Assembly (NCBI RefSeq): GCF_900215375.1
Contig: NZ_OBEF01000001.1
Location: 1 to 64,000 of the forward strand
DNA from: Enterobacter sp. CC120223-11
GTDB lineage: Bacteria; Pseudomonadota; Gammaproteobacteria; Enterobacterales; Enterobacteriaceae
Reading direction: 5' to 3'
Length of the DNA: 64,000 bases
Position numbers and translations under genes: made by a program. A model generated the notes under the pieces. It saw only the letters and a program-made list of their open reading frames with translations, was not told the DNA's origin and ran no database searches. Of the stretch, positions 1-64,000 are shown piece after piece; the first letter of the stretch is position 1, and the number at the start of each line of letters is the position of its first letter.

Positions 1-279
1 CATTGCAAGGTTATTTGATTCTTCTTTTAAATAATCAAAATGAATAAAATAACCTTATCATACAAGATGATATCGGAGGTAATGCTATTAGTGGCTATGT
101 GTTTTCGTCATCTGGTAAAACTTCAAATATAGTCACCACAGACAACCTCGTTCCCCTCTTCCCCATGGCATTCAATAGTCATATTGCATGTCTAAAATCA
201 TTCCATCGGTCGCTGACACCGATGGAATGATAGCCAATGAGACATTCGGGAAGTTCAATATTGTCAGTAAGAAACGCTA
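1..279. other. no gene seen; AT-rich left edge
   Basis: I see no supportable gene here. A short plus-strand reading frame beginning with ATG at 41 stops after about 29 codons and resembles nothing I know. The only clear structure is the hairpin at 197-231, listed separately. Confidence 0.5.
194..231 (-). terminator. large hairpin downstream of adhesin gene
   Basis: Two 14-base arms at 197-210 and 218-231 (ATCATTCCATCGGT and its exact complement) enclose a 7-base loop. Read on the minus strand the hairpin lies about 50 bases after the adhesin stop at 280 and is followed by TTTT. It is likely the transcription terminator or 3' end of that gene, although the T tract is short. Confidence 0.6.
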
Positions 280-1488
280 TTACTTGTAATAAATATTAAT
301 AACAACCTGAGTATTGGCTATGCCGGGGGTAATTTTACTGGCTGTCTGATAATAACGCGCAGCTAACGGTATTTTTACTGTACCGCCAGCTGCTGGAGGC
401 GTGAGATCCCATGTTTCCCCAGCAGTCCAGATGGTGGTCGGTGATGTTGCAGCCGCGGAAATATCTCCAGGGGTGTAACCTAATTGAACCCCCACACCTG
501 AAGCCGCCCCGGCAACAGCATCAAGTCCAATCACATTCCCGGAAACAGAATTGGCAGGGGATACTGAAATAGTGAAGATGTTTGCCGTCCGGCTTCCATC
601 AGTTGGCGCTCCGGAACCATCAATGGTCTGATAGCCTGAATACCCATGATACCCTGAAAACTCCGGGCAATTATTCAGCACGATGGACGAGTCAACCCAT
701 TTCGTTGTTACCCCTGGCCCGCTAAATGTCGCATCGGTCACATCATATTTTCCAAGATCAACAACAGTACTTGCCGGAGTTGTGCATGTTTTAGTGACAA
801 AAGTACTGGTTCCAGTGTAACTCGCGGTAAGTACAGTAATGGGCAGCCCTGAGTAACCCGACTGAGCCCGTACATCCCAAACCCAGTGTGGGAAAGAGCT
901 TCCATTTACAACGGCTCCCGAAGCGATGGGACCCGTTTTCACCAGTGCGAGACCGAAATATTTCACATGTGGCCCAATACCGCTATCCCCTGCCGAATCA
1001 TGAGAAATAGCCGTATTACTGTCCACAATTGTTGATGTCAAAAAATATTTGTTACTTGAGTTGCCATTTTTCCAGATGACCACCCCGACTCCCGCGACAT
1101 TGGTCGGAAAAACAGGGACGTTGCCATACAATGTATTCATCATGGTTGGAGCACCTGACGGCATACTGGTTGTTCTCATATCAAGGCCCACTGTGAACGG
1201 GGCATCACAATAGATACCGAGTGTGCTAACCGAGTAACCATTTTGCAGCGAATAAATTGTGCTTCCCAGGGGGAGATCATTTCCTGCGGTGGATGAAGAA
1301 ACAGTCACGTTTGGTACAATCGTTATGGCTGGAAAGCGAGTTGATGGTTCGCATGCAATAGTTGCCTGTGCATTATGGCTAAATATCAACAAACCAATAA
1401 ATAATGCCAAAACATATGACAAATATTTGCCCCCGCTATAACTTTCAATGTTTTTTTTACTGCCCGTCATTATATCCATAACCTTCAT
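280..1488 (-). CDS. fimbrial tip adhesin, paralogue 1
   Basis: Predicted two-domain fimbrial adhesin exported by the chaperone-usher pathway. The N-terminus has a hydrophobic export segment (VLALFIGLLIF) ending near HNAQA. A receptor-binding region follows, with paired cysteines. A C-terminal pilin domain ends in the alternating pattern typical of donor-strand subunits (INIYYK). It is clearly paralogous to the gene at 7007-8197: both share NDLPLGS-IY near residue 70, GVGV, SGYSGLP, TTPA/D-V, TGVGVQ(L/M)GY and PLAARYYQTAS-ITPG. I chose ATG 1488; the frame is open up to 1521 but the extra residues do not look like a signal peptide. A 415-base gap separates it from the usher, so it may have its own promoter. 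The receptor is unknown. Confidence 0.8.
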   Translation of the reverse strand: MKVMDIMTGSKKNIESYSGGKYLSYVLALFIGLLIFSHNAQATIACEPSTRFPAITIVPNVTVSSSTAGNDLPLGSTIYSLQNGYSVSTLGIYCDAPFTVGLDMRTTSMPSGAPTMMNTLYGNVPVFPTNVAGVGVVIWKNGNSSNKYFLTSTIVDSNTAISHDSAGDSGIGPHVKYFGLALVKTGPIASGAVVNGSSFPHWVWDVRAQSGYSGLPITVLTASYTGTSTFVTKTCTTPASTVVDLGKYDVTDATFSGPGVTTKWVDSSIVLNNCPEFSGYHGYSGYQTIDGSGAPTDGSRTANIFTISVSPANSVSGNVIGLDAVAGAASGVGVQLGYTPGDISAAATSPTTIWTAGETWDLTPPAAGGTVKIPLAARYYQTASKITPGIANTQVVINIYYK

Positions 1489-1903
1489 TCTTATTATTTT
1501 CCCTGCAAGCGTAGACCACACTTTGAATCCGAATAATAATCAGTCAACCATACGCTCAATATCATTTCAAAACAGTCCTTATTACCTATGTCCGCATCAA
1601 TGCCCTCATCATAAAAACCCAAGCATCACGCTCACAACAACATAAATTAAAGGTTATACTCTAAAGCAAAACATACCAAACCAACAAATGAATAGAATAC
1701 TAAACGAATCACATTACACCCTGCCCAAATGTAGAATTGCTTGGTGATAACTAACCCATTGAATAATAACAATATACAAGAAAAATTCAAGCAAATTCAC
1801 AAAGTATATTTATAAACCCTTGCCCCTTCCGTCATCCTGAATATTGGGCCAATCTCAATGAAAAATTCATTGAGATTGCAAGCCTTATCCTTCGGGTAAT
1901 TTC
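1489..1903. other. AT-rich spacer between usher and adhesin genes
   Basis: No gene is seen in these 415 bases. The segment is very AT-rich, like the rest of the fimbrial island, and probably holds the promoter of the minus-strand adhesin. It contains the hairpin at 1851-1877. Confidence 0.5.
1851..1877 (-). terminator. 12-bp hairpin after the usher gene
   Basis: AATCTCAATGAA at 1851-1862 and its exact complement at 1866-1877 enclose an AAA loop, 26 bases after the usher stop codon on the minus strand. No T tract follows on that strand, so it may be an mRNA 3'-end stabiliser or a factor-assisted terminator rather than a classical intrinsic one. It implies that the distal adhesin is not simply co-transcribed. 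Confidence 0.5.
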
Positions 1904-4435
1904 TCAGCGATCCCTACACGGAGCATTAAATGTCTGTAGTGCTTTTGAATCCCTTGCTCTTGCCTGTGGCATCAGGTGGTAACGGATCTGGCACTGCTCT
2001 GTTGCTTCCTTGCCCCAGCGCACTGTCAGTGCGCCCTGCTCGGCCTCCACACGGGCATACACCTGGCCACCCTGGCCGGCACTCCCCACGCTCCGGCCTT
2101 TCGCATCCAGCACTTCCGCGCCAAACGGCACAGGCACTCCGTTTATCGTCGCGTTCACCAGTACCGGCGTACCCGTCTTCGTTTCGTATTTCACCTTCAC
2201 CACCGCACCGTAGTACGGTGCCACTTTTTTCACAGTACTCGCCATCTCCACGTCATCACTCGCGCCTTTCGGATCCAGTGTGATGTCATTCATCTGGTAC
2301 GGATCAAGGTACGGCACCAGCGCATAACCGAAACGGTCAATATGCACTCCCGGGTAACCGGACACTGACGCTCCTGCTGCCCCCTTCGCTTCTATCAGCG
2401 CAAACGTGTCTGAGGTGTAGGACGTCAGGGTCACTCCTCCGCTGTGGGCCACTATCGTGCCGCTCGCCCCCAGGGATTCGCTGTGGTAGTTTTTGCCTCC
2501 GCTCCACCCGGCACTCAGGCCAGTATAGTGTGTCCGGTACTGCGCATTCAGCGCCCCTGACTGACCCACACTCTGGTTCGCATTCATCGCCGTTGCGCTA
2601 TAGCTCAGCTGATGTTCATCACCCCCTGTGCCCGACAGCGTGGCCTGCTCGCCGGTGCGCCCGGTGCTGTTATGCGTCATCTGCATCGACAACTGCGGAC
2701 GGTAAGAGCTGTCCGAACGCCCCAGAGGCAGACTCACCGTCAGCAGGTACGTGTCTTCCGTCCCGTTCAGGTTGTAAGTTCGTCCTGCCGAGAGACCGTA
2801 GCTAACCGCACCGTAGCTGTTGTTATAACCCACCTGGTACTGCTCGTCCGACCCACTCTTGTTCCAGAAATCCTGCACCGAACCACTCAGGTAGAACTGT
2901 CCCCATTCCCCCGGCAGCGCCTGGCTTGCCGTCACGCTGTAACGGTTACGCGAACGCCAGACGCTGTCCATCGAGCCGCCGCGATGGATTGCATCCACGG
3001 TCTCCTGGGCTGTCATGAAGTCCATGAAACCACTGGACGAGAAACGATAGGCCGCCACTGACAGACTGGTATCGCTCACCGTTTCGCTGTAGCTCAGACG
3101 GTAGCTCTGCCCCTCACTCTTTACGGAATGATGAGAATGCAGTTTTGCCTGCGTCACATCGAAGGAGAACGCCCCCAACGCGGTTCCCACCGCGGTACCG
3201 CCCAGAATGGCGTAATAGTTCTGACTTAGCTGCATCCCGCCATAACCCGTCAGCCAGTTGGTGATGCCGTGGCGCACCGTTCCCTGATACAGGGCAACAT
3301 CGTCAGAGAGATAATCGTTACGCAGCTTGCCACCAACGATTTCATAGCGCGTTGCCCCCGGACGCAGCTGCTCCACCACCGACGCATATGGCACGGTAAA
3401 CGCCTGTTTGGTGCCGTCGGCTTCCTCCACCGTCACCAGCAGATCACCGCCGTAGCCGGTCGGATACAGGTCATCAATCAGGAAGGCCCCGGGAGCCACC
3501 GTGGTCTGATAAATCACCGCCCCGCCCTGACGCACTGTCACTTTGGCATTCGTGCTCGCAATGCCGCGAATTTCCGGTGCATAACCCCGCTGGGAATCCG
3601 GCAGCATGCGCTCATCCGTCGCCAGCTCCAGCCCGGTAAACGGCAGAGTGTCAAACACATCCCCGCGAGTGTTGGCCTGACCAGCCAGCGTACGCGCTTT
3701 CAGCACTGGTATGTCACGCTGCACATAAGTGTTGATAGCTTCGTATTTTTTCTGCCCGTACTGATTCCAGTTGTAGCTTCCGTTATGACGGAAATACCAC
3801 GCCCCCACGTTCAGCCCGGCGTTAATCCCGGCATACAGCGACTTGCTGTCGTAACCGTTCGAGGTACTCTGGTAGCCATTCAGGTTATATCCCAGAATGG
3901 CGGCCGGAATACCACTGTCCCACAGCGCCGGGTTTACTGAACCCCGTGCGCTGTCCGACACATACAGCTGCGGCAGCTGAATATTGAGACGCATCTCATT
4001 ACTGTCGAACTGCGTCACCGCCTCCGACAGCAGCAGCGTCAGGTCACCGCACTCGCCCACTTTATCGAAAAAGTGGTCCGGCAGATGTTCATAGCGAAAC
4101 GGGATCTGTTGCAGCAATGTCTCCGTCATGCACGGATAAATTGTTTTATCCTGACGTTCACGCAGCTCCACATCTATCGACCCCACCGACTCGCCGTTCA
4201 CATAAACCGCGGCGTTGTAGGTACCGGGTTCAATACTCGACCCGTTGGCATAGCGACTTAAATCAACAGCACTCTGATCTTCCAGTTGCAAAAAAGAAGA
4301 GCTGAAAGATCTGTCCTGACCGGACTCAGAAGATGTGGCCTGAGCTGCAAAGCTCAGTAAAATCGCAGAAATGACAAGAACAGTATTGTTGTTCCTGTTG
4401 TGCAATACCGCACGAGAAGCGGGTATAAATCTCAT
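1904..4435 (-). CDS. fimbrial outer-membrane usher (FimD/PapC family)
   Basis: About 843 residues, the usual usher length. It would form the 24-strand outer-membrane pore that receives chaperone-subunit complexes and assembles the pilus. Visible features: export signal near residues 20-35, N-terminal periplasmic domain, a long barrel with the usher motif DTLPFTGLELATDE near residue 265, a plug-like region with SQRGYAPEIRG, the PGAFLIDDLYPTGYGGDL segment, and a C-terminal domain with the cysteine pair in CQIRY and APCRDR. ATG 4435 was preferred to the upstream GTG at 4441; neither has a strong ribosome-binding site. It lies 20 bases after the chaperone gene and is probably co-transcribed with it. 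Confidence 0.93.
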   Translation of the reverse strand: MRFIPASRAVLHNRNNNTVLVISAILLSFAAQATSSESGQDRSFSSSFLQLEDQSAVDLSRYANGSSIEPGTYNAAVYVNGESVGSIDVELRERQDKTIYPCMTETLLQQIPFRYEHLPDHFFDKVGECGDLTLLLSEAVTQFDSNEMRLNIQLPQLYVSDSARGSVNPALWDSGIPAAILGYNLNGYQSTSNGYDSKSLYAGINAGLNVGAWYFRHNGSYNWNQYGQKKYEAINTYVQRDIPVLKARTLAGQANTRGDVFDTLPFTGLELATDERMLPDSQRGYAPEIRGIASTNAKVTVRQGGAVIYQTTVAPGAFLIDDLYPTGYGGDLLVTVEEADGTKQAFTVPYASVVEQLRPGATRYEIVGGKLRNDYLSDDVALYQGTVRHGITNWLTGYGGMQLSQNYYAILGGTAVGTALGAFSFDVTQAKLHSHHSVKSEGQSYRLSYSETVSDTSLSVAAYRFSSSGFMDFMTAQETVDAIHRGGSMDSVWRSRNRYSVTASQALPGEWGQFYLSGSVQDFWNKSGSDEQYQVGYNNSYGAVSYGLSAGRTYNLNGTEDTYLLTVSLPLGRSDSSYRPQLSMQMTHNSTGRTGEQATLSGTGGDEHQLSYSATAMNANQSVGQSGALNAQYRTHYTGLSAGWSGGKNYHSESLGASGTIVAHSGGVTLTSYTSDTFALIEAKGAAGASVSGYPGVHIDRFGYALVPYLDPYQMNDITLDPKGASDDVEMASTVKKVAPYYGAVVKVKYETKTGTPVLVNATINGVPVPFGAEVLDAKGRSVGSAGQGGQVYARVEAEQGALTVRWGKEATEQCQIRYHLMPQARARDSKALQTFNAPCRDR

Positions 4436-4455
4436 AAACACTTTTACATGATGTT

Positions 4456-5139
4456 CTAGTGAACATCAGCACTCACTGAAATAATCGCACCATAATCGCT
4501 GACATATTTTGCCGTCACCTTACCAGAAGCGCTCAGTTCATAATCCCCATCACCAAACGGAGCTAACATTTTTCCATCAATCGTTTTGCCGCCCGCAGCG
4601 AGATCAACAAACGTGATAAAATAGGGTGAATTATTGTGAACATGAAGCCCGGATTTGCGGTGACTCCATTGCAGCGCTTTTACCGCTTCACTCAGACTGC
4701 CCTTAAGTTCTGCTGGACGATAAAAGAATTTGATACGACTGCGGAAAGCCACCTGTAGATAATTGCTTGCATCTGAGCTGATGTCTTTTGGTTTCGCAGG
4801 GATCTCCAGCACATTCAGCCAGAACACGGATTCTTTATTCGTCGGTAAATTGTTCGGTAACCCACGAATACGCAGCGTCTGACCACTACCTGGTTCCACG
4901 CGATTAATCGGTGGGGTCAGAACAAAAGGCACCTTTATCTGGTCGGGTTTGGCTTTAGTATCCCCATTATCCATCCAGCTCTGGATTAATACCGGAGAGG
5001 ACCCTTTATTACTGACCTTAACGCTAACCTCTTTGGCACTCGATGGATAAATTACGCGAGTACCGGTAATGACAATACTGGCCTGTGCACCAGTACATAA
5101 CAAAAGTAAGGAAAGCAGGGATATACAATGACGAAACAC
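4456..5139 (-). CDS. periplasmic fimbrial chaperone (PapD family)
   Basis: About 227 residues with an export signal (ISLLSLLLLCTGAQA). It would hold pilin subunits in the periplasm by donor-strand complementation and deliver them to the usher. The family signature is visible: GTRVIYPS at the start of the mature domain, the edge strand with PFVLTPPINRVEPGSGQTLRI, and the following ESVFWLNVLEIP. The start is set by the sequence: GTG at 5139 has a strong GGAGG five bases upstream, which fits better than the in-frame TTG at 5151 that overlaps the same site. It sits between the broken pilin gene and the usher. Confidence 0.92.
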   Translation of the reverse strand: MFRHCISLLSLLLLCTGAQASIVITGTRVIYPSSAKEVSVKVSNKGSSPVLIQSWMDNGDTKAKPDQIKVPFVLTPPINRVEPGSGQTLRIRGLPNNLPTNKESVFWLNVLEIPAKPKDISSDASNYLQVAFRSRIKFFYRPAELKGSLSEAVKALQWSHRKSGLHVHNNSPYFITFVDLAAGGKTIDGKMLAPFGDGDYELSASGKVTAKYVSDYGAIISVSADVH

Positions 5140-5185
5140 AATAACCTCCAAAAAACCGGAGACTTTGAGTCATCCGGTAATGTAT

Positions 5186-5726
5186 CTATTTATATTGAAT
5201 GGAATAAATAACATCGCTGACAACAGTCCCAGCAGTGGTGACACCATCGGCATAATATTCGACGGCATACGGAAGTTCTGCCGTGCCTGCTGAAACATCA
5301 AAATAGGTTGCGTCCGTACTCTGGCTGCTGCTTCCCGCTTTAATAATAGATTCAGCCCCCGACTCTTCACGCAACTGCAGGCTAACATTGGTTGCATCTC
5401 CACTCATGTTTTTCAGATGTCCGCTGCTAACATCAACCGAAGAACCCGCTTCAAAAAAAGCAGAAGCGGTCTGAAGCGTACCGGAACATCCACTCAAGCT
5501 GATGTTAAATCCTGTACGTCCGGCGGTGTCCCCCAGATTAGCGGCCAATGGTTGGTAAGACGATTGTTGCATCTGGCCCCTGGCCATCAACATCGGCATT
5601 ACAGGTATTAGCGGTCAACTCACCGTTAAACGTAATAGTTCCGGTTCCTGCCGCTACTGCTACATTTTGCATTGCCGTTGCGCTGGCCAATGTAAATACT
5701 ATCGATGTGATTAATTTCATCTTCAT
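5186..5726 (-). pseudogene. major fimbrial subunit, frameshifted
   Basis: FimA-type pilin split into two frames. The first frame (ATG 5726) encodes a signal peptide and the start of the mature subunit (GTITFNGELTANTC ... ATIVLPTIG), then stops at about 5538. The second frame resumes at once with AANLGDTAGRTGFNISLSGC and runs to the typical C-terminus SIQYK at 5186. Removing one base near 5545-5550 (in ATTGGCCGC) restores one frame of about 179 residues, reading LPTI-AANLGDTAG, with both pilin cysteines. As written, no full pilin can be made. It could be a real mutation or a sequencing error; the site is not a long homopolymer. It is first in the minus-strand unit, before the chaperone and usher. 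Confidence 0.85.
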
Positions 5727-6348
5727 TCCAGCTTCTTAATATATCCAGAGTCATTCATGGATATAGACAGCCACCAATAAATGGCAACCCTTTTTCTGAT
5801 CAAAATATTTGGTCACGTTAATTAAAATATTCATTTATAACCGAAGTGCTTTCCAGTTCCTGACTAAACTAACACAGTGGGAAAAACACACAATGCAATA
5901 GAAAGTGAAAGCGCGCACTAAATGCAAGGCTATCAATTTGGTCAGATTGCATTCTTCAATAATAACACCATTGAATTTAATTTTTTTCATTATTTAATTT
6001 AAAAAAAAACAAAAAAAATCAAAACACCCCTCCTTATCACGCCTATAAATAGCCCTAACGCTCTGAAAAACCAACGTTAATATGTGCCTGAGATTCAATG
6101 CTTGGGGGACTGATTGGCACCTCTTTATCACAGCCAAACCTTGCAATTATATTTCATGCAGTTAAAATGCCCCCAAATGTATGCCCCCCCCAAAAAAACA
6201 TATTGCTAAGCATTCTGTGCATCCGAATCACATCATTGTTTCATTCCAGTATGTTTCATGAGTGACTTAAGTCAGGTAAGGAGGGATATTCTGTTCACGG
6301 ACTTAATCCATCCTGACTGAAAGGATGGGAAAATTGAAGGGTCAGGAT
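5727..6348. promoter_or_regulatory. divergent AT-rich control region of the fimbrial locus
   Basis: The 620 bases between the two divergent fimbrial units contain no gene. They are extremely AT-rich, with A and T tracts around 5975-6030, as expected of H-NS-silenced fimbrial promoters. I looked for paired inverted repeats that would mark a FimS-like invertible switch and saw none by eye. Confidence 0.6.
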
Positions 6349-6879
6349 ATGAATTTACGCATAGTATTTTTTACTTTACCAGGGCTTTTGTTTTCCCCTT
6401 TCACCGTAACAGCCCAAAATGCCACCCTTACCCTTCAGGGGGAGTTTTTCTCTGGCACCTGCGATGTCGCTTTGAATGGCGCTCAGGCAGATGGCACCGT
6501 GACGTTGCCGAAAGTCTCTACAGACGAATTAAACCAGCTTAAAATTACAGGGGAAACAACTTTTTATTTTACACTAACAAATTGTGCCTCCGCGTCTAAC
6601 AACTGGGTCATTTTTTACTTTGAGGGTGGAAACACTGTCGACACAACTAATTACTATGTAAAAAATAGTGACGGTAGTGCCACGGGTGTCGAACTTATTC
6701 TGAAAACACCCGGGGGAAACCAAATAAAACCAGGGACAGACACCCAAGCTGGAGAGAATAAATTTGCAGATAGTAGATCAGGTAACTTCTCTGTATCTTA
6801 CGTTACGGACAACAATATCGGACCCGCCACTCCCGGCACGGTTATCAGCCATATCACTTACCATCTTGAATACAAATAA
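6349..6879 (+). CDS. minor or alternative fimbrial subunit
   Basis: A 176-residue type 1-like pilin with signal peptide MNLRIVFFTLPGLLFSPF-TVTA and mature pilin features: LQGEFFSGTC, TLPKVS, a second cysteine in FTLTNC, and the C-terminal strand ISHITYHLEYK used for polymerisation. ATG 6349 was chosen because GAAGGG lies seven bases upstream; the frame is open from ATG 6325, but that adds a charged, non-signal extension. It is transcribed divergently from the pilin-chaperone-usher unit and is followed by the second adhesin. Because the other pilin is frameshifted, this may be the only working shaft-type subunit in the locus. Confidence 0.85.
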   Translation: MNLRIVFFTLPGLLFSPFTVTAQNATLTLQGEFFSGTCDVALNGAQADGTVTLPKVSTDELNQLKITGETTFYFTLTNCASASNNWVIFYFEGGNTVDTTNYYVKNSDGSATGVELILKTPGGNQIKPGTDTQAGENKFADSRSGNFSVSYVTDNNIGPATPGTVISHITYHLEYK

Positions 6880-7006
6880 GCGCATAACAATACTTTTCAC
6901 ACCAGTCATTTGTTAGACTTTATATGATTTGATTATCATAGCAATATAAATAAGTTACCAACAACATCACGAAATAAAACTCAAACAAATTAAGGCGTTA
7001 AACATA

Positions 7007-8197
7007 ATGAAAGTGACTGAGTCATCTAAGTCCTGCAGAAAATATGGTGTTTTTACCCATATAATGTTCCGGATTTGTATCTCATCTTCACTACTCTGGT
7101 TAACACTCTTCAGCCAAAGCGTGCAAGCCGATGTTAGTTGTCAGTTAAACGGTTCGGTGGCTGTTGAAACTCCCACAATCAGTCCATCAGTCTCCTATGT
7201 TGGAAATGATCTGCCCGTAGGAAGCAGCATCTATCGGTTAAAAATGCAATTGGGGACGTATCCTGGTGTTTATTGCGACGGCGCGTTCGATCTGACCAGT
7301 TATCTCAGGGTGACTAATGAACCTTTAGGTGCCCCTACAATCATGACTACTCCAAATGGAACGGGTCCCGTATATCCTACAAATGTCCCGGGAGTTGGTG
7401 TCTATATATGGGCCGCCAATCAAAGCGGAGGCGGAACATCATTATTTTCGAAAACATCCCCCATGCCCTATATAGCATTTCAGCACGCTTCGCAGGGGAT
7501 CATTAGGAAGGGGCCAACGCTGGATATCTCACTCATCAAAACAGGCGATATTCCATCAGGAGCCTCTGTCAACGCCAGTCTTTTTCCCAGTTTTGAATGG
7601 TATATTCCGTCGACGACCGGGTATTCGGGTTTACCTGTTCAACTAATGACATACAGCTTTACAGGTAGTCTAAAATTTACCACTCAGACCTGCACTACCC
7701 CTGACGTTAACGTAGACATGGGCAGTTATGATGTAACGAATAATTTTAATGCTGTAGGAACCACCACTCCCTGGCGGGATGTTTCTATCGTCATGCAGGA
7801 TTGTCCGAGTTTCACGGGATACTACAATGGCGGTAGCGGGAACAATCAGGACATTGTTGATTCAGGGGCCATCGATGAGGCCTCCCGTCAGGCCACTACT
7901 TTTAACGTTTCTCTGACACCGGCGAATCCCTCATCAAATAATATTATCAGTGTTGATAACACTACTGATGCGGCCACAGGAGTGGGTGTGCAAATGGGCT
8001 ACTCCACCAGTGTTGACACCGATCCGATCCCACCACAAACTCTCTGGAGTGCAAATTCAAACTGGAGTGTAGTCGCTCCCACAGATGGCCGAAGCACCTT
8101 TAAAATACCGCTGGCGGCACGCTATTACCAAACTGCAAGTACCATTACCCCAGGTAAAGCGAATGTCAAAATTATCGTGAATATTGCATACAAATGA
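7007..8197 (+). CDS. fimbrial tip adhesin, paralogue 2
   Basis: A 396-residue adhesin paralogous to the gene at 280-1488. The export signal lies at about residues 22-42 (SSLLWLTLFSQSVQA). The N-terminal binding domain differs more between the two copies than the C-terminal pilin domain, which shares TGVGVQMGY and PLAARYYQTAS-ITPGKANV and ends VNIAYK. AAGGCG lies a few bases before ATG 7007. It probably forms a transcript with the pilin at 6349; the gap is 127 bases. Having two adhesins for one usher suggests alternative tips with different receptors, which is inference. Confidence 0.82.
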   Translation: MKVTESSKSCRKYGVFTHIMFRICISSSLLWLTLFSQSVQADVSCQLNGSVAVETPTISPSVSYVGNDLPVGSSIYRLKMQLGTYPGVYCDGAFDLTSYLRVTNEPLGAPTIMTTPNGTGPVYPTNVPGVGVYIWAANQSGGGTSLFSKTSPMPYIAFQHASQGIIRKGPTLDISLIKTGDIPSGASVNASLFPSFEWYIPSTTGYSGLPVQLMTYSFTGSLKFTTQTCTTPDVNVDMGSYDVTNNFNAVGTTTPWRDVSIVMQDCPSFTGYYNGGSGNNQDIVDSGAIDEASRQATTFNVSLTPANPSSNNIISVDNTTDAATGVGVQMGYSTSVDTDPIPPQTLWSANSNWSVVAPTDGRSTFKIPLAARYYQTASTITPGKANVKIIVNIAYK

Positions 8198-8203
8198 GCA
8201 GTC

Positions 8204-8310
8204 TGAATCGCCACGGATAATCTAGACACTTCCGAGCCGTTGGTAATACTGGTTTTCATATTCAGCCGGTGGCGATTCACTCTTTGACGCTGCTAAAGCT
8301 ATGGATGCTG
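8204..8310 (-). mobile_element. IS3-family insertion sequence remnant (orfB 3' end)
   Basis: Read on the minus strand, about 8224-8310 encodes the C-terminal tail of an IS3-type transposase, PPAEYENQYYQRLGSV followed by a stop at 8222-8224. A plausible terminal sequence beginning TGAATCGCCAC lies at 8204. An inverted copy of those 11 bases occurs at 8269-8279. The rest of the element is missing. It begins only 7 bases after the adhesin stop and marks one edge of the fimbrial island. Confidence 0.65.
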
Positions 8311-8418
8311 GCCTTTCCACGATGACGAAATGAGTCAATCAACTGCGTGTTTACGGTCACCCGCAGAGTCATTTCATAATAGAAATTGTTTGCTGGTTCT
8401 GTGAGTGATGACTTGTCA
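8311..8418. other. unassigned remnant sequence
   Basis: Between the IS remnant and the yjjJ pseudogene. A minus-strand frame here reads MTLRVTVNTQLIDSFRHRG before running into the IS remnant. I do not recognise it and no start signal is evident. Confidence 0.3.
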
Positions 8419-9345
8419 TTACCCTAGACGCGATATACGTGACTTTGCTTCATTAATATGGCTGCTCAACGCTGCGAGACATGGGGCAAAATTTACCGAC
8501 AGGCGATTGTCATCACGGGCCAACGCAATAAAACTCTCGGCTAACCCGAGCGCTTCCCGCCAGATTTCGCCACTTACCACCTCAAGCAGTGTCGCTGGCC
8601 GAAGTGTATTCACAAGTTCACCGCCCGATTTAGGGGCAAAACCCATTGGCAAAATATCGTAGTGAATTTCACCAGAACATGGCCATGTTCCGTATGAGTG
8701 CAAAACTTTGGCTGCTCGCCTCCGGCGGAAGATCCCGGCACTTCGCCAGCGCTGACTGCCCGGGCCAGCATGGGAAAAACGGTGTGGCGATCAACGGCTT
8801 CAGGTACTGGCATCTCCAGGAACTGATTTCTGGCCTGTTCACCGATGAGCAGATTCCCTACTGCATCGTGCCCGTGAACCAACAGCGCTTTGATCACATC
8901 CGAATCATTCCAGTTTTCTGGATTAGCAGACAGGCCAATTCCGGCTGAATATGTTGATGCCCAGGCTCTGCCAAGGTATCCCTGTGGCCGCATATCAAAG
9001 AGCCACCACGGCAGGCCGTCGCTATGGAGGCACACTTTGTCAGCCTGCTCCATGACATAACCCTGCGGATAAACCGGAATAAGTTTGCCCAGGAGTTTTA
9101 CCTGACCTTCTTCGGAAATACGGTAAACAGGCACAGGTTTGAACCCACGATAATCATCGCGTTAAGCATATTGAATAGATGGGTCAGAACCGATTCGAAC
9201 TACTTCATCACCCTTGGTTTAAAGACACGGGGCAACATCTTCTGGCTAATCTCTATGATATCAGTAAGTTGCCTTTCCGCCGCTGGCCCTTGGCCCAGCA
9301 GTTGGCGGATTGTCTCGGATCGATTTTTAATACCGTGAATAACTT
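8419..9345 (-). pseudogene. decayed yjjJ (HipA-like kinase)
   Basis: Multiply disrupted homologue of E. coli YjjJ, a HipA-family serine/threonine kinase-like protein of about 440 residues. Pieces in order on the minus strand: an N-terminal winged-helix segment (TIRQLLGQGP ... QLTDIIEISQ), a frameshift near 9215-9220, then DEVVRIGSDPSIQYA interrupted by a TAA at 9162-9164, then RDDYRGFKPVPVYRIS through EGLPWWLFDMRPQGYLGRAW-like sequence and the nucleotide loop SSAGGEQPKF. At about 8650 it jumps in another frame to YDILPMGFAPKSGG and the C-terminus ending ISRLG. The jump removes roughly 170 residues with the catalytic loops. No function is expected. Confidence 0.8.
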
Positions 9346-9434
9346 AATGAATAGGTATATGAATAGTTAATCTAACAGTTGATTCACGCTATGCCATCTA
9401 CGGAGGATGCAGCCCTGCCATTCAATTTCCGGAT

Positions 9435-9731
9435 TTAGCTTTCTGAAGAGTTTTTATTCTGCCAGTTTGCCCACGGATTATCAGCCGGAGCGCTATCGCT
9501 CGCATTTTGCAGATCGTCCAGCGAATCGATATACAGCGCTTCAACTTCTTTACGCGCCCACGGCGTGCGGCGTAAAAATTTCAGGCTCGATTTGATGCTC
9601 GGGTCGCTTTTGAAGCAGTTAATGTTGACCTGCTTTGCCAGGGCTGCCCAGCCATAGCGTTCTACCAGCGTGGTGAGTAACGCTTCAAGCGTGATGCCGT
9701 GTAAAGGGTCTTTTGAAGGCTGGCTGGTCAT
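9435..9731 (-). CDS. VF530-like DNA-binding protein (DUF2132)
   Basis: A 98-residue protein of the VF530 family, with [45 protein letters not shown] and VEALY, which match the compact helical fold of that family. Its precise role is unknown; DNA binding is a family-level annotation. ATG 9731 was chosen because AGGA lies six bases upstream and the conserved region begins about 10 residues later; the open frame to 9779 adds a non-conserved stretch. It is downstream of and convergent with nothing obvious, and is probably monocistronic. Confidence 0.8.
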
Positions 9732-9850
9732 GGTCTGTCCTGGGATCTTAAGAATTTGCGCACACCTTACTGGCATCATAGACCATACGCAATATACCTC
9801 CTGTCTCTTCCTTACCCTTTGTAGCGCTTATTGGGCCGAATAAACGCCCT

Positions 9851-9890
9851 GATAAAATAATGCCGATCACCCTGGGTAACCGGCATTATT
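9851..9890 (-). terminator. intrinsic terminator of the EF-G paralogue
   Basis: ATAATGCCG at 9857-9865 pairs with CGGCATTAT at 9881-9889. On the minus strand the stem is followed by ATTTTATC. It begins a few bases after the EF-G stop codon. Confidence 0.75.
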
Positions 9891-9896
9891 CAAAGG

Positions 9897-11999
9897 TCAG
9901 GCTTTGGCTCGCTTGGCGATAATCTCATCTGCCACGTTGCGCGGCGCCTCAGCATAATGATGGAACTCCATGCTGTAGGTCGCGCGGCCCTGCGACATTG
10001 AGCGCAGCGTCGTCGAGTAGCCAAACATTTCGGCTAGCGGCACATCGGCGCGGATGATCTGGCTCCCGAACCGCTCTTCCATGCCCTGCACCATGCCGCG
10101 GCGAGATGAGAGATCGCCCATAATGTTCCCGGCGTATTCCTCCGGTGTTTCCACTTCGACATGCATGATCGGCTCGAGGATAGCCGGATCTGCGCGACGA
10201 GCGCCCTCTTTGAAGCCAAAGATGGCCGCCATGCGGAACGCCATTTCCGATGAGTCGACGTCATGATAAGAGCCAAACGTCAGCGTCGCCTTCACGTCCA
10301 CGACAGGGTAACCCGCCAGTACGCCGGTGTTCATGGCTTCGCGCAGCCCTTTTTCCACTGAAGGAATGTACTCGCGCGGCACCACCCCACCTTTGGTGGC
10401 ATCTTCAAACCTGAAGCCGCTACCCGGCTCCAGCGGTTCAAGGGAGAGCACTACGTGGCCGTACTGCCCTTTCCCGCCGGACTGGCGCACAAACTTGCCT
10501 TCAATCTCACTGACCGCTTTGCGGATCGTCTCGCGATACGTCACCTGAGGCCGGCCGATATTGGCTTCCACGCCAAATTCGCGCTTCATACGATCGACGA
10601 TGATTTCCAGGTGCAGCTCACCCATACCGGAAATGATCGTCTGGCCGGACTCTTCGTCGGTATGCAGACGGAACGACGGGTCTTCCGATGCCAGGCGCTG
10701 CAGCGCGATGCCCATTTTCTCCTGATCGGCCTTGGTTTTTGGCTCAATGGCGAGTGAAATCACCGGTTCCGGAAACTCCATTCGCTCAAGCGTAATCACC
10801 TTGTCAGGGTCGCTCAGCGTGTCGCCGGTGGTGACGTCCTTCAGCCCCACGCAGGCAGCAATATCTCCGGCGCGCAGTTCATCAACTTCATGCCTGTCGT
10901 TGGCGTGCATCTGCACGATGCGCCCGATACGCTCTTTCTTGCCTTTTACCGGGTTATACACGGCGTCGCCTTTGCGCAGCACGCCGGAATAGACACGAAT
11001 AAAAGTCAGTTGGCCCACGTAGGGGTCGGTCATCAGCTTGAATGCCAACGCCGAGAACGGTTCATCGTCGCTCGGGTGGCGTTCCGCCGGTTGCCCTTTT
11101 TCGTCCACGCCATCTATGGCAGGAATATCCAGCGGCGACGGCATAAACTCCACCACCGCATCGAGCATGCGCTGCACGCCCTTGTTTTTAAAGGCGCTGC
11201 CGCACAGCATCGGCTGGATTTCACCGGCAACGGTGCGGGCACGCAGCCCAGCGATGATGTCAGCCTCATCGAGAGCGCCCGTTTCCAGATACTTATCCAT
11301 CAGCGCATCACTGGCTTCCGCTGCCGCAGAAACCATTTTCTCACGCCACTCCTGCGCGGTTTCCAGCATCGCTTCAGGTACTGGTCCATAGCTGAATGTC
11401 ATGCCCTGAGTGGCATCGTCCCAGTGGATCTCACGCATTTTGATGAGGTCGATAACGCCAGAAAAGTGCTCTTCTGCGCCAACGGGAATGACAACAGGAA
11501 CTGGATTAGCTTTCAGGCGGTCCTTCATCATCTGCACCACGCGGAAGAAGTCCGCGCCCTGCCGGTCCATTTTGTTGACGAACGCCAGCCGCGGCACGTG
11601 ATATTTGTTGGCCTGACGCCAGACGGTTTCCGACTGCGGCTGCACGCCACCCACGGCGTCGTACACCATCACTGCGCCATCAAGCACGCGCATGGAACGT
11701 TCCACTTCGATAGTGAAATCCACGTGACCCGGGGTGTCGATAATGTTGATCCGATGCGGCTCAAAATTACGATCCATACCCGGCCAGAAGGCACTCACCG
11801 CGGCGGATGTGATGGTAATGCCGCGCTCCTGCTCCTGCGCCATCCAGTCGGTGGTTGCCGCGCCATCGTGTACTTCACCCAGCTTGTGGCTCATACCGGT
11901 ATAAAACAGAATGCGCTCAGTGGTGGTTGTTTTACCGGCATCGATATGCGCGGAGATACCGATGTTGCGATAACGTTCGAGAGGAATGGGTCGGGGCAT
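9897..11999 (-). CDS. elongation factor G paralogue
   Basis: A 700-residue translational GTPase, close in length to E. coli FusA (704). All GTPase motifs are intact: [13 protein letters not shown] (G1), RGITITSAA (G2), DTPGHVD (G3), NKMD (G4), GSAFKNKG (G5). Domain IV keeps the tip motif [11 protein letters not shown]. It differs throughout from the sequence I recall for canonical E. coli FusA and is not next to rpsL, rpsG or tuf, so it is a second copy and not the housekeeping gene. It would catalyse ribosomal translocation or ribosome recycling, possibly under a special condition. An ArsR-type regulator is transcribed divergently from a shared 212-base region with a palindrome, suggesting specific control. 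No fusidic-acid or metal link can be shown from sequence alone. Confidence 0.9.
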
Positions 12000-12072
12000 G
12001 ATGCGTCCTTAGTCAGTTGACTGTCAGTGAGCGGCCAGAAGTGGCGCTCTTCATTTAACGCTGCCAATAATA

Positions 12073-12104
12073 GTACAACTGTACGAGTATATTCGAACTA
12101 TAAT
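12073..12104. promoter_or_regulatory. divergent promoter with GTACA-N2-TGTAC operator
   Basis: In the EF-G/ArsR intergenic region an inverted repeat GTACAACTGTAC lies at 12073-12084. On the plus strand TATAAT at 12099-12104 could be the -10 of the regulator gene, which puts the palindrome over its -35. On the minus strand TATACT (12087-12092) could be the EF-G -10. One protein bound at the palindrome could control both genes. Confidence 0.45.
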
Positions 12105-12211
12105 TACCTATCGTAGCTATCGATGAAACGGCGGGTGCATATTTGGCTTTCATGAAGGCCTTTCGGTATATTACCGCCCACCAGCGCCCGCTAAGCAGAC
12201 ACAGGAACAGT

Positions 12212-12520
12212 ATGATCGCGAACCATCCGGAACCTGAACAAATTCGCCTCGAAAATGTGCTTTTTGCGCTCGGAAATGCACTGCGTCTGGAAATTGTGAA
12301 AACGCTGGCCGACGGCAGTGAGCTGAACTGCAGCGCCCTGCGTCAGGATGTGGCCAAATCCACCATGACCCACCACTGGCGGGTGTTACGCGACAGCGGC
12401 GTTATCTGGCAGCGCCCTCAGGGGCGTGAGAATTTGATTTCACTGCGTCGGGAAGATTTAGATGCGCGCTTCCCCGGCCTGCTGGATACGCTATTAGAAG
12501 CCGCTCTGCGTAACGGCTAG
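12212..12520 (+). CDS. ArsR-type winged-helix transcriptional regulator
   Basis: A 102-residue regulator. Residues 15-75 form the winged helix: LENVLFALGNALRLEIVKTL, then LNCSALRQDVAKSTMTHHWRVLRDSG as the recognition helix, then the wing GRENLISLRREDLDARFPGL. Only one cysteine lies in the helix that carries the metal site in ArsR/SmtB sensors, and the usual ELCVCDL pattern is absent, so metal sensing is unlikely at that site. ATG 12212 follows AGGA by six bases; the open frame to 12143 is ignored. It is divergent from the EF-G paralogue, its most likely target. Confidence 0.85.
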   Translation: MIANHPEPEQIRLENVLFALGNALRLEIVKTLADGSELNCSALRQDVAKSTMTHHWRVLRDSGVIWQRPQGRENLISLRREDLDARFPGLLDTLLEAALRNG

Positions 12521-12660
12521 CATGAACGGAAGAATGCATCCCATATCAGATACGCCCCAAAGGACCAGCAGAGCCCTTTGAATACCCAGCGATGGTAGCG
12601 GTACTGGTGCCGCTCCCGCGCGTTCGCCTGCATGATGCGCTGATCGACGTCCCTTTCCAT
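12517..12660 (-). CDS. small predicted membrane-associated protein, 47 residues
   Basis: A short frame starting at ATG 12660 with a very strong ribosome-binding site (AGGGGG five bases upstream), overlapping the ArsR stop codon tail to tail. The product has a charged N-terminus (MERDVDQRIMQANARERHQY) followed by a single hydrophobic stretch (WVFKGLCWSFGAYLIWDAFF). I do not recognise the family. The Shine-Dalgarno quality and the soluble-then-hydrophobic layout resemble known small inner-membrane proteins. It could be a chance frame; conservation in related genomes would decide. Confidence 0.5.
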   Translation of the reverse strand: MERDVDQRIMQANARERHQYRYHRWVFKGLCWSFGAYLIWDAFFRSC

Positions 12661-12806
12661 TGATTCCCCCTAAGATTTCCGCCTGACTGACCGATACTGA
12701 CTTTAGCTTATGCGATTTTTTGGGGGCCCGTCTTCAGGCTACGCCACAAAAACGTAATGCATCGCTATGTTTTATACTAATAAATATTCACCTGTGACAA
12801 AGGGAC

Positions 12807-13163
12807 ATGACTTTGGATAAAAACCAACGCGCCATGATGCTGCGTGAGAGCTGGCCTCTGCTCTTTACGCAGGAGCCGCTCAAGCCGATGAAAACGGGCA
12901 TCATGCAGGACCTGATTACCGATGCTGAAAAGCGAAAAATTGATTTTCCGGGGCTGGAAATTGGTAAAGCACTGAAGCGCTACACGCGTACAATCCCCTA
13001 CCAGCTCGCACTCGCCAGTGATTCCCAGCGTTACGATATCCATGGCCAGCCCGACGGCGTGGTGACGGAGGAGCAGCGGCAGATGGCCCTGACCTGGCTG
13101 AAGAATAATCCAAACTATCCACAAGATGCTGAAAAGTCAGATGTAGCGAAAAAGGCACGCTGA
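12807..13163 (+). CDS. short FinO/ProQ-domain RNA chaperone-like protein
   Basis: A 118-residue protein that is essentially a lone FinO/ProQ RNA-binding domain: LLFTQEPLKPMKTGIMQDL, KALKRYTRTIPYQLAL, RYDIHGQPDGVVTEEQRQMAL. E. coli ProQ (232 residues) has a linker and a C-terminal Tudor-like domain that are missing here; the size is closer to minimal FinO-domain proteins. It would bind 3' hairpins of RNAs. ATG 12807 follows AAGGGA closely and an in-frame stop lies just upstream. It stands alone between a small gene and digH. Confidence 0.8.
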   Translation: MTLDKNQRAMMLRESWPLLFTQEPLKPMKTGIMQDLITDAEKRKIDFPGLEIGKALKRYTRTIPYQLALASDSQRYDIHGQPDGVVTEEQRQMALTWLKNNPNYPQDAEKSDVAKKAR

Positions 13164-13297
13164 ACGAGTATCATGATGTATTGCTCTGATCTTCGATTAA
13201 GCAGAAAATGACGTCCTTCTTCACTGCATGATAACTCAGGGACGCCATCATCAGCTCACATCATCTCCCCTTAGCTGGCCGGCTCAGTCGTGCTGGC

Positions 13298-14578
13298 TTG
13301 TTGATTGCCACCGCGCTGGTGCTCGCCAGCTGTGGCTCGAAACCACCCAAATCGCTGGTAACGCCGTTGCCACCAGTGGCTAAGCACCCGTTGCCGGATT
13401 CTTCTTCGTCGGACCACCAGCCTGTTCGCGGCATCTGGCTGACGACCGTTTCACGCCTCGACTGGCCGCCAATCCCTTCGGTGAACGTCAGCGATCCAGC
13501 CACCCGCGCCCGCATGCAAAAGCAGGCGATGACCGACAAGCTGGATAATCTGCAACGTCTCGGCATCAATACCGTGTTCTTCCAGGTGAAACCTGACGGC
13601 ACTGCCCTGTGGCCGTCACAGATTCTGCCGTGGTCAGATATGCTGACTGGCACTATTGGTGAAGATCCGGGTTACGATCCGCTGATGTTCATGCTCGAAG
13701 AGGCGCACAAGCGCGGCATGAAGGTGCACGCGTGGTTTAACCCCTATCGCGTGTCGACCAACATCAAACCGGGCACGACCGCCGCGCTGAATCGCACGAG
13801 TTCGCTGCATCCGGCGAGCGTGTTCGTCACGCACAGGGACTGGATCCGCACCTCAGGCGATCGTTATGTGATCGACCCGGGTATTCCCGAAGCGCGTGAC
13901 TGGATAACCAGTATCGTGGCGGAGGTCGTGTCCCGTTACCCGGTCGATGGCGTGCAGTTTGATGACTATTTCTATACTGAATCGCCAGGCTCTGCGCTGA
14001 ATGACAATCAAACGTTCGGCTTATACGGTCAGGGCTTTGCCTCTAAGGCAGACTGGAGACGTAAAAACACGGAGCTGTTAATTGGGCAGGTCTATCGCAC
14101 CATCAAGCAGATCAACCCTAACGTGCAGTTTGGCGTCAGCCCGGCGGGCGTGTGGCGCAACCGCTCACACGATCCAGCAGGATCCGATACCCGCGGCGCA
14201 GCGGCGTATGATGAATCATTCGCTGACACCCGATTGTGGGTACAGAAAGGCCTACTGGACTACATCGCGCCACAGGTTTACTGGCCTTTCGCGCGTGATG
14301 CCGCCCGTTATGACGTGCTGGCAAAATGGTGGGCTGACGTTGTGAAACCAACGCATACCCGGCTTTATATCGGCGTGGCGCTGTATAAAGTGGGCGAGCC
14401 TTCCCGAAGCGAGCCGGACTGGACCGTTCAGGGCGGCGTGCCTGAGCTGAAAAAGCAGCTGGATTTGAATGAATCTCTGCCCAATATCAGCGGCACGATT
14501 CTGTTCCGCGAAAACAACCTCAATCAGCCACAGACGCAGCAGGCGGTGAATTATCTTCGTAACCGCTGGGGAAGCTGA
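13298..14578 (+). CDS. digH: divisome-localised glycosyl hydrolase, lipoprotein
   Basis: Homologue of E. coli DigH (YddW), an outer-membrane lipoprotein of the glycosyl-hydrolase-like GHL10 family thought to cleave denuded glycan strands at the septum. The catalytic TIM-barrel region is well conserved: RGIWLTTVSRLDWPP, GINTVFFQVKPDGTALWPS, HAWFNPYR, GVQFDDYFYTE, FGVSPAGVWRN, DYIAPQVYWPF. A lipobox LASC is present, but from the TTG at 13298 only 11 residues precede the cysteine, too short for a signal peptide. No ATG or GTG lies upstream in frame before the stop at 13232. An ATG at 13228 in another frame would join if one C were lost from the CCCC at 13267-13270. The true start is unresolved. 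Confidence 0.85.
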   Translation: MLIATALVLASCGSKPPKSLVTPLPPVAKHPLPDSSSSDHQPVRGIWLTTVSRLDWPPIPSVNVSDPATRARMQKQAMTDKLDNLQRLGINTVFFQVKPDGTALWPSQILPWSDMLTGTIGEDPGYDPLMFMLEEAHKRGMKVHAWFNPYRVSTNIKPGTTAALNRTSSLHPASVFVTHRDWIRTSGDRYVIDPGIPEARDWITSIVAEVVSRYPVDGVQFDDYFYTESPGSALNDNQTFGLYGQGFASKADWRRKNTELLIGQVYRTIKQINPNVQFGVSPAGVWRNRSHDPAGSDTRGAAAYDESFADTRLWVQKGLLDYIAPQVYWPFARDAARYDVLAKWWADVVKPTHTRLYIGVALYKVGEPSRSEPDWTVQGGVPELKKQLDLNESLPNISGTILFRENNLNQPQTQQAVNYLRNRWGS

Positions 14579-14600
14579 TTCAGGTATCACTTCATCCACA

Positions 14601-14634
14601 CGGGCCTACAGAATCACGGTGATCTGCAGGCCCG
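14601..14634. terminator. hairpin between digH and sigma-factor gene
   Basis: CGGGCCTACAGA and TCTGCAGGCCCG form a stem around a short loop in the convergent gap between digH and the ECF sigma gene. There is no T tract on either side, so it is a terminator-like or REP-like structure of uncertain function. Confidence 0.4.
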
Positions 14635-14663
14635 CTAAAGCGTCACCGCCAGCGGGAAGTTTG

Positions 14664-15221
14664 TTATTCGATCAACTCGTCATACAGACTACGCAACCGC
14701 GTGCGGAGAAAGAGTACCGCTTTGTGCTTGCGCGACAGCAGCGCCTGAACGCTGTCGCCGGTCTCCTCCGCCAGTTCCTTATAGCTCAAACCTTCGAGCT
14801 CCGTGCGTTCAAACACTTCACGCTGCGCAGCGGGCAATTCCGCTAACGCATCGTTTAATTCTTCCCACAGCAGCGACTTCAGGTAATCCTCTTCCGGCGT
14901 TTGTGCGACGCCAAACAGCGTTTCAGCCAGCTCATCTTCCGGAAAATCCCCCTCTTCGTCTGCCGTAAAAAAGGACGACAGCGGCAACTCTTTTTTCTTA
15001 CGTGACCGATCCGTTAGTTCATTACGCGCGGCGCGAAACAGCCAGGCGGCGACATTCTCCACCGGCTGCTCCACCTTCATCAGTTGCCAGGTAATTTCCT
15101 GCAAAACGTCATCGGCATCTTCCCTTACCGCCGTGCGGCCACGGATAAAGGCGGTTAACCGTGATCGACAGGCGTTGAGCGCCGTCATCAGCAGTGAATC
15201 CCCTGCCGCGTCCGATTTCAT
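14664..15221 (-). CDS. ECF-type RNA polymerase sigma factor
   Basis: A 185-residue group 4 sigma factor. Region 2 is visible at about residues 35-75 (DADDVLQEITWQLMKV ... AAWLFRAARNELTDRSRKKK) and region 4 at about 130-180 (LPAAQREVFERTELEGLSYKELAEETG, then VQALLSRKHKAVLFLR). It would direct RNA polymerase to a small regulon. Its ATG overlaps the stop of the upstream His-rich membrane protein gene (ATGA), so translation is coupled. That upstream protein is the natural candidate for its regulator. Two outer-membrane protein genes precede these in the same direction. Confidence 0.88.
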   Translation of the reverse strand: MKSDAAGDSLLMTALNACRSRLTAFIRGRTAVREDADDVLQEITWQLMKVEQPVENVAAWLFRAARNELTDRSRKKKELPLSSFFTADEEGDFPEDELAETLFGVAQTPEEDYLKSLLWEELNDALAELPAAQREVFERTELEGLSYKELAEETGDSVQALLSRKHKAVLFLRTRLRSLYDELIE

Positions 15222-15685
15222 CCGCGCGGTTCGCTGTCAGGTGCATCCGATGGACGAGACTCTGGTGACGCTTCCGGACCCATGCGCTCATCACGTCGTT
15301 CGTGCCAACGGCCGCAGCGTCCGTGACGTTCATGATGATGTCCGTGACGGCCAAACCCTTCACGGCGATGCTGCATAAAGGCTTCGCGCTGCTCCGGCGT
15401 CATTTGCATCCAGCGCTCATGCATCCGGCGACGCATGCCTCCGAACATCCCGGGGCGGAAACCGAGCCCGCCGAACAGAATACGACACAGTACCAGCAAC
15501 CCTAACGCCTGCCAGAAGCCAATGCTTTTCACGCCGATAAGCGCTGGCAGCAGCGCATTCCAGAGCGACATCACCAGCAGGCCAAGTACGGCAACGATAA
15601 TCGCACCGATAACCAGCGGTTTCGCCATCCGGTGTCCGCCAAAACCGTGGCCGTGGCGATGTTCGTGTCTGTCAAAATTTCTCAT
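15218..15685 (-). CDS. His-rich membrane protein, putative sigma-factor regulator
   Basis: A 155-residue protein with a histidine-rich N-terminus (HEHRHGHGFGGHR), two hydrophobic segments at about 21-45 and 55-75, and a long polar C-terminus with MTPEQREAFMQHRREGF and a second His-rich cluster (HGHHHERHGRCGRWHER). The MTPEQREAF stretch recalls the LTxxQ-type motifs of Spy/CpxP and metal-sensor proteins, but this is weak. The gene is upstream of and overlaps the ECF sigma gene, an arrangement typical of a regulator and its sigma. Zinc, nickel or copper sensing is a guess from the histidines. A TGAGG ribosome site precedes ATG 15685. Confidence 0.65.
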   Translation of the reverse strand: MRNFDRHEHRHGHGFGGHRMAKPLVIGAIIVAVLGLLVMSLWNALLPALIGVKSIGFWQALGLLVLCRILFGGLGFRPGMFGGMRRRMHERWMQMTPEQREAFMQHRREGFGRHGHHHERHGRCGRWHERRDERMGPEASPESRPSDAPDSEPRG

Positions 15686-15770
15686 GTTTTTTTCCTCATT
15701 ACGTTTCGTACTGAGGTAGACGAATCAGACGCAGAAATATTGCTGAAAAAAAGAGAAAAAATAAGAAAAG

Positions 15771-16724
15771 TTAAAAACTCATCGCCAGGCCAATGCCGTA
15801 ACCGGTGGTGTTTTCACCAAACATATAACGCGCAACCAGCCGGGTGCGGGTGATAAAGACCGGGTATTTACTGCTGTCGAGCTCAAGCCCGATGCCGACA
15901 GAGCTCAAACTGTTGAAGCCCAGTTGCCCGCGCTGTTGGCCGAGATATTCCGTATGCGCCCCTTCAAGCACATAGCGCACAGGGCTTTTCAGCAGCGTCC
16001 AGTCAGAAATGGGGGCGCGACGGCGCAGATACAAACCCAGATTCTGCGCGTTAGCCTCCCCCTGCACCGCATCCGATGTGCTGCCGAAGGTTTGCAGATT
16101 CATGGCGGAATAGCGCAGCTCCACGTCAATGTCCTGAGGATCGGATATCAACTCGTAATCAAGCATCAGTGAACCGCCAAGGCCATAAGCGTTCAGCCGT
16201 CCGCCGTCGAGAAATTTGTAGTCGGCGTCCCGGCGTTGCTCAATCACGAAGCTGCCAATTCGCACATCGCTTGCCATGGTGCCAAGCATAAAGTTGGCGA
16301 TTGGGCGCAGGACAAGGTTCCCACCGAGACTGTCCGTATAGAGCTTGAAATCCCAGCCGATACCGCCAGTAGCGGTCAGGCTATTCCATTTGGTGGGGAC
16401 ACGACGTGCTTGTGCGCCATCGGTTAAAACGAATTGCGGATCATAACGGCTGTAGCCCATCGTGCCTTCGAGGTAAATCGGAAAGCTGTCGCTCAGGGTC
16501 GCACCGCCGCCGAACTGGGTCATGGAGAGATTATTATTTTCGTTCCCCGCGCTGCCGATGTTCAGGTCGCTGGCGGTGACATCCGGAAAAACCGAATAGC
16601 TCATCAGCGCCAGCACGGCATCGACGCGTTTCTTAATGCGGTCACCATCGGCAGCGGAGCAGAATGCGGAGGGAAGCCAAGCGCTCAGCAGTAAAAGAAC
16701 AAGACCTGGAGATGGAACTGTCAT
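15771..16724 (-). CDS. outer-membrane beta-barrel protein
   Basis: A 317-residue protein with signal peptide (LVLLLLSAWLPSAFC-SAADG) and an extended pattern of alternating amphipathic strands ending in phenylalanine (GIGLAMSF), the usual C-terminal signal for outer-membrane insertion. Segments such as YLEGTMGYSRYDP and LEGAHTEYLGQQRGQLGF are barrel-like. It resembles solitary autotransporter-type barrels without a passenger domain. Function is unknown. It follows the MipA-like gene by 26 bases and precedes the His-rich and sigma genes, suggesting a shared operon. Confidence 0.75.
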   Translation of the reverse strand: MTVPSPGLVLLLLSAWLPSAFCSAADGDRIKKRVDAVLALMSYSVFPDVTASDLNIGSAGNENNNLSMTQFGGGATLSDSFPIYLEGTMGYSRYDPQFVLTDGAQARRVPTKWNSLTATGGIGWDFKLYTDSLGGNLVLRPIANFMLGTMASDVRIGSFVIEQRRDADYKFLDGGRLNAYGLGGSLMLDYELISDPQDIDVELRYSAMNLQTFGSTSDAVQGEANAQNLGLYLRRRAPISDWTLLKSPVRYVLEGAHTEYLGQQRGQLGFNSLSSVGIGLELDSSKYPVFITRTRLVARYMFGENTTGYGIGLAMSF

Positions 16725-16750
16725 GCGTGGCCCCCTTCAGCGATAAATAG

Positions 16751-17548
16751 CTACCAGGTGTATCCGACCCCGGCAATGACGAAGAACTCACCCGAGTGCT
16801 GCACAATGGGGCTGTCAGCAATGTCTTTATCGTACAACTCGTAGTTAGCCGCAAACAGGCCCATCCAGTGTTGGCTGAAGCGGTAAGTGGTTATCACCGC
16901 CGCCATGGGTGAAAACGTCGTACCGGTGTCCCAGGCTTTACGCTGCGGTGTCGCCTCAGCAGACGACACACCACCGAAATAGTAGTTCGCCATTTTGTCG
17001 CTGCGGATCATCATCCCCATTCCGGGCATCACTAACCAGTTATCTTTGAGTATCGGGAAGTCGGCCCACAGCAGCAACTCCTGGCCGTTACTGCGCCCGG
17101 TGACATCGGTTGCAAAACGGGCGGTCAGCAAAGCATAGGGCGTGATGTAGGTTGCCCCAAGCCCGGCCTCAAATTCCCCTTTTCGCTTATGCATACCGTG
17201 AAGCGAGTCGGCATCGTCCGGATCGAGGTTGCCGAAGCGATAACGCCCGTAGCCATACAACGCAAGATTGTCGTCGTAATGGAAGTAGTAGCGGGCCCGG
17301 TCGCCGAGGTACATCAACTGGTCACCAAAATAGAGCGCGCCGGGGATCGCTAAGGCCGTATTATCCTGCCCTTTATAACGCGCCTGGCCGCCAATGCCCG
17401 CCGCCCCCGCGACAAAACCTTTTGGCACAGGGCTTTGCGGATTATCTCTTGCCAGAATATCCAGAGAGCCGAGATCCACTTCGGCGCAGACAGAGGCGCT
17501 GAGAAGCCAGAGCACGCTCAGCGCGACAGAATGACGTTTCGTTATCAT
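16751..17548 (-). CDS. MipA/OmpV family outer-membrane protein
   Basis: A 265-residue protein with export signal (SVALSVLWLLSASVCA). The MipA/OmpV pattern is visible: KGFVAGAAGIGGQARYKGQDN near the mature N-terminus, YHFHYDD-like strands, LGATYITPYALLTARFATDVTGRSNG, and C-terminal FVIAGVGYTW with aromatic end. In E. coli, MipA scaffolds the murein synthase PBP1b and transglycosylase MltA; the same role here is not certain. ATG 17548 was chosen because AGGA lies six bases upstream and it begins the signal peptide; the frame continues to a TTG at 17599. It is probably first gene of the envelope cluster. Confidence 0.82.
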   Translation of the reverse strand: MITKRHSVALSVLWLLSASVCAEVDLGSLDILARDNPQSPVPKGFVAGAAGIGGQARYKGQDNTALAIPGALYFGDQLMYLGDRARYYFHYDDNLALYGYGRYRFGNLDPDDADSLHGMHKRKGEFEAGLGATYITPYALLTARFATDVTGRSNGQELLLWADFPILKDNWLVMPGMGMMIRSDKMANYYFGGVSSAEATPQRKAWDTGTTFSPMAAVITTYRFSQHWMGLFAANYELYDKDIADSPIVQHSGEFFVIAGVGYTW

Positions 17549-17663
17549 TATAATTCCTGAACCTGCTATTAGCCGTTGTGCGGCAAAAGAATGCTTCAAT
17601 TTATCAAGTGATTACTCTAGTCTGCCGCCTGAATATTACCAGCCTGGACGCGGCAGGATCGTC

Positions 17664-18179
17664 CTAATTCAGCGAGCGAGCCGGAGAAAAGTAACACTGC
17701 AAATAGCGGGTGAACTTCCCAAGGAAACTGCCGGCAAAAATCCCGCCTGCAATCACTGCCGTCGCGCTGACCAACGGCTGCTGCATTGTCTGCGGAGAAA
17801 CCGCCGTCAGTACGCCAAAAACATACTTAATGGCAAAAGCAGTCATCATCAGCGGCAGCGCTGAATAATCAGCCTGACGATTAATGGCCCGCGGCTGCGT
17901 GGCCCGGCTCACCCGCTCAGGACGAATCAGCCAGAATCCCAGCGCCGCGCCGGCGAGCAGCCCGGCAATCCACAGCGCCACAATACCTGGCGTCAGATGG
18001 CGGTAAACCACCAGGTCGTAAAGATCCCAGGTTAGAAATATCAGGGGGATGATTGCCAGCCTTTCCAGCGTGACGGTTGCAGGCTGGCGCGCCTTTAGGC
18101 CGCGCAGCAGCAAAAACACAAACAGCACGTACACCCAGATGGGTGTATCAGTCAGCATATGAACAATAAATTCAGCCAT
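17664..18179 (-). CDS. multi-spanning inner-membrane protein of unknown function
   Basis: A 171-residue protein with about five hydrophobic segments: WVYVLFVFLLLRG, LAIIPLIFLTWDLYDLVVY, IVALWIAGLLAGAALGFWL, MMTAFAIKYVFGVL and a glycine-rich AVIAGGIFAGSFLG near the end. It looks like the DUF6622 type of small integral membrane protein; no catalytic motif is visible. ATG 18179 was chosen because the first membrane segment begins shortly after it; the frame extends to 18245 but the extra residues are cysteine-rich and not membrane-like. Confidence 0.65.
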   Translation of the reverse strand: MAEFIVHMLTDTPIWVYVLFVFLLLRGLKARQPATVTLERLAIIPLIFLTWDLYDLVVYRHLTPGIVALWIAGLLAGAALGFWLIRPERVSRATQPRAINRQADYSALPLMMTAFAIKYVFGVLTAVSPQTMQQPLVSATAVIAGGIFAGSFLGKFTRYLQCYFSPARSLN

Positions 18180-18281
18180 TCCGGGTACCTGCGGGCACGT
18201 GAACGGAGCTTCTGCTCTGCAAAAAAAAGCCTGGCACAACGGCAATCACTTTGCGAATCAGCCGCTTCAATGCTGTGACAC

Positions 18282-19187
18282 TCAATCAGGATACTGCTGC
18301 TGGCAAACGCTCAGCACCGTCTGCCTCAACCAGCGGTGCGCCGGATCCCTTTCCATACGCGGATGCCACATTTGCGACACGGTAATGGTGCGTGTTTTCA
18401 GCGGAAGCTCAAAAGCGTGCAGCGCCGGTGCGCCCTGGCGCAAAAAAGAGGCCGGTACCAGGGCGATTAAATCCGATGCCTGCGCTACCGCCAGCGCGGC
18501 AGAAAAGCCAGGCACAACGCTGACAATTTTGCGTTCTAAACCCTTGTCTGCGAGCGCTTCATCCACCGGCCCATGCGGCTGACCGCGACGCGAGGCCACC
18601 ACGTGGCCCCAGGCAATATAGTCGCTGATGCTCACCGGGTCCTGCTTCGCCAGCGGATGATCCTTGCGAACCACGCCGACAAACCTGTCGCGAAACAGCG
18701 CCTGGAGACGAATTTCCGGGCCCATATTGCTCAGCACGCCGATCTCAAGATCCACAAGCCCTTCACGCAGATAGCGCGAGGACTTTTCCGGTTTTGGCGC
18801 AAAGCGTAAACAGACCTGCGGGGCGGCCTGGGCGACCGCGGCAATCAACGCCGGACCGAAGGCTTCGATAAAACCGTCATTGGCGCGAACGGTGAAGACC
18901 CTTTGCAACTCGGACAAATCGAGCGTCTCAGCTGAGGGTTGCAGCACAGCCCTGACCTCGAGCAGCGCATTTCTCGCCCTCTCACGATTAGCCTGGGCGT
19001 AAGGCGTCAGCACCATATTGCGGCCTGCCCGAACCAGCAGTGAATCACCGGTCACCTCACGTAAACGGCCAAGCGTACGGCTCATCGCGGAGGTGCTCAG
19101 ATTCAGCCGCCGGGCGGCGCCAGCGACGCTGGCCTCCGTCAGCAGCGCGTCCAGCGCAATCAGCAAGTTGAAGTCAGGATCGGTCAT
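18282..19187 (-). CDS. LysR-family transcriptional regulator
   Basis: About 301 residues. N-terminal helix-turn-helix at about residues 5-65 (FNLLIALDALLTEASVAGAARRLNLSTSAMSRTLGRLRE) and a substrate-binding domain with FTVRANDGFIEAFGPALI, DLEIGVLSN and VAQASDLIALVPA. It is divergent from the MFS exporter at 19310, the usual arrangement for a regulator and its target. ATG 19187 was preferred because the family normally begins close to the first helix, and AGGACC lies upstream. The inducer is unknown. Confidence 0.88.
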   Translation of the reverse strand: MTDPDFNLLIALDALLTEASVAGAARRLNLSTSAMSRTLGRLREVTGDSLLVRAGRNMVLTPYAQANRERARNALLEVRAVLQPSAETLDLSELQRVFTVRANDGFIEAFGPALIAAVAQAAPQVCLRFAPKPEKSSRYLREGLVDLEIGVLSNMGPEIRLQALFRDRFVGVVRKDHPLAKQDPVSISDYIAWGHVVASRRGQPHGPVDEALADKGLERKIVSVVPGFSAALAVAQASDLIALVPASFLRQGAPALHAFELPLKTRTITVSQMWHPRMERDPAHRWLRQTVLSVCQQQYPD

Positions 19188-19309
19188 CAAAATGGTCCTC
19201 AAAGTAAGATAAGGCGTTTGATGCAACTATAACCTGACATTGCTGCGTCTTCCGCCTTCTTTCTGGTAGGCCTATTCTTTGCGCATTCCAACATTGCTGA
19301 GTGATTGAT

Positions 19310-20719
19310 ATGACCCTTTTTTCTGACCAACCGGGTGACGAAGGCCTGCCGGGCCGTGAACGAGCCTTCGCCATGGCGGCGGTGATGACCTCCACGCTGA
19401 TGGCGGTATTTGACGGCTCAATGGTGAATATTGCCCTGCCTCAGATGGCGCAGTCTTTAGCGGTAACGAGCGCCACTGCCGTCTGGTTTGCTAACGGCTA
19501 TTTACTCTCTGCCGCCATGACGCTGGCTATTTTCGCCGCGCTGGCCACGCGCTTTGGTTTTCGCGCGGTGTTTCTCTTCGGACTGAGCCTTTTTACCCTG
19601 GCGTCTGTAGGCTGCGCGATGGCCTTCTCGGCAGAGATGTTGATCGCCATGCGTATTTTGCAGGGCATTGGTGGCGCCGCGACGCTGAGCATTGCCCCGG
19701 CGATTTTGCGATCCGTGTTTCCTGGCAGGTTGCTCGGGAGGATCCTCGGCATGAATGCACTTTTGATTGCCTCCAGCACCGCTGTGGCACCCGTACTCGG
19801 CGGTGCGCTGCTCGATACGCTGAGCTGGCCATGGCTTTTTGCGATCAACATTTTGCCGGGGAGCGTGGCTATTGCATTAGCGATGAAGGCGATTCCACAT
19901 CAGCCCGCCCTGAAACCACAGAAATTTGATGCGACAGGCGCGGTGCTTTCTGCCACGTTGTTGGGATCACTGATCATGGCGGCGAACAGCTTCGCGGAAC
20001 CTCGCGCCGCCCTCCATGCGCTGAACACTGGTGTGTATGGTTGGAGCACTCTGGCGCTTGTCGGTGGCATAACGTTCATCTGGCATATCCGACGAACCGA
20101 CAAGCCCCTGCTGCCACCGGTGATCTTCACATCGTCCCGTTTTTCCCTCGCGGCGCTGACGTCGCTGGCATCGTTTGTCAGCCAGGGCATCACCTTCGTC
20201 GCCCTGCCGTTTCTGTTTCAGAGCGTTTATGGCTACAGCGCGCTGGATTCGGCCCTGCTGTTTACGCCGTGGCCGGTGGGCATCGTGCTGGTTGCCCCAC
20301 ATGCGGGAAGACTGGCGGATAAGTACCCGCCGTCGGTGATTTCGACTCTTGGTCTGGCGGTTTTCGTTATTGGCCTTACGCTGCTGGCGATGTTGCCCGC
20401 CCAGGCGACGGCCTGGGATATCGGCCTGCGCAGCCTGATTTGCGGGATGGGGTTTGGCTGCTTCCAGAGTCCGAACAACCGGGAGATGCTGTCAGGCGTG
20501 GCGAGGGAGTTCAGCGGTTATGCCTCCGGCGTGCTGGCGATTGTCAGAACGTTCGGGCAGTGCGTGGGCGCGGCGCTTGTCGGCGTGATGCTGGCGATAA
20601 TGGTGACCGGAGGTCAGGTAGCGCTGGAAGCCCAGGCGGTAAGGATGAGTTTGTGGGTCGCGGTTATTGCTTCAGGCGTGGCGGTGGTATTCAGCTTGAG
20701 TCGTTTGCGTCAGAATTAG
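19310..20719 (+). CDS. MFS drug exporter (DHA2, 14-segment type)
   Basis: A 469-residue transporter with about 14 hydrophobic segments. Early residues carry the first-helix pattern FDGSMVNIALPQMAQSL and WFANGYLLSAAMTLAIFAALATRFGFR. The motif C-like glycine/proline segment STAVAPVLGGALLD in helix 5 marks a proton-driven exporter. It probably exports toxic organic compounds. GTG 19301 and ATG 19310 are both possible starts. It is divergent from the LysR regulator, which likely controls it. Confidence 0.85.
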   Translation: MTLFSDQPGDEGLPGRERAFAMAAVMTSTLMAVFDGSMVNIALPQMAQSLAVTSATAVWFANGYLLSAAMTLAIFAALATRFGFRAVFLFGLSLFTLASVGCAMAFSAEMLIAMRILQGIGGAATLSIAPAILRSVFPGRLLGRILGMNALLIASSTAVAPVLGGALLDTLSWPWLFAINILPGSVAIALAMKAIPHQPALKPQKFDATGAVLSATLLGSLIMAANSFAEPRAALHALNTGVYGWSTLALVGGITFIWHIRRTDKPLLPPVIFTSSRFSLAALTSLASFVSQGITFVALPFLFQSVYGYSALDSALLFTPWPVGIVLVAPHAGRLADKYPPSVISTLGLAVFVIGLTLLAMLPAQATAWDIGLRSLICGMGFGCFQSPNNREMLSGVAREFSGYASGVLAIVRTFGQCVGAALVGVMLAIMVTGGQVALEAQAVRMSLWVAVIASGVAVVFSLSRLRQN

Positions 20720-20728
20720 CGTGAGAAG

Positions 20729-20799
20729 AGCCCGGTGGCGTTACCTTACCGGGCCTACAAAAACGCCTGTAGGCCTGATAAACGAAGCGCCATCAGGCA
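20729..20799. repeat. REP (BIME) element
   Basis: Two facing REP units: GCCCGGTGGCG...CTTACCGGGCCTACA and TGTAGGCCTGATAA...GCGCCATCAGGC. They lie between the convergent MFS exporter and Nudix genes and may act as an mRNA 3' stabiliser. Confidence 0.85.
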
Positions 20800-20817
20800 A
20801 TAAAATAAGTGACAACG

Positions 20818-21357
20818 TCACACAAACCCTTTCAGTTTAGCTAACAAAAAGGCCGTAACCGAGGTGGCATCGCTGATTTTACCTTCGGCAATCAGCGCTT
20901 CAAACTCGGCGACCTGCATCCGGCGGCAGGTCAGCCCGACCTCTTCCACATCCAGGTTTTGCGTGCTGGCAACAAAATCTGTTGCCAGCCAGATGTGATA
21001 CCCCTGGCTGGAATAGCCCTGCGCCAGTTTCTGATAGCCGATTTGCGTCATGCTGTTGGCGAGTAGCCCGGTTTCCTCGACCAGTTCCCCGCGCGCAACG
21101 GCAATCGGGTCAGCGTCCGGGCTCAGCTCCCACGACCCCTGCGGCAGCTCAATCGTCCTTTTGCCAAGCGGATAACGGTACTGCTCCACGACCCAGATAT
21201 GGCCTTCGGCAACGGGCACGATCACCGCAAAGTCTGGCTTCTCGATGACTGAATAAACGCCGTGCGAGCCGTCGGCCCGCTCGATGCGATCTTCCTTCAG
21301 CCGCATCCACTGATTACTGTATATTTCCTGCGAACTCAGGGTCTTAATTTCACTCAT
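20818..21357 (-). CDS. Nudix hydrolase, ADP-sugar pyrophosphatase-like
   Basis: About 179 residues. The Nudix box is at about residues 75-98: ELPQGSWELSPDADPIAVARGELVEETG. It departs slightly from the consensus in having glycine in place of the arginine before EL. Upstream sequence WVVEQYRYPLGKRTIELPQG resembles ADP-ribose/ADP-glucose pyrophosphatases. It would hydrolyse a nucleoside diphosphate linked to another group. It begins 7 bases after the DUF1801 gene and is likely co-transcribed with it. Confidence 0.85.
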   Translation of the reverse strand: MSEIKTLSSQEIYSNQWMRLKEDRIERADGSHGVYSVIEKPDFAVIVPVAEGHIWVVEQYRYPLGKRTIELPQGSWELSPDADPIAVARGELVEETGLLANSMTQIGYQKLAQGYSSQGYHIWLATDFVASTQNLDVEEVGLTCRRMQVAEFEALIAEGKISDATSVTAFLLAKLKGFV

Positions 21358-21363
21358 AACCAC

Positions 21364-21726
21364 TCATTTTTGACTGTTGTAGGCGATGGCGCGACGGATC
21401 ATTGCCACCAGCGCGGGTTTATCCAGTTTGTCTCCGGCACTCAGATCCAGCGCCCGCCACTGGTTGCCGTTGAGACCGGCGTTAAACAGATTATCGGGAT
21501 CGGCAAGTTTCGCGCCCTGGGCAAAGGTCACTTTTACCTTTTCCTTGTGGGCGTTGGCAACGGCCAGATTGCCGTTCAGCACCCAGGTCGGGCTGCCCAT
21601 CCATTTCCAGGCTTCGGACACTTCTTTGTCCGCCTCCAGAAAGCAGTGACGGATCTGCGATAACATCTCACCGCGCCAGTCATCGAGCCCGGCGATCAGC
21701 TGGTCTATCTGTTCTGTGGGGGTCAT
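21364..21726 (-). CDS. DUF1801 domain protein (YdhG-like)
   Basis: A 120-residue protein with the DUF1801 pattern: an N-terminal helical part, EAWKWMGSPTW, then KEKVKVTFAQGAKLADPDNLFNAGLNGNQWRALDL. The fold is related to the SufE/YjbR-type small alpha-beta proteins; biochemical role unknown. It is immediately upstream of the Nudix gene in the same direction. Confidence 0.75.
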   Translation of the reverse strand: MTPTEQIDQLIAGLDDWRGEMLSQIRHCFLEADKEVSEAWKWMGSPTWVLNGNLAVANAHKEKVKVTFAQGAKLADPDNLFNAGLNGNQWRALDLSAGDKLDKPALVAMIRRAIAYNSQK

Positions 21727-21800
21727 GCTGGCCTCGGACTGTGCGCCGACTTGTGCGGTTGGCCGGGTAAGCTGCGATCGCCCCCCGGCAATCAGCGAAC

Positions 21801-22229
21801 TTAGTTCAGCGTATAATCCAGCGTGATCTCAGCCTTCAGCACCTGAGACACCGGGCAGCCCGCTTTGGCTTTCTGAATAATGCCATCGAAGGTGCCTGCA
21901 TCAATATCAGGCACGGCAATTTTGCTTTGCAGCGCCACTTTGGTAATGGAGAATCCGGCGTCGGATTTATCAAGCGAAACGGTCGCTTCGGTATCAATGG
22001 AGGTGGCCGTAAACCCGGCCTCGCTCAGCATCAGCGACAGCGCCATGGAGAAGCAGGACGCGTGCGCGGCCGCAATCAGCTCTTCCGGGTTAGTCCCTTT
22101 AGCCCCTTCAAAGCGGGTGTTAAAGCCGTAGGGCTGCTGGCTCAGCGCCCCACTTTCCGTCGAGACGGTGCCTTTGCCGCGTTTCAGATCGCCTTCCCAG
22201 TGGGCCTGACCTTTCTTATGGATAGTCAT
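21801..22229 (-). CDS. osmC: osmotically inducible peroxiredoxin OsmC
   Basis: A 142-residue thiol peroxidase that reduces organic hydroperoxides. The two catalytic cysteines are visible: AAHASCFSMALSLML near residue 58 and KAGCPVSQVLKAEI near residue 125. The N-terminus MTIHKKGQAHWEGDLKRGKG is typical of enterobacterial OsmC. In E. coli osmC lies in the same neighbourhood (near sra and maeA) and is controlled by RcsB and RpoS; the promoters were not resolved here. Confidence 0.96.
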   Translation of the reverse strand: MTIHKKGQAHWEGDLKRGKGTVSTESGALSQQPYGFNTRFEGAKGTNPEELIAAAHASCFSMALSLMLSEAGFTATSIDTEATVSLDKSDAGFSITKVALQSKIAVPDIDAGTFDGIIQKAKAGCPVSQVLKAEITLDYTLN

Positions 22230-22279
22230 CTTTCACTCCTTTTTCCTGTGGGCTGATAAGTATAGAACATGCGCCTGAC

Positions 22280-23326
22280 TCAGGCCTGAAGGGAGGCCAT
22301 ATCAATCACAAAGCGGTATTTCACATCGCTCTTCTGCATCCGCTCCCAGGCGTGGTTGATATCCTGAATGTTGATCACCTCCACGTCGGCGGCGATCCCT
22401 TTCTCAGCGCAGAAATCAAGCATCTCCTGGGTTTCCGCAATGCCGCCAATGGCCGACCCGGCAATGGAGCGGCGATTGATCAGCATCGGGACGGTATTAA
22501 ATTCTGGGGTGTCGCCAAGCAGGCCAACGAACACCAGCGTGCCGTCCAGCGCCAGCGTCGGCAGGTACGGGTTGATGTCGTGCTCATAAGGAACGGTGTC
22601 GATAATTAAATCGAACTGATTGTGTACCGTCGCCATCTGCTTATCGTCAGTAGACAGCACAACGTTGTTTGCACCTAGACGACGGGCATCGGCCTCTTTC
22701 CCCGGCGAACGCGTAAACAGCGTGACTTCTGCACCCAGCGCATGAGCCAGTTTCAGCCCCATATGCCCCAGGCCGCCGAGGCCAATCACCGCCACTTTGC
22801 TGTGCGGGCCAATCTTCCAGTGGCGCAGTGGCGACCAGGTCGTGATCCCTGCGCAAAGCAGCGGTGCCGCGCCCTGCAGCTCCAGACCTTCCGGCACGCG
22901 CAGCACGAAATCCTGGCTGGCAAGAATGACCTGAGAATAGCCCCCGTAGGTCGGCTGATGGTCGTGTCGGTCGTGGCCATTATAGGTCTGGGTGTTGCCC
23001 TCTTCGCAGTACTGCTCCAGCCCGTCCTTGCACGGTGAACAGACGCGACAGGAGTCGACCATACAGCCGATGGCGGCTAAATCGCCTGGCTTGAATTTAG
23101 TGACGTTGTCACCAACGGCCGTCACCCGCCCGACGATTTCGTGGCCCGGCACCAGCGGATATGTGCTGAATCCCCAGTCGTCGCGTGCCTGGTGGAGATC
23201 GGAGTGGCAAACGCCGCAGTACAGCACTTCGATCGTGACGTCGTCAGGCCGTGGCGTGCGACGTTCGAACGTAAAAGGAGCCAGCGGCGTGGTGGGATTT
23301 TGTGCGGCATAACCTAAAACTTTCAT
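22280..23326 (-). CDS. zinc-dependent NAD(P)H aldehyde/alcohol dehydrogenase (YahK type)
   Basis: A 348-residue medium-chain dehydrogenase of the cinnamyl-alcohol-dehydrogenase group. Catalytic zinc ligands: Cys37 in YCGVCHSDLHQ and HE in VPGHEIVGRV. Structural zinc cysteines: MVDSCRVCSPCKDGLEQYC. Cofactor motif: VIGLGGLGHMGLKLAHALGAEV. The C-terminal part (AGSAIGGIAETQEMLDFCAEKGI) matches YahK closely, but the sequence differs enough from YahK and Ahr to be a third member. It would reduce aldehydes, preferring NADPH. It lies between osmC and sra. Confidence 0.88.
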   Translation of the reverse strand: MKVLGYAAQNPTTPLAPFTFERRTPRPDDVTIEVLYCGVCHSDLHQARDDWGFSTYPLVPGHEIVGRVTAVGDNVTKFKPGDLAAIGCMVDSCRVCSPCKDGLEQYCEEGNTQTYNGHDRHDHQPTYGGYSQVILASQDFVLRVPEGLELQGAAPLLCAGITTWSPLRHWKIGPHSKVAVIGLGGLGHMGLKLAHALGAEVTLFTRSPGKEADARRLGANNVVLSTDDKQMATVHNQFDLIIDTVPYEHDINPYLPTLALDGTLVFVGLLGDTPEFNTVPMLINRRSIAGSAIGGIAETQEMLDFCAEKGIAADVEVINIQDINHAWERMQKSDVKYRFVIDMASLQA

Positions 23327-23587
23327 GGACGACCCTCGCGATATGCAGAACGGAAAACCTCAGGGCGAAGCCTCAAGCATAGTTCAGAGACATGGCGCAA
23401 TGATGACGGCCGCACAAAGGGTTAAACCTCAGAGAGTTCCTGAAAGCGCCGAGTCGTGTTGCTATTTTGCGCAGGATGGTCAACTATCAATCGGGCAGGC
23501 CAGTCAACTTGTCTGCGCTAAGGGGTAAATTTCGCCCGGTCCCACCGGGAATGACCTTGAAACCATTCACAGGATTAAGGAGTCAGA
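23327..23587. other. intergenic region before sra; no bdm gene seen
   Basis: These 261 bases separate the divergent YahK-like and sra genes. In E. coli the gene bdm is found next to sra; I see no bdm-like frame here. The region probably holds both promoters. Confidence 0.5.
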
Positions 23588-23728
23588 ATGAAATCGAACC
23601 GTCAGGCACGCCACATCCTCGGCTTGAACTACAAGCTGTCCAACCAGAAAAAAGTCCTTATCGAAGGCGATTCAGAAACTCAGCATAATCATATTCATGC
23701 GACAGGCCGTAAACGCCGCAGCGAATAA
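23588..23728 (+). CDS. sra: stationary-phase ribosome-associated protein Sra (S22)
   Basis: A 46-residue basic protein: begins [20 protein letters not shown] and ends [10 protein letters not shown], closely matching E. coli Sra (45 residues, [20 protein letters not shown]). It binds the 30S subunit and accumulates in stationary phase. Ribosome site AAGGAG lies upstream of ATG 23588. A strong terminator follows. Confidence 0.95.
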
Positions 23729-23762
23729 TCGTTGTTTGAGTAAGAGTTTTCGATAAAGACCG

Positions 23763-23795
23763 ACACCACCGTTAACAAAAGGTGGTGTTTTTTTT
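23763..23795 (+). terminator. intrinsic terminator of sra
   Basis: ACACCACC at 23763-23770 pairs with GGTGGTGT at 23781-23788, followed by a run of eight T. Confidence 0.93.
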
Positions 23796-23917
23796 ACTTT
23801 CAGATCCGCCGCTTTTTCCCTTTTTATTAACACTTGCTTTATACTTTGCCGCGCCGAATACCCTGCCAGCCCCGTTCGCGCTGCCTGGTCGGGCCGTGAT
23901 GACAAAGGATCAGTGAG

Positions 23918-25615
23918 ATGTTACCCAACCCTAAAAATAACCGTTCTCTTTATATCCCCTATGCAGGCCCCGTCTTACTGGAGTTTCCGCTCCTCAATAA
24001 AGGCAGCGCGTTCAGCCTTGAAGAACGTCGCAATTTCAACCTGTTAGGCCTACTGCCTGCGGTGGTGGAAACCATCGAAGAGCAGGCCGAACGCGCCTGG
24101 ATCCAGTATCAGGGCTTCAAAACCGAAATCGACAAGCATATATACCTGCGCAACATCCAGGATACCAACGAAACCCTCTTCTACCGTCTGGTCGAAAATC
24201 ACCTCGACGAGATGATGCCGGTGATTTACACCCCGACCGTTGGCGCCGCCTGTGAACGCTTCTCCGAGATTTACCGTCGCTCCCGCGGCGTGTTTATCTC
24301 CTACGAGAACCGCCACAACATGGACGACATTCTGCAAAACGTGCCAAACCACAACATCAAAGTGATTGTGGTGACCGACGGCGAGCGCATCCTGGGCCTC
24401 GGCGACCAGGGCATTGGCGGCATGGGCATTCCTATCGGCAAGCTCTCGCTCTACACCGCCTGCGGTGGGATCAGCCCGGCATACACCCTGCCCGTCGTGC
24501 TTGACGTGGGTACCAACAACCAGCAGCTGCTGAACGATCCGCTGTACATGGGCTGGCGTCATCCGCGCATCACCGACGATGAGTATTACCAGTTCGTCGA
24601 CGATTTCATTCAGGCCGTGAAACACCGTTGGCCGAACGTGCTGTTGCAGTTCGAGGACTTCGCACAGAAAAACGCGATGCCGTTACTGAACCGCTATCGC
24701 GATGAGATTTGCTCGTTCAATGATGACATTCAGGGCACTGCGGCGGTCACCGTTGGGACGCTGATTGCCGCCAGCCGCGCTGCAGGCAGCCAGCTCAGCG
24801 AGCAGAGAATTGTCTTCCTCGGCGCAGGATCTGCCGGGTGCGGTATTGCCGAACAGATCATCGCGCAGACCCAGCGTGAAGGCCTGAGCGAAGAGCAGGC
24901 CCGCGGCCGTGTCTTTATGGTCGACCGCTTCGGCCTGCTGACCGATCAGATGCCGAACCTGCTGCCGTTCCAGACCAAACTGGTGCAAAAGCGCGATAAC
25001 CTGAGCAGCTGGGACAGCAATGAAGATGTGCTGTCGCTGCTGGACGTCGTGCGTAACGTCAAACCGGACATTCTGATTGGCGTCTCCGGGCAAACGGGCC
25101 TCTTCACGGAAGAAATTATTCGTGAAATGCACAAACACTGCCCGCGTCCGATCGTGATGCCTCTCTCTAACCCGACTTCCCGCGTGGAAGCCACGCCGCA
25201 GGACATCATCACCTGGACCGAAGGCTGTGCGCTGGTTGCCACCGGCAGCCCGTTTGCCCCGGTTGTGTGGAAAGAGAAAACCTATCCGATTGCGCAGTGC
25301 AACAACTCCTATATCTTCCCGGGAATTGGCCTCGGCGTTATCGCCTCAGGTGCCTCGCGCATTACCGACGAAATGCTGATGTCCGCCAGTGAAACCCTGG
25401 CGAAGCACTCGCCTCTGGTGAATAACGGTGAAGGCCTGGTGCTTCCGGAGCTGAAAGACATTCACACGGTGTCCCGCGCTATCGCGTTTGCCGTCGGAAA
25501 AATGGCGCAGCAGCAAGGCGTGGCCGTTAAAACGTCGGCTGAAGCCCTGCAACAGGCCATCGATGACAACTTCTGGCAGCCGGAATACCGCAGCTACCGC
25601 CGCACCTCGATTTAA
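23918..25615 (+). CDS. maeA: NAD-dependent malic enzyme
   Basis: A 565-residue malate dehydrogenase (oxaloacetate-decarboxylating), making pyruvate, CO2 and NADH from malate. Visible motifs: [21 protein letters not shown] around the substrate site, [29 protein letters not shown], the divalent-metal segment [10 protein letters not shown] with [14 protein letters not shown], and the NAD motif [15 protein letters not shown]. Length and order match E. coli MaeA (SfcA). It stands alone between sra and the ABC-F unit. Confidence 0.96.
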
Positions 25616-25616
25616 T

Positions 25617-25684
25617 GTCTGATGGCGCTGCGCTTATCCGGCCTACGAATATCTGTAGGCCTGGCAGGCGTAGCGCCGCAGGGA
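25617..25684. repeat. REP element downstream of maeA
   Basis: Facing REP units GATGGCGCTGCGCTTATCCGGCCTACG and TGTAGGCCTGGCAGGCGTAGCGCCGC. Confidence 0.8.
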
Positions 25685-25741
25685 AATCTTAGCTACACTC
25701 TGCTCACCCATTAATCTACTGAATATAAAAGGAGGATCCCC

Positions 25742-25825
25742 ATGCCGTACTGTGAAATGTTTAATATTTCACATACCTTTGGCGATCGCACTTGCTCAAG
25801 CGTTATCCGTACCGTGCTGCGATAA
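25742..25825 (+). CDS. 27-residue leader peptide upstream of ABC-F gene
   Basis: ATG 25742 has a near-perfect ribosome site (AAAGGAGG, seven bases upstream). The peptide is MPYCEMFNISHTFGD followed by RTCSSVIRTVLR. The coding segment contains a hairpin (GTGAAAT/ATTTCAC, 25752-25772), and its 3' part forms one arm of a larger stem with downstream RNA. The stop lies 112 bases before the ABC-F start. The layout is that of a regulatory leader peptide rather than a functional protein. Confidence 0.7.
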   Translation: MPYCEMFNISHTFGDRTCSSVIRTVLR

Positions 25826-25929
25826 CTTCTGCTTGAGCGAAGACACCAGAGACTAAATCCCTTCCCTCGGCTTACCGGGTTATCGTCGGCGTTATTTGAC
25901 GAGGCGTTTCTACGCCAGTAACACTTGAG
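25752..25929 (+). promoter_or_regulatory. candidate translational attenuator of the ABC-F gene
   Basis: The arm GCTCAAGCGTTATC (25794-25807) pairs with GATAAC (25821-25826) and GCTTGAGC (25831-25838), split by TTCT. CTTGAG occurs again at 25924-25929, a few bases before the ABC-F start, so CTCAAG can pair with either copy; the second pairing would cover the translation start region. GATAAC can also pair with GTTATC at about 25879-25884. A small hairpin GGCGT/ACGCC lies at 25903-25916. No T tract is present, so control would be at translation rather than termination. Confidence 0.55.
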
Positions 25930-25937
25930 TAAGTACT

Positions 25938-27656
25938 ATGAGCACACTACTGAATGCGCACTCCCTGTGCCACGACACGGCCTTTGGCCCCCTGTTTACC
26001 CATCTCACTTTCACCCTGAAAAAAGGCGATCGCGTCGGGCTTATTGGCTATAACGGCTGCGGTAAAAGTACCCTGCTTAAACTGTTAGACGGCACGCTTG
26101 AGCCCACTTCTGGCTACGTCTCCATCGCCGGACATTGCCTGCTGGCGCGCGTGGAGCAGCATCTGCCGGACTCGCTGAATCCTTTAACTATGCTCGATGC
26201 CGTGCTGGACAACATTCCTCACGCCGAGCGTGAAAGCCAGCGCTGGCGGGCAGAAGCCCTGCTTGCGGAAATGGGTTTCAGCCCGGCGGACTGCGCGTTA
26301 ACCGCAGCCACCCTGAGCGGCGGTCAGCACACGCGACTGCTCCTGGCGCGGGCGCTGATTACTTCACCGGACCTTCTGCTGCTGGATGAACCGGGAAACC
26401 ACCTCGATCTGCCCACGTTGCTGTGGCTGGAGCGCTTTCTTAACGGCTGGAACGGCAGCTTTATCGTCGTCTCACACGACCAGCAGCTGCTGGACAACGT
26501 GACCAACACCAGCTGGATCCTGCGAGACCGACAGCTGCACAGCTTCGCCCTTCCCTGTGGCGCTGCCCGTGCGGCACTGGCAGAGAAGGATGCGAGTGAC
26601 GCCCTGCGCTTTAAAGCGGAGCAGAAAGAGATCGACCGGGTGACCGCCAGCGCCAAAAGGCTCGCCGTATGGGGAAGCGTCTACGACAACGAAGACCTCT
26701 CCCGTAAGGCTAAACAGATGGAAAAACAGGTGGAACGGCTGAAAGAGAGCCAGACCGACGTCACCGCAGGCAGCCAGTGGAAATTGCAGCTTCAGGGCGA
26801 TGCCCTGCGGGCCGACCGTCTGCTGGCGCTGGATAACCTTCCTGTTCCGCCCGCGCCCGGGCTGCCACCGCTGTTCCGCACCCCGGTTGTTCGCCTGAAA
26901 AGCGGCGATCGGGTGGCGGTCATTGGCCGCAACGGCTGCGGGAAATCCTCCCTGCTGCGGCTTATCTGGCAGCATTATCAGGCAGGTATGCTGACGGAAG
27001 ATCTGAAAATCCACCCGCGTGTGGCGATGGGCTATTACGACCAGACGCTGCATCAGCTGGCTGATGAGGCCACGCTGTTTGAGGCGCTGGAGCCTTTTGC
27101 GCCCGAGCCTGAAACGCGGAAAATGGCCCTGATTAGCGCCGGATTCGCCTGGTCACGGCACGGCCAGGTGGTGAGTTCGCTGAGCGGCGGCGAGCGCTCC
27201 CGGCTGCTGTTTATCGGCCTGACGCTGGCGCGCTACAGCCTGCTGATGCTGGATGAGCCAACCAACCATTTGGATATGGAGGGTAAAGAAGCGCTGGCAG
27301 AAACGCTGCAATCCTTTGCCGGCGGCGTGCTTCTGGTAAGCCACGACCGCCATCTGCTGAAAGCCAGCTGCAACCGATTCTGGCTCATCGAAAACGGTGA
27401 ACTGGAAGAGTGGCATGATGCAGATGCGGCATGGGAAAGGCTGCGGGAGCCGGTACTCCACGGTTTCGCGCCAGAGCCTGATGTGAAAATTGAAACGACG
27501 GCCCATGCCTCAGACGACCTGCTGGAGAAATTGATCGAGCTCGAAACTCTGCTGGCTGACGATCAGGCCAGAAAACCGAAGCACCAGAAGCCGCAGCTTC
27601 AGGCTCAGTGGCAGCGTGAAATCCGCCTGCTAAACGCTCAGCTTGCATTGCTGTAG
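25938..27656 (+). CDS. ABC-F family ribosome-associated ATPase
   Basis: A 572-residue soluble protein with two ATP-binding domains and no membrane segment. Domain 1: GYNGCGKSTLL, LSGGQHTRLLLARAL, LLLLDEPGNHLD (Gly in place of the usual Thr). Linker at about 200-290, rich in charged helices (RKAKQMEKQVERLKESQ). Domain 2: GRNGCGKSSLL, LSGGERSRLLFIGL, LMLDEPTNHLD. C-terminal coiled-coil tail near 530-572. It is not one of the four E. coli ABC-F proteins (EttA, Uup, YbiT, YheS) as I know them. ABC-F proteins act in the ribosomal E site to relieve stalls or displace antibiotics; the attenuator-like leader favours an inducible, possibly drug-protective role. Confidence 0.88.
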   Translation: MSTLLNAHSLCHDTAFGPLFTHLTFTLKKGDRVGLIGYNGCGKSTLLKLLDGTLEPTSGYVSIAGHCLLARVEQHLPDSLNPLTMLDAVLDNIPHAERESQRWRAEALLAEMGFSPADCALTAATLSGGQHTRLLLARALITSPDLLLLDEPGNHLDLPTLLWLERFLNGWNGSFIVVSHDQQLLDNVTNTSWILRDRQLHSFALPCGAARAALAEKDASDALRFKAEQKEIDRVTASAKRLAVWGSVYDNEDLSRKAKQMEKQVERLKESQTDVTAGSQWKLQLQGDALRADRLLALDNLPVPPAPGLPPLFRTPVVRLKSGDRVAVIGRNGCGKSSLLRLIWQHYQAGMLTEDLKIHPRVAMGYYDQTLHQLADEATLFEALEPFAPEPETRKMALISAGFAWSRHGQVVSSLSGGERSRLLFIGLTLARYSLLMLDEPTNHLDMEGKEALAETLQSFAGGVLLVSHDRHLLKASCNRFWLIENGELEEWHDADAAWERLREPVLHGFAPEPDVKIETTAHASDDLLEKLIELETLLADDQARKPKHQKPQLQAQWQREIRLLNAQLALL

Positions 27657-27666
27657 TTATCCTCTG

Positions 27667-27700
27667 AATGCCGGGCGGCGCAGGCTTGCCCGGCTTACTG
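27667..27700. repeat. single REP-like unit
   Basis: GCCGGGCGGCG followed by TTGCCCGGCTTAC forms one REP-type hairpin just after the ABC-F stop codon. Confidence 0.65.
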
Positions 27701-27911
27701 GACTGAGAAATCTGCAAGATAAATCCCCCAGCAATCATAAACACCATTAATGCAATATGTAACAGAAAAGACTACCATTTCCTGTAAAACTATTACTTTA
27801 TGTTTCCATCGCCTTGCCAATTCAACAGAAAAATTTAACTCTGAGTGCGCAACGACGTCCATTTGTGCGCCGTGCCTGCATTGCAGATTTTCATTTTAAA
27901 AGGAGACATTC

Positions 27912-28922
27912 ATGAAAGCTGCCGTAGTTACCCAGGACCATCAGGTCAACGTCACTGAAAAAACGCTGCGCCCGCTGAAGCACGGGGAAGCGCTGCTGAA
28001 GATGGAGTGCTGCGGGGTCTGTCACACCGACCTGCATGTCAAAAACGGCGATTTTGGTGATAAAACCGGAGTCATTCTGGGCCATGAAGGGATTGGCATC
28101 GTCAAAGAAGTCGGCCCGGGCGTCAGTTCCCTGAAGGCGGGCGATCGCGCAAGCGTGGCGTGGTTCTTCCAGGGCTGCGGCCACTGTGAATACTGCAACA
28201 GCGGCAATGAAACGCTGTGTCGTGACGTGAAAAACGCCGGTTACAGCGTTGATGGCGGCATGGCCGAAGAGTGCATCGTGGTGGCAGATTACGCAGTAAA
28301 AGTGCCCGACGGCCTCGATTCTGCAGCCGCCAGCAGCATCACCTGCGCGGGCGTCACCACCTATAAAGCCGTGAAAATATCAAGTATTAAACCGGGCCAG
28401 TGGATTGCCATTTACGGCCTGGGTGGGCTCGGCAACCTCGCCCTGCAATATGCCAAAAATGTCTTTAATGCCAAAGTGATTGCGCTCGACGTCAACGATG
28501 AACAGCTGAAGCTGGCGGCGGAAATGGGTGCCGATCTGACGATCAACTCCCGCAGCGAAGACGCCGCGAAAATCGTGCAGGAAAAGACCGGCGGCGCCCA
28601 TGCCGCGGTTGTGACGGCGGTTGCCAAGGCGGCCTTTAACTCAGCCGTGGATGCCGTTCGGGCCGGTGGCCGCGTGGTAGCCGTTGGCCTGCCGCCGGAA
28701 TCCATGAGCCTCGATATTCCACGCCTGGTGCTGGACGGTATTCAGGTTGTCGGATCACTGGTGGGCACCCGTCAGGATCTTATCGAAGCCTTCCAGTTTG
28801 CCGCAGAAGGGAAAGTGGTACCGAAGGTCACGATGCGCCCGCTCGGTGACATCAACGCCATCTTTAAAGAGATGGAACAAGGTCAGATCCGCGGACGTAT
28901 GGTCATCGACCTGCGCCATTAA
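27912..28922 (+). CDS. adhP: ethanol-active alcohol dehydrogenase AdhP
   Basis: A 336-residue zinc alcohol dehydrogenase that interconverts primary alcohols and aldehydes with NAD. Catalytic zinc: [14 protein letters not shown] and GHEGIGIV; structural zinc cysteines: [16 protein letters not shown]; cofactor motif [16 protein letters not shown]. Length and position (near maeA and fdnGHI) match E. coli AdhP. The ribosome site AAAGGAG lies upstream of ATG 27912; a terminator follows. Confidence 0.96.
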
Positions 28923-28938
28923 TCACGATGAAAACGAC

Positions 28939-28966
28939 AAACGGCGCCATTGTGCGCCGTTTTTTA
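28939..28966 (+). terminator. intrinsic terminator of adhP
   Basis: AAACGGCGC pairs with GCGCCGTTT across a six-base loop, followed by a T run. The A-rich left side allows it also to serve the convergent Rrf2 gene, whose stop is at 28974. Confidence 0.9.
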
Positions 28967-28973
28967 TACTGGA

Positions 28974-29483
28974 TTACGCCTTACTCCGACGATCGTTCAC
29001 CCACTGTTTGACCTCAATAGTGAACGTATCGGGTGCTTTACGGAACATTTTACGCGCCAGATCGAGCACGGTATGGCGGGCAAGTTCTTCTTCCATTCTT
29101 TGCTGAGCGCTGTCCATCACGGAACGGACGCCGCAGGGACCATCGCAAGCCCACGCGGGCGGTTTCTCATCGAATAACGCCAGCCGCTGGCGGATTTCTT
29201 TGCACTCGAACATCGACTTTTGGCCGTCAATGGCGTGGACGATATCCAGCACGCTGATGAGCTCGCTCGCCCGCGCCAGACGGAAGCCGCCGCCCTTTCC
29301 TTCTGTGCTCACCACCAGCCCCGCTCGGGACAAGCGCGTGAAAATCTTCGCCAGATAGTCGTACGGGACATTCTGCAGCTCTGCCAGTTCGCGCACGCTC
29401 ATATCACGCGCGTCGCCGTTGCCATCAACCATGCTCATCAGGCTGTGAATACCGTATTCCACGCCAGAACTGTAAAACGCCAT
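28974..29483 (-). CDS. Rrf2-family iron-sulfur-type transcriptional regulator
   Basis: A 169-residue regulator. The winged helix lies at residues 1-85 (SVRELAELQNVPYDYLAKIFTRLSRAGLVVSTEGKGGGFRLAR). Three cysteines follow in the Rrf2 cluster region: FECKEIRQ, then WACDGPC, the spacing used for [Fe-S] binding by IscR/NsrR relatives. It would sense redox, iron-sulfur or nitric oxide status. It is divergent from the NADH dehydrogenase-like gene and a long palindrome overlaps that gene's promoter. The C-terminus is longer than IscR. Confidence 0.88.
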   Translation of the reverse strand: MAFYSSGVEYGIHSLMSMVDGNGDARDMSVRELAELQNVPYDYLAKIFTRLSRAGLVVSTEGKGGGFRLARASELISVLDIVHAIDGQKSMFECKEIRQRLALFDEKPPAWACDGPCGVRSVMDSAQQRMEEELARHTVLDLARKMFRKAPDTFTIEVKQWVNDRRSKA

Positions 29484-29537
29484 TTTGTGCTCCTGTGCTA
29501 ATTCTGTGGAGATGATAACTCAGATACTCAGAAAGAT

Positions 29538-29567
29538 CTTGCCGGAGTTAACTCCGACAAGTATAGT
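29538..29567 (+). promoter_or_regulatory. promoter with overlapping Rrf2 operator
   Basis: A sigma-70-like promoter for the oxidoreductase gene: TTGCCG at 29539-29544, 17-base spacer, TATAGT at 29562-29567. A palindrome with core CGGAGTTAACTCCG at 29543-29556, extended by CTTG and CAAG (29538-29561, one mismatched pair), covers the -35 and the whole spacer, an ideal repressor site for the divergent Rrf2 protein. Confidence 0.7.
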
Positions 29568-29614
29568 AGCAGTTATCGGGGCCGGGTGGCCCAAATATGC
29601 ATAAAGGAATCACC

Positions 29615-30817
29615 ATGAAACAACGTATTCTTATCATCGGCAGCGGTTTTGCAGGCATGTGGGCAGCCGTCAGCGCGGCACGTGTGGCACATTTGCAGGG
29701 CAACACTAACCTTGAAATCGCCGTGCTGGCCCCGCAGCCGGAACTGCGTGTCAGACCGCGTTTTTATGAAGCCAACGTCTCGACCTTAACCGCTGATTTG
29801 CAGCCGCTGTTCGCCGAGTTGAATATTCGTTTCATTGCCGGCCACGCTGAACGTGTGGACTCCGCTGAGAGCGGTGTCTGGTACAAAACGCCGGAATCTG
29901 ATTCAACGTTTCTTTCTTATGACAAGCTGATCATCGCGAGCGGCAGCCGCCTGCACCACTTCGGTATTAAAGGCATTGCCGAACACGGTTTTGATATCGA
30001 TCAGCTGGACACAGCTCAGCGTCTGGAAGATCACCTGAATGCGCTGGCGAGCCAGCCAGAAAGCGCCGCGCGCAATACCGTTGTCGTGTGCGGCGGTGGC
30101 TTCACAGGGATTGAACTCGCCACCGAGCTCCCTTCCCGTCTGAAGTCACTTTTGGGTAGCGATACAAATACTAAAGTAGTCGTAGTTGAGCGCGGTTCAC
30201 AGATTGGCGGTCGTTACAGCGAAGCGTTACGCAAAATCATCAGCGATGCCTCCGACGAGCTCGGTATTGAGTGGCGTCTCAATGCCGCGGTTGAAGTGGT
30301 TGATGCTGGCGGCGTAACGCTTCAGGACGGCAGCCGCATTGACGCCGCCACCGTCGTCTGGACGGCAGGCGTGCAGGCCAGCGCGTTTGGCGAGAACCTC
30401 ACCGCAGACCGCGATAATCTGGGCCGTTTTGTGGTCACCGAAGAGTTGCAGATCCCCGGTTACAACAATATCTATGCCACGGGCGATATGGCGCACGCTA
30501 AAACCGACACCCTCGGCAATACCGCGTTAATGACCTGCCAGCACGCCATTCAGTTAGGGAAATTTGCCGGACACAACGCCGCAGCAAGCCTGCTTGGCGT
30601 AGAAGGCCTGCCGTACCGTCAGGAATTTTACGTGACCTGTCTCGATTTGGGTGCCTGGGGCGCGGTCTATACCGAAGGCTGGGAGCAGGAAGTGAAAATG
30701 GTGCGCGAAGAAGCGAAAAAGCTGAAAATTGCTATCACCAATGAACTGATTTATCCGCCAAAAGCTGACCGTGACGTGGCCTTCGCCGCCGCCGACCCAC
30801 TGGCGAAGTTCGTCTAG
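29615..30817 (+). CDS. FAD-dependent NADH dehydrogenase-like oxidoreductase
   Basis: A 400-residue flavoprotein of the NDH-2 type: FAD motif ILIIGSGFAGMWAAVSAARVA at the N-terminus, second nucleotide motif VVCGGGFTGIELATEL near 155-170, and the late FAD segment IYATGDMAHA. It would pass electrons from NADH to quinone or another acceptor. It is shorter than E. coli Ndh (434) and lacks an obvious C-terminal membrane anchor. AAGGAATCACC precedes ATG 29615. Its promoter is overlapped by a palindrome likely bound by the Rrf2 regulator. Confidence 0.85.
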   Translation: MKQRILIIGSGFAGMWAAVSAARVAHLQGNTNLEIAVLAPQPELRVRPRFYEANVSTLTADLQPLFAELNIRFIAGHAERVDSAESGVWYKTPESDSTFLSYDKLIIASGSRLHHFGIKGIAEHGFDIDQLDTAQRLEDHLNALASQPESAARNTVVVCGGGFTGIELATELPSRLKSLLGSDTNTKVVVVERGSQIGGRYSEALRKIISDASDELGIEWRLNAAVEVVDAGGVTLQDGSRIDAATVVWTAGVQASAFGENLTADRDNLGRFVVTEELQIPGYNNIYATGDMAHAKTDTLGNTALMTCQHAIQLGKFAGHNAAASLLGVEGLPYRQEFYVTCLDLGAWGAVYTEGWEQEVKMVREEAKKLKIAITNELIYPPKADRDVAFAAADPLAKFV

Positions 30818-30835
30818 TTTTTGTATCTCCTCTGC

Positions 30836-30867
30836 AAAGGCCTGGTTCAACACCGGGCCTTTTTCTT
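30836..30867 (+). terminator. intrinsic terminator after oxidoreductase gene
   Basis: AAAGGCCTGG pairs with CCGGGCCTTT (one unpaired base), followed by TTTCTTTT. Confidence 0.85.
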
Positions 30868-30966
30868 TTGCGGCGAGGCTCGAAGAATCCTCCCGTCCCG
30901 CTTGTTGCTCCGCCCTCACCGAACAAGAATCACTCCCGACCCTTATCGCATGACGAAAAAATAATC

Positions 30967-31011
30967 GTTGCGCGGAACGCAACACTCATATACCGTTCCT
31001 CATGAGGGAAC
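30967..31011 (+). promoter_or_regulatory. candidate autoregulatory operators of the toxin-antitoxin pair
   Basis: Two inverted repeats precede the operon: GTTGCG-N5-CGCAAC at 30967-30983 and GTTCCTCATGAGGGAAC at 30995-31011 (one extra G), with CATATA between them as a possible -10. This is the usual setting for HigA-type autorepression. Confidence 0.5.
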
Positions 31012-31024
31012 ACGAGAGGGACCG

Positions 31025-31303
31025 ATGATCGTGAGCTTTCGACATAAAGGATTACGTAATTTGTTCTATTACGATGAAACCGCAGGTGTTCATCCCTGGC
31101 ACGTTAAGCGCTTAAAAGAACAGCTAACGCTGCTGCAGGCTGCCACCAGCCCCAGATCGATGGACATACCAGGCTATCGCCTGCATGAGCTGAAAGGCAG
31201 CCGTGAAGGCGTTTGGTCAGTAAAAGTTTCGGGTAACTGGCGTCTGACGTTTGAGTTTATTAACGGTGACGCATACCTGTTAGATTATGAGGATTATCAC
31301 TGA
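31025..31303 (+). CDS. HigB-type toxin (RelE superfamily)
   Basis: A 92-residue protein with the HigB pattern: [14 protein letters not shown], a central [26 protein letters not shown] and C-terminal [11 protein letters not shown]. It would be a ribosome-dependent mRNA endonuclease. ATG 31025 follows GAGAGGGAC. Its stop overlaps the antitoxin start (TGATG), the toxin-first order typical of higBA. Confidence 0.88.
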
Positions 31304-31593
31304 TGAAAATGGCAAACCCCGTAAGCCCTGGAGAAATCATTCAGAGTGCGTTGGTCGAGCTGAACGTCAGCCTGCGAGAATTTGCGCGAGCGATGGACAT
31401 TGCTCCTTCCACGGCCAGCCGTCTGTTGACGGGCAAAGCAGCATTAACGCCTGAAATGGCTATCAGGCTTGAAGCGGTAATCGGCAGTACTGCGCAGACG
31501 TGGCTCAACGTGCAGCAGAACTGGAGCCTGGCTGAGGCAAAAAAACGCGTGGATGTATCGGGATTAAAGCCGCTCAGAGCGCACAAAGCATAA
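31303..31593 (+). CDS. HigA-type antitoxin (YddM-like)
   Basis: A 96-residue XRE-family protein: [54 protein letters not shown] forms the helix-turn-helix. It should neutralise the toxin and repress the operon. It occupies the place of E. coli yddM, between adhP and fdnI. The pair therefore looks ancestral rather than newly acquired. Confidence 0.9.
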
Positions 31594-31626
31594 AAAAATG
31601 GCGCCGGTTAAGGCGCCATGCTTTTT
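31592..31626. terminator. bidirectional terminator between antitoxin gene and fdnI
   Basis: ATGGCGCC at 31598-31605 pairs with GGCGCCAT at 31612-31619, with an A run on the left and a T run on the right, serving both convergent transcripts. Confidence 0.9.
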
Positions 31627-31631
31627 CAGTA

Positions 31632-32279
31632 TTAGTCAGTGGTTTTCTGTTGCGCTTCGCGCTGTTCAACCTCAGCATACCAGCGAGGATGATGTTTCCG
31701 CGCCCAACGGCGGCTGACCTTCCCTTCAATCATGCCCTTTATCGAACCTTTTACCCAGAACGCCATGTACATATGAATCAGAATGGCGTGGATCAGGATA
31801 ATGGCCGACGTGGCATGAATCAGCAGGCTGTAGCGAATCACCTGAATCGGGAAGTAATCGGCGAAATACGGCCGCCAGATGATAACGCCAGTCACCAGCA
31901 GCACAAAGATCATGCTCATGATGGTCCAGAACATCATCTTCTGCCCGGCGTTATACTTGCCCACCTTCGCCACTTTATGTTCGTTGCCCTTCAGCACTTC
32001 AACAATCCCTTTCAGCCAGGGAAGATCCTGCTTGTCCGGGATGTTGTGCTTCACAAAGCGGAAGAACATAAACATTAGCGCCACGAAAATCAGCACGCCA
32101 AAGAAGGGATGCAGAATGCGCCCCATCTGCGGCGTGCCGAAGGTTTCCGTCAGCCACTGCAGAGACGGGAAGAAGAACGAAATCCCCGAAAGTGACACCA
32201 GAAAGAAGCACACCACCACCGTCCAGTGGCAGGCCCGGTCGATAAACTTCGTGCGCACAATCATCTTCGATTTACTCAT
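31632..32279 (-). CDS. fdnI: formate dehydrogenase-N gamma subunit (cytochrome b556)
   Basis: A 215-residue inner-membrane subunit with four membrane segments ([70 protein letters not shown]). Histidines in DRACHWT, LHPFF and IHAILIH are in position to ligate the two b hemes. It passes electrons from FdnH to menaquinone. ATG 32279 overlaps fdnH by eight bases, as in a translationally coupled operon; E. coli FdnI has 217 residues. Confidence 0.96.
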
Positions 32280-33156
32280 GATCGCTCTCCTCGTCATCAT
32301 CCACCTCTTTGTTAGGGCCAATGCCGATGTAGTGATACATCAGCCCGGCAAAGGTGGCGATAAAACCTGCGGCAGAGAGCGGCTTGAGGATCCCTTTCCA
32401 CAAATTCACCGACGTATCAATTTTCGGATCCTTCGGCAGCTTGTGGTACAGCTCTGGCTGGTCGGCATGATGCAGCACGTACATCACATGCGTGCCGCCC
32501 ACGCCTTGCGGGTTGTATACCCCCGCGTGAGGATAGCCGCGTGCTTTCAGCTTACCGACGCGCTCTTCCGCTACCGCCAGCATCTCTTTTTTGGTACCAA
32601 AATGAATGGCGCCCGTCGGACAGGTTTTCACGCAGGCAGGCTCCTGGCCGATGCTGACGCGGTCGACGCAGAGCGTGCATTTGTATACCCGGTTGTCCTC
32701 TTTATTGAGACGCGGCACGTTGAACGGACAGCCCGCAATGCAGTAGCCGCAGCCGATGCAGTTGTCCTGCTGAAAATCGACAATGCCGTTGGCGTACTGC
32801 ACGATAGCGCCCGCTGATGGACAGGCCTTCAGGCAGCCAGGATCTTCGCAGTGCATGCAGCCATCCTTGCGGATGAGCCACTCCAGCCTGCCGTTCTGTT
32901 CGGTTTCGCTAAAGCGCATCACCGTCCAGGATTTGGCGCTCAGATCGGCCGGGTTGTCGTAAACACCCACGCAGTGACCCACGTCGTCGCGAATATCGTT
33001 CCACTCCGAGCACGCCACCTGGCAGGCCTTACAGCCCACGCAGGAGGAGACATCGATAAGCTTCGCCACTTCTTCTTTATAATCCCGCGCGCGGGGCGCG
33101 GGCGTTATACCGTTGGTGGCCGAGCGTTTGATGATGTCCTGTGTTTCCATTGACAT
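32272..33156 (-). CDS. fdnH: formate dehydrogenase-N beta subunit (iron-sulfur)
   Basis: A 294-residue periplasm-facing electron-transfer subunit, identical in length to E. coli FdnH. Four [4Fe-4S] cysteine groups are visible: [35 protein letters not shown] and CTLCVDR ... CVKTC. A single C-terminal membrane anchor ([18 protein letters not shown]) fixes it to FdnI. It lies 11 bases after fdnG. Confidence 0.97.
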
Positions 33157-33167
33157 AGCTTCGCTCC

Positions 33168-36100
33168 TTACGCTTTCTCGATGTTAACCAGAAACGCTTT
33201 GTACTCCGGCGTCTGGGAGTTGGCATCGCCAACGTTTGGCGTCAGGGTATTGGCGATATAGCCCTTCTTCGCCACGCCCTCAAAGCCCCAGTGCAGCGGA
33301 ATACCAACGGTTTCCACCTGCTGTCCGTTGACGTTCAGCGTATGCAGACGACGGGTGACCACCGCCACGGCGCGAATAAAGCCGCGCTGACTGCTCACTT
33401 TCACCTTATCGCCGTTGGCAATGCCTTTGCTTTTCGCCAGCCCTTCGCTGATTTCAACGAACTGCTCCGGCTGCGCGATGGCGTTCAGGCGCGCGTGCTT
33501 GGTCCAGGTGTGGAAATGCTCGGTCAGGCGATAAGTGGTGCCGACATACGGGAACTTATCCTTTTTGCCCAAACGCGCCACGTCGTCTTCATAGATGCGC
33601 ACCACCGGGTTCGACACCACTTTCGGGTGCAGCGGGTTGGTGCCAAGCGGCGTTTCCATTGGCTCGTAGTGTTCCGGGAACGGCCCTTCGGCGAGCTTAT
33701 CGAGCGCAAACAGGCGGCCCAGCCCTTCAGGCTGCATGATAAACGGCCCGGTGGCGCTGCCCGGCGCGGCGGTGTTGTAGTCAGGGATATCGTTCCCCGC
33801 CCACTTCTTGCCGTCCCACTGGATAAGCATCCGTTTCGCATCCCACGGTTTGCCGTTGATGTCTGCGGAAGCACGGTTATAGAGCACGCGGCGGTTCAGC
33901 GGCCACGCCCAGGACCAGCCGAGCGTATTGCCGAGTCCGGACGGATCCGCGTTGTCGCGGTTCGCCATCTGGTTGCCTTTTTCGGTCCAGCTTCCGGCGT
34001 AGATCCAGCAGGAAGACGCCGTCGAGCCATCGTCGCGCAGCAGTGCGAAGCTGTTCAGCAGTTCGCCCTTCTTCGCCACCTGCACGCCGTTCGCGTCAAA
34101 GAGATCGTCGAGCGCATAGCCGTTGTTCTCTTTTGCCACTTCGTCAGAGGCCGGGCTGTCCGGCAGCTTATAGTGCCAGTTCATGCTGAGCAGCGGCTCA
34201 ACGCCGTTACCGCCTTCTGCCACATACATCTCGCGCAGGCGATGGTAAATGCCGGCAAGGATTTCACCGTCGTTGATCGCTTCTCCCGGCGGCTCTGCGC
34301 CCTTCCAGTGCCACTGCAGCCAGCGGCCGGAGTTGGCAATTGAGCCGTCTTCTTCCGCAAAGCAGGTGGACGGCAGGCGGAACACTTCGGTCTGGATCGC
34401 CGACGGATCGACGTCGTTCATCTCACCGTGGTTCTGCCAGAAGGTGGAGGTTTCCGTCACCAGCGGATCGATAACCACCATGTATTTCAGCTTGCTGAGG
34501 CTCTGCACAACCTTGTTTTTGTCAGGGAACGACGCCACCGGGTTGAAGCCCTGGCAGAAATAGCCGTTCACTTCGCCCTTATCCATCAGGTGGAAATACT
34601 TGATGACGTCATACGCCTGGTCCCATTTCGGCAGCCAGTCGAAACCCCAGCTGTTCTCCTTCTGCGCCTTGTCGCCATAGAAGGCTTTCATCAGGCTGAC
34701 GAAGAATTTCGGGTAGTTGCCCCAGTAGTTCACCTGATCGGCAAGCGTAGCTTTTGGCGTGTTAGCGGTCAGGTAGGTTTGCAGATCGGTTTGCTTTTCG
34801 GACGGCAGCGTCAGGTAGCCTGGCAGGCTGGTTGAAAGCAGACCGAGGTCGGTAAGGCCCTGAATATTTGAGTGACCACGCAGCGCATTCACCCCGCCGC
34901 CCGCCATACCCATGTTGCCGAGCAGCAGCTGGATCATGGCCATAGTACGGATGTTCTGCGCCCCGACAGTGTGCTGGGTCCAGCCCAGGGCATACAGGAA
35001 GGTGGTGGTACGTTCGGCGGCGCTGGTTGATGCCAGCACTTCGCAGATTTTCAGGAAATCAGCTTTCGGCGTGCCGCAAATGTTCTCCACCACGTCCGGC
35101 GTATAGCGGGAAACGTGCTGCTTCAGCAGGTTCCAGACGCAGCGTGGATCGCTCAGCGTCTCGTCGCGTTTCGCGTAGCCGTTTTCATCGAACTGATAGT
35201 TCCAGGAGGATTTGTCGTACTGCCGTTTCGCTTCGTCGTAGCCACTGAACAGGCCCTCTTCAAAGCTAAAATCTTCGCGCACCAGCAGGCTGGCGTTGGT
35301 GTAGTGCTTCACGTACTCCGCATTGATTTTATTGTTTTCAATCAGGTACAGCAGCACGCCGGACAGGAAGGTTATGTCCGTGCCGGAGCGAATAGGCGCA
35401 TAAATATCGGCCACCGACGCGGTGCGCGTGAAGCGCGGGTCGACGACGATAAGCGTCGCATCGTTGTTGTTTTTGGCTTCCATCGCCCAGCGGAATCCGA
35501 CGGGATGCGCTTCAGCGGCGTTGCCGCCCATCACCATCACCACGTTGGCGTTTTTGATATCCACCCAGTGGTTGGTCATCGCACCGCGACCAAATGTTGG
35601 AGCAAGACTTGCTACCGTTGGTCCGTGTCAGACGCGCGCCTGGTTGTCTACCGCCAGCATCCCGAGGGAGCGGGCAAATTTTTGCGTCAGGATACCGGTT
35701 TCGTTACTGGCGGCCGAGGCGCAAAGCATCCCGGTGGAGAGCCAGCGGTTCACCGTGGTGCCCTGCTCGTTTTTCTCAATAAAATTGGCATCGCGATCGG
35801 CTTTCATCAGCTTCGCAATGCGCTCAAAGGCTTCATTCCAGGAGATACGCTGCCATTTGTCAGAGCCGGGCGCACGGTATTCCGGGTAGCGCAGGCGGTT
35901 TTCGCTGTGGATATAATCCAGCAGGCCCGCGCCCTTCGGGCAAAGCGCCCCACGGCTCACCGGATGATCCGGATCCCCCTCGATGTGATAGATAGACTCG
36001 CGCACGTTTTTCGCGCCGTCCCCCTGGCTGTACATCAACAGCCCACAACCCACGGAACAGTATGTGCAGGTATTACGAACCTCTCTGGCGCGCAGCAGCT

Positions 36101-36215
36101 TAAAGTTGCGCGCCTGGGCCAGCGCTATTTTGGGGGCAAACCCCAGCACTGCCGCCGTCGTTCCTGCCATCCCGCCCGCGCAGATTTTAAAGAATTTTCT
36201 GCGACTGACGTCCAT
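33168..36215 (-). CDS. fdnG: formate dehydrogenase-N alpha subunit, selenoprotein
   Basis: A 1015-residue molybdopterin enzyme that oxidises formate in the periplasm, same length as in E. coli. A twin-arginine signal ([15 protein letters not shown]) sends the folded complex through Tat. A [4Fe-4S] site follows: [13 protein letters not shown] ... GALCPKG. The frame is interrupted by TGA at 35628-35630, codon 196, exactly where selenocysteine binds molybdenum; the context reads DNQARV-Sec-HGPTVA. Sequence after the TGA continues the enzyme ([26 protein letters not shown]). Automatic callers will split it into two. The upstream gap has a possible FNR site. Order fdnGHI is standard. Confidence 0.97.
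35599..35627 (-). promoter_or_regulatory. bacterial SECIS element for Sec196 of fdnG
   Basis: On the minus strand, just after the UGA, AGCAA and TTGCT (35601-35613) form a perfect stem capped by GTC, flanked by GG...CC with one bulged T. Bulged U and GU-containing apical loop are the features recognised by SelB in E. coli fdhF and fdnG. Confidence 0.9.
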
Positions 36216-36275
36216 GATTCCCTCGTTAATCAGGATTAAACTGGCCGAAATTTAACAGCCGTGGCCGGGGACAAT

Positions 36276-36289
36276 TTGCGGCAAATCAA
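36276..36289 (-). promoter_or_regulatory. possible FNR site upstream of fdnG
   Basis: On the minus strand TTGATTTGCCGCAA has a perfect left half (TTGAT) and a partial right half of the FNR consensus TTGAT-N4-ATCAA, 61-74 bases before the fdnG start. E. coli fdnG is FNR- and NarL-activated; NarL heptamers were not confidently found. Confidence 0.45.
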
Positions 36290-36408
36290 TCTATGTCCGC
36301 AGCGCCCCCCTAATAGTCATTGCCGGTAGATTTATGTAATCCTTAGGGATTATTGTTGCGAGGTGATATAACCGTAAGCTTCGCTTTTTGCTTTTGATAA
36401 AGACTTTC

Positions 36409-37287
36409 ATGACGAAAAACAGAGCAACATCCATTGGCCTGCTGGCTATTCTTCTCTGGAGTACGATGGTCGGCCTGATCCGTGGCGTGAGCGAAGGGCT
36501 CGGCCCGGTAGGCGGCGCGGCGGCAATTTACACCCTGAGCGGGATTCTGCTGCTGTTCACCGTTGGCTTTCCCAAAATTAAAACCTTCTCGCCGCGCTAT
36601 CTGCTGGCCGGATGCCTGTTGTTTGTCAGCTATGAGATTTGCCTGGCGCTCTCTCTCGGGCTCGCGGCCACGCGCCAGCAGGCGATAGAAGTGGGCATGG
36701 TCAACTATTTGTGGCCAAGTCTGACAATCCTGTGCGCCATTTTATTCAACGGGCAGAAAGCCAAATGGTGGGTGATCCCCGGCCTGCTGATCTCCTTACT
36801 GGGTGTGACCTGGGTATTGGGCGGTGAACAGGGTCTGAACCTGGCGGAAATAAAGCAGAATATTGCCTCCAGCCCGCTCAGCTATATTCTGGCTTTCTGC
36901 GGCGCGTTTATCTGGGCGGCGTACTGCACGGTGACGGCGAAATACGCCAAGGGCAAAAACGGCATTACGCTGTTTGTTTTGCTGACTGGCGTCAGTCTGT
37001 GGATCCACTATTTTTCCAGTCCTCAGCCAGAGATGATTTTCAGCTGGCCGGTGATGATTAAGCTTATTTTGTGCGCCCTGTCGCTCGGTTTCGCTTACGC
37101 GGCGTGGAATATCGGGATTCTCCACGGCAACGTCAGCCTGCTGGCCGTGGGCTCGTACTTCACGCCGGTGCTCTCTTCCGCACTGGCGTCTTTCCTGCTG
37201 AGCGCCCCGCTTTCGTGGGCCTTCTGGCAGGGAGCCTGCATGGTGTGCGCAGGCTCCCTTCTTTGCTGGTATGCGACGAGAAACTAG
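36409..37287 (+). CDS. yddG: aromatic amino acid exporter YddG
   Basis: A 292-residue DMT-superfamily transporter with ten hydrophobic segments in two EamA repeats, matching E. coli YddG through WSTMVGLIRGVSEGLGPVGGAAAIY, EVGMVNYLWPSLTIL, FIWAAYCTVTAKYA and WNIGILHGNVSLLAVGSYFTPVLSS. It exports aromatic amino acids and possibly methyl viologen. It is divergent from fdnG as in E. coli. ATG 36409 was chosen by alignment to the E. coli N-terminus. Confidence 0.95.
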   Translation: MTKNRATSIGLLAILLWSTMVGLIRGVSEGLGPVGGAAAIYTLSGILLLFTVGFPKIKTFSPRYLLAGCLLFVSYEICLALSLGLAATRQQAIEVGMVNYLWPSLTILCAILFNGQKAKWWVIPGLLISLLGVTWVLGGEQGLNLAEIKQNIASSPLSYILAFCGAFIWAAYCTVTAKYAKGKNGITLFVLLTGVSLWIHYFSSPQPEMIFSWPVMIKLILCALSLGFAYAAWNIGILHGNVSLLAVGSYFTPVLSSALASFLLSAPLSWAFWQGACMVCAGSLLCWYATRN

Positions 37288-38778
37288 TTAAGCCGTCCGA
37301 TGGGCTTTCGCCAGACCAAACCAGATACCGATTGCCAGAATCAACATCATGCCGCCCGCACTAAACAGCGCCACGCTGTGCGAGGTAATGAATGCGCTTT
37401 TGGCGGCGTGAACGACCGAATCAGCAAGCGTCGGCGTCAGCGTTTGTGCCAGCTGCATCGCCTCACCAATCGACGATCCTGCCCGGCTGGCGGCTTCTGC
37501 TGTCAGCCCTTCCGGCAGCAGGATGGACGACGTGTAGCTTCGGGTCAGAATCAGCCCGAATAATGCAATGCCCAGGCCCGCACCGAGTTCATACGCCATG
37601 GTTTCGATGGCTCCAGCAGCGGCGGCTTTCTCTTTTGGTGCCGCGGCCATAATTGCGGCCGTTGAGGCCAACAAGGCACTGGCGGCGCTGAAGCCGAGCA
37701 GCGTCATCAGGCCCCACGCCTGCCACTGCTGGGTGGTGAAATCAGTCATCGACAGCCCGAGGAAGCTGAAGGCGCTGAGCGCCATTCCGCCCGTTGCCAC
37801 CTGACGCAATCCCAGATTTGAAACCAGCATCCCGGCAATAGGGCCGCTGAAACCGCTCGCCAGCATCAGCGGCAGCATAAACAGCCCGGCCTCAAACGGC
37901 GTTTTGCCGTGGACAAACTGCAACTCCTGCGCCATCAGCAATTCGAAGCCAACGAGTGTGATCATCGCGGTGACGGCCATCATCACGCCGCTCAGAATAA
38001 TGCGGTGCGTGAACAGACGCATATCAATCATTGGCGTGCGGGCATTGAGCTGAATACGCACGAATGCGGTGAGCAAAGCCGCGCCGAACAGCAGCACAAG
38101 GCCGATTACCCACATAGCCATCACGCCCTTCATCGCCGTTTTAGCACTCCACACCAGCAGCAGAATGGCCACAATCAGCATCAGCGCATGGCTGAAGTTC
38201 AGCGGCTGCTCGCGGCGGCCCGGCTGCGGCGGCACCACGCGAGCGCTGAGCGCTAATACAACCAAGACAATCGGCACATTGATCAGGAACACCGCGCCCC
38301 ACCAGAAGTGCTCAAGTACGATCCCGCCAATCAGCGGGCCAAACGCGGCTCCTCCGGATCCCACAGCCGCCCACATGCCGAGCGCCATATTGCGGTGCTT
38401 CGCTTCGCTGAAGGTATTACGAATGCCCGCGAGCGTTGCCGGGACGATCATCGCCGCACCGATAGCCAGCATGGCGCGGGCGGCAATCAGCCACTCCGCC
38501 GTCGGCGCAAAGGCCGCACACAAAGATGCCACGCCAAACAGGCCGCTGCCGGTCAGCAGCAGGCGCTTAAAACCGATTCGATCGCCGAGGGCGCCCATCG
38601 GCAGCACCATCCCCGCCATCACCAGCGAGTAGATATCAATGATCCACAGCAGCTCGTTGCCGCTCGCGCCAAGCGACACGCTCAGCGTCGGCGCAGCAAC
38701 GTGCAAAACCGTGGCATCAATGGCGACCGGAATATAAACCAGCACGATAGCCACTAACGTTAACCATTGACGAAACAT
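37288..38778 (-). CDS. smvA: MFS efflux pump SmvA
   Basis: About 496 residues, 14 membrane segments, DHA2 family. N-terminal LVYIPVAIDATVLHVAAPTLS and NELLWIIDIYSLVMAGMVLPMGALGDRIG, plus a GSGGAAFGPLIGG motif in helix 5, match SmvA, which exports methyl viologen and cationic biocides such as chlorhexidine and quaternary ammonium compounds. Location next to yddG and divergent from a TetR regulator is the arrangement known from Salmonella and Klebsiella. ATG 38778 follows GAGGG; the frame opens at 38847. Confidence 0.9.
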   Translation of the reverse strand: MFRQWLTLVAIVLVYIPVAIDATVLHVAAPTLSVSLGASGNELLWIIDIYSLVMAGMVLPMGALGDRIGFKRLLLTGSGLFGVASLCAAFAPTAEWLIAARAMLAIGAAMIVPATLAGIRNTFSEAKHRNMALGMWAAVGSGGAAFGPLIGGIVLEHFWWGAVFLINVPIVLVVLALSARVVPPQPGRREQPLNFSHALMLIVAILLLVWSAKTAMKGVMAMWVIGLVLLFGAALLTAFVRIQLNARTPMIDMRLFTHRIILSGVMMAVTAMITLVGFELLMAQELQFVHGKTPFEAGLFMLPLMLASGFSGPIAGMLVSNLGLRQVATGGMALSAFSFLGLSMTDFTTQQWQAWGLMTLLGFSAASALLASTAAIMAAAPKEKAAAAGAIETMAYELGAGLGIALFGLILTRSYTSSILLPEGLTAEAASRAGSSIGEAMQLAQTLTPTLADSVVHAAKSAFITSHSVALFSAGGMMLILAIGIWFGLAKAHRTA

Positions 38779-38801
38779 AACTTTTCCCTCTTCATAACAA
38801 A

Positions 38802-38817
38802 CTGGACACTTGTCCAG
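38802..38817. promoter_or_regulatory. SmvR operator candidate
   Basis: Palindrome CTGGACA-CT-TGTCCAG in the smvA-smvR intergenic region, 24 bases before smvA. A further half site GTCCAG lies at about 38849. It is well placed to let one TetR dimer block the smvA promoter. Confidence 0.7.
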
Positions 38818-38895
38818 GATGCGATCCTGCCCGAGAGTTGAACGCACGTCCAGCTTTTTGTTATGATCGTTTCATGACTGTTAAGGACAGAAATC

Positions 38896-39471
38896 ATGAG
38901 CTATCTGAACCGGGAAGATCGTCGCGAAACCATTATGCGAGCCGCCATTCAAGTTGCGCTGGAGGAAGGCTTCAGCGCCATGACCGTGCGCAACATCGCC
39001 AGCCGCGCGGGCATTGCCGCAGGCCAGGTCCACCACCATTTCACCTCTTCGGGTGAACTGAAATCTCAGGCGTTTGTCCGCGTGATCCGCGAGATGATGG
39101 CCCTCCCACTTGTGCCAGAAAATGCCAGCTGGCGCGAACGGCTTTTCTCCATGTTAGGCAGCGAAGACAGGCGTCTTGAGCCTTACATTCGCCTGTGGCG
39201 ACAGGCACAGCTGCTCGCGGACAGCGATCCGGAGATTAAGAGCGCTTATCTGTTGACTATGTCGATGTGGCACGGCGAAACCGTCAGGCTGATTGTGGCC
39301 GGGCAGCAGGCCGGGGAATTTACCTTCAGCGACAGCGCCGAAGATATTGCCTGGCGCTTGATCGCGCTGGTTTGCGGGCTGGACGGCATCTACGTACTCG
39401 GCATGGCGGAAATCAACGACGCCGCCTTCAGCCGCCATCTGCACCGTGCCATCGCGCTGGAGCTCAATTAA
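38896..39471 (+). CDS. smvR: TetR-family repressor SmvR
   Basis: A 191-residue TetR regulator: helix-turn-helix at residues 10-55 (REETIMRAAIQVAL-like start, TVRNIASRAGIAAGQVHHHFTSSGEL), variable ligand domain after that. Divergent from smvA, it is the known repressor of that pump in Klebsiella-type loci; loss raises biocide tolerance. All domains look intact here. Confidence 0.88.
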   Translation: MSYLNREDRRETIMRAAIQVALEEGFSAMTVRNIASRAGIAAGQVHHHFTSSGELKSQAFVRVIREMMALPLVPENASWRERLFSMLGSEDRRLEPYIRLWRQAQLLADSDPEIKSAYLLTMSMWHGETVRLIVAGQQAGEFTFSDSAEDIAWRLIALVCGLDGIYVLGMAEINDAAFSRHLHRAIALELN

Positions 39472-39491
39472 GATTTACAATTAGTAACACT

Positions 39492-39538
39492 TAAGCGCGG
39501 CGATATCCGGGACCCATTCGCGGGGCTGCGCTTTTTTA
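39492..39538 (+). terminator. possible terminator after smvR
   Basis: AAGCGCGGC and a GCTGCGCTT segment can pair, followed by TTTTTT at 39532-39537. The stem has internal mismatches. Confidence 0.5.
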
Positions 39539-39649
39539 TCTATCCTCTTTCACATAACCCTAAAAATTCCTTATCTTTTCGCGGAACCTTTTGTTCCGTC
39601 GGTCTTCTGTTGCTTATTTTCATCACGAACTGGCGCGAACGAGGGCAAT

Positions 39650-41035
39650 ATGTCACAACAAGATGAGAAAAATAATCATTATCTTTTAAATAACTGGAAG
39701 CCTGAGAACCCGCAGTTCTGGGAAAATAAAGGCAAGGGCATTGCGCGGCGAAATCTCTGGATCTCCGTGGCCTGCCTGCTGCTGGCCTTCTGCGTCTGGA
39801 TGCTGTTTAGCGCCGTCACCGTCAATCTCAATAAGGTCGGATTTAATTTCACCACCGATCAGCTTTTTTTATTAACCGCCCTGCCTTCCCTTTCCGGCGC
39901 AATATTACGCGTGCCCTACTCCTTTATGGTGCCTATATTTGGCGGCCGCTACTGGACGGTATTAAGCACCGTTATTCTGATTATTCCCTGCATCTGGCTC
40001 GGAATTGCCATTCAGAATACCGCTACCCCGTACTGGGTATTTATTACTATTGCACTGCTGTGCGGATTTGCCGGAGCGAATTTCGCCTCGAGCATGGGCA
40101 ATATCAGCTTCTTCTTCCCGAAAGCGAAACAGGGCAGCGCGCTCGGCATTAACGGCGGGCTCGGTAACCTCGGCGTCAGCGTGATGCAGCTCGTTGCCCC
40201 TCTCGTCATTTTCATGCCGATTTACACCTTCCTCGGCGTACAGGGCGTGGCGCAGGCCGATGGCTCAACTATGTGGCTGACCAACGCCGCATGGATTTGG
40301 GCCCCTCTGCTGCTGATAGCAACGATTGCCGCCTGGTTTGGCATGAACGACATTGCCAGCTCTAAGGCCTCCGTTGCGGAACAGCTTCCGGTGCTGGCCC
40401 GTATGCATACCTGGATCCTGGCCCTGCTCTATCTGGCAACTTTCGGCTCGTTTATCGGTTTTTCGGCTGGTTTTGCGATGCTCGCGAAAACCCAGTTCCC
40501 GGATGTGAACATCCTCAAACTGGCGTTCTTCGGGCCGTTCCTCGGGGCGCTGGCGCGTTCCGTTGGCGGCTTCATTTCCGACAAGTTTGGCGGCGTGCGC
40601 GTCACGCTGATTAACTTCGTCTTTATGGCCATTTTCAGCGCCCTGATCTTCTTCACCCTGCCTGGCGGTAACTCCCCGGGTAACTTCACTACCTTCTTCC
40701 TGGTCTTTATGGGCCTGTTCCTGACCGCCGGACTCGGCAGCGGTTCCACCTTCCAGATGATTGCGGTGATCTTCCGCCGCATCACTATCGATCGGGTGAA
40801 AGCCAAAGGCGGCAGCGACGAGCAGGCCCAGCAGGAAGCGGTGACTGACACCGCCGCCGCCCTGGGCTTCATCTCAGCCATCGGTGCCGTCGGCGGCTTC
40901 TTCATCCCGAAAGCCTTCGGCACCTCGCTTGCCATGACCGGCTCGCCGGTCGGCGCAATGAAGATCTTCCTGGTGTTCTACATCGTTTGCGTGATGGTGA
41001 CCTGGCTGGTCTATGGTCGTCGCAAAATCGCCTGA
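39650..41035 (+). CDS. narU: nitrate/nitrite antiporter NarU
   Basis: A 461-residue MFS transporter of the nitrate-nitrite porter family (E. coli NarU 462). Both nitrate signature glycine-rich segments are visible: GFAGANFASSMGNISFFFPK and GLFLTAGLGSGSTFQMIAVIF, with conserved arginines in LRVPYSF and FRRI. It imports nitrate and exports nitrite for the adjacent reductase. It precedes narZ by 102 bases, with a REP element between. Confidence 0.95.
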   Translation: MSQQDEKNNHYLLNNWKPENPQFWENKGKGIARRNLWISVACLLLAFCVWMLFSAVTVNLNKVGFNFTTDQLFLLTALPSLSGAILRVPYSFMVPIFGGRYWTVLSTVILIIPCIWLGIAIQNTATPYWVFITIALLCGFAGANFASSMGNISFFFPKAKQGSALGINGGLGNLGVSVMQLVAPLVIFMPIYTFLGVQGVAQADGSTMWLTNAAWIWAPLLLIATIAAWFGMNDIASSKASVAEQLPVLARMHTWILALLYLATFGSFIGFSAGFAMLAKTQFPDVNILKLAFFGPFLGALARSVGGFISDKFGGVRVTLINFVFMAIFSALIFFTLPGGNSPGNFTTFFLVFMGLFLTAGLGSGSTFQMIAVIFRRITIDRVKAKGGSDEQAQQEAVTDTAAALGFISAIGAVGGFFIPKAFGTSLAMTGSPVGAMKIFLVFYIVCVMVTWLVYGRRKIA

Positions 41036-41046
41036 TGCCTGAACTT

Positions 41047-41101
41047 TGCCCGGTGGCGACCTGCTTACCGGGCCTACAGAACGCTGTAGGCCGGGCAAAC
41101 A
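41047..41101. repeat. REP element between narU and narZ
   Basis: GCCCGGTGGCGACCTGCTTACCGGGC and TGTAGGCCGGGCAAAC form facing REP units; it may separate expression of narU from narZYWV. Confidence 0.85.
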
Positions 41102-41137
41102 GCGCGTGGCCTGGCGTCTGCAACATGGAGCATTGTC

Positions 41138-44100
41138 ATGAGCAAACTACTCGATCGTTTTCGCTACTTTAAGCAGAAAGGCGACAGCTTCGCCAACGGC
41201 CACGGCCAGGTCTATAACAATAACCGCGAGTGGGAAGACAGCTACCGCCAGCGCTGGCAGTTCGACAAAATTGTACGCTCCACCCACGGCGTGAACTGCA
41301 CCGGGTCGTGCAGCTGGAAAATCTACGTCAAGAACGGTCTGGTGACATGGGAAACTCAGCAAACCGACTATCCGCGCACCCGCCCTGACCTGCCGAACCA
41401 TGAACCTCGCGGCTGCCCGCGCGGGGCCAGCTACTCCTGGTACCTTTACAGCGCCAACCGCCTGAAGTACCCGATGATCCGCAAGAGCCTGATCGCTATC
41501 TGGCGCGAGGCGCTGGAGCAGCACACCGACCCGGTCAGCGCCTGGAATGCCATCATGCACGACCCGGCAAAATGCCAGCAGTACAAGCAGGCGCGCGGGC
41601 ACGGCGGCTTTGTTCGCTCGAACTGGAAGGAGCTGAATCAGCTTATCGCCGCGGCGAACGTCTGGACGATTAAACACTACGGCCCGGATCGCGTGGCGGG
41701 CTTCTCGCCGATCCCGGCGATGTCGATGGTTTCATACGCCGCGGGCACCCGGTATCTCTCGCTGCTGGGCGGCACCTGCCTCAGCTTCTATGACTGGTAT
41801 TGCGATTTACCGCCAGCGTCGCCAATGACCTGGGGCGAGCAGACCGACGTGCCGGAATCGGCCGACTGGTACAACTCTTCGTACATCATCGCCTGGGGTT
41901 CTAACGTGCCACAAACGCGCACCCCCGACGCCCACTTCTTCACTGAAGTGCGCTACAAAGGCACCAAAACCATCGCCATCACGCCAGACTTTTCGGAAGT
42001 GGCGAAGCTCAGCGATCAGTGGCTGGCCCCTAAGCAAGGCACCGACAGCGCCCTGGCGATGGCGATGGGCCACGTCATGCTGCGTGAGTTCCATCTCGAT
42101 AACCCAAGCGACTACTTCATCAACTATTGCCGCCGCTACACCGATATGCCGATGCTGGTGCAGCTCGACGCGCGTGAAGACGGCAGCTACGTGCCGGGCC
42201 GCATGCTGCGCGCTTCCGATCTGGTCGATAACCTTGGGGAAAGCAACAACCCGCAGTGGAAAACCGTCGCCATCAACACCGCAGGCGACCTGGTGGTGCC
42301 GAATGGCGCGATTGGATTCCGCTGGGGCGAGCAAGGCAAATGGAACCTCGAATCCCTGGCGGCAGGCAGCGAAACGGAGTTGCAGCTGTCGATGCTCGGC
42401 AATCACGACAGCGTCGTCGGCGTGGCCTTCTCCTATTTCGGCGGCAATGAAAATCCGCACTTCCGCAGCGTCAAGCAGGATCCGATTCTTGTGCGCCAGC
42501 TGCCGGTGAAGCAGCTCACGATGGCTGATGGCACCGCAGGCCTGGTGGTCAGCGTCTATGATCTGATCCTTGCCAACTACGGCCTGGATCGCGGGCTGGA
42601 CGACCCGCTGGCGGCAAAAGACTACAGCGAAATTAAAGCCTACACGCCTGCCTGGGCTGAACAAATTACCGGCGTGCGCCAGCATGACATTGCGCAAATC
42701 GCCCGTGAGTTTGCCGATACGGCACACAAGACTCATGGCCGCTCAATGATCATTCTCGGCGCGGGCGTCAACCACTGGTATCACATGGACATGAACTACC
42801 GTGGGATGATCAACATGCTGATCTTCTGCGGCTGCGTAGGCCAGAGCGGCGGCGGCTGGGCGCACTACGTCGGGCAGGAAAAACTGCGGCCGCAAACCGG
42901 CTGGCTGCCGCTGGCCTTCGCGCTGGACTGGAACCGCCCGCCGCGCCAGATGAACAGCACCTCGTACTTCTACAATCATTCCAGCCAGTGGCGCTATGAA
43001 AAACTCACCGCCCAGGAGCTGCTCTCCCCGCTGGCAGATGCCAGTAAATTCACCGGCCATCTGATCGACTTCAACGTCCGCGCCGAACGCATGGGCTGGC
43101 TGCCGTCTGCGCCGCAGCTCAATCTCAATCCGTTGTCGATCAAGGAGATGGCTGACGCCGCAGGCGTAACCCCTGCGGAATACACCGCTCAGGCGCTGAA
43201 GTCCGGCGATATCCGCATGGCCTGCGAACAGCCCGACAACGGCAAAAACCACCCTCGCAACCTGTTTGTCTGGCGCTCCAACCTGCTGGGTTCGTCGGGC
43301 AAAGGCCACGAATATCTGCTGAAGTATCTGCTCGGCACCGAAAGCGGCATTCAGGGCGATGCGCTGGGCGAAAGCGACGACGTGAAGCCGGAGGAAGTGG
43401 AATGGCAGACGGCGGCGATTGAGGGCAAGCTCGACCTGCTGGTGACGCTCGATTTCCGTATGTCCAGCACCTGCCTGTTCTCAGACATCATTCTGCCGAC
43501 CGCCACCTGGTATGAAAAAGACGACATGAATACCTCGGATATGCATCCGTTTATTCACCCGCTCTCCGCCGCCGTGGATCCAGCCTGGGAGGCGAAAAGC
43601 GACTGGGATATCTACAAAGGCATAGCCAAAGTCTTCTCGGAGGTCTGCGTTGGGCATCTCGGCACCGAAACCGATGTGGTATTGCAGCCGCTGATGCACG
43701 ACTCTCCGGCAGAGCTGTCGCAGCCGTTTGAGGTTGCCGACTGGCGCAAAGGCGAATGCGAGTATGTGCCTGGAAAAACCGGGCCTTCGATTGCTGTCGT
43801 CGAGCGTGATTACCCGGCAACCTACGAACGCTTCACCTCCCTCGGGCCGCTGATGGACAAACTCGGCAACGGCGGGAAAGGCATTTCGTGGAAAACGGAA
43901 AGCGAAGTCGATTTCCTCGGCAAGCTCAATTACGTCAAGCTCGATGGCCCGGCGAAAGGCCGTCCGCGCATTGAAACGGCGATTGATGCCTCTGAAGTGA
44001 TCCTCGCCCTCGCCCCGGAAACCAACGGTCAGGTGGCGGTGAAAGCCTGGGAGGCGCTCGGCAAAATCACCGGCCGCGAGCACGCGCACCTGGCGTTGAA

Positions 44101-44878
44101 CAAGGAAGACGAAAAAATCCGCTTCCGCGATATCGTCGCCCAGCCGCGCAAAATCATCTCCAGCCCCACCTGGTCCGGGCTGGAGAGTGAGCATGTTTCC
44201 TACAATGCAGGCTACACCAACGTTCACGAGCTGATCCCCTGGCGCACCCTTTCCGGCCGCCAGCAGCTTTATCAGGATCACCTGTGGATGCGCGCGTTTG
44301 GCGAAAGTCTGGTTGCCTATCGCCCACCGATTGACACCCGCAGCGTCAGCCAGATGAAAGAGATCCCACCGAATGGCTTCCCGGAAAAGGCGCTGAACTT
44401 CCTCACGCCGCATCAGAAATGGGGCATTCACTCCACCTACAGCGAAAACCTGCTGATGCTGACGCTCTCGCGAGGCGGGCCGATTGTCTGGCTTAGCGAA
44501 ACCGATGCTAAGGAGTTGGGCATCGCCGACAACGACTGGATCGAAGCCTTCAACGCCAACGGTGCGCTCACCGCCCGTGCGGTGGTCAGCCAGCGCATTC
44601 CGCCTGGCATGACCATGATGTACCACGCTCAGGAGCGCATCATGAATATTCCAGGCTCAGAAGTGACCGGACGACGCGGCGGTATTCACAACTCCGTCAC
44701 CCGCATCTGCCCGAAACCCACGCACATGATTGGCGGCTACGCCCAGCTGGCGTGGAGCTTCAACTATTACGGCACCGTCGGCTCCAACCGCGACGAATTC
44801 ATCATGATCCGCAAAATGAAAAACATTAACTGGCTGGATGACGAAGGCAACGATCAGGTCCAGGAGGCGAAAAAATGA
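41138..44878 (+). CDS. narZ: respiratory nitrate reductase 2 alpha subunit
   Basis: A 1246-residue molybdenum bis-MGD subunit that reduces nitrate on the cytoplasmic side. FS0 ligands lie in the N-terminal segment STHGVNCTGSCSWKIY with the later RGCPRG. The molybdenum-binding region LGGTCLSFYDWYCDLPPASP is intact, as is GAGVNHWYHMDMNYRGMINML. It follows E. coli NarZ closely at the N- and C-termini (MSKLLDRFRYFKQKG; NWLDDEGNDQVQEAKK) and is linked to narU, so it is NarZ rather than NarG. It overlaps narY by four bases. Confidence 0.95.
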   Translation: MSKLLDRFRYFKQKGDSFANGHGQVYNNNREWEDSYRQRWQFDKIVRSTHGVNCTGSCSWKIYVKNGLVTWETQQTDYPRTRPDLPNHEPRGCPRGASYSWYLYSANRLKYPMIRKSLIAIWREALEQHTDPVSAWNAIMHDPAKCQQYKQARGHGGFVRSNWKELNQLIAAANVWTIKHYGPDRVAGFSPIPAMSMVSYAAGTRYLSLLGGTCLSFYDWYCDLPPASPMTWGEQTDVPESADWYNSSYIIAWGSNVPQTRTPDAHFFTEVRYKGTKTIAITPDFSEVAKLSDQWLAPKQGTDSALAMAMGHVMLREFHLDNPSDYFINYCRRYTDMPMLVQLDAREDGSYVPGRMLRASDLVDNLGESNNPQWKTVAINTAGDLVVPNGAIGFRWGEQGKWNLESLAAGSETELQLSMLGNHDSVVGVAFSYFGGNENPHFRSVKQDPILVRQLPVKQLTMADGTAGLVVSVYDLILANYGLDRGLDDPLAAKDYSEIKAYTPAWAEQITGVRQHDIAQIAREFADTAHKTHGRSMIILGAGVNHWYHMDMNYRGMINMLIFCGCVGQSGGGWAHYVGQEKLRPQTGWLPLAFALDWNRPPRQMNSTSYFYNHSSQWRYEKLTAQELLSPLADASKFTGHLIDFNVRAERMGWLPSAPQLNLNPLSIKEMADAAGVTPAEYTAQALKSGDIRMACEQPDNGKNHPRNLFVWRSNLLGSSGKGHEYLLKYLLGTESGIQGDALGESDDVKPEEVEWQTAAIEGKLDLLVTLDFRMSSTCLFSDIILPTATWYEKDDMNTSDMHPFIHPLSAAVDPAWEAKSDWDIYKGIAKVFSEVCVGHLGTETDVVLQPLMHDSPAELSQPFEVADWRKGECEYVPGKTGPSIAVVERDYPATYERFTSLGPLMDKLGNGGKGISWKTESEVDFLGKLNYVKLDGPAKGRPRIETAIDASEVILALAPETNGQVAVKAWEALGKITGREHAHLALNKEDEKIRFRDIVAQPRKIISSPTWSGLESEHVSYNAGYTNVHELIPWRTLSGRQQLYQDHLWMRAFGESLVAYRPPIDTRSVSQMKEIPPNGFPEKALNFLTPHQKWGIHSTYSENLLMLTLSRGGPIVWLSETDAKELGIADNDWIEAFNANGALTARAVVSQRIPPGMTMMYHAQERIMNIPGSEVTGRRGGIHNSVTRICPKPTHMIGGYAQLAWSFNYYGTVGSNRDEFIMIRKMKNINWLDDEGNDQVQEAKK

Positions 44879-46419
44879 AAATCCGTTCTCAGGTTGGCAT
44901 GGTACTCAATCTCGACAAATGCATTGGCTGTCACACCTGCTCGGTGACCTGTAAAAACGTCTGGACCGGACGCGAAGGCATGGAGTACGCCTGGTTCAAC
45001 AACGTGGAAACCAAGCCCGGCATCGGCTATCCAAAAAACTGGGAAGATCAGGGGCAATGGGAAGGCGGCTGGATCAGGGGCATCAGCGGCAAACTCACGC
45101 CGCGCCTTGGCGGGAGATTAGGCGTAATAACGAAAATCTTCGCTAACCCGGTATTGCCGTCCATTGACGACTACTACGAACCCTTCACCTACGACTATCA
45201 GGATTTGCAAGGCGCGCCGGAAGGCAAGCACCTGCCCACCGCCCGCCCGCGTTCGCTTATCAGCGGCCAGCGCATGAACAAAATCGAATGGGGCCCAAAC
45301 TGGGAGGAACTGCTCGGCGGCGAATTTGAAAAACGCGCCAAAGACCAGAACTTCGAAAAAATCCAGAAGGAGATGTACGGCCAGTTCGAAAACACCTTCA
45401 TGATGTACCTGCCGCGCCTGTGCGAGCACTGCCTGAACCCAAGCTGCGTGGCAACCTGCCCGAGCGGGGCGATTTATAAGCGTGAAGAAGACGGCATTGT
45501 GCTTATCGATCAGGACAAATGCCGCGGCTGGCGCATGTGCATCAGCGGCTGTCCGTACAAAAAAATCTACTTCAACTGGAAGAGCGGCAAGTCGGAAAAA
45601 TGCATTTTCTGCTACCCGCGCATTGAGTCCGGCCAGCCGACCGTCTGTTCGGAAACCTGCGTCGGCCGCATCCGCTACCTCGGCGTACTGCTTTACGACG
45701 CAGACCGCATCGAAGAAGCCGCCAGCACCGAGCACGTGACCGATCTCTACGAGCGTCAATGTGACGTGTTCCTCAACCCGCATGACCCGAACGTGATTGA
45801 GGAAGCCCTTAAACAAGGTATTCCCGCGAACGTGATTGAGGCCGCGCAGCAGTCGCCGGTGTACAAAATGGCGATGGACTGGAAGCTCGCCCTGCCGCTG
45901 CACCCGGAATATCGCACCCTGCCGATGGTCTGGTACGTGCCGCCGCTGTCGCCAATTCAGTCCTACGCTGATGCAGGCGGCCTGCCAATGTCCGACGGCG
46001 TGCTGCCCTCCGTCGAGAACCTGCGCATTCCGGTACAGTATCTGGCGAACATGCTGGCGGCGGGCGACACCGGCCCGGTGCTGCGCGCGCTGAAACGCAT
46101 GATGGCGATGCGCCACTACAAACGTTCGCAGACCGTCGAAGGCGTGACCGACACCCGCGCCATCGAAGAAGTGGGCCTCAGCGTTGAACAGGTGGAAGAG
46201 ATGTATCGCTATCTCGCCATCGCCAACTATGAAGACCGCTTCGTGATCCCGACCAGCCACCGCGAAATGGCCGCCGATGCCTTCCCGGAGAAAAACGGCT
46301 GCGGCTTTACCTTCGGCGACGGCTGCCACGGCTCCGACACCAAATTCAACCTCTTCAACAGCAAGCGCATCGACGCCATCGACGTCTCCGGCGTGCGCCG
46401 CCATGGGGAGGGAGAATAA
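44875..46419 (+). CDS. narY: respiratory nitrate reductase 2 beta subunit
   Basis: A 514-residue electron-transfer subunit carrying three [4Fe-4S] and one [3Fe-4S] cluster. Cysteine groups: CIGCHTCSVTCKNVW, CEHCLNPSCVATC, CRGWRMCISGC and CIFCYPR ... CSETCVGR. The tryptophan in CRGWRMC replaces a cysteine and is the mark of the [3Fe-4S] cluster in NarH/NarY. It transfers electrons from NarV hemes to NarZ. It overlaps narW by one base. Confidence 0.96.
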   Translation: MKIRSQVGMVLNLDKCIGCHTCSVTCKNVWTGREGMEYAWFNNVETKPGIGYPKNWEDQGQWEGGWIRGISGKLTPRLGGRLGVITKIFANPVLPSIDDYYEPFTYDYQDLQGAPEGKHLPTARPRSLISGQRMNKIEWGPNWEELLGGEFEKRAKDQNFEKIQKEMYGQFENTFMMYLPRLCEHCLNPSCVATCPSGAIYKREEDGIVLIDQDKCRGWRMCISGCPYKKIYFNWKSGKSEKCIFCYPRIESGQPTVCSETCVGRIRYLGVLLYDADRIEEAASTEHVTDLYERQCDVFLNPHDPNVIEEALKQGIPANVIEAAQQSPVYKMAMDWKLALPLHPEYRTLPMVWYVPPLSPIQSYADAGGLPMSDGVLPSVENLRIPVQYLANMLAAGDTGPVLRALKRMMAMRHYKRSQTVEGVTDTRAIEEVGLSVEQVEEMYRYLAIANYEDRFVIPTSHREMAADAFPEKNGCGFTFGDGCHGSDTKFNLFNSKRIDAIDVSGVRRHGEGE

Positions 46420-47114
46420 TGCCGATCCTCAAGCTTATCGCGCTGCTGATGGAGTACCCCGACGCGACACTGTGGGAGAGCCGCGACGAAGCTCAGGCGC
46501 TGGCTACGCAGGAGATGCCAGCGCTCGCGCCCTGGGTGAATGACTACCTGAGCGCCCCGCTGCTCGACAGGCAGGAAGCCTGGTGCGACCTGTTTGAACG
46601 CGGCAGCGCAATGTCGCTGCTGCTGTTTGAGCACGTGCACGGCGAATCCCGCGATCGCGGCCAGGCGATGGTGGATTTAATGGCGCAGTACGAACAGGCA
46701 GGTTTGCAGCTCGACTGCCGCGAACTGCCGGACTATCTGCCGCTTTATCTCGAATTTCTCAGCATGCAAACGCCCGAGGAAGCGCGGGAAGGCCTGCATA
46801 ACGTCGCGCCGATCCTGGCGCTGCTCGGCGGCAGGCTGAAGGAGAGGCAGTCGGAGTATTATCAGCTGTTTGACGCCCTGCTCAGAATCGCCAACAGCCC
46901 GTTAAGAAGTGACAGCGTCACTCCACAAGTGAAAACCGAAGTGCGCGACGACACCCGTCAGGCGCTGGATGCGGTGTGGGAGGAAGAACAGGTGAAGTTT
47001 ATTGAAGACAATGCCACCGCCTGCGACAGCTCCCAGCTGCAAAGCTATCAGAAACGTTTTAGTCAGGACGTTGCGCCGCAGTACGTCGACGTCCGCGCCG
47101 GAGGCCCGAAATGA
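46419..47114 (+). CDS. narW: nitrate reductase 2 assembly chaperone
   Basis: A 231-residue NarJ-family chaperone that helps insert the molybdenum cofactor and dock NarZY on the membrane; not part of the final enzyme. Typical features: [14 protein letters not shown] at the N-terminus, [21 protein letters not shown], and [13 protein letters not shown]. Mostly helical, with an acidic body. It overlaps narV by four bases. Confidence 0.95.
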
Positions 47115-47791
47115 GCCAGTATCTGAACGTCTTCTTTTACGATATTTATCCCTATATCTGCGGGTCGGTGTTTATCATTGGCAGCTGGCTACGCTACGAC
47201 TACGGCCAGTACACCTGGCGGGCAGGCTCCAGCCAGATGCTCGACAAACGCGGAATGGTACTGTGGTCGAACTTGTTCCACGTCGGTATTCTTGGAGTCT
47301 TTTTCGGCCACGCCTTCGGCATGCTGACGCCGCACTGGATGTATGAATCCTTCCTGCCAATCAGCGTGAAGCAACAAATGGCGATGATCCTCGGCGGCGT
47401 ATGTGGGCTGATGACGCTGGTTGGCGGCGCAGGGTTGCTTATCCGTCGACTGTTCAACCCACGCGTTCGCGCGACGTCGACAACGGCAGACATTCTGATC
47501 CTGTCGATTCTGCTGATTCAGTGCATCCTGGGGCTGTCGACCATTCCGTTCTCCGCCCAGCATCCGGACGGTAGCGAAATGATGAAACTGGTGGGCTGGG
47601 CGCAGGCGGTGGTCACCTTCCACGGCGGCGCATCTGCACATCTGGACGGCGTCGCCTTTATCTTCCGCATCCATCTGGCACTTGGCATGACCATTTTCCT
47701 GCTGTTCCCGTTCACCCGTCTGGTCCACGTCTGGAGCGCGCCAATTGAGTACTTCACTCGTCGCTATCAGGTGGTGAGATCGCGTCGTTAG
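47111..47791 (+). CDS. narV: respiratory nitrate reductase 2 gamma subunit (cytochrome b)
   Basis: A 226-residue membrane subunit with five hydrophobic segments. Heme-ligating histidines are in [17 protein letters not shown] and in [25 protein letters not shown]. It oxidises quinol and releases protons to the periplasm. The start overlaps narW; a REP element follows the stop. Confidence 0.96.
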
Positions 47792-47797
47792 TTTTTT

Positions 47798-47873
47798 GTC
47801 TGATGGCGCTTCGCTTATCAGGCCTACAAAACCATTGCATTTGTAGGCCCGATAAGCTTGCGCCACCGGGCAT
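47798..47873. repeat. REP element between narV and nhoA
   Basis: TGATGGCGCTTCGCTTATCAGGCCTACA and TGTAGGCCCGATAAGCTTGCGCCACCGGGC form facing REP units in the convergent gap. Confidence 0.88.
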
Positions 47874-47876
47874 TAA

Positions 47877-48722
47877 TTACTTCCCCGCCTCCGGATGCGT
47901 ATCAAACGCCGCCATCACTGCCGCGAGATCCGCCAGCGAAAAGCCGTTTTTCGGGTCATCCACGCCCTGGCCGAATTTGTCCTGCAGCAGCAGATAGAGG
48001 CTCTCCACGTCAGGCAAATTAATTTGCTCTACGGTGTGGCCGTTTTCCTGATGGGTGAAATGGAAATTAGTCAGCGTCAGCTTGCCGCCGTCGGGTAAAT
48101 GGCGGCACATCAGCAGGTGATGGCGGAAATGCGACTGCGGCCAGTGCGCTGACCAGAAGTTACCGGCGACAAAATCAGAAAAATACTGCGGCACCATGTC
48201 GAACACGTACATCGACTGCCAGCGGTCGTGATGGCGGAACTGTAAGGTCCAGTCGTTTCCCTCATTCAGCAGGCGGTACACGCCGTGCGGCGTGGTTTGT
48301 TCTTTGTCGGCCTGTAAGCGAATCGGCGCCGTCAGCGTTTGGCCGCCAAAACCCACGTCAGCAATCCAGCGCTCTCCCGCCAGTTCCACAACCAGTAACC
48401 TGTGCGTGCGCGCCGGTAACTGCGGTGGATTCGACAAAATTACGCGGCCAAGCACGCTACGCACGTTAAAGCCTATTTCTCGCAGCGCACGCTCAAACAA
48501 GCCATTTTGCTCAAAGCAGTAACCACCACGTCGGGCCGCTATGAGTTTGTCTTCCAGCGACTGATCGTCGAGCTGGATTTCACGCGGCAGCAGCACGTCC
48601 AGGTTTTCAAACGGGATGGTGCAGTTATGGCGCAAATGCAGCGCGCGAAGCGTCTCAATATTGACCCCGGCGACATCATTCCAGTTGAGACGAGTAAAAT
48701 ACGCAGTTAAAAATGGGCTCAT
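47877..48722 (-). CDS. nhoA: arylamine N-acetyltransferase / N-hydroxyarylamine O-acetyltransferase
   Basis: A 281-residue enzyme, same length as E. coli NhoA, transferring acetyl from acetyl-CoA to arylamines and N-hydroxyarylamines. The catalytic triad is visible: Cys in RRGGYCFEQNG (about 69), His in LPARTHRLLVVEL (about 107) and Asp in WIADVGFGGQ (about 122). ATG 48722 follows GGAGG; the frame continues to 48833. It ends HPEAGK just like the E. coli enzyme. Divergent from yddH. Confidence 0.95.
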   Translation of the reverse strand: MSPFLTAYFTRLNWNDVAGVNIETLRALHLRHNCTIPFENLDVLLPREIQLDDQSLEDKLIAARRGGYCFEQNGLFERALREIGFNVRSVLGRVILSNPPQLPARTHRLLVVELAGERWIADVGFGGQTLTAPIRLQADKEQTTPHGVYRLLNEGNDWTLQFRHHDRWQSMYVFDMVPQYFSDFVAGNFWSAHWPQSHFRHHLLMCRHLPDGGKLTLTNFHFTHQENGHTVEQINLPDVESLYLLLQDKFGQGVDDPKNGFSLADLAAVMAAFDTHPEAGK

Positions 48723-48873
48723 ACGGCCTCCGTGCTTGAGATATAGTGTGTTTATAACGTATTTTTTTCGCCACACAGGCGATTTTGTGCGGTCATTTTT
48801 TCCGTTTGTGCGCGACCCCTGTTTTCCGCACACGGAACCCGCTTAAATGCAGCAAACCGTCAGGAGAATTGCT

Positions 48874-49446
48874 ATGAGCCGTTTTCGCCCCGTGGAACTC
48901 AGACATGCCAGCCGCCTGCTCAATCACGGCCCGACAGTATTAATCACCAGCTACGACGAAAGCATCGATCGCCGAAATATCATGGCGGCGGCGTGGTCCA
49001 TGCCCGTGGAATTCGAGCCGCCGCGCATTGCGATCGTGGTGGATAAAAGCGCCTGGTCGCGCGAGCTTATCGAGCGAAGCGGCAAGTTTGGGATCGTTAT
49101 TCCGGGCGTGGATGCCGCCAACTGGACGTATGCCGTCGGCAGCGTCAGCGGGCGCGATGAAGATAAGTTCAACTGTTACGGTATTCCGGTGGTACGCGGG
49201 CCTGCGCTGGGTCTGCCGGTTGTAGAGGAAAAATGTCTGGCGTGGATGGAGTGCAAGCTACTGCCCGCCACCGCCGCACAGGAAAAATATGACACCCTGT
49301 TTGGCGAAGTGGTGGCAGCCTCAGCCGATGAGCAGGCCTTTATCGAAGGGCGCTGGCAGTTTAACGGCGACCGCCGCAACACCCTGCATCATCTCGGCGC
49401 CGGGACCTTCGTCACCAGCGGCCGAATGATTAAAGCGGCAGAGTGA
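48874..49446 (+). CDS. yddH: flavin reductase-like FMN-binding protein (YddH)
   Basis: A 190-residue split-barrel flavoprotein: SRLLNHGPTVLITSYDES, NIMAAAWSMPVEFEPPRIAIVV, KFGIVIPG and a C-terminal LHHLGAGTFVTSGR. It resembles FMN reductases of two-component systems but its partner is unknown. The place next to nhoA matches E. coli yddH. ATG 48874 follows AGGAG. Confidence 0.88.
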   Translation: MSRFRPVELRHASRLLNHGPTVLITSYDESIDRRNIMAAAWSMPVEFEPPRIAIVVDKSAWSRELIERSGKFGIVIPGVDAANWTYAVGSVSGRDEDKFNCYGIPVVRGPALGLPVVEEKCLAWMECKLLPATAAQEKYDTLFGEVVAASADEQAFIEGRWQFNGDRRNTLHHLGAGTFVTSGRMIKAAE

Positions 49447-50418
49447 TCAGTATTTGCCGGAGAAGTTGGCGCTAATCCGCTGAGCCAGATAGGCTTTGGC
49501 GGTGATCGGCGGATACTTTTTCTCCGGCCCTTCAATCACCACATCCTCGTTGGCCTGACAGAAAAACGCCAGGCTGTAGCGATCGCTGACCGATTCCCCC
49601 GGCAGCGGGCTGCGAACGCGATGGAAGTTGGACGGCAGTTTGTCATCACTCCAGCGCATCAGCATATCGCCGATGTTGCAGGTGATAAGCCCCTCCAGCG
49701 GCTCAATAGAGGTCCAGCTCTGACTCTCCATCTCTTTGCCGGGGCACACCTGTAACCCGCCCTGGCCCGCCTGCTGGAACAGCAGCGTCAGGCAGTCGAA
49801 ATCGGTGTGCGCACCTGCGCGCCACGGGCCGTCAGGCTCACCCGTCAGCGCAAAATAGTGCAGCATGCGCAGCGTGCTCTGGTAGGTTTCTTGCGAAGGA
49901 TCGTGCGCCTGGGTGAAGAAGTCGTCAGGAAAGCCCATTTTCAGCGCAAAGCAGGAGAGCAGCTTCATGCCCACCTCCCAGCACTGACGCTCGAACGTCA
50001 GCACCGCTTCGCGAAAACCGGGGAGCGTGGCGTCATCGGGCCACAAATCGGTCATCCGTGGGCGCGTCACCTGATAGGACTCTTTCTGATCGGGTTTACC
50101 CGTTGAGGGTCGAATTTGCGCGCGGTATTCCCAGCCTGCGTTGCGATTGAGGGGGAACTGCCCTTTTACGGCTTCCGGTAGCGCAAAGAACTGTTCGGCG
50201 CGGGAGAAGGCGGCATTGATATCGTCGAGTGGAATACCGTGCCCGGACACCTGAAAGAAACCAATCTCCACTGAAGCCTGCCACAGCGCATCGGCGATCT
50301 CTTCTTTTCGCGTCTCAAAATCGCTCAGATCGATAATACGAACGTCGCGGGCGGTTTCTTCGCCTCTCGCGCCCATCAGGGCTTCTTTGGAAAGTTCATG
50401 CAGAGCAAAGCTGTTCAT
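49447..50418 (-). CDS. 2-oxoglutarate/Fe(II) dioxygenase (isopenicillin N synthase family)
   Basis: A 323-residue non-heme iron oxygenase. The N-terminal DIOX_N pattern is RIIDLSDFETRKEEIADALWQASVEIGFFQVSGHGI; the iron facial triad is HTDFD (His, Asp) near residue 200 and the later His in SNFHRVRSP near 258, followed by the 2-oxoglutarate Arg in DRYSLAFF. Substrate unknown. It is divergent from an NMT1-type ABC transporter and deaminase, and both leaders share an RNA-like motif, so a purine-like substrate is plausible. ATG 50418 has GAGG seven bases upstream; the frame to 50502 is leader sequence. Confidence 0.87.
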   Translation of the reverse strand: MNSFALHELSKEALMGARGEETARDVRIIDLSDFETRKEEIADALWQASVEIGFFQVSGHGIPLDDINAAFSRAEQFFALPEAVKGQFPLNRNAGWEYRAQIRPSTGKPDQKESYQVTRPRMTDLWPDDATLPGFREAVLTFERQCWEVGMKLLSCFALKMGFPDDFFTQAHDPSQETYQSTLRMLHYFALTGEPDGPWRAGAHTDFDCLTLLFQQAGQGGLQVCPGKEMESQSWTSIEPLEGLITCNIGDMLMRWSDDKLPSNFHRVRSPLPGESVSDRYSLAFFCQANEDVVIEGPEKKYPPITAKAYLAQRISANFSGKY

Positions 50419-50467
50419 AAGTGGACCTCGTTCATTGCAGTCACGGGGGCCTGGGCCGGGTTCCGGG

Positions 50468-50530
50468 CAGGCCATGGCCTTGTCCTGTCGACAAGGGAGC
50501 AATGACCCACCGGAGGCTTTCCGGCTGACA
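50468..50530 (-). promoter_or_regulatory. candidate riboswitch aptamer, dioxygenase leader
   Basis: On the minus strand GGGTCATTGCTC (50497-50508) is followed directly by hairpin CCTTGTC-GACAG-GACAAGG (50478-50496) and CC. Flanking CAGCCGG and CCATGGCCTG can form a bulged outer stem. The 12-base core matches the copy on the plus strand (GGGACATTGCTC) at 11 positions while the hairpin sequence differs, the pattern expected of one RNA fold. A strong hairpin (GGCCTG...CAGGCC, about 50449-50474) overlaps the outer stem and could be the switching partner before ATG 50418. Confidence 0.5.
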
Positions 50531-50801
50531 GCTTCTACTCAGGGAGAAGTGAAGCAAGCGGCGTGCCATCCTCATATCATTCGATAAATCAACAGATTGC
50601 CGTTTGCACTACACACCCGTTGCCCTGAATCAGTGCGAATCAACCCTTTTTGCTTCACCTTTGTGCAACAAATTTCTAACTGAAACGCTTGTTTCAGACG
50701 CCTACGCTTCCACAGACGGCGAAACGACACGCTTTTTGTTCAATCTCCTGCGTCTGGCACGCCCTTTGCTTTATCACCCGCAGAGTATAAGCGGTCAGCG
50801 T

Positions 50802-50930
50802 GACGAGGTTTCACCACGCGGGACATTGCTCTGCAGCTACGGCTGTACCTCGTCAGGGGGCGGTGCTTTGCGCCGTGAGACTCGCTTACCCCTGATGACA
50901 GACCGTGTTCACGTTTCGATTTGGGGGTCT
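50802..50930 (+). promoter_or_regulatory. candidate riboswitch, transporter leader (NMT1/xanthine-like)
   Basis: Outer stem GACGAGGT (50802-50809) with ACCTCGTC (50847-50854), perfect. Inside lie TTTCACCACGC, the core GGGACATTGCTC (50820-50831) and hairpin TGCAGC/GGCTGTA. Next, GTCAGGGG (50852-50859) can pair with CCCCTGATGAC (50889-50899), which shares bases with the outer stem. The CCCC run could instead pair with the GGGGG ribosome site at 50923-50927. This gives a clear on/off layout for the substrate-binding protein gene starting at 50934. Class assignment to the NMT1 (xanthine) riboswitch is from gene context and layout only. Confidence 0.55.
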
Positions 50931-50933
50931 TTT

Positions 50934-51902
50934 ATGTCAATGTCGTCCGTTCGTTTGATTACGCTGAGTGTCCTGCTGGGCGCAACCGCCCTTGCCCACG
51001 CTGAAGATAAGATCGTGCTGCAAACCACCTGGGTGGCGCAGGCCGAACAGGGAGGGTATTACCAGGCCGTTGCGGCTGGGATCTATAAAAAGTACGGGCT
51101 GGATGTCGACGTCCGCGCCGGTGGGCCGCAGCTCAATAACATGACCCTGCTGCTGGCGAACCGCGCCGACGTCATCGTCAGCTACGACCTGCAGGTGCTG
51201 AAAGGCATCGAACAGCACTTCCCGCTGAAGGCGATTGCCGCCCCGTTCCAGTTCGATCCTCAGGGGATCCTCACCCACGCTAACGTCAACTCACTCAACG
51301 ATCTGAAAGGTAAAACCGTGCTGGTGTCGGCGAGCGGCCAGGCCAGCTGGTGGCCGTGGCTGAAAAACCAGTATCACCTCGAGGACAGCCAGGTCCGCCC
51401 TTACACGTTCAACATGCAGCCGTTCCTTGCTGACGGCAACACGGCGCAACAGGCGTACGCCACCTCCGAAGTGCAGCAGGCCAAAGCGGCCCAGCCTGAC
51501 AGCAAATTCTGGCTGTTCGCCGAACACGGTTACCCGGCCTATGGCGGCATTCTGGTCACCCGCAACACCCTGCTTGCCGAAAAACCGGACGTCATGAAGC
51601 GCTTTGTGGAGGCGTCAATGGAGGGCTGGAAAGCCTATCTGGCGGATCCGACGCTTGGCAATCAGCTCATCAAAAAAGAGAACCCGCAGATGACCGATGC
51701 CGTGCTGGCATTCGGCGTGGCACAGATGAAAACACTGCGCCTGATAGACGGTGGCGACGCGGCCAACAAAGGGCTTGGCGTCATGACGGACAAGCGCTGG
51801 CAGGCCACGCGTGACTTTATGGTTAACGCCGGACTGCTGGACAAGGCGACGGACTACAAAGCCGCTTACACCACTCAGTTTTACCCGCAGGCCGCGATGT
51901 AA
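50934..51902 (+). CDS. ABC transporter substrate-binding protein (NMT1/SsuA-like)
   Basis: A 322-residue periplasmic binding protein with signal peptide (LITLSVLLGATALAHA) and the NMT1 pattern: [46 protein letters not shown] and GILVTRNTLL. This family binds pyrimidines, purines, sulfonates and similar small molecules. ATG 50934 has GGGGG upstream; the frame extends to 50604 but that part is untranslated leader. First gene of a four-gene operon with ATPase, permease and an amidohydrolase. Confidence 0.85.
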   Translation: MSMSSVRLITLSVLLGATALAHAEDKIVLQTTWVAQAEQGGYYQAVAAGIYKKYGLDVDVRAGGPQLNNMTLLLANRADVIVSYDLQVLKGIEQHFPLKAIAAPFQFDPQGILTHANVNSLNDLKGKTVLVSASGQASWWPWLKNQYHLEDSQVRPYTFNMQPFLADGNTAQQAYATSEVQQAKAAQPDSKFWLFAEHGYPAYGGILVTRNTLLAEKPDVMKRFVEASMEGWKAYLADPTLGNQLIKKENPQMTDAVLAFGVAQMKTLRLIDGGDAANKGLGVMTDKRWQATRDFMVNAGLLDKATDYKAAYTTQFYPQAAM

Positions 51903-51911
51903 GGAGCCGCT

Positions 51912-52730
51912 ATGAGTCATGTGCTGTCATTTGAACCGCCAGGCGCGATGCCGGACCCCGCTGATTCGCGCTTCCTGATGGCGCGCGGTGTGGAAAAGGT
52001 GTGGCCCAACGGCACCGTCGCGCTGGAGCGTCTGAACCTGAACGTGGGCCGTGGAGAGCTGGTTTCGCTGCTCGGCCCGTCCGGCTGCGGCAAAAGCACG
52101 CTGCTGAAAATGTTCGCCGGGTTGGAGCCACCGAGCGCCGGTATGTTGCGCTGGAACGGGCAGCCTGCGCTGGCCCAATCCTGCAAAATGGCGATGGTGT
52201 TTCAGGAAGCCACGCTGATGCCGTGGGCAACCATTGAGGAGAACGTCCGGCTACCGCTGAGCCTGGCGGGCGTGAGCAAAAACGTCAGTACGCCGCAGGT
52301 GATGCAGGCGCTGTTGGCGGTGGGCCTGGAAAACTTCCTTCACGCAAGGCCGCGTGAGCTCTCCGGCGGAATGCAGATGCGCGCCGCCCTCGCCCGCGCG
52401 CTGGTGATCGAGCCTGATCTGCTGCTGATGGACGAGCCTTTCGGCGCGCTGGATGAATTTACCCGCCATAAGCTCGATGCCGACATTCGTGCCCTGTGGG
52501 CCAGACGTAATCTGACAGTGCTGTTCGTCACGCACAGCATCTACGAAGCGGTCTGGCTTTCATCGCGAGTGATCGTTATGGGCGCACGCCCTGGACGCGT
52601 AATCGCCGACATTCAGATTGACGGCCCGAAAGAGCGCGACGCCAGCTTCCGCACCACGCCGACGTTTATCCGTCAGGTGGCGGAGCTGTCCACTCTGCTC
52701 GAACAGGCCAGCGGAGGCACACATGATTAA
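51912..52730 (+). CDS. ABC transporter ATP-binding protein (SsuB/TauB-like)
   Basis: A 272-residue ATPase: Walker A GPSGCGKSTLL, Q-loop MVFQEATLMPW, signature LSGGMQMRAALARAL, Walker B LLLMDEPFGALDE, H-loop FVTHSIYEA. Energises import with the next permease gene. ATG 51912 follows AAGGAG; the stop overlaps the permease start by eight bases. Confidence 0.92.
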   Translation: MSHVLSFEPPGAMPDPADSRFLMARGVEKVWPNGTVALERLNLNVGRGELVSLLGPSGCGKSTLLKMFAGLEPPSAGMLRWNGQPALAQSCKMAMVFQEATLMPWATIEENVRLPLSLAGVSKNVSTPQVMQALLAVGLENFLHARPRELSGGMQMRAALARALVIEPDLLLMDEPFGALDEFTRHKLDADIRALWARRNLTVLFVTHSIYEAVWLSSRVIVMGARPGRVIADIQIDGPKERDASFRTTPTFIRQVAELSTLLEQASGGTHD

Positions 52731-53517
52731 GCCCCTGATTCAGTATCCGCAGGTGCAGCGCCTGCTCTGGCCGCTAATGGTCGCCATCGCTCTGCTGCTT
52801 TTCTGGGAAATTGGCTTACGCCAGCTTGGCGTGCCGGTCTACCTGGTGCCAAAACCCAGCGATATAGCCCTGACGCTTTACGCCCAGCACACGGCGCTGC
52901 TGGCAAGCCTGCTGACGACCCTGAAGGTGACTCTGCTGGCGTTCGTGCTGGCGGTAACCATCGGCACGCTGATTGCGTTTCTCTGCGTCCAGAGCCGTAT
53001 CGTCGAGTCCTGCCTGATGCCGTGGGCCATCCTGTTTCAGGTGACGCCGGTGGTGGCCATCGCCCCGCTGGTGATCGTCTGGATCCACAACACCACCCTG
53101 GCACTGGTCGTCTGCGCGATGCTGGTCGCGGTATTTCCTGTGCTCACCAACACCACGCTCGGCCTGCGCAGCGTCAGCCCCGGCCTGCTGAATCTGTTTC
53201 ACATCAACCACGCCAGCCGCTGGCAGATTCTGATGCGCCTGCGCGTGCCCAATGCGCTGCCTTACTTCTTCAGCGGGCTGCGTATTTCCTGCGGCCTGGC
53301 GCTGATTGGTGCGGTGGTGGCTGAGTTTGTGGCGGGAACCGGCGGCAGCGGCGCGGGGCTCGCCTGGCAAATCTTACAGGCAGGGTTTCAGCTCAACTTA
53401 CCGCTGATGTTTGCCGCTCTTTTTCTGATTACCTGCACGGGGCTCGCCCTTTGGGCGCTGATGTCCCTTCTCACCCGCTGGTGCCTGCGCGGCTGGCACG
53501 ACAGCGAACTGGCCTGA
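52723..53517 (+). CDS. ABC transporter permease (SsuC/TauC-like)
   Basis: A 264-residue permease with about six membrane segments. The EAA loop that docks the ATPase is HINHASRWQILMRLRVPNALPYFFSGLRIS, and C-terminal segments such as LPLMFAALFLITCTGLALWALM complete the BPD_transp_1 fold. ATG 52723 follows GGAGG and lies within the ATPase gene end. Four bases separate the stop from the next gene's start region. Confidence 0.9.
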   Translation: MIKPLIQYPQVQRLLWPLMVAIALLLFWEIGLRQLGVPVYLVPKPSDIALTLYAQHTALLASLLTTLKVTLLAFVLAVTIGTLIAFLCVQSRIVESCLMPWAILFQVTPVVAIAPLVIVWIHNTTLALVVCAMLVAVFPVLTNTTLGLRSVSPGLLNLFHINHASRWQILMRLRVPNALPYFFSGLRISCGLALIGAVVAEFVAGTGGSGAGLAWQILQAGFQLNLPLMFAALFLITCTGLALWALMSLLTRWCLRGWHDSELA

Positions 53518-53524
53518 GGTATTG

Positions 53525-54940
53525 ATGAACAGACTGATAAAAAACTGCACGGCGATAATGACCGGCCGCCGGGACGAGCCCCGAAGCCCGGCGACGGACA
53601 TTCGTATTGAAAATGGCATCATCACTGAGATGGGCATCCTGGTGGCCCGGCCTGGCGAAGCGGTCACGGATGCGCGCGGATGTGTTGCTTACCCAGGCTG
53701 GGTCAATACGCATCACCACCTGTTTCAGTCGCTGCTGAAAGGAGAACCACAGGGGCTGAACCAGAGCCTCAGCGCCTGGCTGGCTTCCACGCCCTATCGC
53801 TTTCGCGGCGCGTTCGAAGAGGACACCTTTCGCATTGCCGCCCGTATCGGCCTTGTGGAATTGGTCCGTTCGGGCTGCACCACCGTCGCCGATCACCACT
53901 ATCTTTACTGGCCTGATATGCCGTTCGACGGCGCGGCGATTTTATTCGATGAGGCAGAGAAGCTCGGCGTGCGCTTTGTACTCTGTCGTGGCGGTGCCAC
54001 ACAAACGCGCGGGCTCGAACAGGATCTGCCGACGGCGCTGCGCCCCGAAAAATTCGACAGCTGGATGCAGGATGTGGAGCGTCTCACCGGGCAGTATCAC
54101 CAGCCGCAGGCCGACGCTATGCGCCGCGTCGTCATGGCCCCAACAACCACGCTGCACTCCACCACGCCGCAGGAGCTGCGTGACAGCGCACGTCTGGCCC
54201 GCGCACTGGGGATCAGGCTGCATAGCCATCTGTCGGAAACCGTTGACTATCTTGATGCCGCAAGAGCCAAATTTGGCATGACGCCGCTCCAGTTTTGCGC
54301 GGAGCAGGAGTGGATCGGCGAAGACGTGTGGTTTGCCCATTTGGTGAAGCTGCTGCCGGAGGAGATTGCCCTGCTGGGCGCGGCGGGCAGCGGGATTGCG
54401 CACTGCCCGCAGAGCAACGCCCGACTGGGTAGCGGCATCGCCGATCTTGTTTCTCTCGAACAGGCCGGAGTGAAAATTTCGATAGGCGTGGACGGTGCCG
54501 CCTCGAATGAAGCCGCCGATATGCAAAGCGAAACGCACGCCGCCTGGCAACTCCAGCGCGCCCGCAAAGGGATGCTGGCGCAGCCTCACTACGCCGGAGG
54601 CCAGTTTGAAGGCGGCGGTGATGCCGCCACCATTGAGGATGTGATCCGCTGGGGAACGTCCGGCGGCGCGGAGATCCTGGGCTTAGCCACCGGCGAACTG
54701 CGCCCGGGCATGGCGGCAGATATTGCCGTTTATCAGCTGGATGACCCGCGCTATTTCGGCCTGCACGACATGGCTATTGGGCCCGTTGCCTGCGGCGGTC
54801 GCGCCAAACTCAAGGCGATTCTTTGTCAGGGCCGGATGATTGTTGATAACGATGCGATTCCCGGCATGGACTGCGCTGAACTGGGGCAGCAGGCGGCGGA
54901 GGCGGTAAAACGACTTCAGCACCGGGCCGGAGTCCGGTAA
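53525..54940 (+). CDS. amidohydrolase, 8-oxoguanine deaminase-like
   Basis: A 471-residue metal-dependent deaminase. Metal and catalytic residues: NTHHHLFQSL (HxH), HSHLSE near 238, GIAHCPQSNARLGSG near 292 and IGVDGAASNEAADM (Asp) near 325. This set matches 8-oxoguanine and hydroxyatrazine-type deaminases; 8-oxoguanine deaminase gives uric acid. Other pterin or pyrimidine substrates are possible. ATG 53525 follows GAGG. As last gene after an NMT1-type importer, it probably acts on the imported compound. Confidence 0.82.
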   Translation: MNRLIKNCTAIMTGRRDEPRSPATDIRIENGIITEMGILVARPGEAVTDARGCVAYPGWVNTHHHLFQSLLKGEPQGLNQSLSAWLASTPYRFRGAFEEDTFRIAARIGLVELVRSGCTTVADHHYLYWPDMPFDGAAILFDEAEKLGVRFVLCRGGATQTRGLEQDLPTALRPEKFDSWMQDVERLTGQYHQPQADAMRRVVMAPTTTLHSTTPQELRDSARLARALGIRLHSHLSETVDYLDAARAKFGMTPLQFCAEQEWIGEDVWFAHLVKLLPEEIALLGAAGSGIAHCPQSNARLGSGIADLVSLEQAGVKISIGVDGAASNEAADMQSETHAAWQLQRARKGMLAQPHYAGGQFEGGGDAATIEDVIRWGTSGGAEILGLATGELRPGMAADIAVYQLDDPRYFGLHDMAIGPVACGGRAKLKAILCQGRMIVDNDAIPGMDCAELGQQAAEAVKRLQHRAGVR

Positions 54941-54974
54941 TCAACTGCCCGCAGTCGCCGGGACTGCGGGTGTT

Positions 54975-55802
54975 TCAACCTGCGATCGGCAATCGCTGCC
55001 ACACTGGATAAGTGAAAAACAGCAAATGACACAGGTTCAGCCCGAAGTGAAACAGGACCGCAACCCATAATCTTCCGCTGAGCATCCACGCTAAGCCGTA
55101 TATCAGCCCCGCCAGGGTGGCGAAGATAACCATCAAACCGCCGCCTGCGAAATGCAGCCCGCCAAACATGAGCGAAGCGATGATTAATGCCAGAACGGGA
55201 TGCATCACCGACGCCAGGCGCTGCTGAAGGTATCCGCGAAAAAGCGCCTCTTCCGCGAGAGACACGAAGAAGATATTCGCCAGGATGAACTGGAACAGCC
55301 ATTGCGGATGGTGCCATTCAACCTTCAGCCCACCCAGTGCCACTGCCACCATTAACAATACCGGCACGGCGACAACTAACGCCAGCCAGTGCCAGGGTCG
55401 GGTATTGGGCCGGGTATACGTGGTGAAAAGCGACTTCAGGCAGATAAGCAAGGCAAACGGCACCAGCGCTTTATCGAAGTTGTAATACATCGAGAACGGC
55501 GCGCTTTCCGGGCCCGCCCTCACGCCGTCCAGCACCTTAAGATTATGAAAGCCAGGTATCAGGTGCAGCATCAATCCGACTGACGCCAGCACAAGCAGGA
55601 TTTCCAGAAGGGTTCGCGGCACTCTGCTGCTGAACCGGCAATAAGCCGCGGCAACAACGGCTAGCCCGGCTAAAAACGCCAGGGCTCGCCAGTCAAGAAC
55701 CTGCATACTGGCCGCAACTATGGCAGTCACGACAAGCAGGATGACAGAGAGTTTTTTGCTGAACTGGAGGACAAGAAGAGATAAAGCCAGTAGGTACCAC
55801 AT
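54975..55802 (-). CDS. CPBP-family intramembrane metalloprotease
   Basis: A 275-residue membrane protein with about eight hydrophobic segments and the CAAX-protease/bacteriocin-processing (Abi) motifs: EEALFRGYLQQRL (motif 1, about residue 195), FGGLHF (motif 2) and FHFGLN (motif 3). Substrate unknown; relatives process or confer immunity to peptides. ATG 55802 follows AGGGAA and begins directly at the first membrane segment. It is convergent with the deaminase gene. Confidence 0.85.
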   Translation of the reverse strand: MWYLLALSLLVLQFSKKLSVILLVVTAIVAASMQVLDWRALAFLAGLAVVAAAYCRFSSRVPRTLLEILLVLASVGLMLHLIPGFHNLKVLDGVRAGPESAPFSMYYNFDKALVPFALLICLKSLFTTYTRPNTRPWHWLALVVAVPVLLMVAVALGGLKVEWHHPQWLFQFILANIFFVSLAEEALFRGYLQQRLASVMHPVLALIIASLMFGGLHFAGGGLMVIFATLAGLIYGLAWMLSGRLWVAVLFHFGLNLCHLLFFTYPVWQRLPIAG

Positions 55803-55821
55803 ATCGTTCCCTGAGATGAAA

Positions 55822-55900
55822 TTGCCCGGCGGCACGTTGTATGCCGGGCCTGCAAAACGCTAAATGTTGGCCGGGCAAGGCTTCACCGCCCCCCGGCACA
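55822..55900. repeat. REP elements upstream of CPBP gene
   Basis: TTGCCCGGCGGCACGTTGTATGCCGGGC and GGCCGGGCAAGGCTTCACCGCCCCCCGGC form REP units between pptA and the CPBP gene. Confidence 0.75.
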
Positions 55901-55904
55901 ACAC

Positions 55905-56135
55905 TTACATACTGTAACCCGGCTTTTTGATCAAGGTTTCCAGCTGCGGGGCAATTTCCGTGTCCCAGACCTGAGATTTCCACTCATCCTGTTGGACCTG
56001 GTTCAGCGCGACGCTAATCGCGCCATCTTTGCTACCGAGGTGACGGGTAATGGCGGCAGCAATGTCGGCGGCCAGGGCGGTTTTTTCTTCGTCGTTCAGT
56101 TCACGGGGAAAACATTTGATATCTACGTGCGGCAT
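55905..56135 (-). CDS. pptA: 4-oxalocrotonate tautomerase-family protein PptA
   Basis: A 76-residue tautomerase (E. coli PptA/YdcE 77). The N-terminal proline that acts as general base is Pro1 after Met removal ([15 protein letters not shown]). The rest, [19 protein letters not shown] and IKKPGYSM, matches PptA. It converts enol and keto forms, with phenylpyruvate as a model substrate. AGGAG precedes ATG 56135. It is near yddH and nhoA as in E. coli, but separated by the inserted purine-type locus. Confidence 0.93.
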
Positions 56136-56183
56136 GGTGATCTCCTGTTATGTGTCGCTTAAAACTATCACCTTCTCAGCCAC

Positions 56184-56816
56184 TTAATTAGCGTTTTGTG
56201 CAGTTAAGATGTCGTTGTTTCGCAGTACGGCCTGAAGTTCTTCACGCTGCGCGATATGGTCGGCAATGGCGCTCAGTCGGGGCGTATTTTCGGCAAACCA
56301 TGCCGCACGCGGTCCCCAGGTGCGCATCACCACAATATAGGCATCGAGAAGCGTGACGTTGTCACCTAACGCATACGGCCCCACCAGTTGCCTGTCCAGC
56401 CATTGATAAAGCGTTTTACGAAACGCAATACAGCTGTTTTGCAGCTGTTCTGGCGCATCCGGCGCAAAGCGCTGCGGGTAATCGGCATAGGTAAACGTGG
56501 GATAGACGTTGGCAACAATCCAGATCAGCAATCGCTGAAAAAGTGCCCGCTGCGGTGAACCAGACGGTGGAGCAAGATCGGGTCGCGTGTCGAGGATCAT
56601 TAGCGCGATGGCAGCCGATTCGCTCATGATGGTGCCGTCCGCCAGGCGCAGCGTCGGCACCTGGCAAAGAGGGCTGAGCTGTTCCAGCACGTCGTGCTGT
56701 GGCCCCGGTTCATCGAAGCCCTCAACGTTGACAAAGTGATAAGGCATTTCCGCCATCGTCAGCATCACTTCGCTGATTGCCGAGCCCCAGCCCGGCACGC
56801 CGTAGAGCGTTAACAT
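56184..56816 (-). CDS. glutathione S-transferase family protein
   Basis: A 210-residue two-domain GST: thioredoxin-like N-terminal domain with MLTLYGVPGWGSAISEVMLTM and QVPTLRLADGTIMSESAAIALMI (the cis-proline and Glu-Ser glutathione contacts), then a helical C-terminal domain (LLDAYIVVMRTWGPRAAWF). It ends the operon of transporter and monooxygenase genes, after a 47-base gap. With these neighbours it may act on sulfur-conjugated compounds. Confidence 0.85.
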   Translation of the reverse strand: MLTLYGVPGWGSAISEVMLTMAEMPYHFVNVEGFDEPGPQHDVLEQLSPLCQVPTLRLADGTIMSESAAIALMILDTRPDLAPPSGSPQRALFQRLLIWIVANVYPTFTYADYPQRFAPDAPEQLQNSCIAFRKTLYQWLDRQLVGPYALGDNVTLLDAYIVVMRTWGPRAAWFAENTPRLSAIADHIAQREELQAVLRNNDILTAQNAN

Positions 56817-56863
56817 ACGCTGTTCCTCTTGAAAGGCAGAAACAACAGTATGGACCCGAATCG

Positions 56864-57760
56864 TCAGTACGTGATCCCCGGCGGGTTCACTTCGGACTGT
56901 TCCACGCCCTCGCCGCCTTCGCCCCAGCGGGCAAGGATCTGCTGCACTTCCCCTCGCGCAATGCCGCCGTTCAATGCGGTTTGCAGGGCATATACCAGCC
57001 CATTATCCTTTTTGGTGGTTGTCGCCACCCAGGCCTTTTTCGGGCCAAGGCCGACCACTTTGGTTTTACCTGTTAAAGCTGCCTTATAGGATGAAACCGA
57101 CTGCGGGCCGAAGAACACATCGGCGCGACCGGACTGAATATACAGATTACCGGACGCATCATCAGTGAGGTAAACCGGCAGCGCGGGCGCTCGCCCTGCC
57201 CGCTCATTTTCCGCATTCCAGCCCAGCAAAATTCGCTCCTGATTGGTGCCGGAGCCGACAATCACTTTTTTCCCGGAGAGGTCCGCCGGGCCGTTCACCG
57301 CTTTGATTGGGCTGTCAGCCTTTACCGAAAAGGCTAGCGAATCCACACGATAAGTGGCGAAATCGAACTTCTCTTTTCGCTGCTCCGTCACGGCGATATT
57401 GACCAGCGCCACGTCGTAGCGTCCTGAAGAAATGCCCAGCGGCCAGTCCTCCCAGGCGGTGGGCACCAGTTTTAGCTTCAGACCAAGGCTTGCGGCCAGC
57501 AGCCGGGCGATGTCCGGATCGCTGCCGATCCGCGTGCGGTTATCGCTCGCCAGCAGCGCCAGCGGTGGTGAATTCAGCGCGGAAATCGCTACCGTCAGCG
57601 TGCCTGGCTCCACGAAACGGTAGTTCGCGGGGATCTTCGCGATCGCCTGCTCATTTCGCGCCACGGGCAGTGGCTGCTCGTTGGCTTTGAGATCGAGCGT
57701 TCCCTGCGCCATCGCCGCGCTCGCCCCAAACCATCCTCCCAACAGCGTCCATTTGATCAT
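56864..57760 (-). CDS. polar amino-acid ABC transporter binding protein, copy 1
   Basis: A 298-residue family 3 solute-binding protein with signal peptide ([18 protein letters not shown]). Core: PGTLTVAISALNSPPLALLA, TAWEDWPLGISSGRYDVALVNIAVTEQRKEKFDFATYRVDSLAF, VIVGSGTNQERIL. It is paralogous to the gene at 59973-60905 (shared WEDWPLG, ERKEKFDFATYR-like and GSGTNQE segments). Its ATG overlaps the ATPase stop. It probably binds an amino acid or S-conjugated cysteine. Confidence 0.85.
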   Translation of the reverse strand: MIKWTLLGGWFGASAAMAQGTLDLKANEQPLPVARNEQAIAKIPANYRFVEPGTLTVAISALNSPPLALLASDNRTRIGSDPDIARLLAASLGLKLKLVPTAWEDWPLGISSGRYDVALVNIAVTEQRKEKFDFATYRVDSLAFSVKADSPIKAVNGPADLSGKKVIVGSGTNQERILLGWNAENERAGRAPALPVYLTDDASGNLYIQSGRADVFFGPQSVSSYKAALTGKTKVVGLGPKKAWVATTTKKDNGLVYALQTALNGGIARGEVQQILARWGEGGEGVEQSEVNPPGITY

Positions 57761-58533
57761 GCCAGCACCTTTGATAAAAATTGCCGCGTACGGGGATGCT
57801 GCGGGCGGTTCAGCACCGCGTCGCTTTCACCCTGCTCGACGATTTTGCCATCGACCATAAACACCACCTGATCGGCCACTTCACGGGCGAAGCCAATCTC
57901 ATGGGTGACCACCACAAGCGTTGTGCCAGAACGAGCGAGCTTCTTGATGACATCCAGGACTTCGCCCACCAGCTCAGGATCGAGCGCCGAGGTAGGTTCA
58001 TCGAACAGCATTACGCGCGGCCTCAGCGCCAGCGCGCGGGCAATGGCGATGCGCTGCTGCTGGCCGCCAGAGAGGTGGCGCGACCAGGCATCAGCCTTAT
58101 TCCGTAATCCCACCACGTCCAGCAGCTCGTATGCCCGCTCCGTTGCCTGCTTTTTGCTGAGCTGACGGTGCGCCAGCGGGGCCTCAATCAGGTTTTCCAG
58201 CACCGTCATATGCGGGAAAAGATTAAAGTTCTGAAAGACATAGCCCACGTTGACGCGCTGACGCAGGATCTCCTTCTCCTTCAATTCATACAGTCGGTCG
58301 CCCTGCCGACGATAGCCGATATAGTCGCCGTCAATCTGGATAAACCCTTCATCGACGCGCTCCAGGTGATTAATGGTGCGCAGCAGCGTAGATTTTCCCG
58401 AGCCGGACGGGCCCAGAATCACCGTCACGGTGCCCGGCGGGATCTCCAGCGACACGTTGTCCAGCGCCTTGTGGCGACCAAAATATTTGCTGACGCCGGT
58501 AATTGAGATATGGCCTTCAGGAGAGTTGGGCAT
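57757..58533 (-). CDS. polar amino-acid ABC transporter ATP-binding protein
   Basis: A 258-residue GlnQ-type ATPase: Walker [13 protein letters not shown]-loop [17 protein letters not shown], signature [15 protein letters not shown], Walker [17 protein letters not shown]-loop VVTHEIGFA. The start overlaps the permease gene end by 17 bases and its stop overlaps binding-protein copy 1, so the three are tightly coupled. Confidence 0.93.
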
Positions 58534-59443
58534 GGGCAGGCTCCGGGTTTGACGTTGGCTGTGTGGCAGGCGTCACCGCACGACTGCGCGCGGCATTGAC
58601 GGCTGAACGGCGCTCGCTTCTGGCAAGCGATCGTTCTACCAGATACTGAATCAGGGAGAGAACGCTGGTGATCGCCAGGTACCACACCGCGCCGACCATC
58701 AGCAGCGGGATCACTTCCTGGGTGCGGTTGTAAATCATCTGGATGGTGTAGAACAGCTCAGGCATCGCCAGCACGTAAACCATCGCCGTGCCCTTCGCGA
58801 GGCTGATAATTTCGTTAAACCCTGATGGCAGAATGGTGCGCAGCGCCTGAGGCAGAATAATACGCAGCGTGCGTCTCCACGCAGGCAGGCCGAGCGCCGC
58901 TGCGGCCTCATACTGACCGTGATCGACGCCTAAAAAACCCCCGCGAATAATCTCTGCCGTATAGGCGCTTTGCACCAGCGTCAGGCCCACAACCGCCGTA
59001 GAAAACTGACCGAGCACGTTGATGGTCTGATAGCTCGCCCACTGGATGCCGGTAAACGGAATGCCGACGGAGAGCGTGTCGTAGAGGTAGGAAAAGTTGT
59101 ACAGCACGATCAGCACCACGATCAGCGGCAGCGAGCGGAAGAGCCAGATATAGGCCCACGCCAGGCCGCTCAGCAGCCACGACGACGAGAGCCGCGACAG
59201 CGCCAGCACGCCGCCAAAAATCACGCTCAGCACCGTGCCGATCAGCGTGAGCAGAAGCGTCTGCCCCAGCCCTTCCAGAATCACCGGGTCGAAGAACCAG
59301 CGGGCGAAAACGCCCCATTCCCAGCGCGGGTTGAACGCGACAGACTGCACAACAACCGCCAGGATCAGCAGCGCCACGGCGGCACCGACCAGGCGCATCG
59401 GGTAGCGCGCGGGCACCACTTTGATGGTTTCGTGGGTTTTCAT
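58517..59443 (-). CDS. polar amino-acid ABC transporter permease
   Basis: About 308 residues, with five or so membrane segments. The family docking loop is GQYEAAAALGLPAWRRTLRIILPQALRTILPSGFNE, and SLPLIVVLIVLYNF and AYTAEIIRGGFLGVDHGQ are typical of HisMQ-type permeases. The C-terminal tail past residue 275 is long and proline-rich. A single permease probably works as a homodimer. ATG 59443 follows GAGGAG by five bases. Confidence 0.9.
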   Translation of the reverse strand: MKTHETIKVVPARYPMRLVGAAVALLILAVVVQSVAFNPRWEWGVFARWFFDPVILEGLGQTLLLTLIGTVLSVIFGGVLALSRLSSSWLLSGLAWAYIWLFRSLPLIVVLIVLYNFSYLYDTLSVGIPFTGIQWASYQTINVLGQFSTAVVGLTLVQSAYTAEIIRGGFLGVDHGQYEAAAALGLPAWRRTLRIILPQALRTILPSGFNEIISLAKGTAMVYVLAMPELFYTIQMIYNRTQEVIPLLMVGAVWYLAITSVLSLIQYLVERSLARSERRSAVNAARSRAVTPATQPTSNPEPAHAQLS

Positions 59444-59452
59444 CGACACTCC

Positions 59453-59962
59453 TCAGGCACTTTTGCTGAGCGCGGGCACCGCCAGCGCTTTGGTGAACCG
59501 CAGGCGACCGTCGAACGGCGGTCGGCTGTACTCTTCCGGGTCGCGGCTCAGATCGAACTGCGGCTGGTAGCCCTGGCTGAGATAGAGGCGCACCGCTTCC
59601 GGCTGGCGAAAACCGGTTGTCAGGTACATCTGAACGTACCCGGCAAGCCAGGCGCGACGCTCAAGCTCCGCCACTATGCGGCCCGCAAGCCCCTGCTGAC
59701 GCAGGGATTTGTCGGTCCAGATACGTTTGATTTCCGCCGTCTGATCATCCAGCGGCTTATACGCCCCGGTGGCGATAATCACGCCGTCGCGCTCCAGCAC
59801 GATAAACAGCCCCTGCGGCGCGAGATACCACTCCGTCAGCTCCACTTCAGCATCACGCGAAAAGTAGTCGCCGTAGCGCGCGGCGTACTCGGCAAACAGC
59901 CCGCTCAGAATCGGCTGAAGCTCAGCGTCCTCTGGCGAAACATCACGAAAGCGCTCACTCAT
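59453..59962 (-). CDS. GNAT-family N-acetyltransferase
   Basis: A 169-residue acetyltransferase. Acetyl-CoA motif: RIWTDKSLRQQGLAGRIVAELERRAWLAGY, with the R-x-x-G-x-G/A loop as RQQGLAG. Upstream LAPQGLFIVLERDGVIIATGAYKPL forms the beta strands. In Bacillus yxe/ytm operons the matching gene (yxeL, snaB) N-acetylates an S-modified cysteine. ATG 59962 follows AAGGAG; the frame continues upstream without signals. Confidence 0.83.
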   Translation of the reverse strand: MSERFRDVSPEDAELQPILSGLFAEYAARYGDYFSRDAEVELTEWYLAPQGLFIVLERDGVIIATGAYKPLDDQTAEIKRIWTDKSLRQQGLAGRIVAELERRAWLAGYVQMYLTTGFRQPEAVRLYLSQGYQPQFDLSRDPEEYSRPPFDGRLRFTKALAVPALSKSA

Positions 59963-59972
59963 CGCAGGCTCC

Positions 59973-60905
59973 TTAGTCGCCAAGACCGGCCGGGTTAACT
60001 TCAGACTGCGGGATACGCTCCACGCCTTCACCCCAGCGGTTCAGCACCTTGTCGTAGTCGCCGTTTTTGATGACGCCGTTCAGCGCCGTCTGCACAGGCT
60101 CGGCCAGACCGCTGCCTTTTTTCAGCGTCACGGCAATGTGCGCCGCCTTCGGCCAGCCACCGTCCACGCTGCCAACCAGTTTGGTTTTGCCGTTGAGCGC
60201 GGCTTTCCAGGCGCCAATCACGTTCGGGCCGAAGTAGGCGTCTGCCCGCCCGGACTGCAATGCCAGCGTCTGGGCCGCATCGTCTTTGGTGTAAATCGGG
60301 GTAAACGGCTTCAGGCCTTTTTTGATGTTCTCCGCGTTCCAAGCCAGCAGGATGGCCTCCTGGTTCGTGCCGGAACCGACGATAATGTTCAGCCCGGCGA
60401 TGTCCGGTGCCGTCTCTATCTTGTTGATCGTGCTTGTCGATTTAACATAAAAACCGAGTGAGTCCTTGCGGTAGGTGGCGAAATCAAACTTCTCTTTGCG
60501 CTCTTTGGTCACGGTGATGTTGCTGACCGCCGCATCGTATTTACCGGAGGCCACGCCGAGTGGCCAGTCTTCCCACGACGTCACGACCACGTTCAGCTGT
60601 AACCCGAGGCTGTCCGCCACTAAACGGGCAATATCCACTTCGCTGCCGAGCAGGGTTTTGTTGTCATCGGAGAACACCGTCAGCGGCGGCTGATTCATCC
60701 CGGCGACCGCCACCGTGAATTTTCCCGGAACCGCAGGCGTAAAGCCCTGAGGAAGTTGCGCAATGGCCGCAGGATTTTTTGCCGTGTTGACGGGCGCTTT
60801 GTTGGCCTCGACGCTCACGCCGGTCCCGTTAATGGTGACGTCACTGGCTTGCGCCAGTCCGGAAAAGGCCAACGCGAGCGCCAGCAACAGCGATGATTTT
60901 TGCAT
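59973..60905 (-). CDS. polar amino-acid ABC transporter binding protein, copy 2
   Basis: A 310-residue family 3 solute-binding protein with signal peptide (LLLALALAFSGLAQA). Core: PGKFTVAVAGMNQPPLTVFS, TSWEDWPLGVASGKYDAAVSNITVTKERKEKFDFATYRKDSLGF, IIVGSGTNQEAIL. Clearly paralogous to copy 1. Having two binding proteins around one permease-ATPase pair would widen the substrate range. AAAGGAC precedes ATG 60905. Confidence 0.88.
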   Translation of the reverse strand: MQKSSLLLALALAFSGLAQASDVTINGTGVSVEANKAPVNTAKNPAAIAQLPQGFTPAVPGKFTVAVAGMNQPPLTVFSDDNKTLLGSEVDIARLVADSLGLQLNVVVTSWEDWPLGVASGKYDAAVSNITVTKERKEKFDFATYRKDSLGFYVKSTSTINKIETAPDIAGLNIIVGSGTNQEAILLAWNAENIKKGLKPFTPIYTKDDAAQTLALQSGRADAYFGPNVIGAWKAALNGKTKLVGSVDGGWPKAAHIAVTLKKGSGLAEPVQTALNGVIKNGDYDKVLNRWGEGVERIPQSEVNPAGLGD

Positions 60906-60919
60906 GGTGAAGTCCTTTA

Positions 60920-62245
60920 TTATTTTGTGGAAGATTGAGTGAACTGATTTTCGGGCAGCGCCAGTCCCAGGCTTTCGCGCAGCGTGTGGCCAGGATATTC
61001 ATGGCGGAACAAACCCCGCGCCTGAAGCAGCGGCACCACCTGGTCGACAAAGCGCGGGAACGTGTCCGGCGTGCCGCCCTGGATGATGAACCCGTCGGCG
61101 GCGTGGCTTTCAAACCACTGTTGCAAGCCGTCGGCCACTTCCTGCGCCGTGCCGGAGAAGCGCGGGCGTGGGCTGGCGGCTTCCAGCGCAGCCTGACGCA
61201 GCGTTAAACCACGCGCTTTAGCGTTGCGTTTGATCTCATCGGTGGTGCTGCGAAAGCTGTTCTGCCCCAACTCGCCAAGCTCTGGGAAAGGCGCGTCCAG
61301 CGGATACTGGCTGAAATCGTGGTGCTCAAAGTAGCGGCCCAGATAGTTCAGCGCGTCCTCCACCGACACCAGCGCCGCGGTGGTCTGATACTGGCGTTCA
61401 ACGTCTTCGGCATCGTCGCCGACAATTACGCTCACGCCCTGGAAAATATGCAGTTCATCCTCGCGACGCCCGTGAATTTCCAGCTGACTTTTCACATCGC
61501 GATAAAAAACCTGCGCCTCCTCCAGACTTTCGTGATGAGTAAAAATAGCATCGGCATGAGTGGCGGCTAATTTTTTACCGTCATCGGATGCACCAGCCTG
61601 AAATATAATCGGCCTGCCCTGCGGCGTGCGCCCAATATTAAGCGGCCCGGCGACCTGGAAAAAATCACCGTGATGATCGAGCGTGTGTAATTTTGTCGTA
61701 TCGAAGAATTGCCCGGTATCTTTATTACGCACAAAGGCATCCTCTTCCCAGGAGTCCCACAGCCCTTTCACCACCTGCAAATATTCATCCGCAATCCGAT
61801 AGCGCAAAGCGTGATCCGGGTGCTGAGTGCGGGAGAAGTTCTTCGCCGAACCTTCCAGCGGCGACGTTACTACGTTCCAGCCTGCTCGCCCGTTGCTCAG
61901 GTGATCGAGGCTGGCGAACTGACGCGCGGTGATAAACGGCTCGCTGTAGGAGGTGGAGAGCGTACCCACCAGGCCTAAATGCTGTGTCACACTTGCCAGG
62001 GCCGATAATACCGTCAGGGGTTCAAAACGGTTTAAAAAATGCGGAATGGATTTTTCGTTGATATATAAACCATCGGCGACGAAAATAAAGTCCAGCTTCC
62101 CTTCTTCGGCTTTTAATGCCGTCTCTTTAACAAACTCAAAGTTAATACTGGCGTCCGCCTGCGCTGCCGGATGCCGCCACGCGGACATATTTCCTGATGC
62201 GCCATGTAATATGGTGCCGAGTCGCAATTGTCGAACTGAAGACAT
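60920..62245 (-). CDS. LLM-class flavin monooxygenase (NtaA/SnaA/YxeK type)
   Basis: A 441-residue FMNH2-dependent monooxygenase of the NtaA/SnaA/DszA group: [20 protein letters not shown] at the N-terminus, [14 protein letters not shown]-like strand ([14 protein letters not shown]), [21 protein letters not shown], and [25 protein letters not shown]. Such enzymes cleave C-S or C-N bonds using reduced flavin from a separate reductase. Members YxeK and YtnJ in Bacillus act on N-acetyl-S-(2-succino)cysteine and related thioethers. Upstream of the binding-protein gene and downstream of the M20 gene. Confidence 0.88.
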
Positions 62246-62277
62246 AATAACCCCTTACCCTGCCGGTAACTAATTGA

Positions 62278-63399
62278 TTAAATGTTGTGTAAGGCTTTTT
62301 CCGCCAGCGCCGCGAAATAGTGCGCCGCCGGGGCAATCAGCTTTTCATCCGGGTTAAAGGCCGGATGGTGCAGGCCATACTCGCTGGCACTACCGATGCT
62401 GACAAAAGCCCCGGGCGTCTGTTGCAAATAGACTGCAAAATCTTCCCCGCCCATGTGCAGATCCGCCTTCGCGGTCTGGTACCCCGCTTCATCTGCGACC
62501 GTGGTGGCGAACTCAGCCCATTCTGGCGTATTCACCAGCGCCGTCGGGCCCGCGTGCCAGATGACGTCAATTTGCGCATTAAACGCGCTGGCAAACCCCG
62601 CCGCAATTTCGCTGACTCGTGTTTTGACCTGCTGCTGAACATCAGTGCTGTGGGTGCGTAACGTGCCCTCCAGTTCGACGTTTTCCGGCAGCACGTTCCA
62701 GGTGTTGCCGCCCTGAATGCGCGTGACGCTCAGCACGACTGAGTCGAGCGTATTGACCTCGCGGCTGGCCACGCTTTGCAGAATACTCACCAGCTGGCTG
62801 GCAAGCAGGATCGCATCCTTGCCTTCATGAGGGCGGGCTGCGTGGGCGCCCTTTCCGTGCACCCGCAGCACGAAGCGATCGACGTTGGCGTAGAATGCCC
62901 CGCCGCGAGTGGCAAAGGCGCCCACCGGCAGCCCAGGTTCGTTATGCATGCCAAAGATGGCGGAGACGCCTTCCAGCGCACCCGCGCGGATCAGCGTTTT
63001 CGCGCCGCCAAAGCTTTCCTCGGCTGGCTGAAAAAGAATGCGCACGCGCCCGGGCAATTCGGCTTCTCTGGCTTTTAGCAGCAAGGCCGCTCCGAGCATG
63101 ACGCTGGTGTGAACATCATGCCCGCAGGCGTGCATTACGCCTGCGTTTTGCGAGCGAAACGCGACGTTTGCAGCTTCTTCTATCGGCAGCGCATCAATAT
63201 CCGCGCGCAGGGCAATCACCTTTTCGCCCTTGCCTACTTCGGTTACCACGCCGGTTTTCAGGGCGAAAGGTAAAATGGGAAGCCCGGCGGTTTGCAGCCA
63301 GTCGCGAATGCGTGCGGTGGTGGCCACTTCCTGCAATGAAAGTTCCGGGAACTGGTGCAGCTCGCGCCGCCAGGCAATCAGCTGTTGCTCGAAGCTCAT
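62278..63399 (-). CDS. M20-family amidohydrolase (N-acyl amino acid deacylase)
   Basis: A 373-residue metallo-amidohydrolase. Metal site segments: MHACGHDVHTSVMLGAALLL (Cys-Gly-His-Asp), FQPAEESFGGAKTLI and GMHNEPGLPVG; dimerisation domain from about 180. It removes acyl groups from N-acylated amino acids; YxeP and SndA in Bacillus deacetylate N-acetyl S-modified cysteines in the same kind of operon. Its ATG overlaps the stop of the preceding LLM gene. Confidence 0.9.
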   Translation of the reverse strand: MSFEQQLIAWRRELHQFPELSLQEVATTARIRDWLQTAGLPILPFALKTGVVTEVGKGEKVIALRADIDALPIEEAANVAFRSQNAGVMHACGHDVHTSVMLGAALLLKAREAELPGRVRILFQPAEESFGGAKTLIRAGALEGVSAIFGMHNEPGLPVGAFATRGGAFYANVDRFVLRVHGKGAHAARPHEGKDAILLASQLVSILQSVASREVNTLDSVVLSVTRIQGGNTWNVLPENVELEGTLRTHSTDVQQQVKTRVSEIAAGFASAFNAQIDVIWHAGPTALVNTPEWAEFATTVADEAGYQTAKADLHMGGEDFAVYLQQTPGAFVSIGSASEYGLHHPAFNPDEKLIAPAAHYFAALAEKALHNI

Positions 63400-64000
63400 A
63401 GCAACACCTCCGCACGGTTCAGCGCCTGCGCCAACAGACGTACCGATGCCAGTCGGGCCGCACCTTCGGCAACCGGCGTGTCGATGATAAATTCATTGAT
63501 GCCATAGTCCTGATGCAGCGAATCAAGCTGCGCACATACCTGCGAAGCGGTTCCGGCAATCACCGACGATTCGCGACGCACAATTTCTACCGCCGGACTT
63601 CCCGCCTGACGGGCAAAATCATCTGCCTGCGGCCTGCTGGCAACGGTGACCCGCTGGCCATTCGCCAGCCGGACGCCCCAGACTTCCACCTGCGCGGCAA
63701 GCTCGGAAGCCTGTGCAGCATCCGCGGCCACAATCACCTGAACCGCCACAATGGCATCGCGCAGGCTCAGCGCACGCCAGCGTGAAATCACCTCGCGCAG
63801 CAGCTGCCTGTCGCCGTTAAGGTGCGCGGCGAACACAAAGTTCCAGTCGAGCCGTGCTGCCAGCTCCGCGCTTTCAAGACTCGCGCCGAGTAAAAAGCCA
63901 TCCGGCCTCTGCGGAGGAATGGGCGTGGCGAGCACGGTATCGCTGCTTTCCGCGCGGGTTTGCGCCAGCCAGTTATCCAGCTGCGCCAACTGGTCGGCAA
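63396..64000 (-). CDS. LLM-class flavin monooxygenase, 5' end outside window
   Basis: The C-terminal 200 or so residues of a second LLM flavoprotein of the MsnO8/YtmO/YhbW type: RPDGFLLGASLESAELAARLDWNFVFAAHLN, SRWRALSLRDAIVAVQVIVAADAAQA, IAGTASQVCAQLDSLHQDYGINEFIIDTPV. Incomplete: the reading frame continues past the window edge. It probably heads, or lies near the head of, the same operon. Confidence 0.85.
   Translation of the reverse strand, partial: ADQLAQLDNWLAQTRAESSDTVLATPIPPQRPDGFLLGASLESAELAARLDWNFVFAAHLNGDRQLLREVISRWRALSLRDAIVAVQVIVAADAAQASELAAQVEVWGVRLANGQRVTVASRPQADDFARQAGSPAVEIVRRESSVIAGTASQVCAQLDSLHQDYGINEFIIDTPVAEGAARLASVRLLAQALNRAEVLL

Follow-up and report, generated by a model that had tools for sequence, protein, structure and literature searches.

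The leaders separating a dioxygenase gene from a divergent transporter-amidohydrolase operon in Enterobacter sp. CC120223-11 carry two aptamers of the xanthine-I riboswitch class, one on each strand. Related aptamers keep this structure with covariation, each copy is preceded by a perfect match to the sigma-54 promoter consensus, and the flanking genes are of the types published for the class. Very probably, a xanthine-I riboswitch stands at the 5′ end of each divergent mRNA, begun at a sigma-54 start, and sets translation of both operons. In such a mechanism, transcription from the two divergent sigma-54 promoters would begin a single base ahead of stem P1 on each strand, and binding of xanthine or urate would close the aptamer. 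As the aptamer's 3′ strand can also pair with later parts of the leader, closure would then change the structure covering the ribosome site. The altered cover would control how far the dioxygenase, on the minus strand, and the transporter-amidohydrolase operon, on the plus strand, are translated. The window, that is, the whole stretch of 64,000 nucleotides that was analysed, contains the following genes and aptamers at this locus.

49447 to 50418, minus strand: gene of a 2OG-Fe(II) dioxygenase with a DIOX_N domain, 323 amino acids (PF03171, PF14226)
50492 to 50545, minus strand: xanthine riboswitch aptamer of the dioxygenase gene, U37 type (RF03054)
50778 to 50836, plus strand: xanthine riboswitch aptamer of the transporter-amidohydrolase operon (RF03054)
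50782 to 50787 with 50827 to 50832, plus strand: stem P1 of the plus aptamer
50794 to 50796 with 50822 to 50824, plus strand: stem P2a of the plus aptamer
50798 to 50802 with 50815 to 50819, plus strand: stem P2b of the plus aptamer
50934 to 51902, plus strand: gene of the NMT1/THI5-type binding protein of an ABC transporter (PF09084)
51912 to 52730, plus strand: gene of the ABC transporter ATPase (PF00005)
52720 to 53517, plus strand: gene of the ABC transporter permease (permease models under their cut-offs)
53522 to 54940, plus strand: gene of an amidohydrolase of the PRK12393 group (NF009059, 745.8 bits, cut-off 543)

From sequence and fold, the locus can be firmly assigned as a pair of xanthine-I riboswitches, a known class. 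The whole window was scanned (cmscan) with 4227 Rfam families, and the xanthine riboswitch family RF03054 (NMT1 motif) matched at 50778-50836 on the plus strand (53.4 bits, E = 4.6e-9) and at 50492-50545 on the minus strand (48.2 bits, E = 1.3e-7), for a gathering score of 36. Three matches in the window passed their gathering scores, the third being SECIS_3, a selenocysteine insertion element at 35575-35633 on the minus strand (84.3 bits, gathering 63). Between 50300 and 51100, at E up to 10, only ASpks and NEAT1_1 appeared besides RF03054, both far under gathering. In the whole genome (4,685,699 bases, 39 contigs), these two copies of RF03054 were the only ones.

The initial annotation had proposed an NMT1-class riboswitch pair from two 12-base cores, GGGACATTGCTC at 50820-50831 on the plus strand and GGGTCATTGCTC at 50497-50508 on the minus strand. 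Both cores are found where it placed them, and the Rfam scan of both strands, in which the two copies exceed the gathering score, bears out the name. The motif itself, described as the core followed by a hairpin and then CC, has to be redrawn, as it combines the end of the aptamer with the start of the expression platform. The common element GGG[A/T]CATTGCTC is the 3′ strand of each aptamer (J2, P2a, J1, and P1). The P2b hairpin lies 5′ of this core and the hairpins 3′ of it belong to the platforms; the limits first given to the aptamers were wrong on the 5′ side. As to the plus outer stem GCAGAGUA/UGCUCUGC, held to be a perfect helix of 8 pairs, eight pairs do form in the fold but one is U-G, and the outermost base lies just upstream of the expected transcription start (~50781).

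With the position numbering and pocket contacts of PMC8266621, the pocket bases G10, C11, G35, A39, U40, and A6-U41 are kept in both window copies. By analogy with the published class and from these conserved bases, the ligand would be xanthine or urate. 8-Oxoguanine, also put forward initially, bears a 2-amino group where the pocket reads a 2-oxo group. This ligand is not supported, because of that group, because G10 and U40, through which the 2-oxo group is read (PMC8266621), are kept in both copies, and because the amidohydrolase falls under the cut-off of the 8-oxoguanine deaminase model (375.2 bits, cut-off 532).

The gene content agrees with the class, as the initial annotation had it: a dioxygenase, an NMT1-type transporter, and an amidohydrolase are among its published gene associations (PMC7373994). 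The genome has one molybdenum hydroxylase domain match and encodes the urate hydroxylase HpxO (631.8 bits, cut-off 500), on the same contig, about 80 kb away. A flavin reductase-like gene at 48847-49446 of the plus strand ends one base before the end of the convergent dioxygenase gene.

In a covariance-model search of overlapping genome samples, RF03054 occurred in 17 genomes at family level (295 searched), 12 at order level (394 searched; nine of the 12 over the family's cut-off), 17 at phylum level (398 searched), and 4 at genus level (7 searched). Two divergent copies, about 210-275 nt apart, are present in ten of the family-level genomes; in the phylum-level sample, genome G851 has three copies. 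From 93 relatives gathered via the dioxygenase, 80 named loci were retained. An own covariance model, trained on 40 aptamers including those of the window (the Rfam matches are independent of it), placed an aptamer at most 500 nt upstream of the related dioxygenase gene in 79 of the 80 loci, and a divergent pair within 1000 nt in 56. This arrangement is not new, because an opposed pair in Hydrogenophaga intermedia S1 is already described in the legend of Figure 5 of PMC7373994. Some aptamers precede other genes: a Rieske oxygenase in L042 and cytidine-deaminase-like proteins in L053 and L104. Besides, the record of L066 (CACSKA010000006.1), titled Chryseobacterium sp. 18061, looks wrongly named; in this region it nearly equals the Citrobacter sp. 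18056 locus (L065), and in the genome search it groups in the genus of the window.

The structure is kept with strong covariation among related aptamers, as expected from the initial proposal. The 38 distinct rows of the training alignment have 91.7% of their cells paired and 84 two-sided changes, vs 29.5 in shuffles. The alignment of the named loci (129 distinct rows), which leans toward the covariance model to which it was fitted, has 84.5% of cells paired and 234 two-sided changes vs 99. Sliding the partners lowers pairing to about half or less in both. Of the three P2a pairs, two are often non-standard, 13-38 in 47 of 129 rows and 14-37 in 65 of 129. The brevity of the shared core, its near identity on the two strands, and its nearness to the promoters could suggest a protein-binding DNA site. 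Such a reading is extremely improbable: it is contradicted by the two-sided covariation seen both in P2b and at the outer pair of P1, the core lies on the transcribed strand just after the promoter, and the class is a validated RNA with a crystal structure (Yu and Breaker 2020, PMC7373994; Xu et al. 2021, PMC8266621).

Upstream of the aptamers, the two promoter matches are as follows.

50755 to 50770, plus strand: sigma-54 type -24/-12 promoter TGGCACGCCCTTTGCT, start expected at about 50781 (perfect consensus, conserved position)
50553 to 50568, minus strand: sigma-54 type -24/-12 promoter TGGCACGCCGCTTGCT, start expected at about 50542 (perfect consensus, conserved position)

The consensus used was TGGCACG-N4-TTGCW, with GG and GC ten bases apart. 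Transcription starts can be placed from sigma-54 spacing, and the expected ones fall one base before P1 on each strand. These sites are the only two in the window with at most one mismatch, and both are perfect. Two matches per 64 kb are not unusual (shuffle mean 1.28 at up to one mismatch; 34 of 100 shuffles reach two), and there are nine perfect sites in the genome; judged from the sequence, it is their position rather than their number that is unusual. TGGCA and TTGC are kept at both ends in a nine-locus alignment of the inter-aptamer stretch. Among 188 distinct aptamer upstream regions, 152 score at least 9 of 12, vs 1.4% of letter-shuffled copies, and in 140 the distance from the -12 element to the aptamer model downstream is 8-13 nt. 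Such a score occurred anywhere in the same stretch in 1 of 30 TPP and 0 of 17 guanidine-II controls. Of the 48 misses, 10 are the complete set from Marinomonas, 7 come from enterobacterial transporter genes with a single-copy aptamer, 12 belong to Acinetobacter dioxygenases and have a weaker site (score 8) in the right place, and 19 are others.

Comparison of upstream regions thus strongly suggests that these aptamers are coupled to sigma-54 promoters, a coupling not found in the papers searched. A term search of the main text of PMC7373994 gave no mention of sigma-54 promoters, the passages of a sigma-54 regulon paper (PMC12316311) do not contain xanthine, and literature searches gave no later study of switch direction or sigma-54 control among the matches listed. 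The reporter of PMC7373994 was driven by the thiC promoter. According to passages of a Ralstonia study, growth on xanthine as nitrogen source requires rpoN1. NtrC as the activator would be a guess; NtrC-like sites (TGCAC-N7-GTGCA, up to two mismatches) are not above chance in the window (32 vs a shuffle mean of 44.8). A simple scan of 50380-50960 found no sigma-70 promoter. Between the promoters, no inverted repeat is common to the six regions searched. The window has CTGAAAC-N4-GTTTCAG at 50680-50697, with which TGAAACAACAATTTCAG aligns in two loci of the same genus; this repeat could be an operator.

Downstream of the aptamers, the leaders contain the following parts.

50850 to 50859, plus strand: platform segment A, TCGTCAGGGG, pairing with segment B (sequence, fold, aligned relatives)
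50877 to 50888, plus strand: candidate anti-aptamer segment, putative role (sequence, aligned relatives)
50889 to 50898, plus strand: platform segment B, CCCCTGATGA, putative role (sequence, fold, relatives)
50923 to 50927, plus strand: ribosome site GGGGG of the binding-protein gene (sequence, conserved)
50478 to 50496, minus strand: platform hairpin CCTTGTC...GACAAGG, directly 3′ of the minus aptamer (sequence, fold)
50448 to 50473, minus strand: second platform hairpin GGCCTGCCCGG...CCGGCCCAGGCC of the dioxygenase leader (fold)
50432 to 50438, minus strand: GCAATGA, complementary to TCATTGC of the aptamer 3′ strand (fold)
50426 to 50431, minus strand: ribosome site ACGAGG of the dioxygenase gene (sequence)

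In the plus leader, segment B has two alternative partners: segment A, and the GGGGG ribosome site, with which its CCCC can pair. In the candidate anti-aptamer segment, GAG faces the 3′ strand of P1, with which it pairs in 13 of 13 aligned leaders, and CGCTTA faces the J1 stretch TAAGCG (50788-50793). A single downstream segment had been thought to pair with either the aptamer side or the ribosome site; both pairings exist, but they are split over two neighbours, 50877-50888 and 50889-50898. Pairing of the plus P2b loop GACGAGG with a downstream CCTCGTC was also considered and dropped, being present in the window but not seen in the related transporter leaders compared. In the minus leader, GCAATGA stands immediately before the ribosome site; as a duplex with the aptamer it does not exceed chance (the best duplex of that strand has p 0.66). 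A simple scan of 50380-50960 found no intrinsic terminator; for this reason, control would be translational rather than transcriptional.

The direction of the switch was approached by folding. D is the cost of opening the Shine-Dalgarno site in the unconstrained leader minus the cost with the aptamer forced, so that with D > 0 the aptamer frees the site. Out of 205 aptamer matches, 149 had a dioxygenase or NMT1-type gene and a usable start, and 27 more were added via a protein signature. Removal of near-duplicates (and, at one step, of leaders of at least 300 nt) left 91 and 19 leaders; shuffled controls cover the 87 of the 91 whose linker has at least 15 nt, and every one of the 19. Three of these 19 (L042, L053, L104) are not NMT1-type. 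The 87 non-redundant leaders have a mean D of +1.71 kcal/mol, vs 0.01 with shuffled linkers, and 72 lie above their own shuffle mean. The 19 added, beta-type leaders average 1.56 vs 0.65, with 13 above their own shuffle mean. Over 110 leaders (the 87, 4 unshuffled, and the 19), mean D is 1.73; it exceeds 1 kcal/mol in 59, is below -1 in 4 (L033, L048, L071, L081), and lies between in 47. By genus group, D is positive in 34 of 37 and below -0.5 in none, although some unnamed groups may repeat named genera.

TPP riboswitches are an OFF class. The 23 usable of 30 TPP loci, from the same bacterial family, gave a mean D of -1.78 vs -0.77 in shuffles, with none above 1 and 16 below -1. Guanidine-II riboswitches are an ON class and made a weak control, with a mean D of +0.58 over 17 leaders (4 above 1, none below -1) and 6 testable leaders equal to their shuffles. 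Single leaders can mislead, since K-12 thiM alone, under stricter constraints, gave +0.28. In Marinomonas (L134-L144), 10 of 10 regions have no well-placed sigma-54 site, yet mean D is 5.08 over the five leaders tested; promoter type and switch direction are therefore separable.

The leaders of the window are themselves neutral (D 0.01 and -0.49, equal to shuffles), so its direction has to be drawn from its kin. The plus leader shares A, B, and the ribosome-site parts with its relatives, and the model folds its aptamer and A:B together, constrained or not. The six enterobacterial paired transporter leaders nearest to it are mixed (0.46, -0.49, 2.19, 0.03, 1.51, -1.29). On the dioxygenase side, all 8 enterobacterial leaders have D > 0 (0.85 to 5.01), and the minus leader of the window differs from them in that its aptamer strand pairs, in the fold, with GCAATGA just before the ribosome site. 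The case for ON would thus be stronger on the dioxygenase side than on the transporter side.

The positive sign of D in relatives is explained by two platform designs. In short leaders (e.g., L031, L034, L036), the 3′ strand of P1, GCUCC, is complementary to the ribosome site and is occupied by the 5′ strand of P1 within the aptamer. Long leaders have a segment A whose sequence complements two others, the aptamer's 3′ strand (X) and a copy of X lying downstream (B). In 18 distinct Acinetobacter leaders, the X:A and A:B helices pair in 99.2% of cells, vs at most 49% for slid versions. A:B shows one G-C/A-U double change, common to 7 related rows; counted in changed pairs this does not exceed shuffles (448 of 500 do as well), but counted in changed cells it does (0 of 500). 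X:A cannot covary because X is invariant, and its pairing is kept through U-G. The A-to-B stretch is complementary to the ribosome-site region beyond the shuffle mean in 18 of 19 leaders (exception L100), with -9.34 kcal/mol for the own site vs -7.37 for the site of another clade, the clades being set by eye. The modelled ON order would be bound aptamer, then A:B, then open ribosome site. Over 114 leaders, with the two of the window added and no 300-nt cut, strand X against the rest of the leader reaches -11.9 vs -10.5 in shuffles; two other aptamer strands have no overall excess. No X excess is seen in the 19 beta-type leaders. Among transporter leaders J1 has a weak excess (p 0.04); the strands of the window itself are not outstanding (p 0.66 and 0.21).

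Fold modelling gives moderate support to an ON-type platform in many leaders, a proposal not in the papers searched and at variance with the published assignment. For the window, the relatives tip the balance slightly towards ligand binding turning translation on. Favouring this are the mean D, the opposite sign of the TPP control, the competing X:A and A:B helices of Acinetobacter, and the 8 of 8 enterobacterial dioxygenase leaders; against it stand the neutral leaders of the window, the mixed paired transporter relatives, and a published reporter of another leader that was OFF. An ON switch behind nitrogen-type promoters would make an AND gate. With somewhat less than even probability, the same riboswitches would instead be OFF switches, high xanthine or urate hiding the ribosome site and halting purine import and oxidation. 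In an E. coli lacZ fusion to the leader of H. intermedia S1, expression was low for the wild type and high for a binding-type mutant, in rich and minimal medium (PMC7373994), the window's own leaders do not contradict such a switch, and its paired enterobacterial transporter relatives are mixed. On the other side, related leaders behave oppositely on average (59 vs 4 of 110 beyond 1 kcal/mol) and the TPP leaders behave otherwise (0 of 23 above 1, 16 below -1). The published case is one leader and one mutant, presented in the main text without a ligand series in cells (PMC7373994). That text points out that genes for degradation of oxidised purines are missing from the targets, and does not settle what an OFF switch would be for.

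The two sides of the locus also differ in the aptamer itself. Among the named loci, 71 of 79 aptamers on the dioxygenase side have U at position 37, vs 0 of 58 on the transporter side, where all 58 have A; rows are not independent, and the transporter gene of 24 of the 58 was assigned from its N-terminus and place (2 of 2 checked had the NMT1 domain). The window obeys this rule, with U37 in the minus copy and A37 in the plus copy. By record titles, the dioxygenase side is exclusively U37 in 13 of 16 genus groups, the exceptions being Marinomonas (8 of 9), Comamonas (4 of 6), and Cupriavidus (0 of 5). From the alignments, side-specific U37, not found in the papers searched, appears strong as a pattern. 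U37 faces U14 in P2a as a mismatch, and P2a stacks beside the bases covering the ligand, next to the triple above it (PMC8266621). It is possible but unlikely that the dioxygenase-side copies are, through this mismatch, a variant aptamer of altered affinity or ligand choice. The side bias, without exception in 13 genus groups, and the stacking of P2a would fit such a variant; against it, all the pocket bases listed above are unchanged, and in Acinetobacter U37 also lies in the aptamer strand pairing with segment A and may serve the platform instead. Pocket tuning and platform role are inseparable here because of that position.

The plus aptamer has U7 in J1 (TATAAGCG) where the solved RNA has G7, a feature shared, within the named loci, by 32 of the 34 gamma-type copies on the transporter side. 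In the passages of PMC8266621, G7 was mutated only jointly with A8, the double mutant being reported not to bind. As J1 TAAGCG is complementary to CGCTTA (50883-50888) of the same leader, the U7 change may serve the platform.

Among known systems, the published xanthine-I riboswitches resemble the window in sequence and fold, above gathering on both strands (PMC7373994, PMC8266621), in gene types and opposed pair (PMC7373994), and in lack of an intrinsic terminator. They differ in that the published switch is OFF (PMC7373994) whereas relatives of the window leaders look ON in the model, and the crystallised RNA has A37 and G7 (PMC8266621), in place of U37 in the minus copy and U7 in the plus copy. 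Xanthine-II, a guanine riboswitch variant, shares the ligand xanthine and has an architecture described as fitting ON switches, but adopts another fold with a three-stem junction (PMC9295807). The hpx system of Klebsiella (Riva et al. 2008, cited in PMC7373994) likewise oxidises purines for nitrogen, and HpxO is encoded in the genome of the window; its gene is, however, remote from the locus, and the dioxygenase of the window is of the 2OG-Fe(II)/DIOX_N type.

The class, its ligands, and the opposed pair were known already (PMC7373994); the sigma-54 promoters, the side-specific U37, and the ON-leaning platforms go beyond the papers searched. The two forms of position 37 offer a natural aptamer pair for measuring the effect of P2a on affinity or switching. 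With a probability somewhat short of even, the xanthine-I class would be mainly an ON class on sigma-54 transcripts, with the published OFF case an exception or a peculiarity of the construct and with the two sides tuned via position 37. Nitrogen shortage would then make the mRNA, and xanthine or urate would license its translation. If ON switching on sigma-54 transcripts is true, the functional label of a riboswitch class would be corrected and the class would represent substrate induction of a nitrogen-scavenging pathway.
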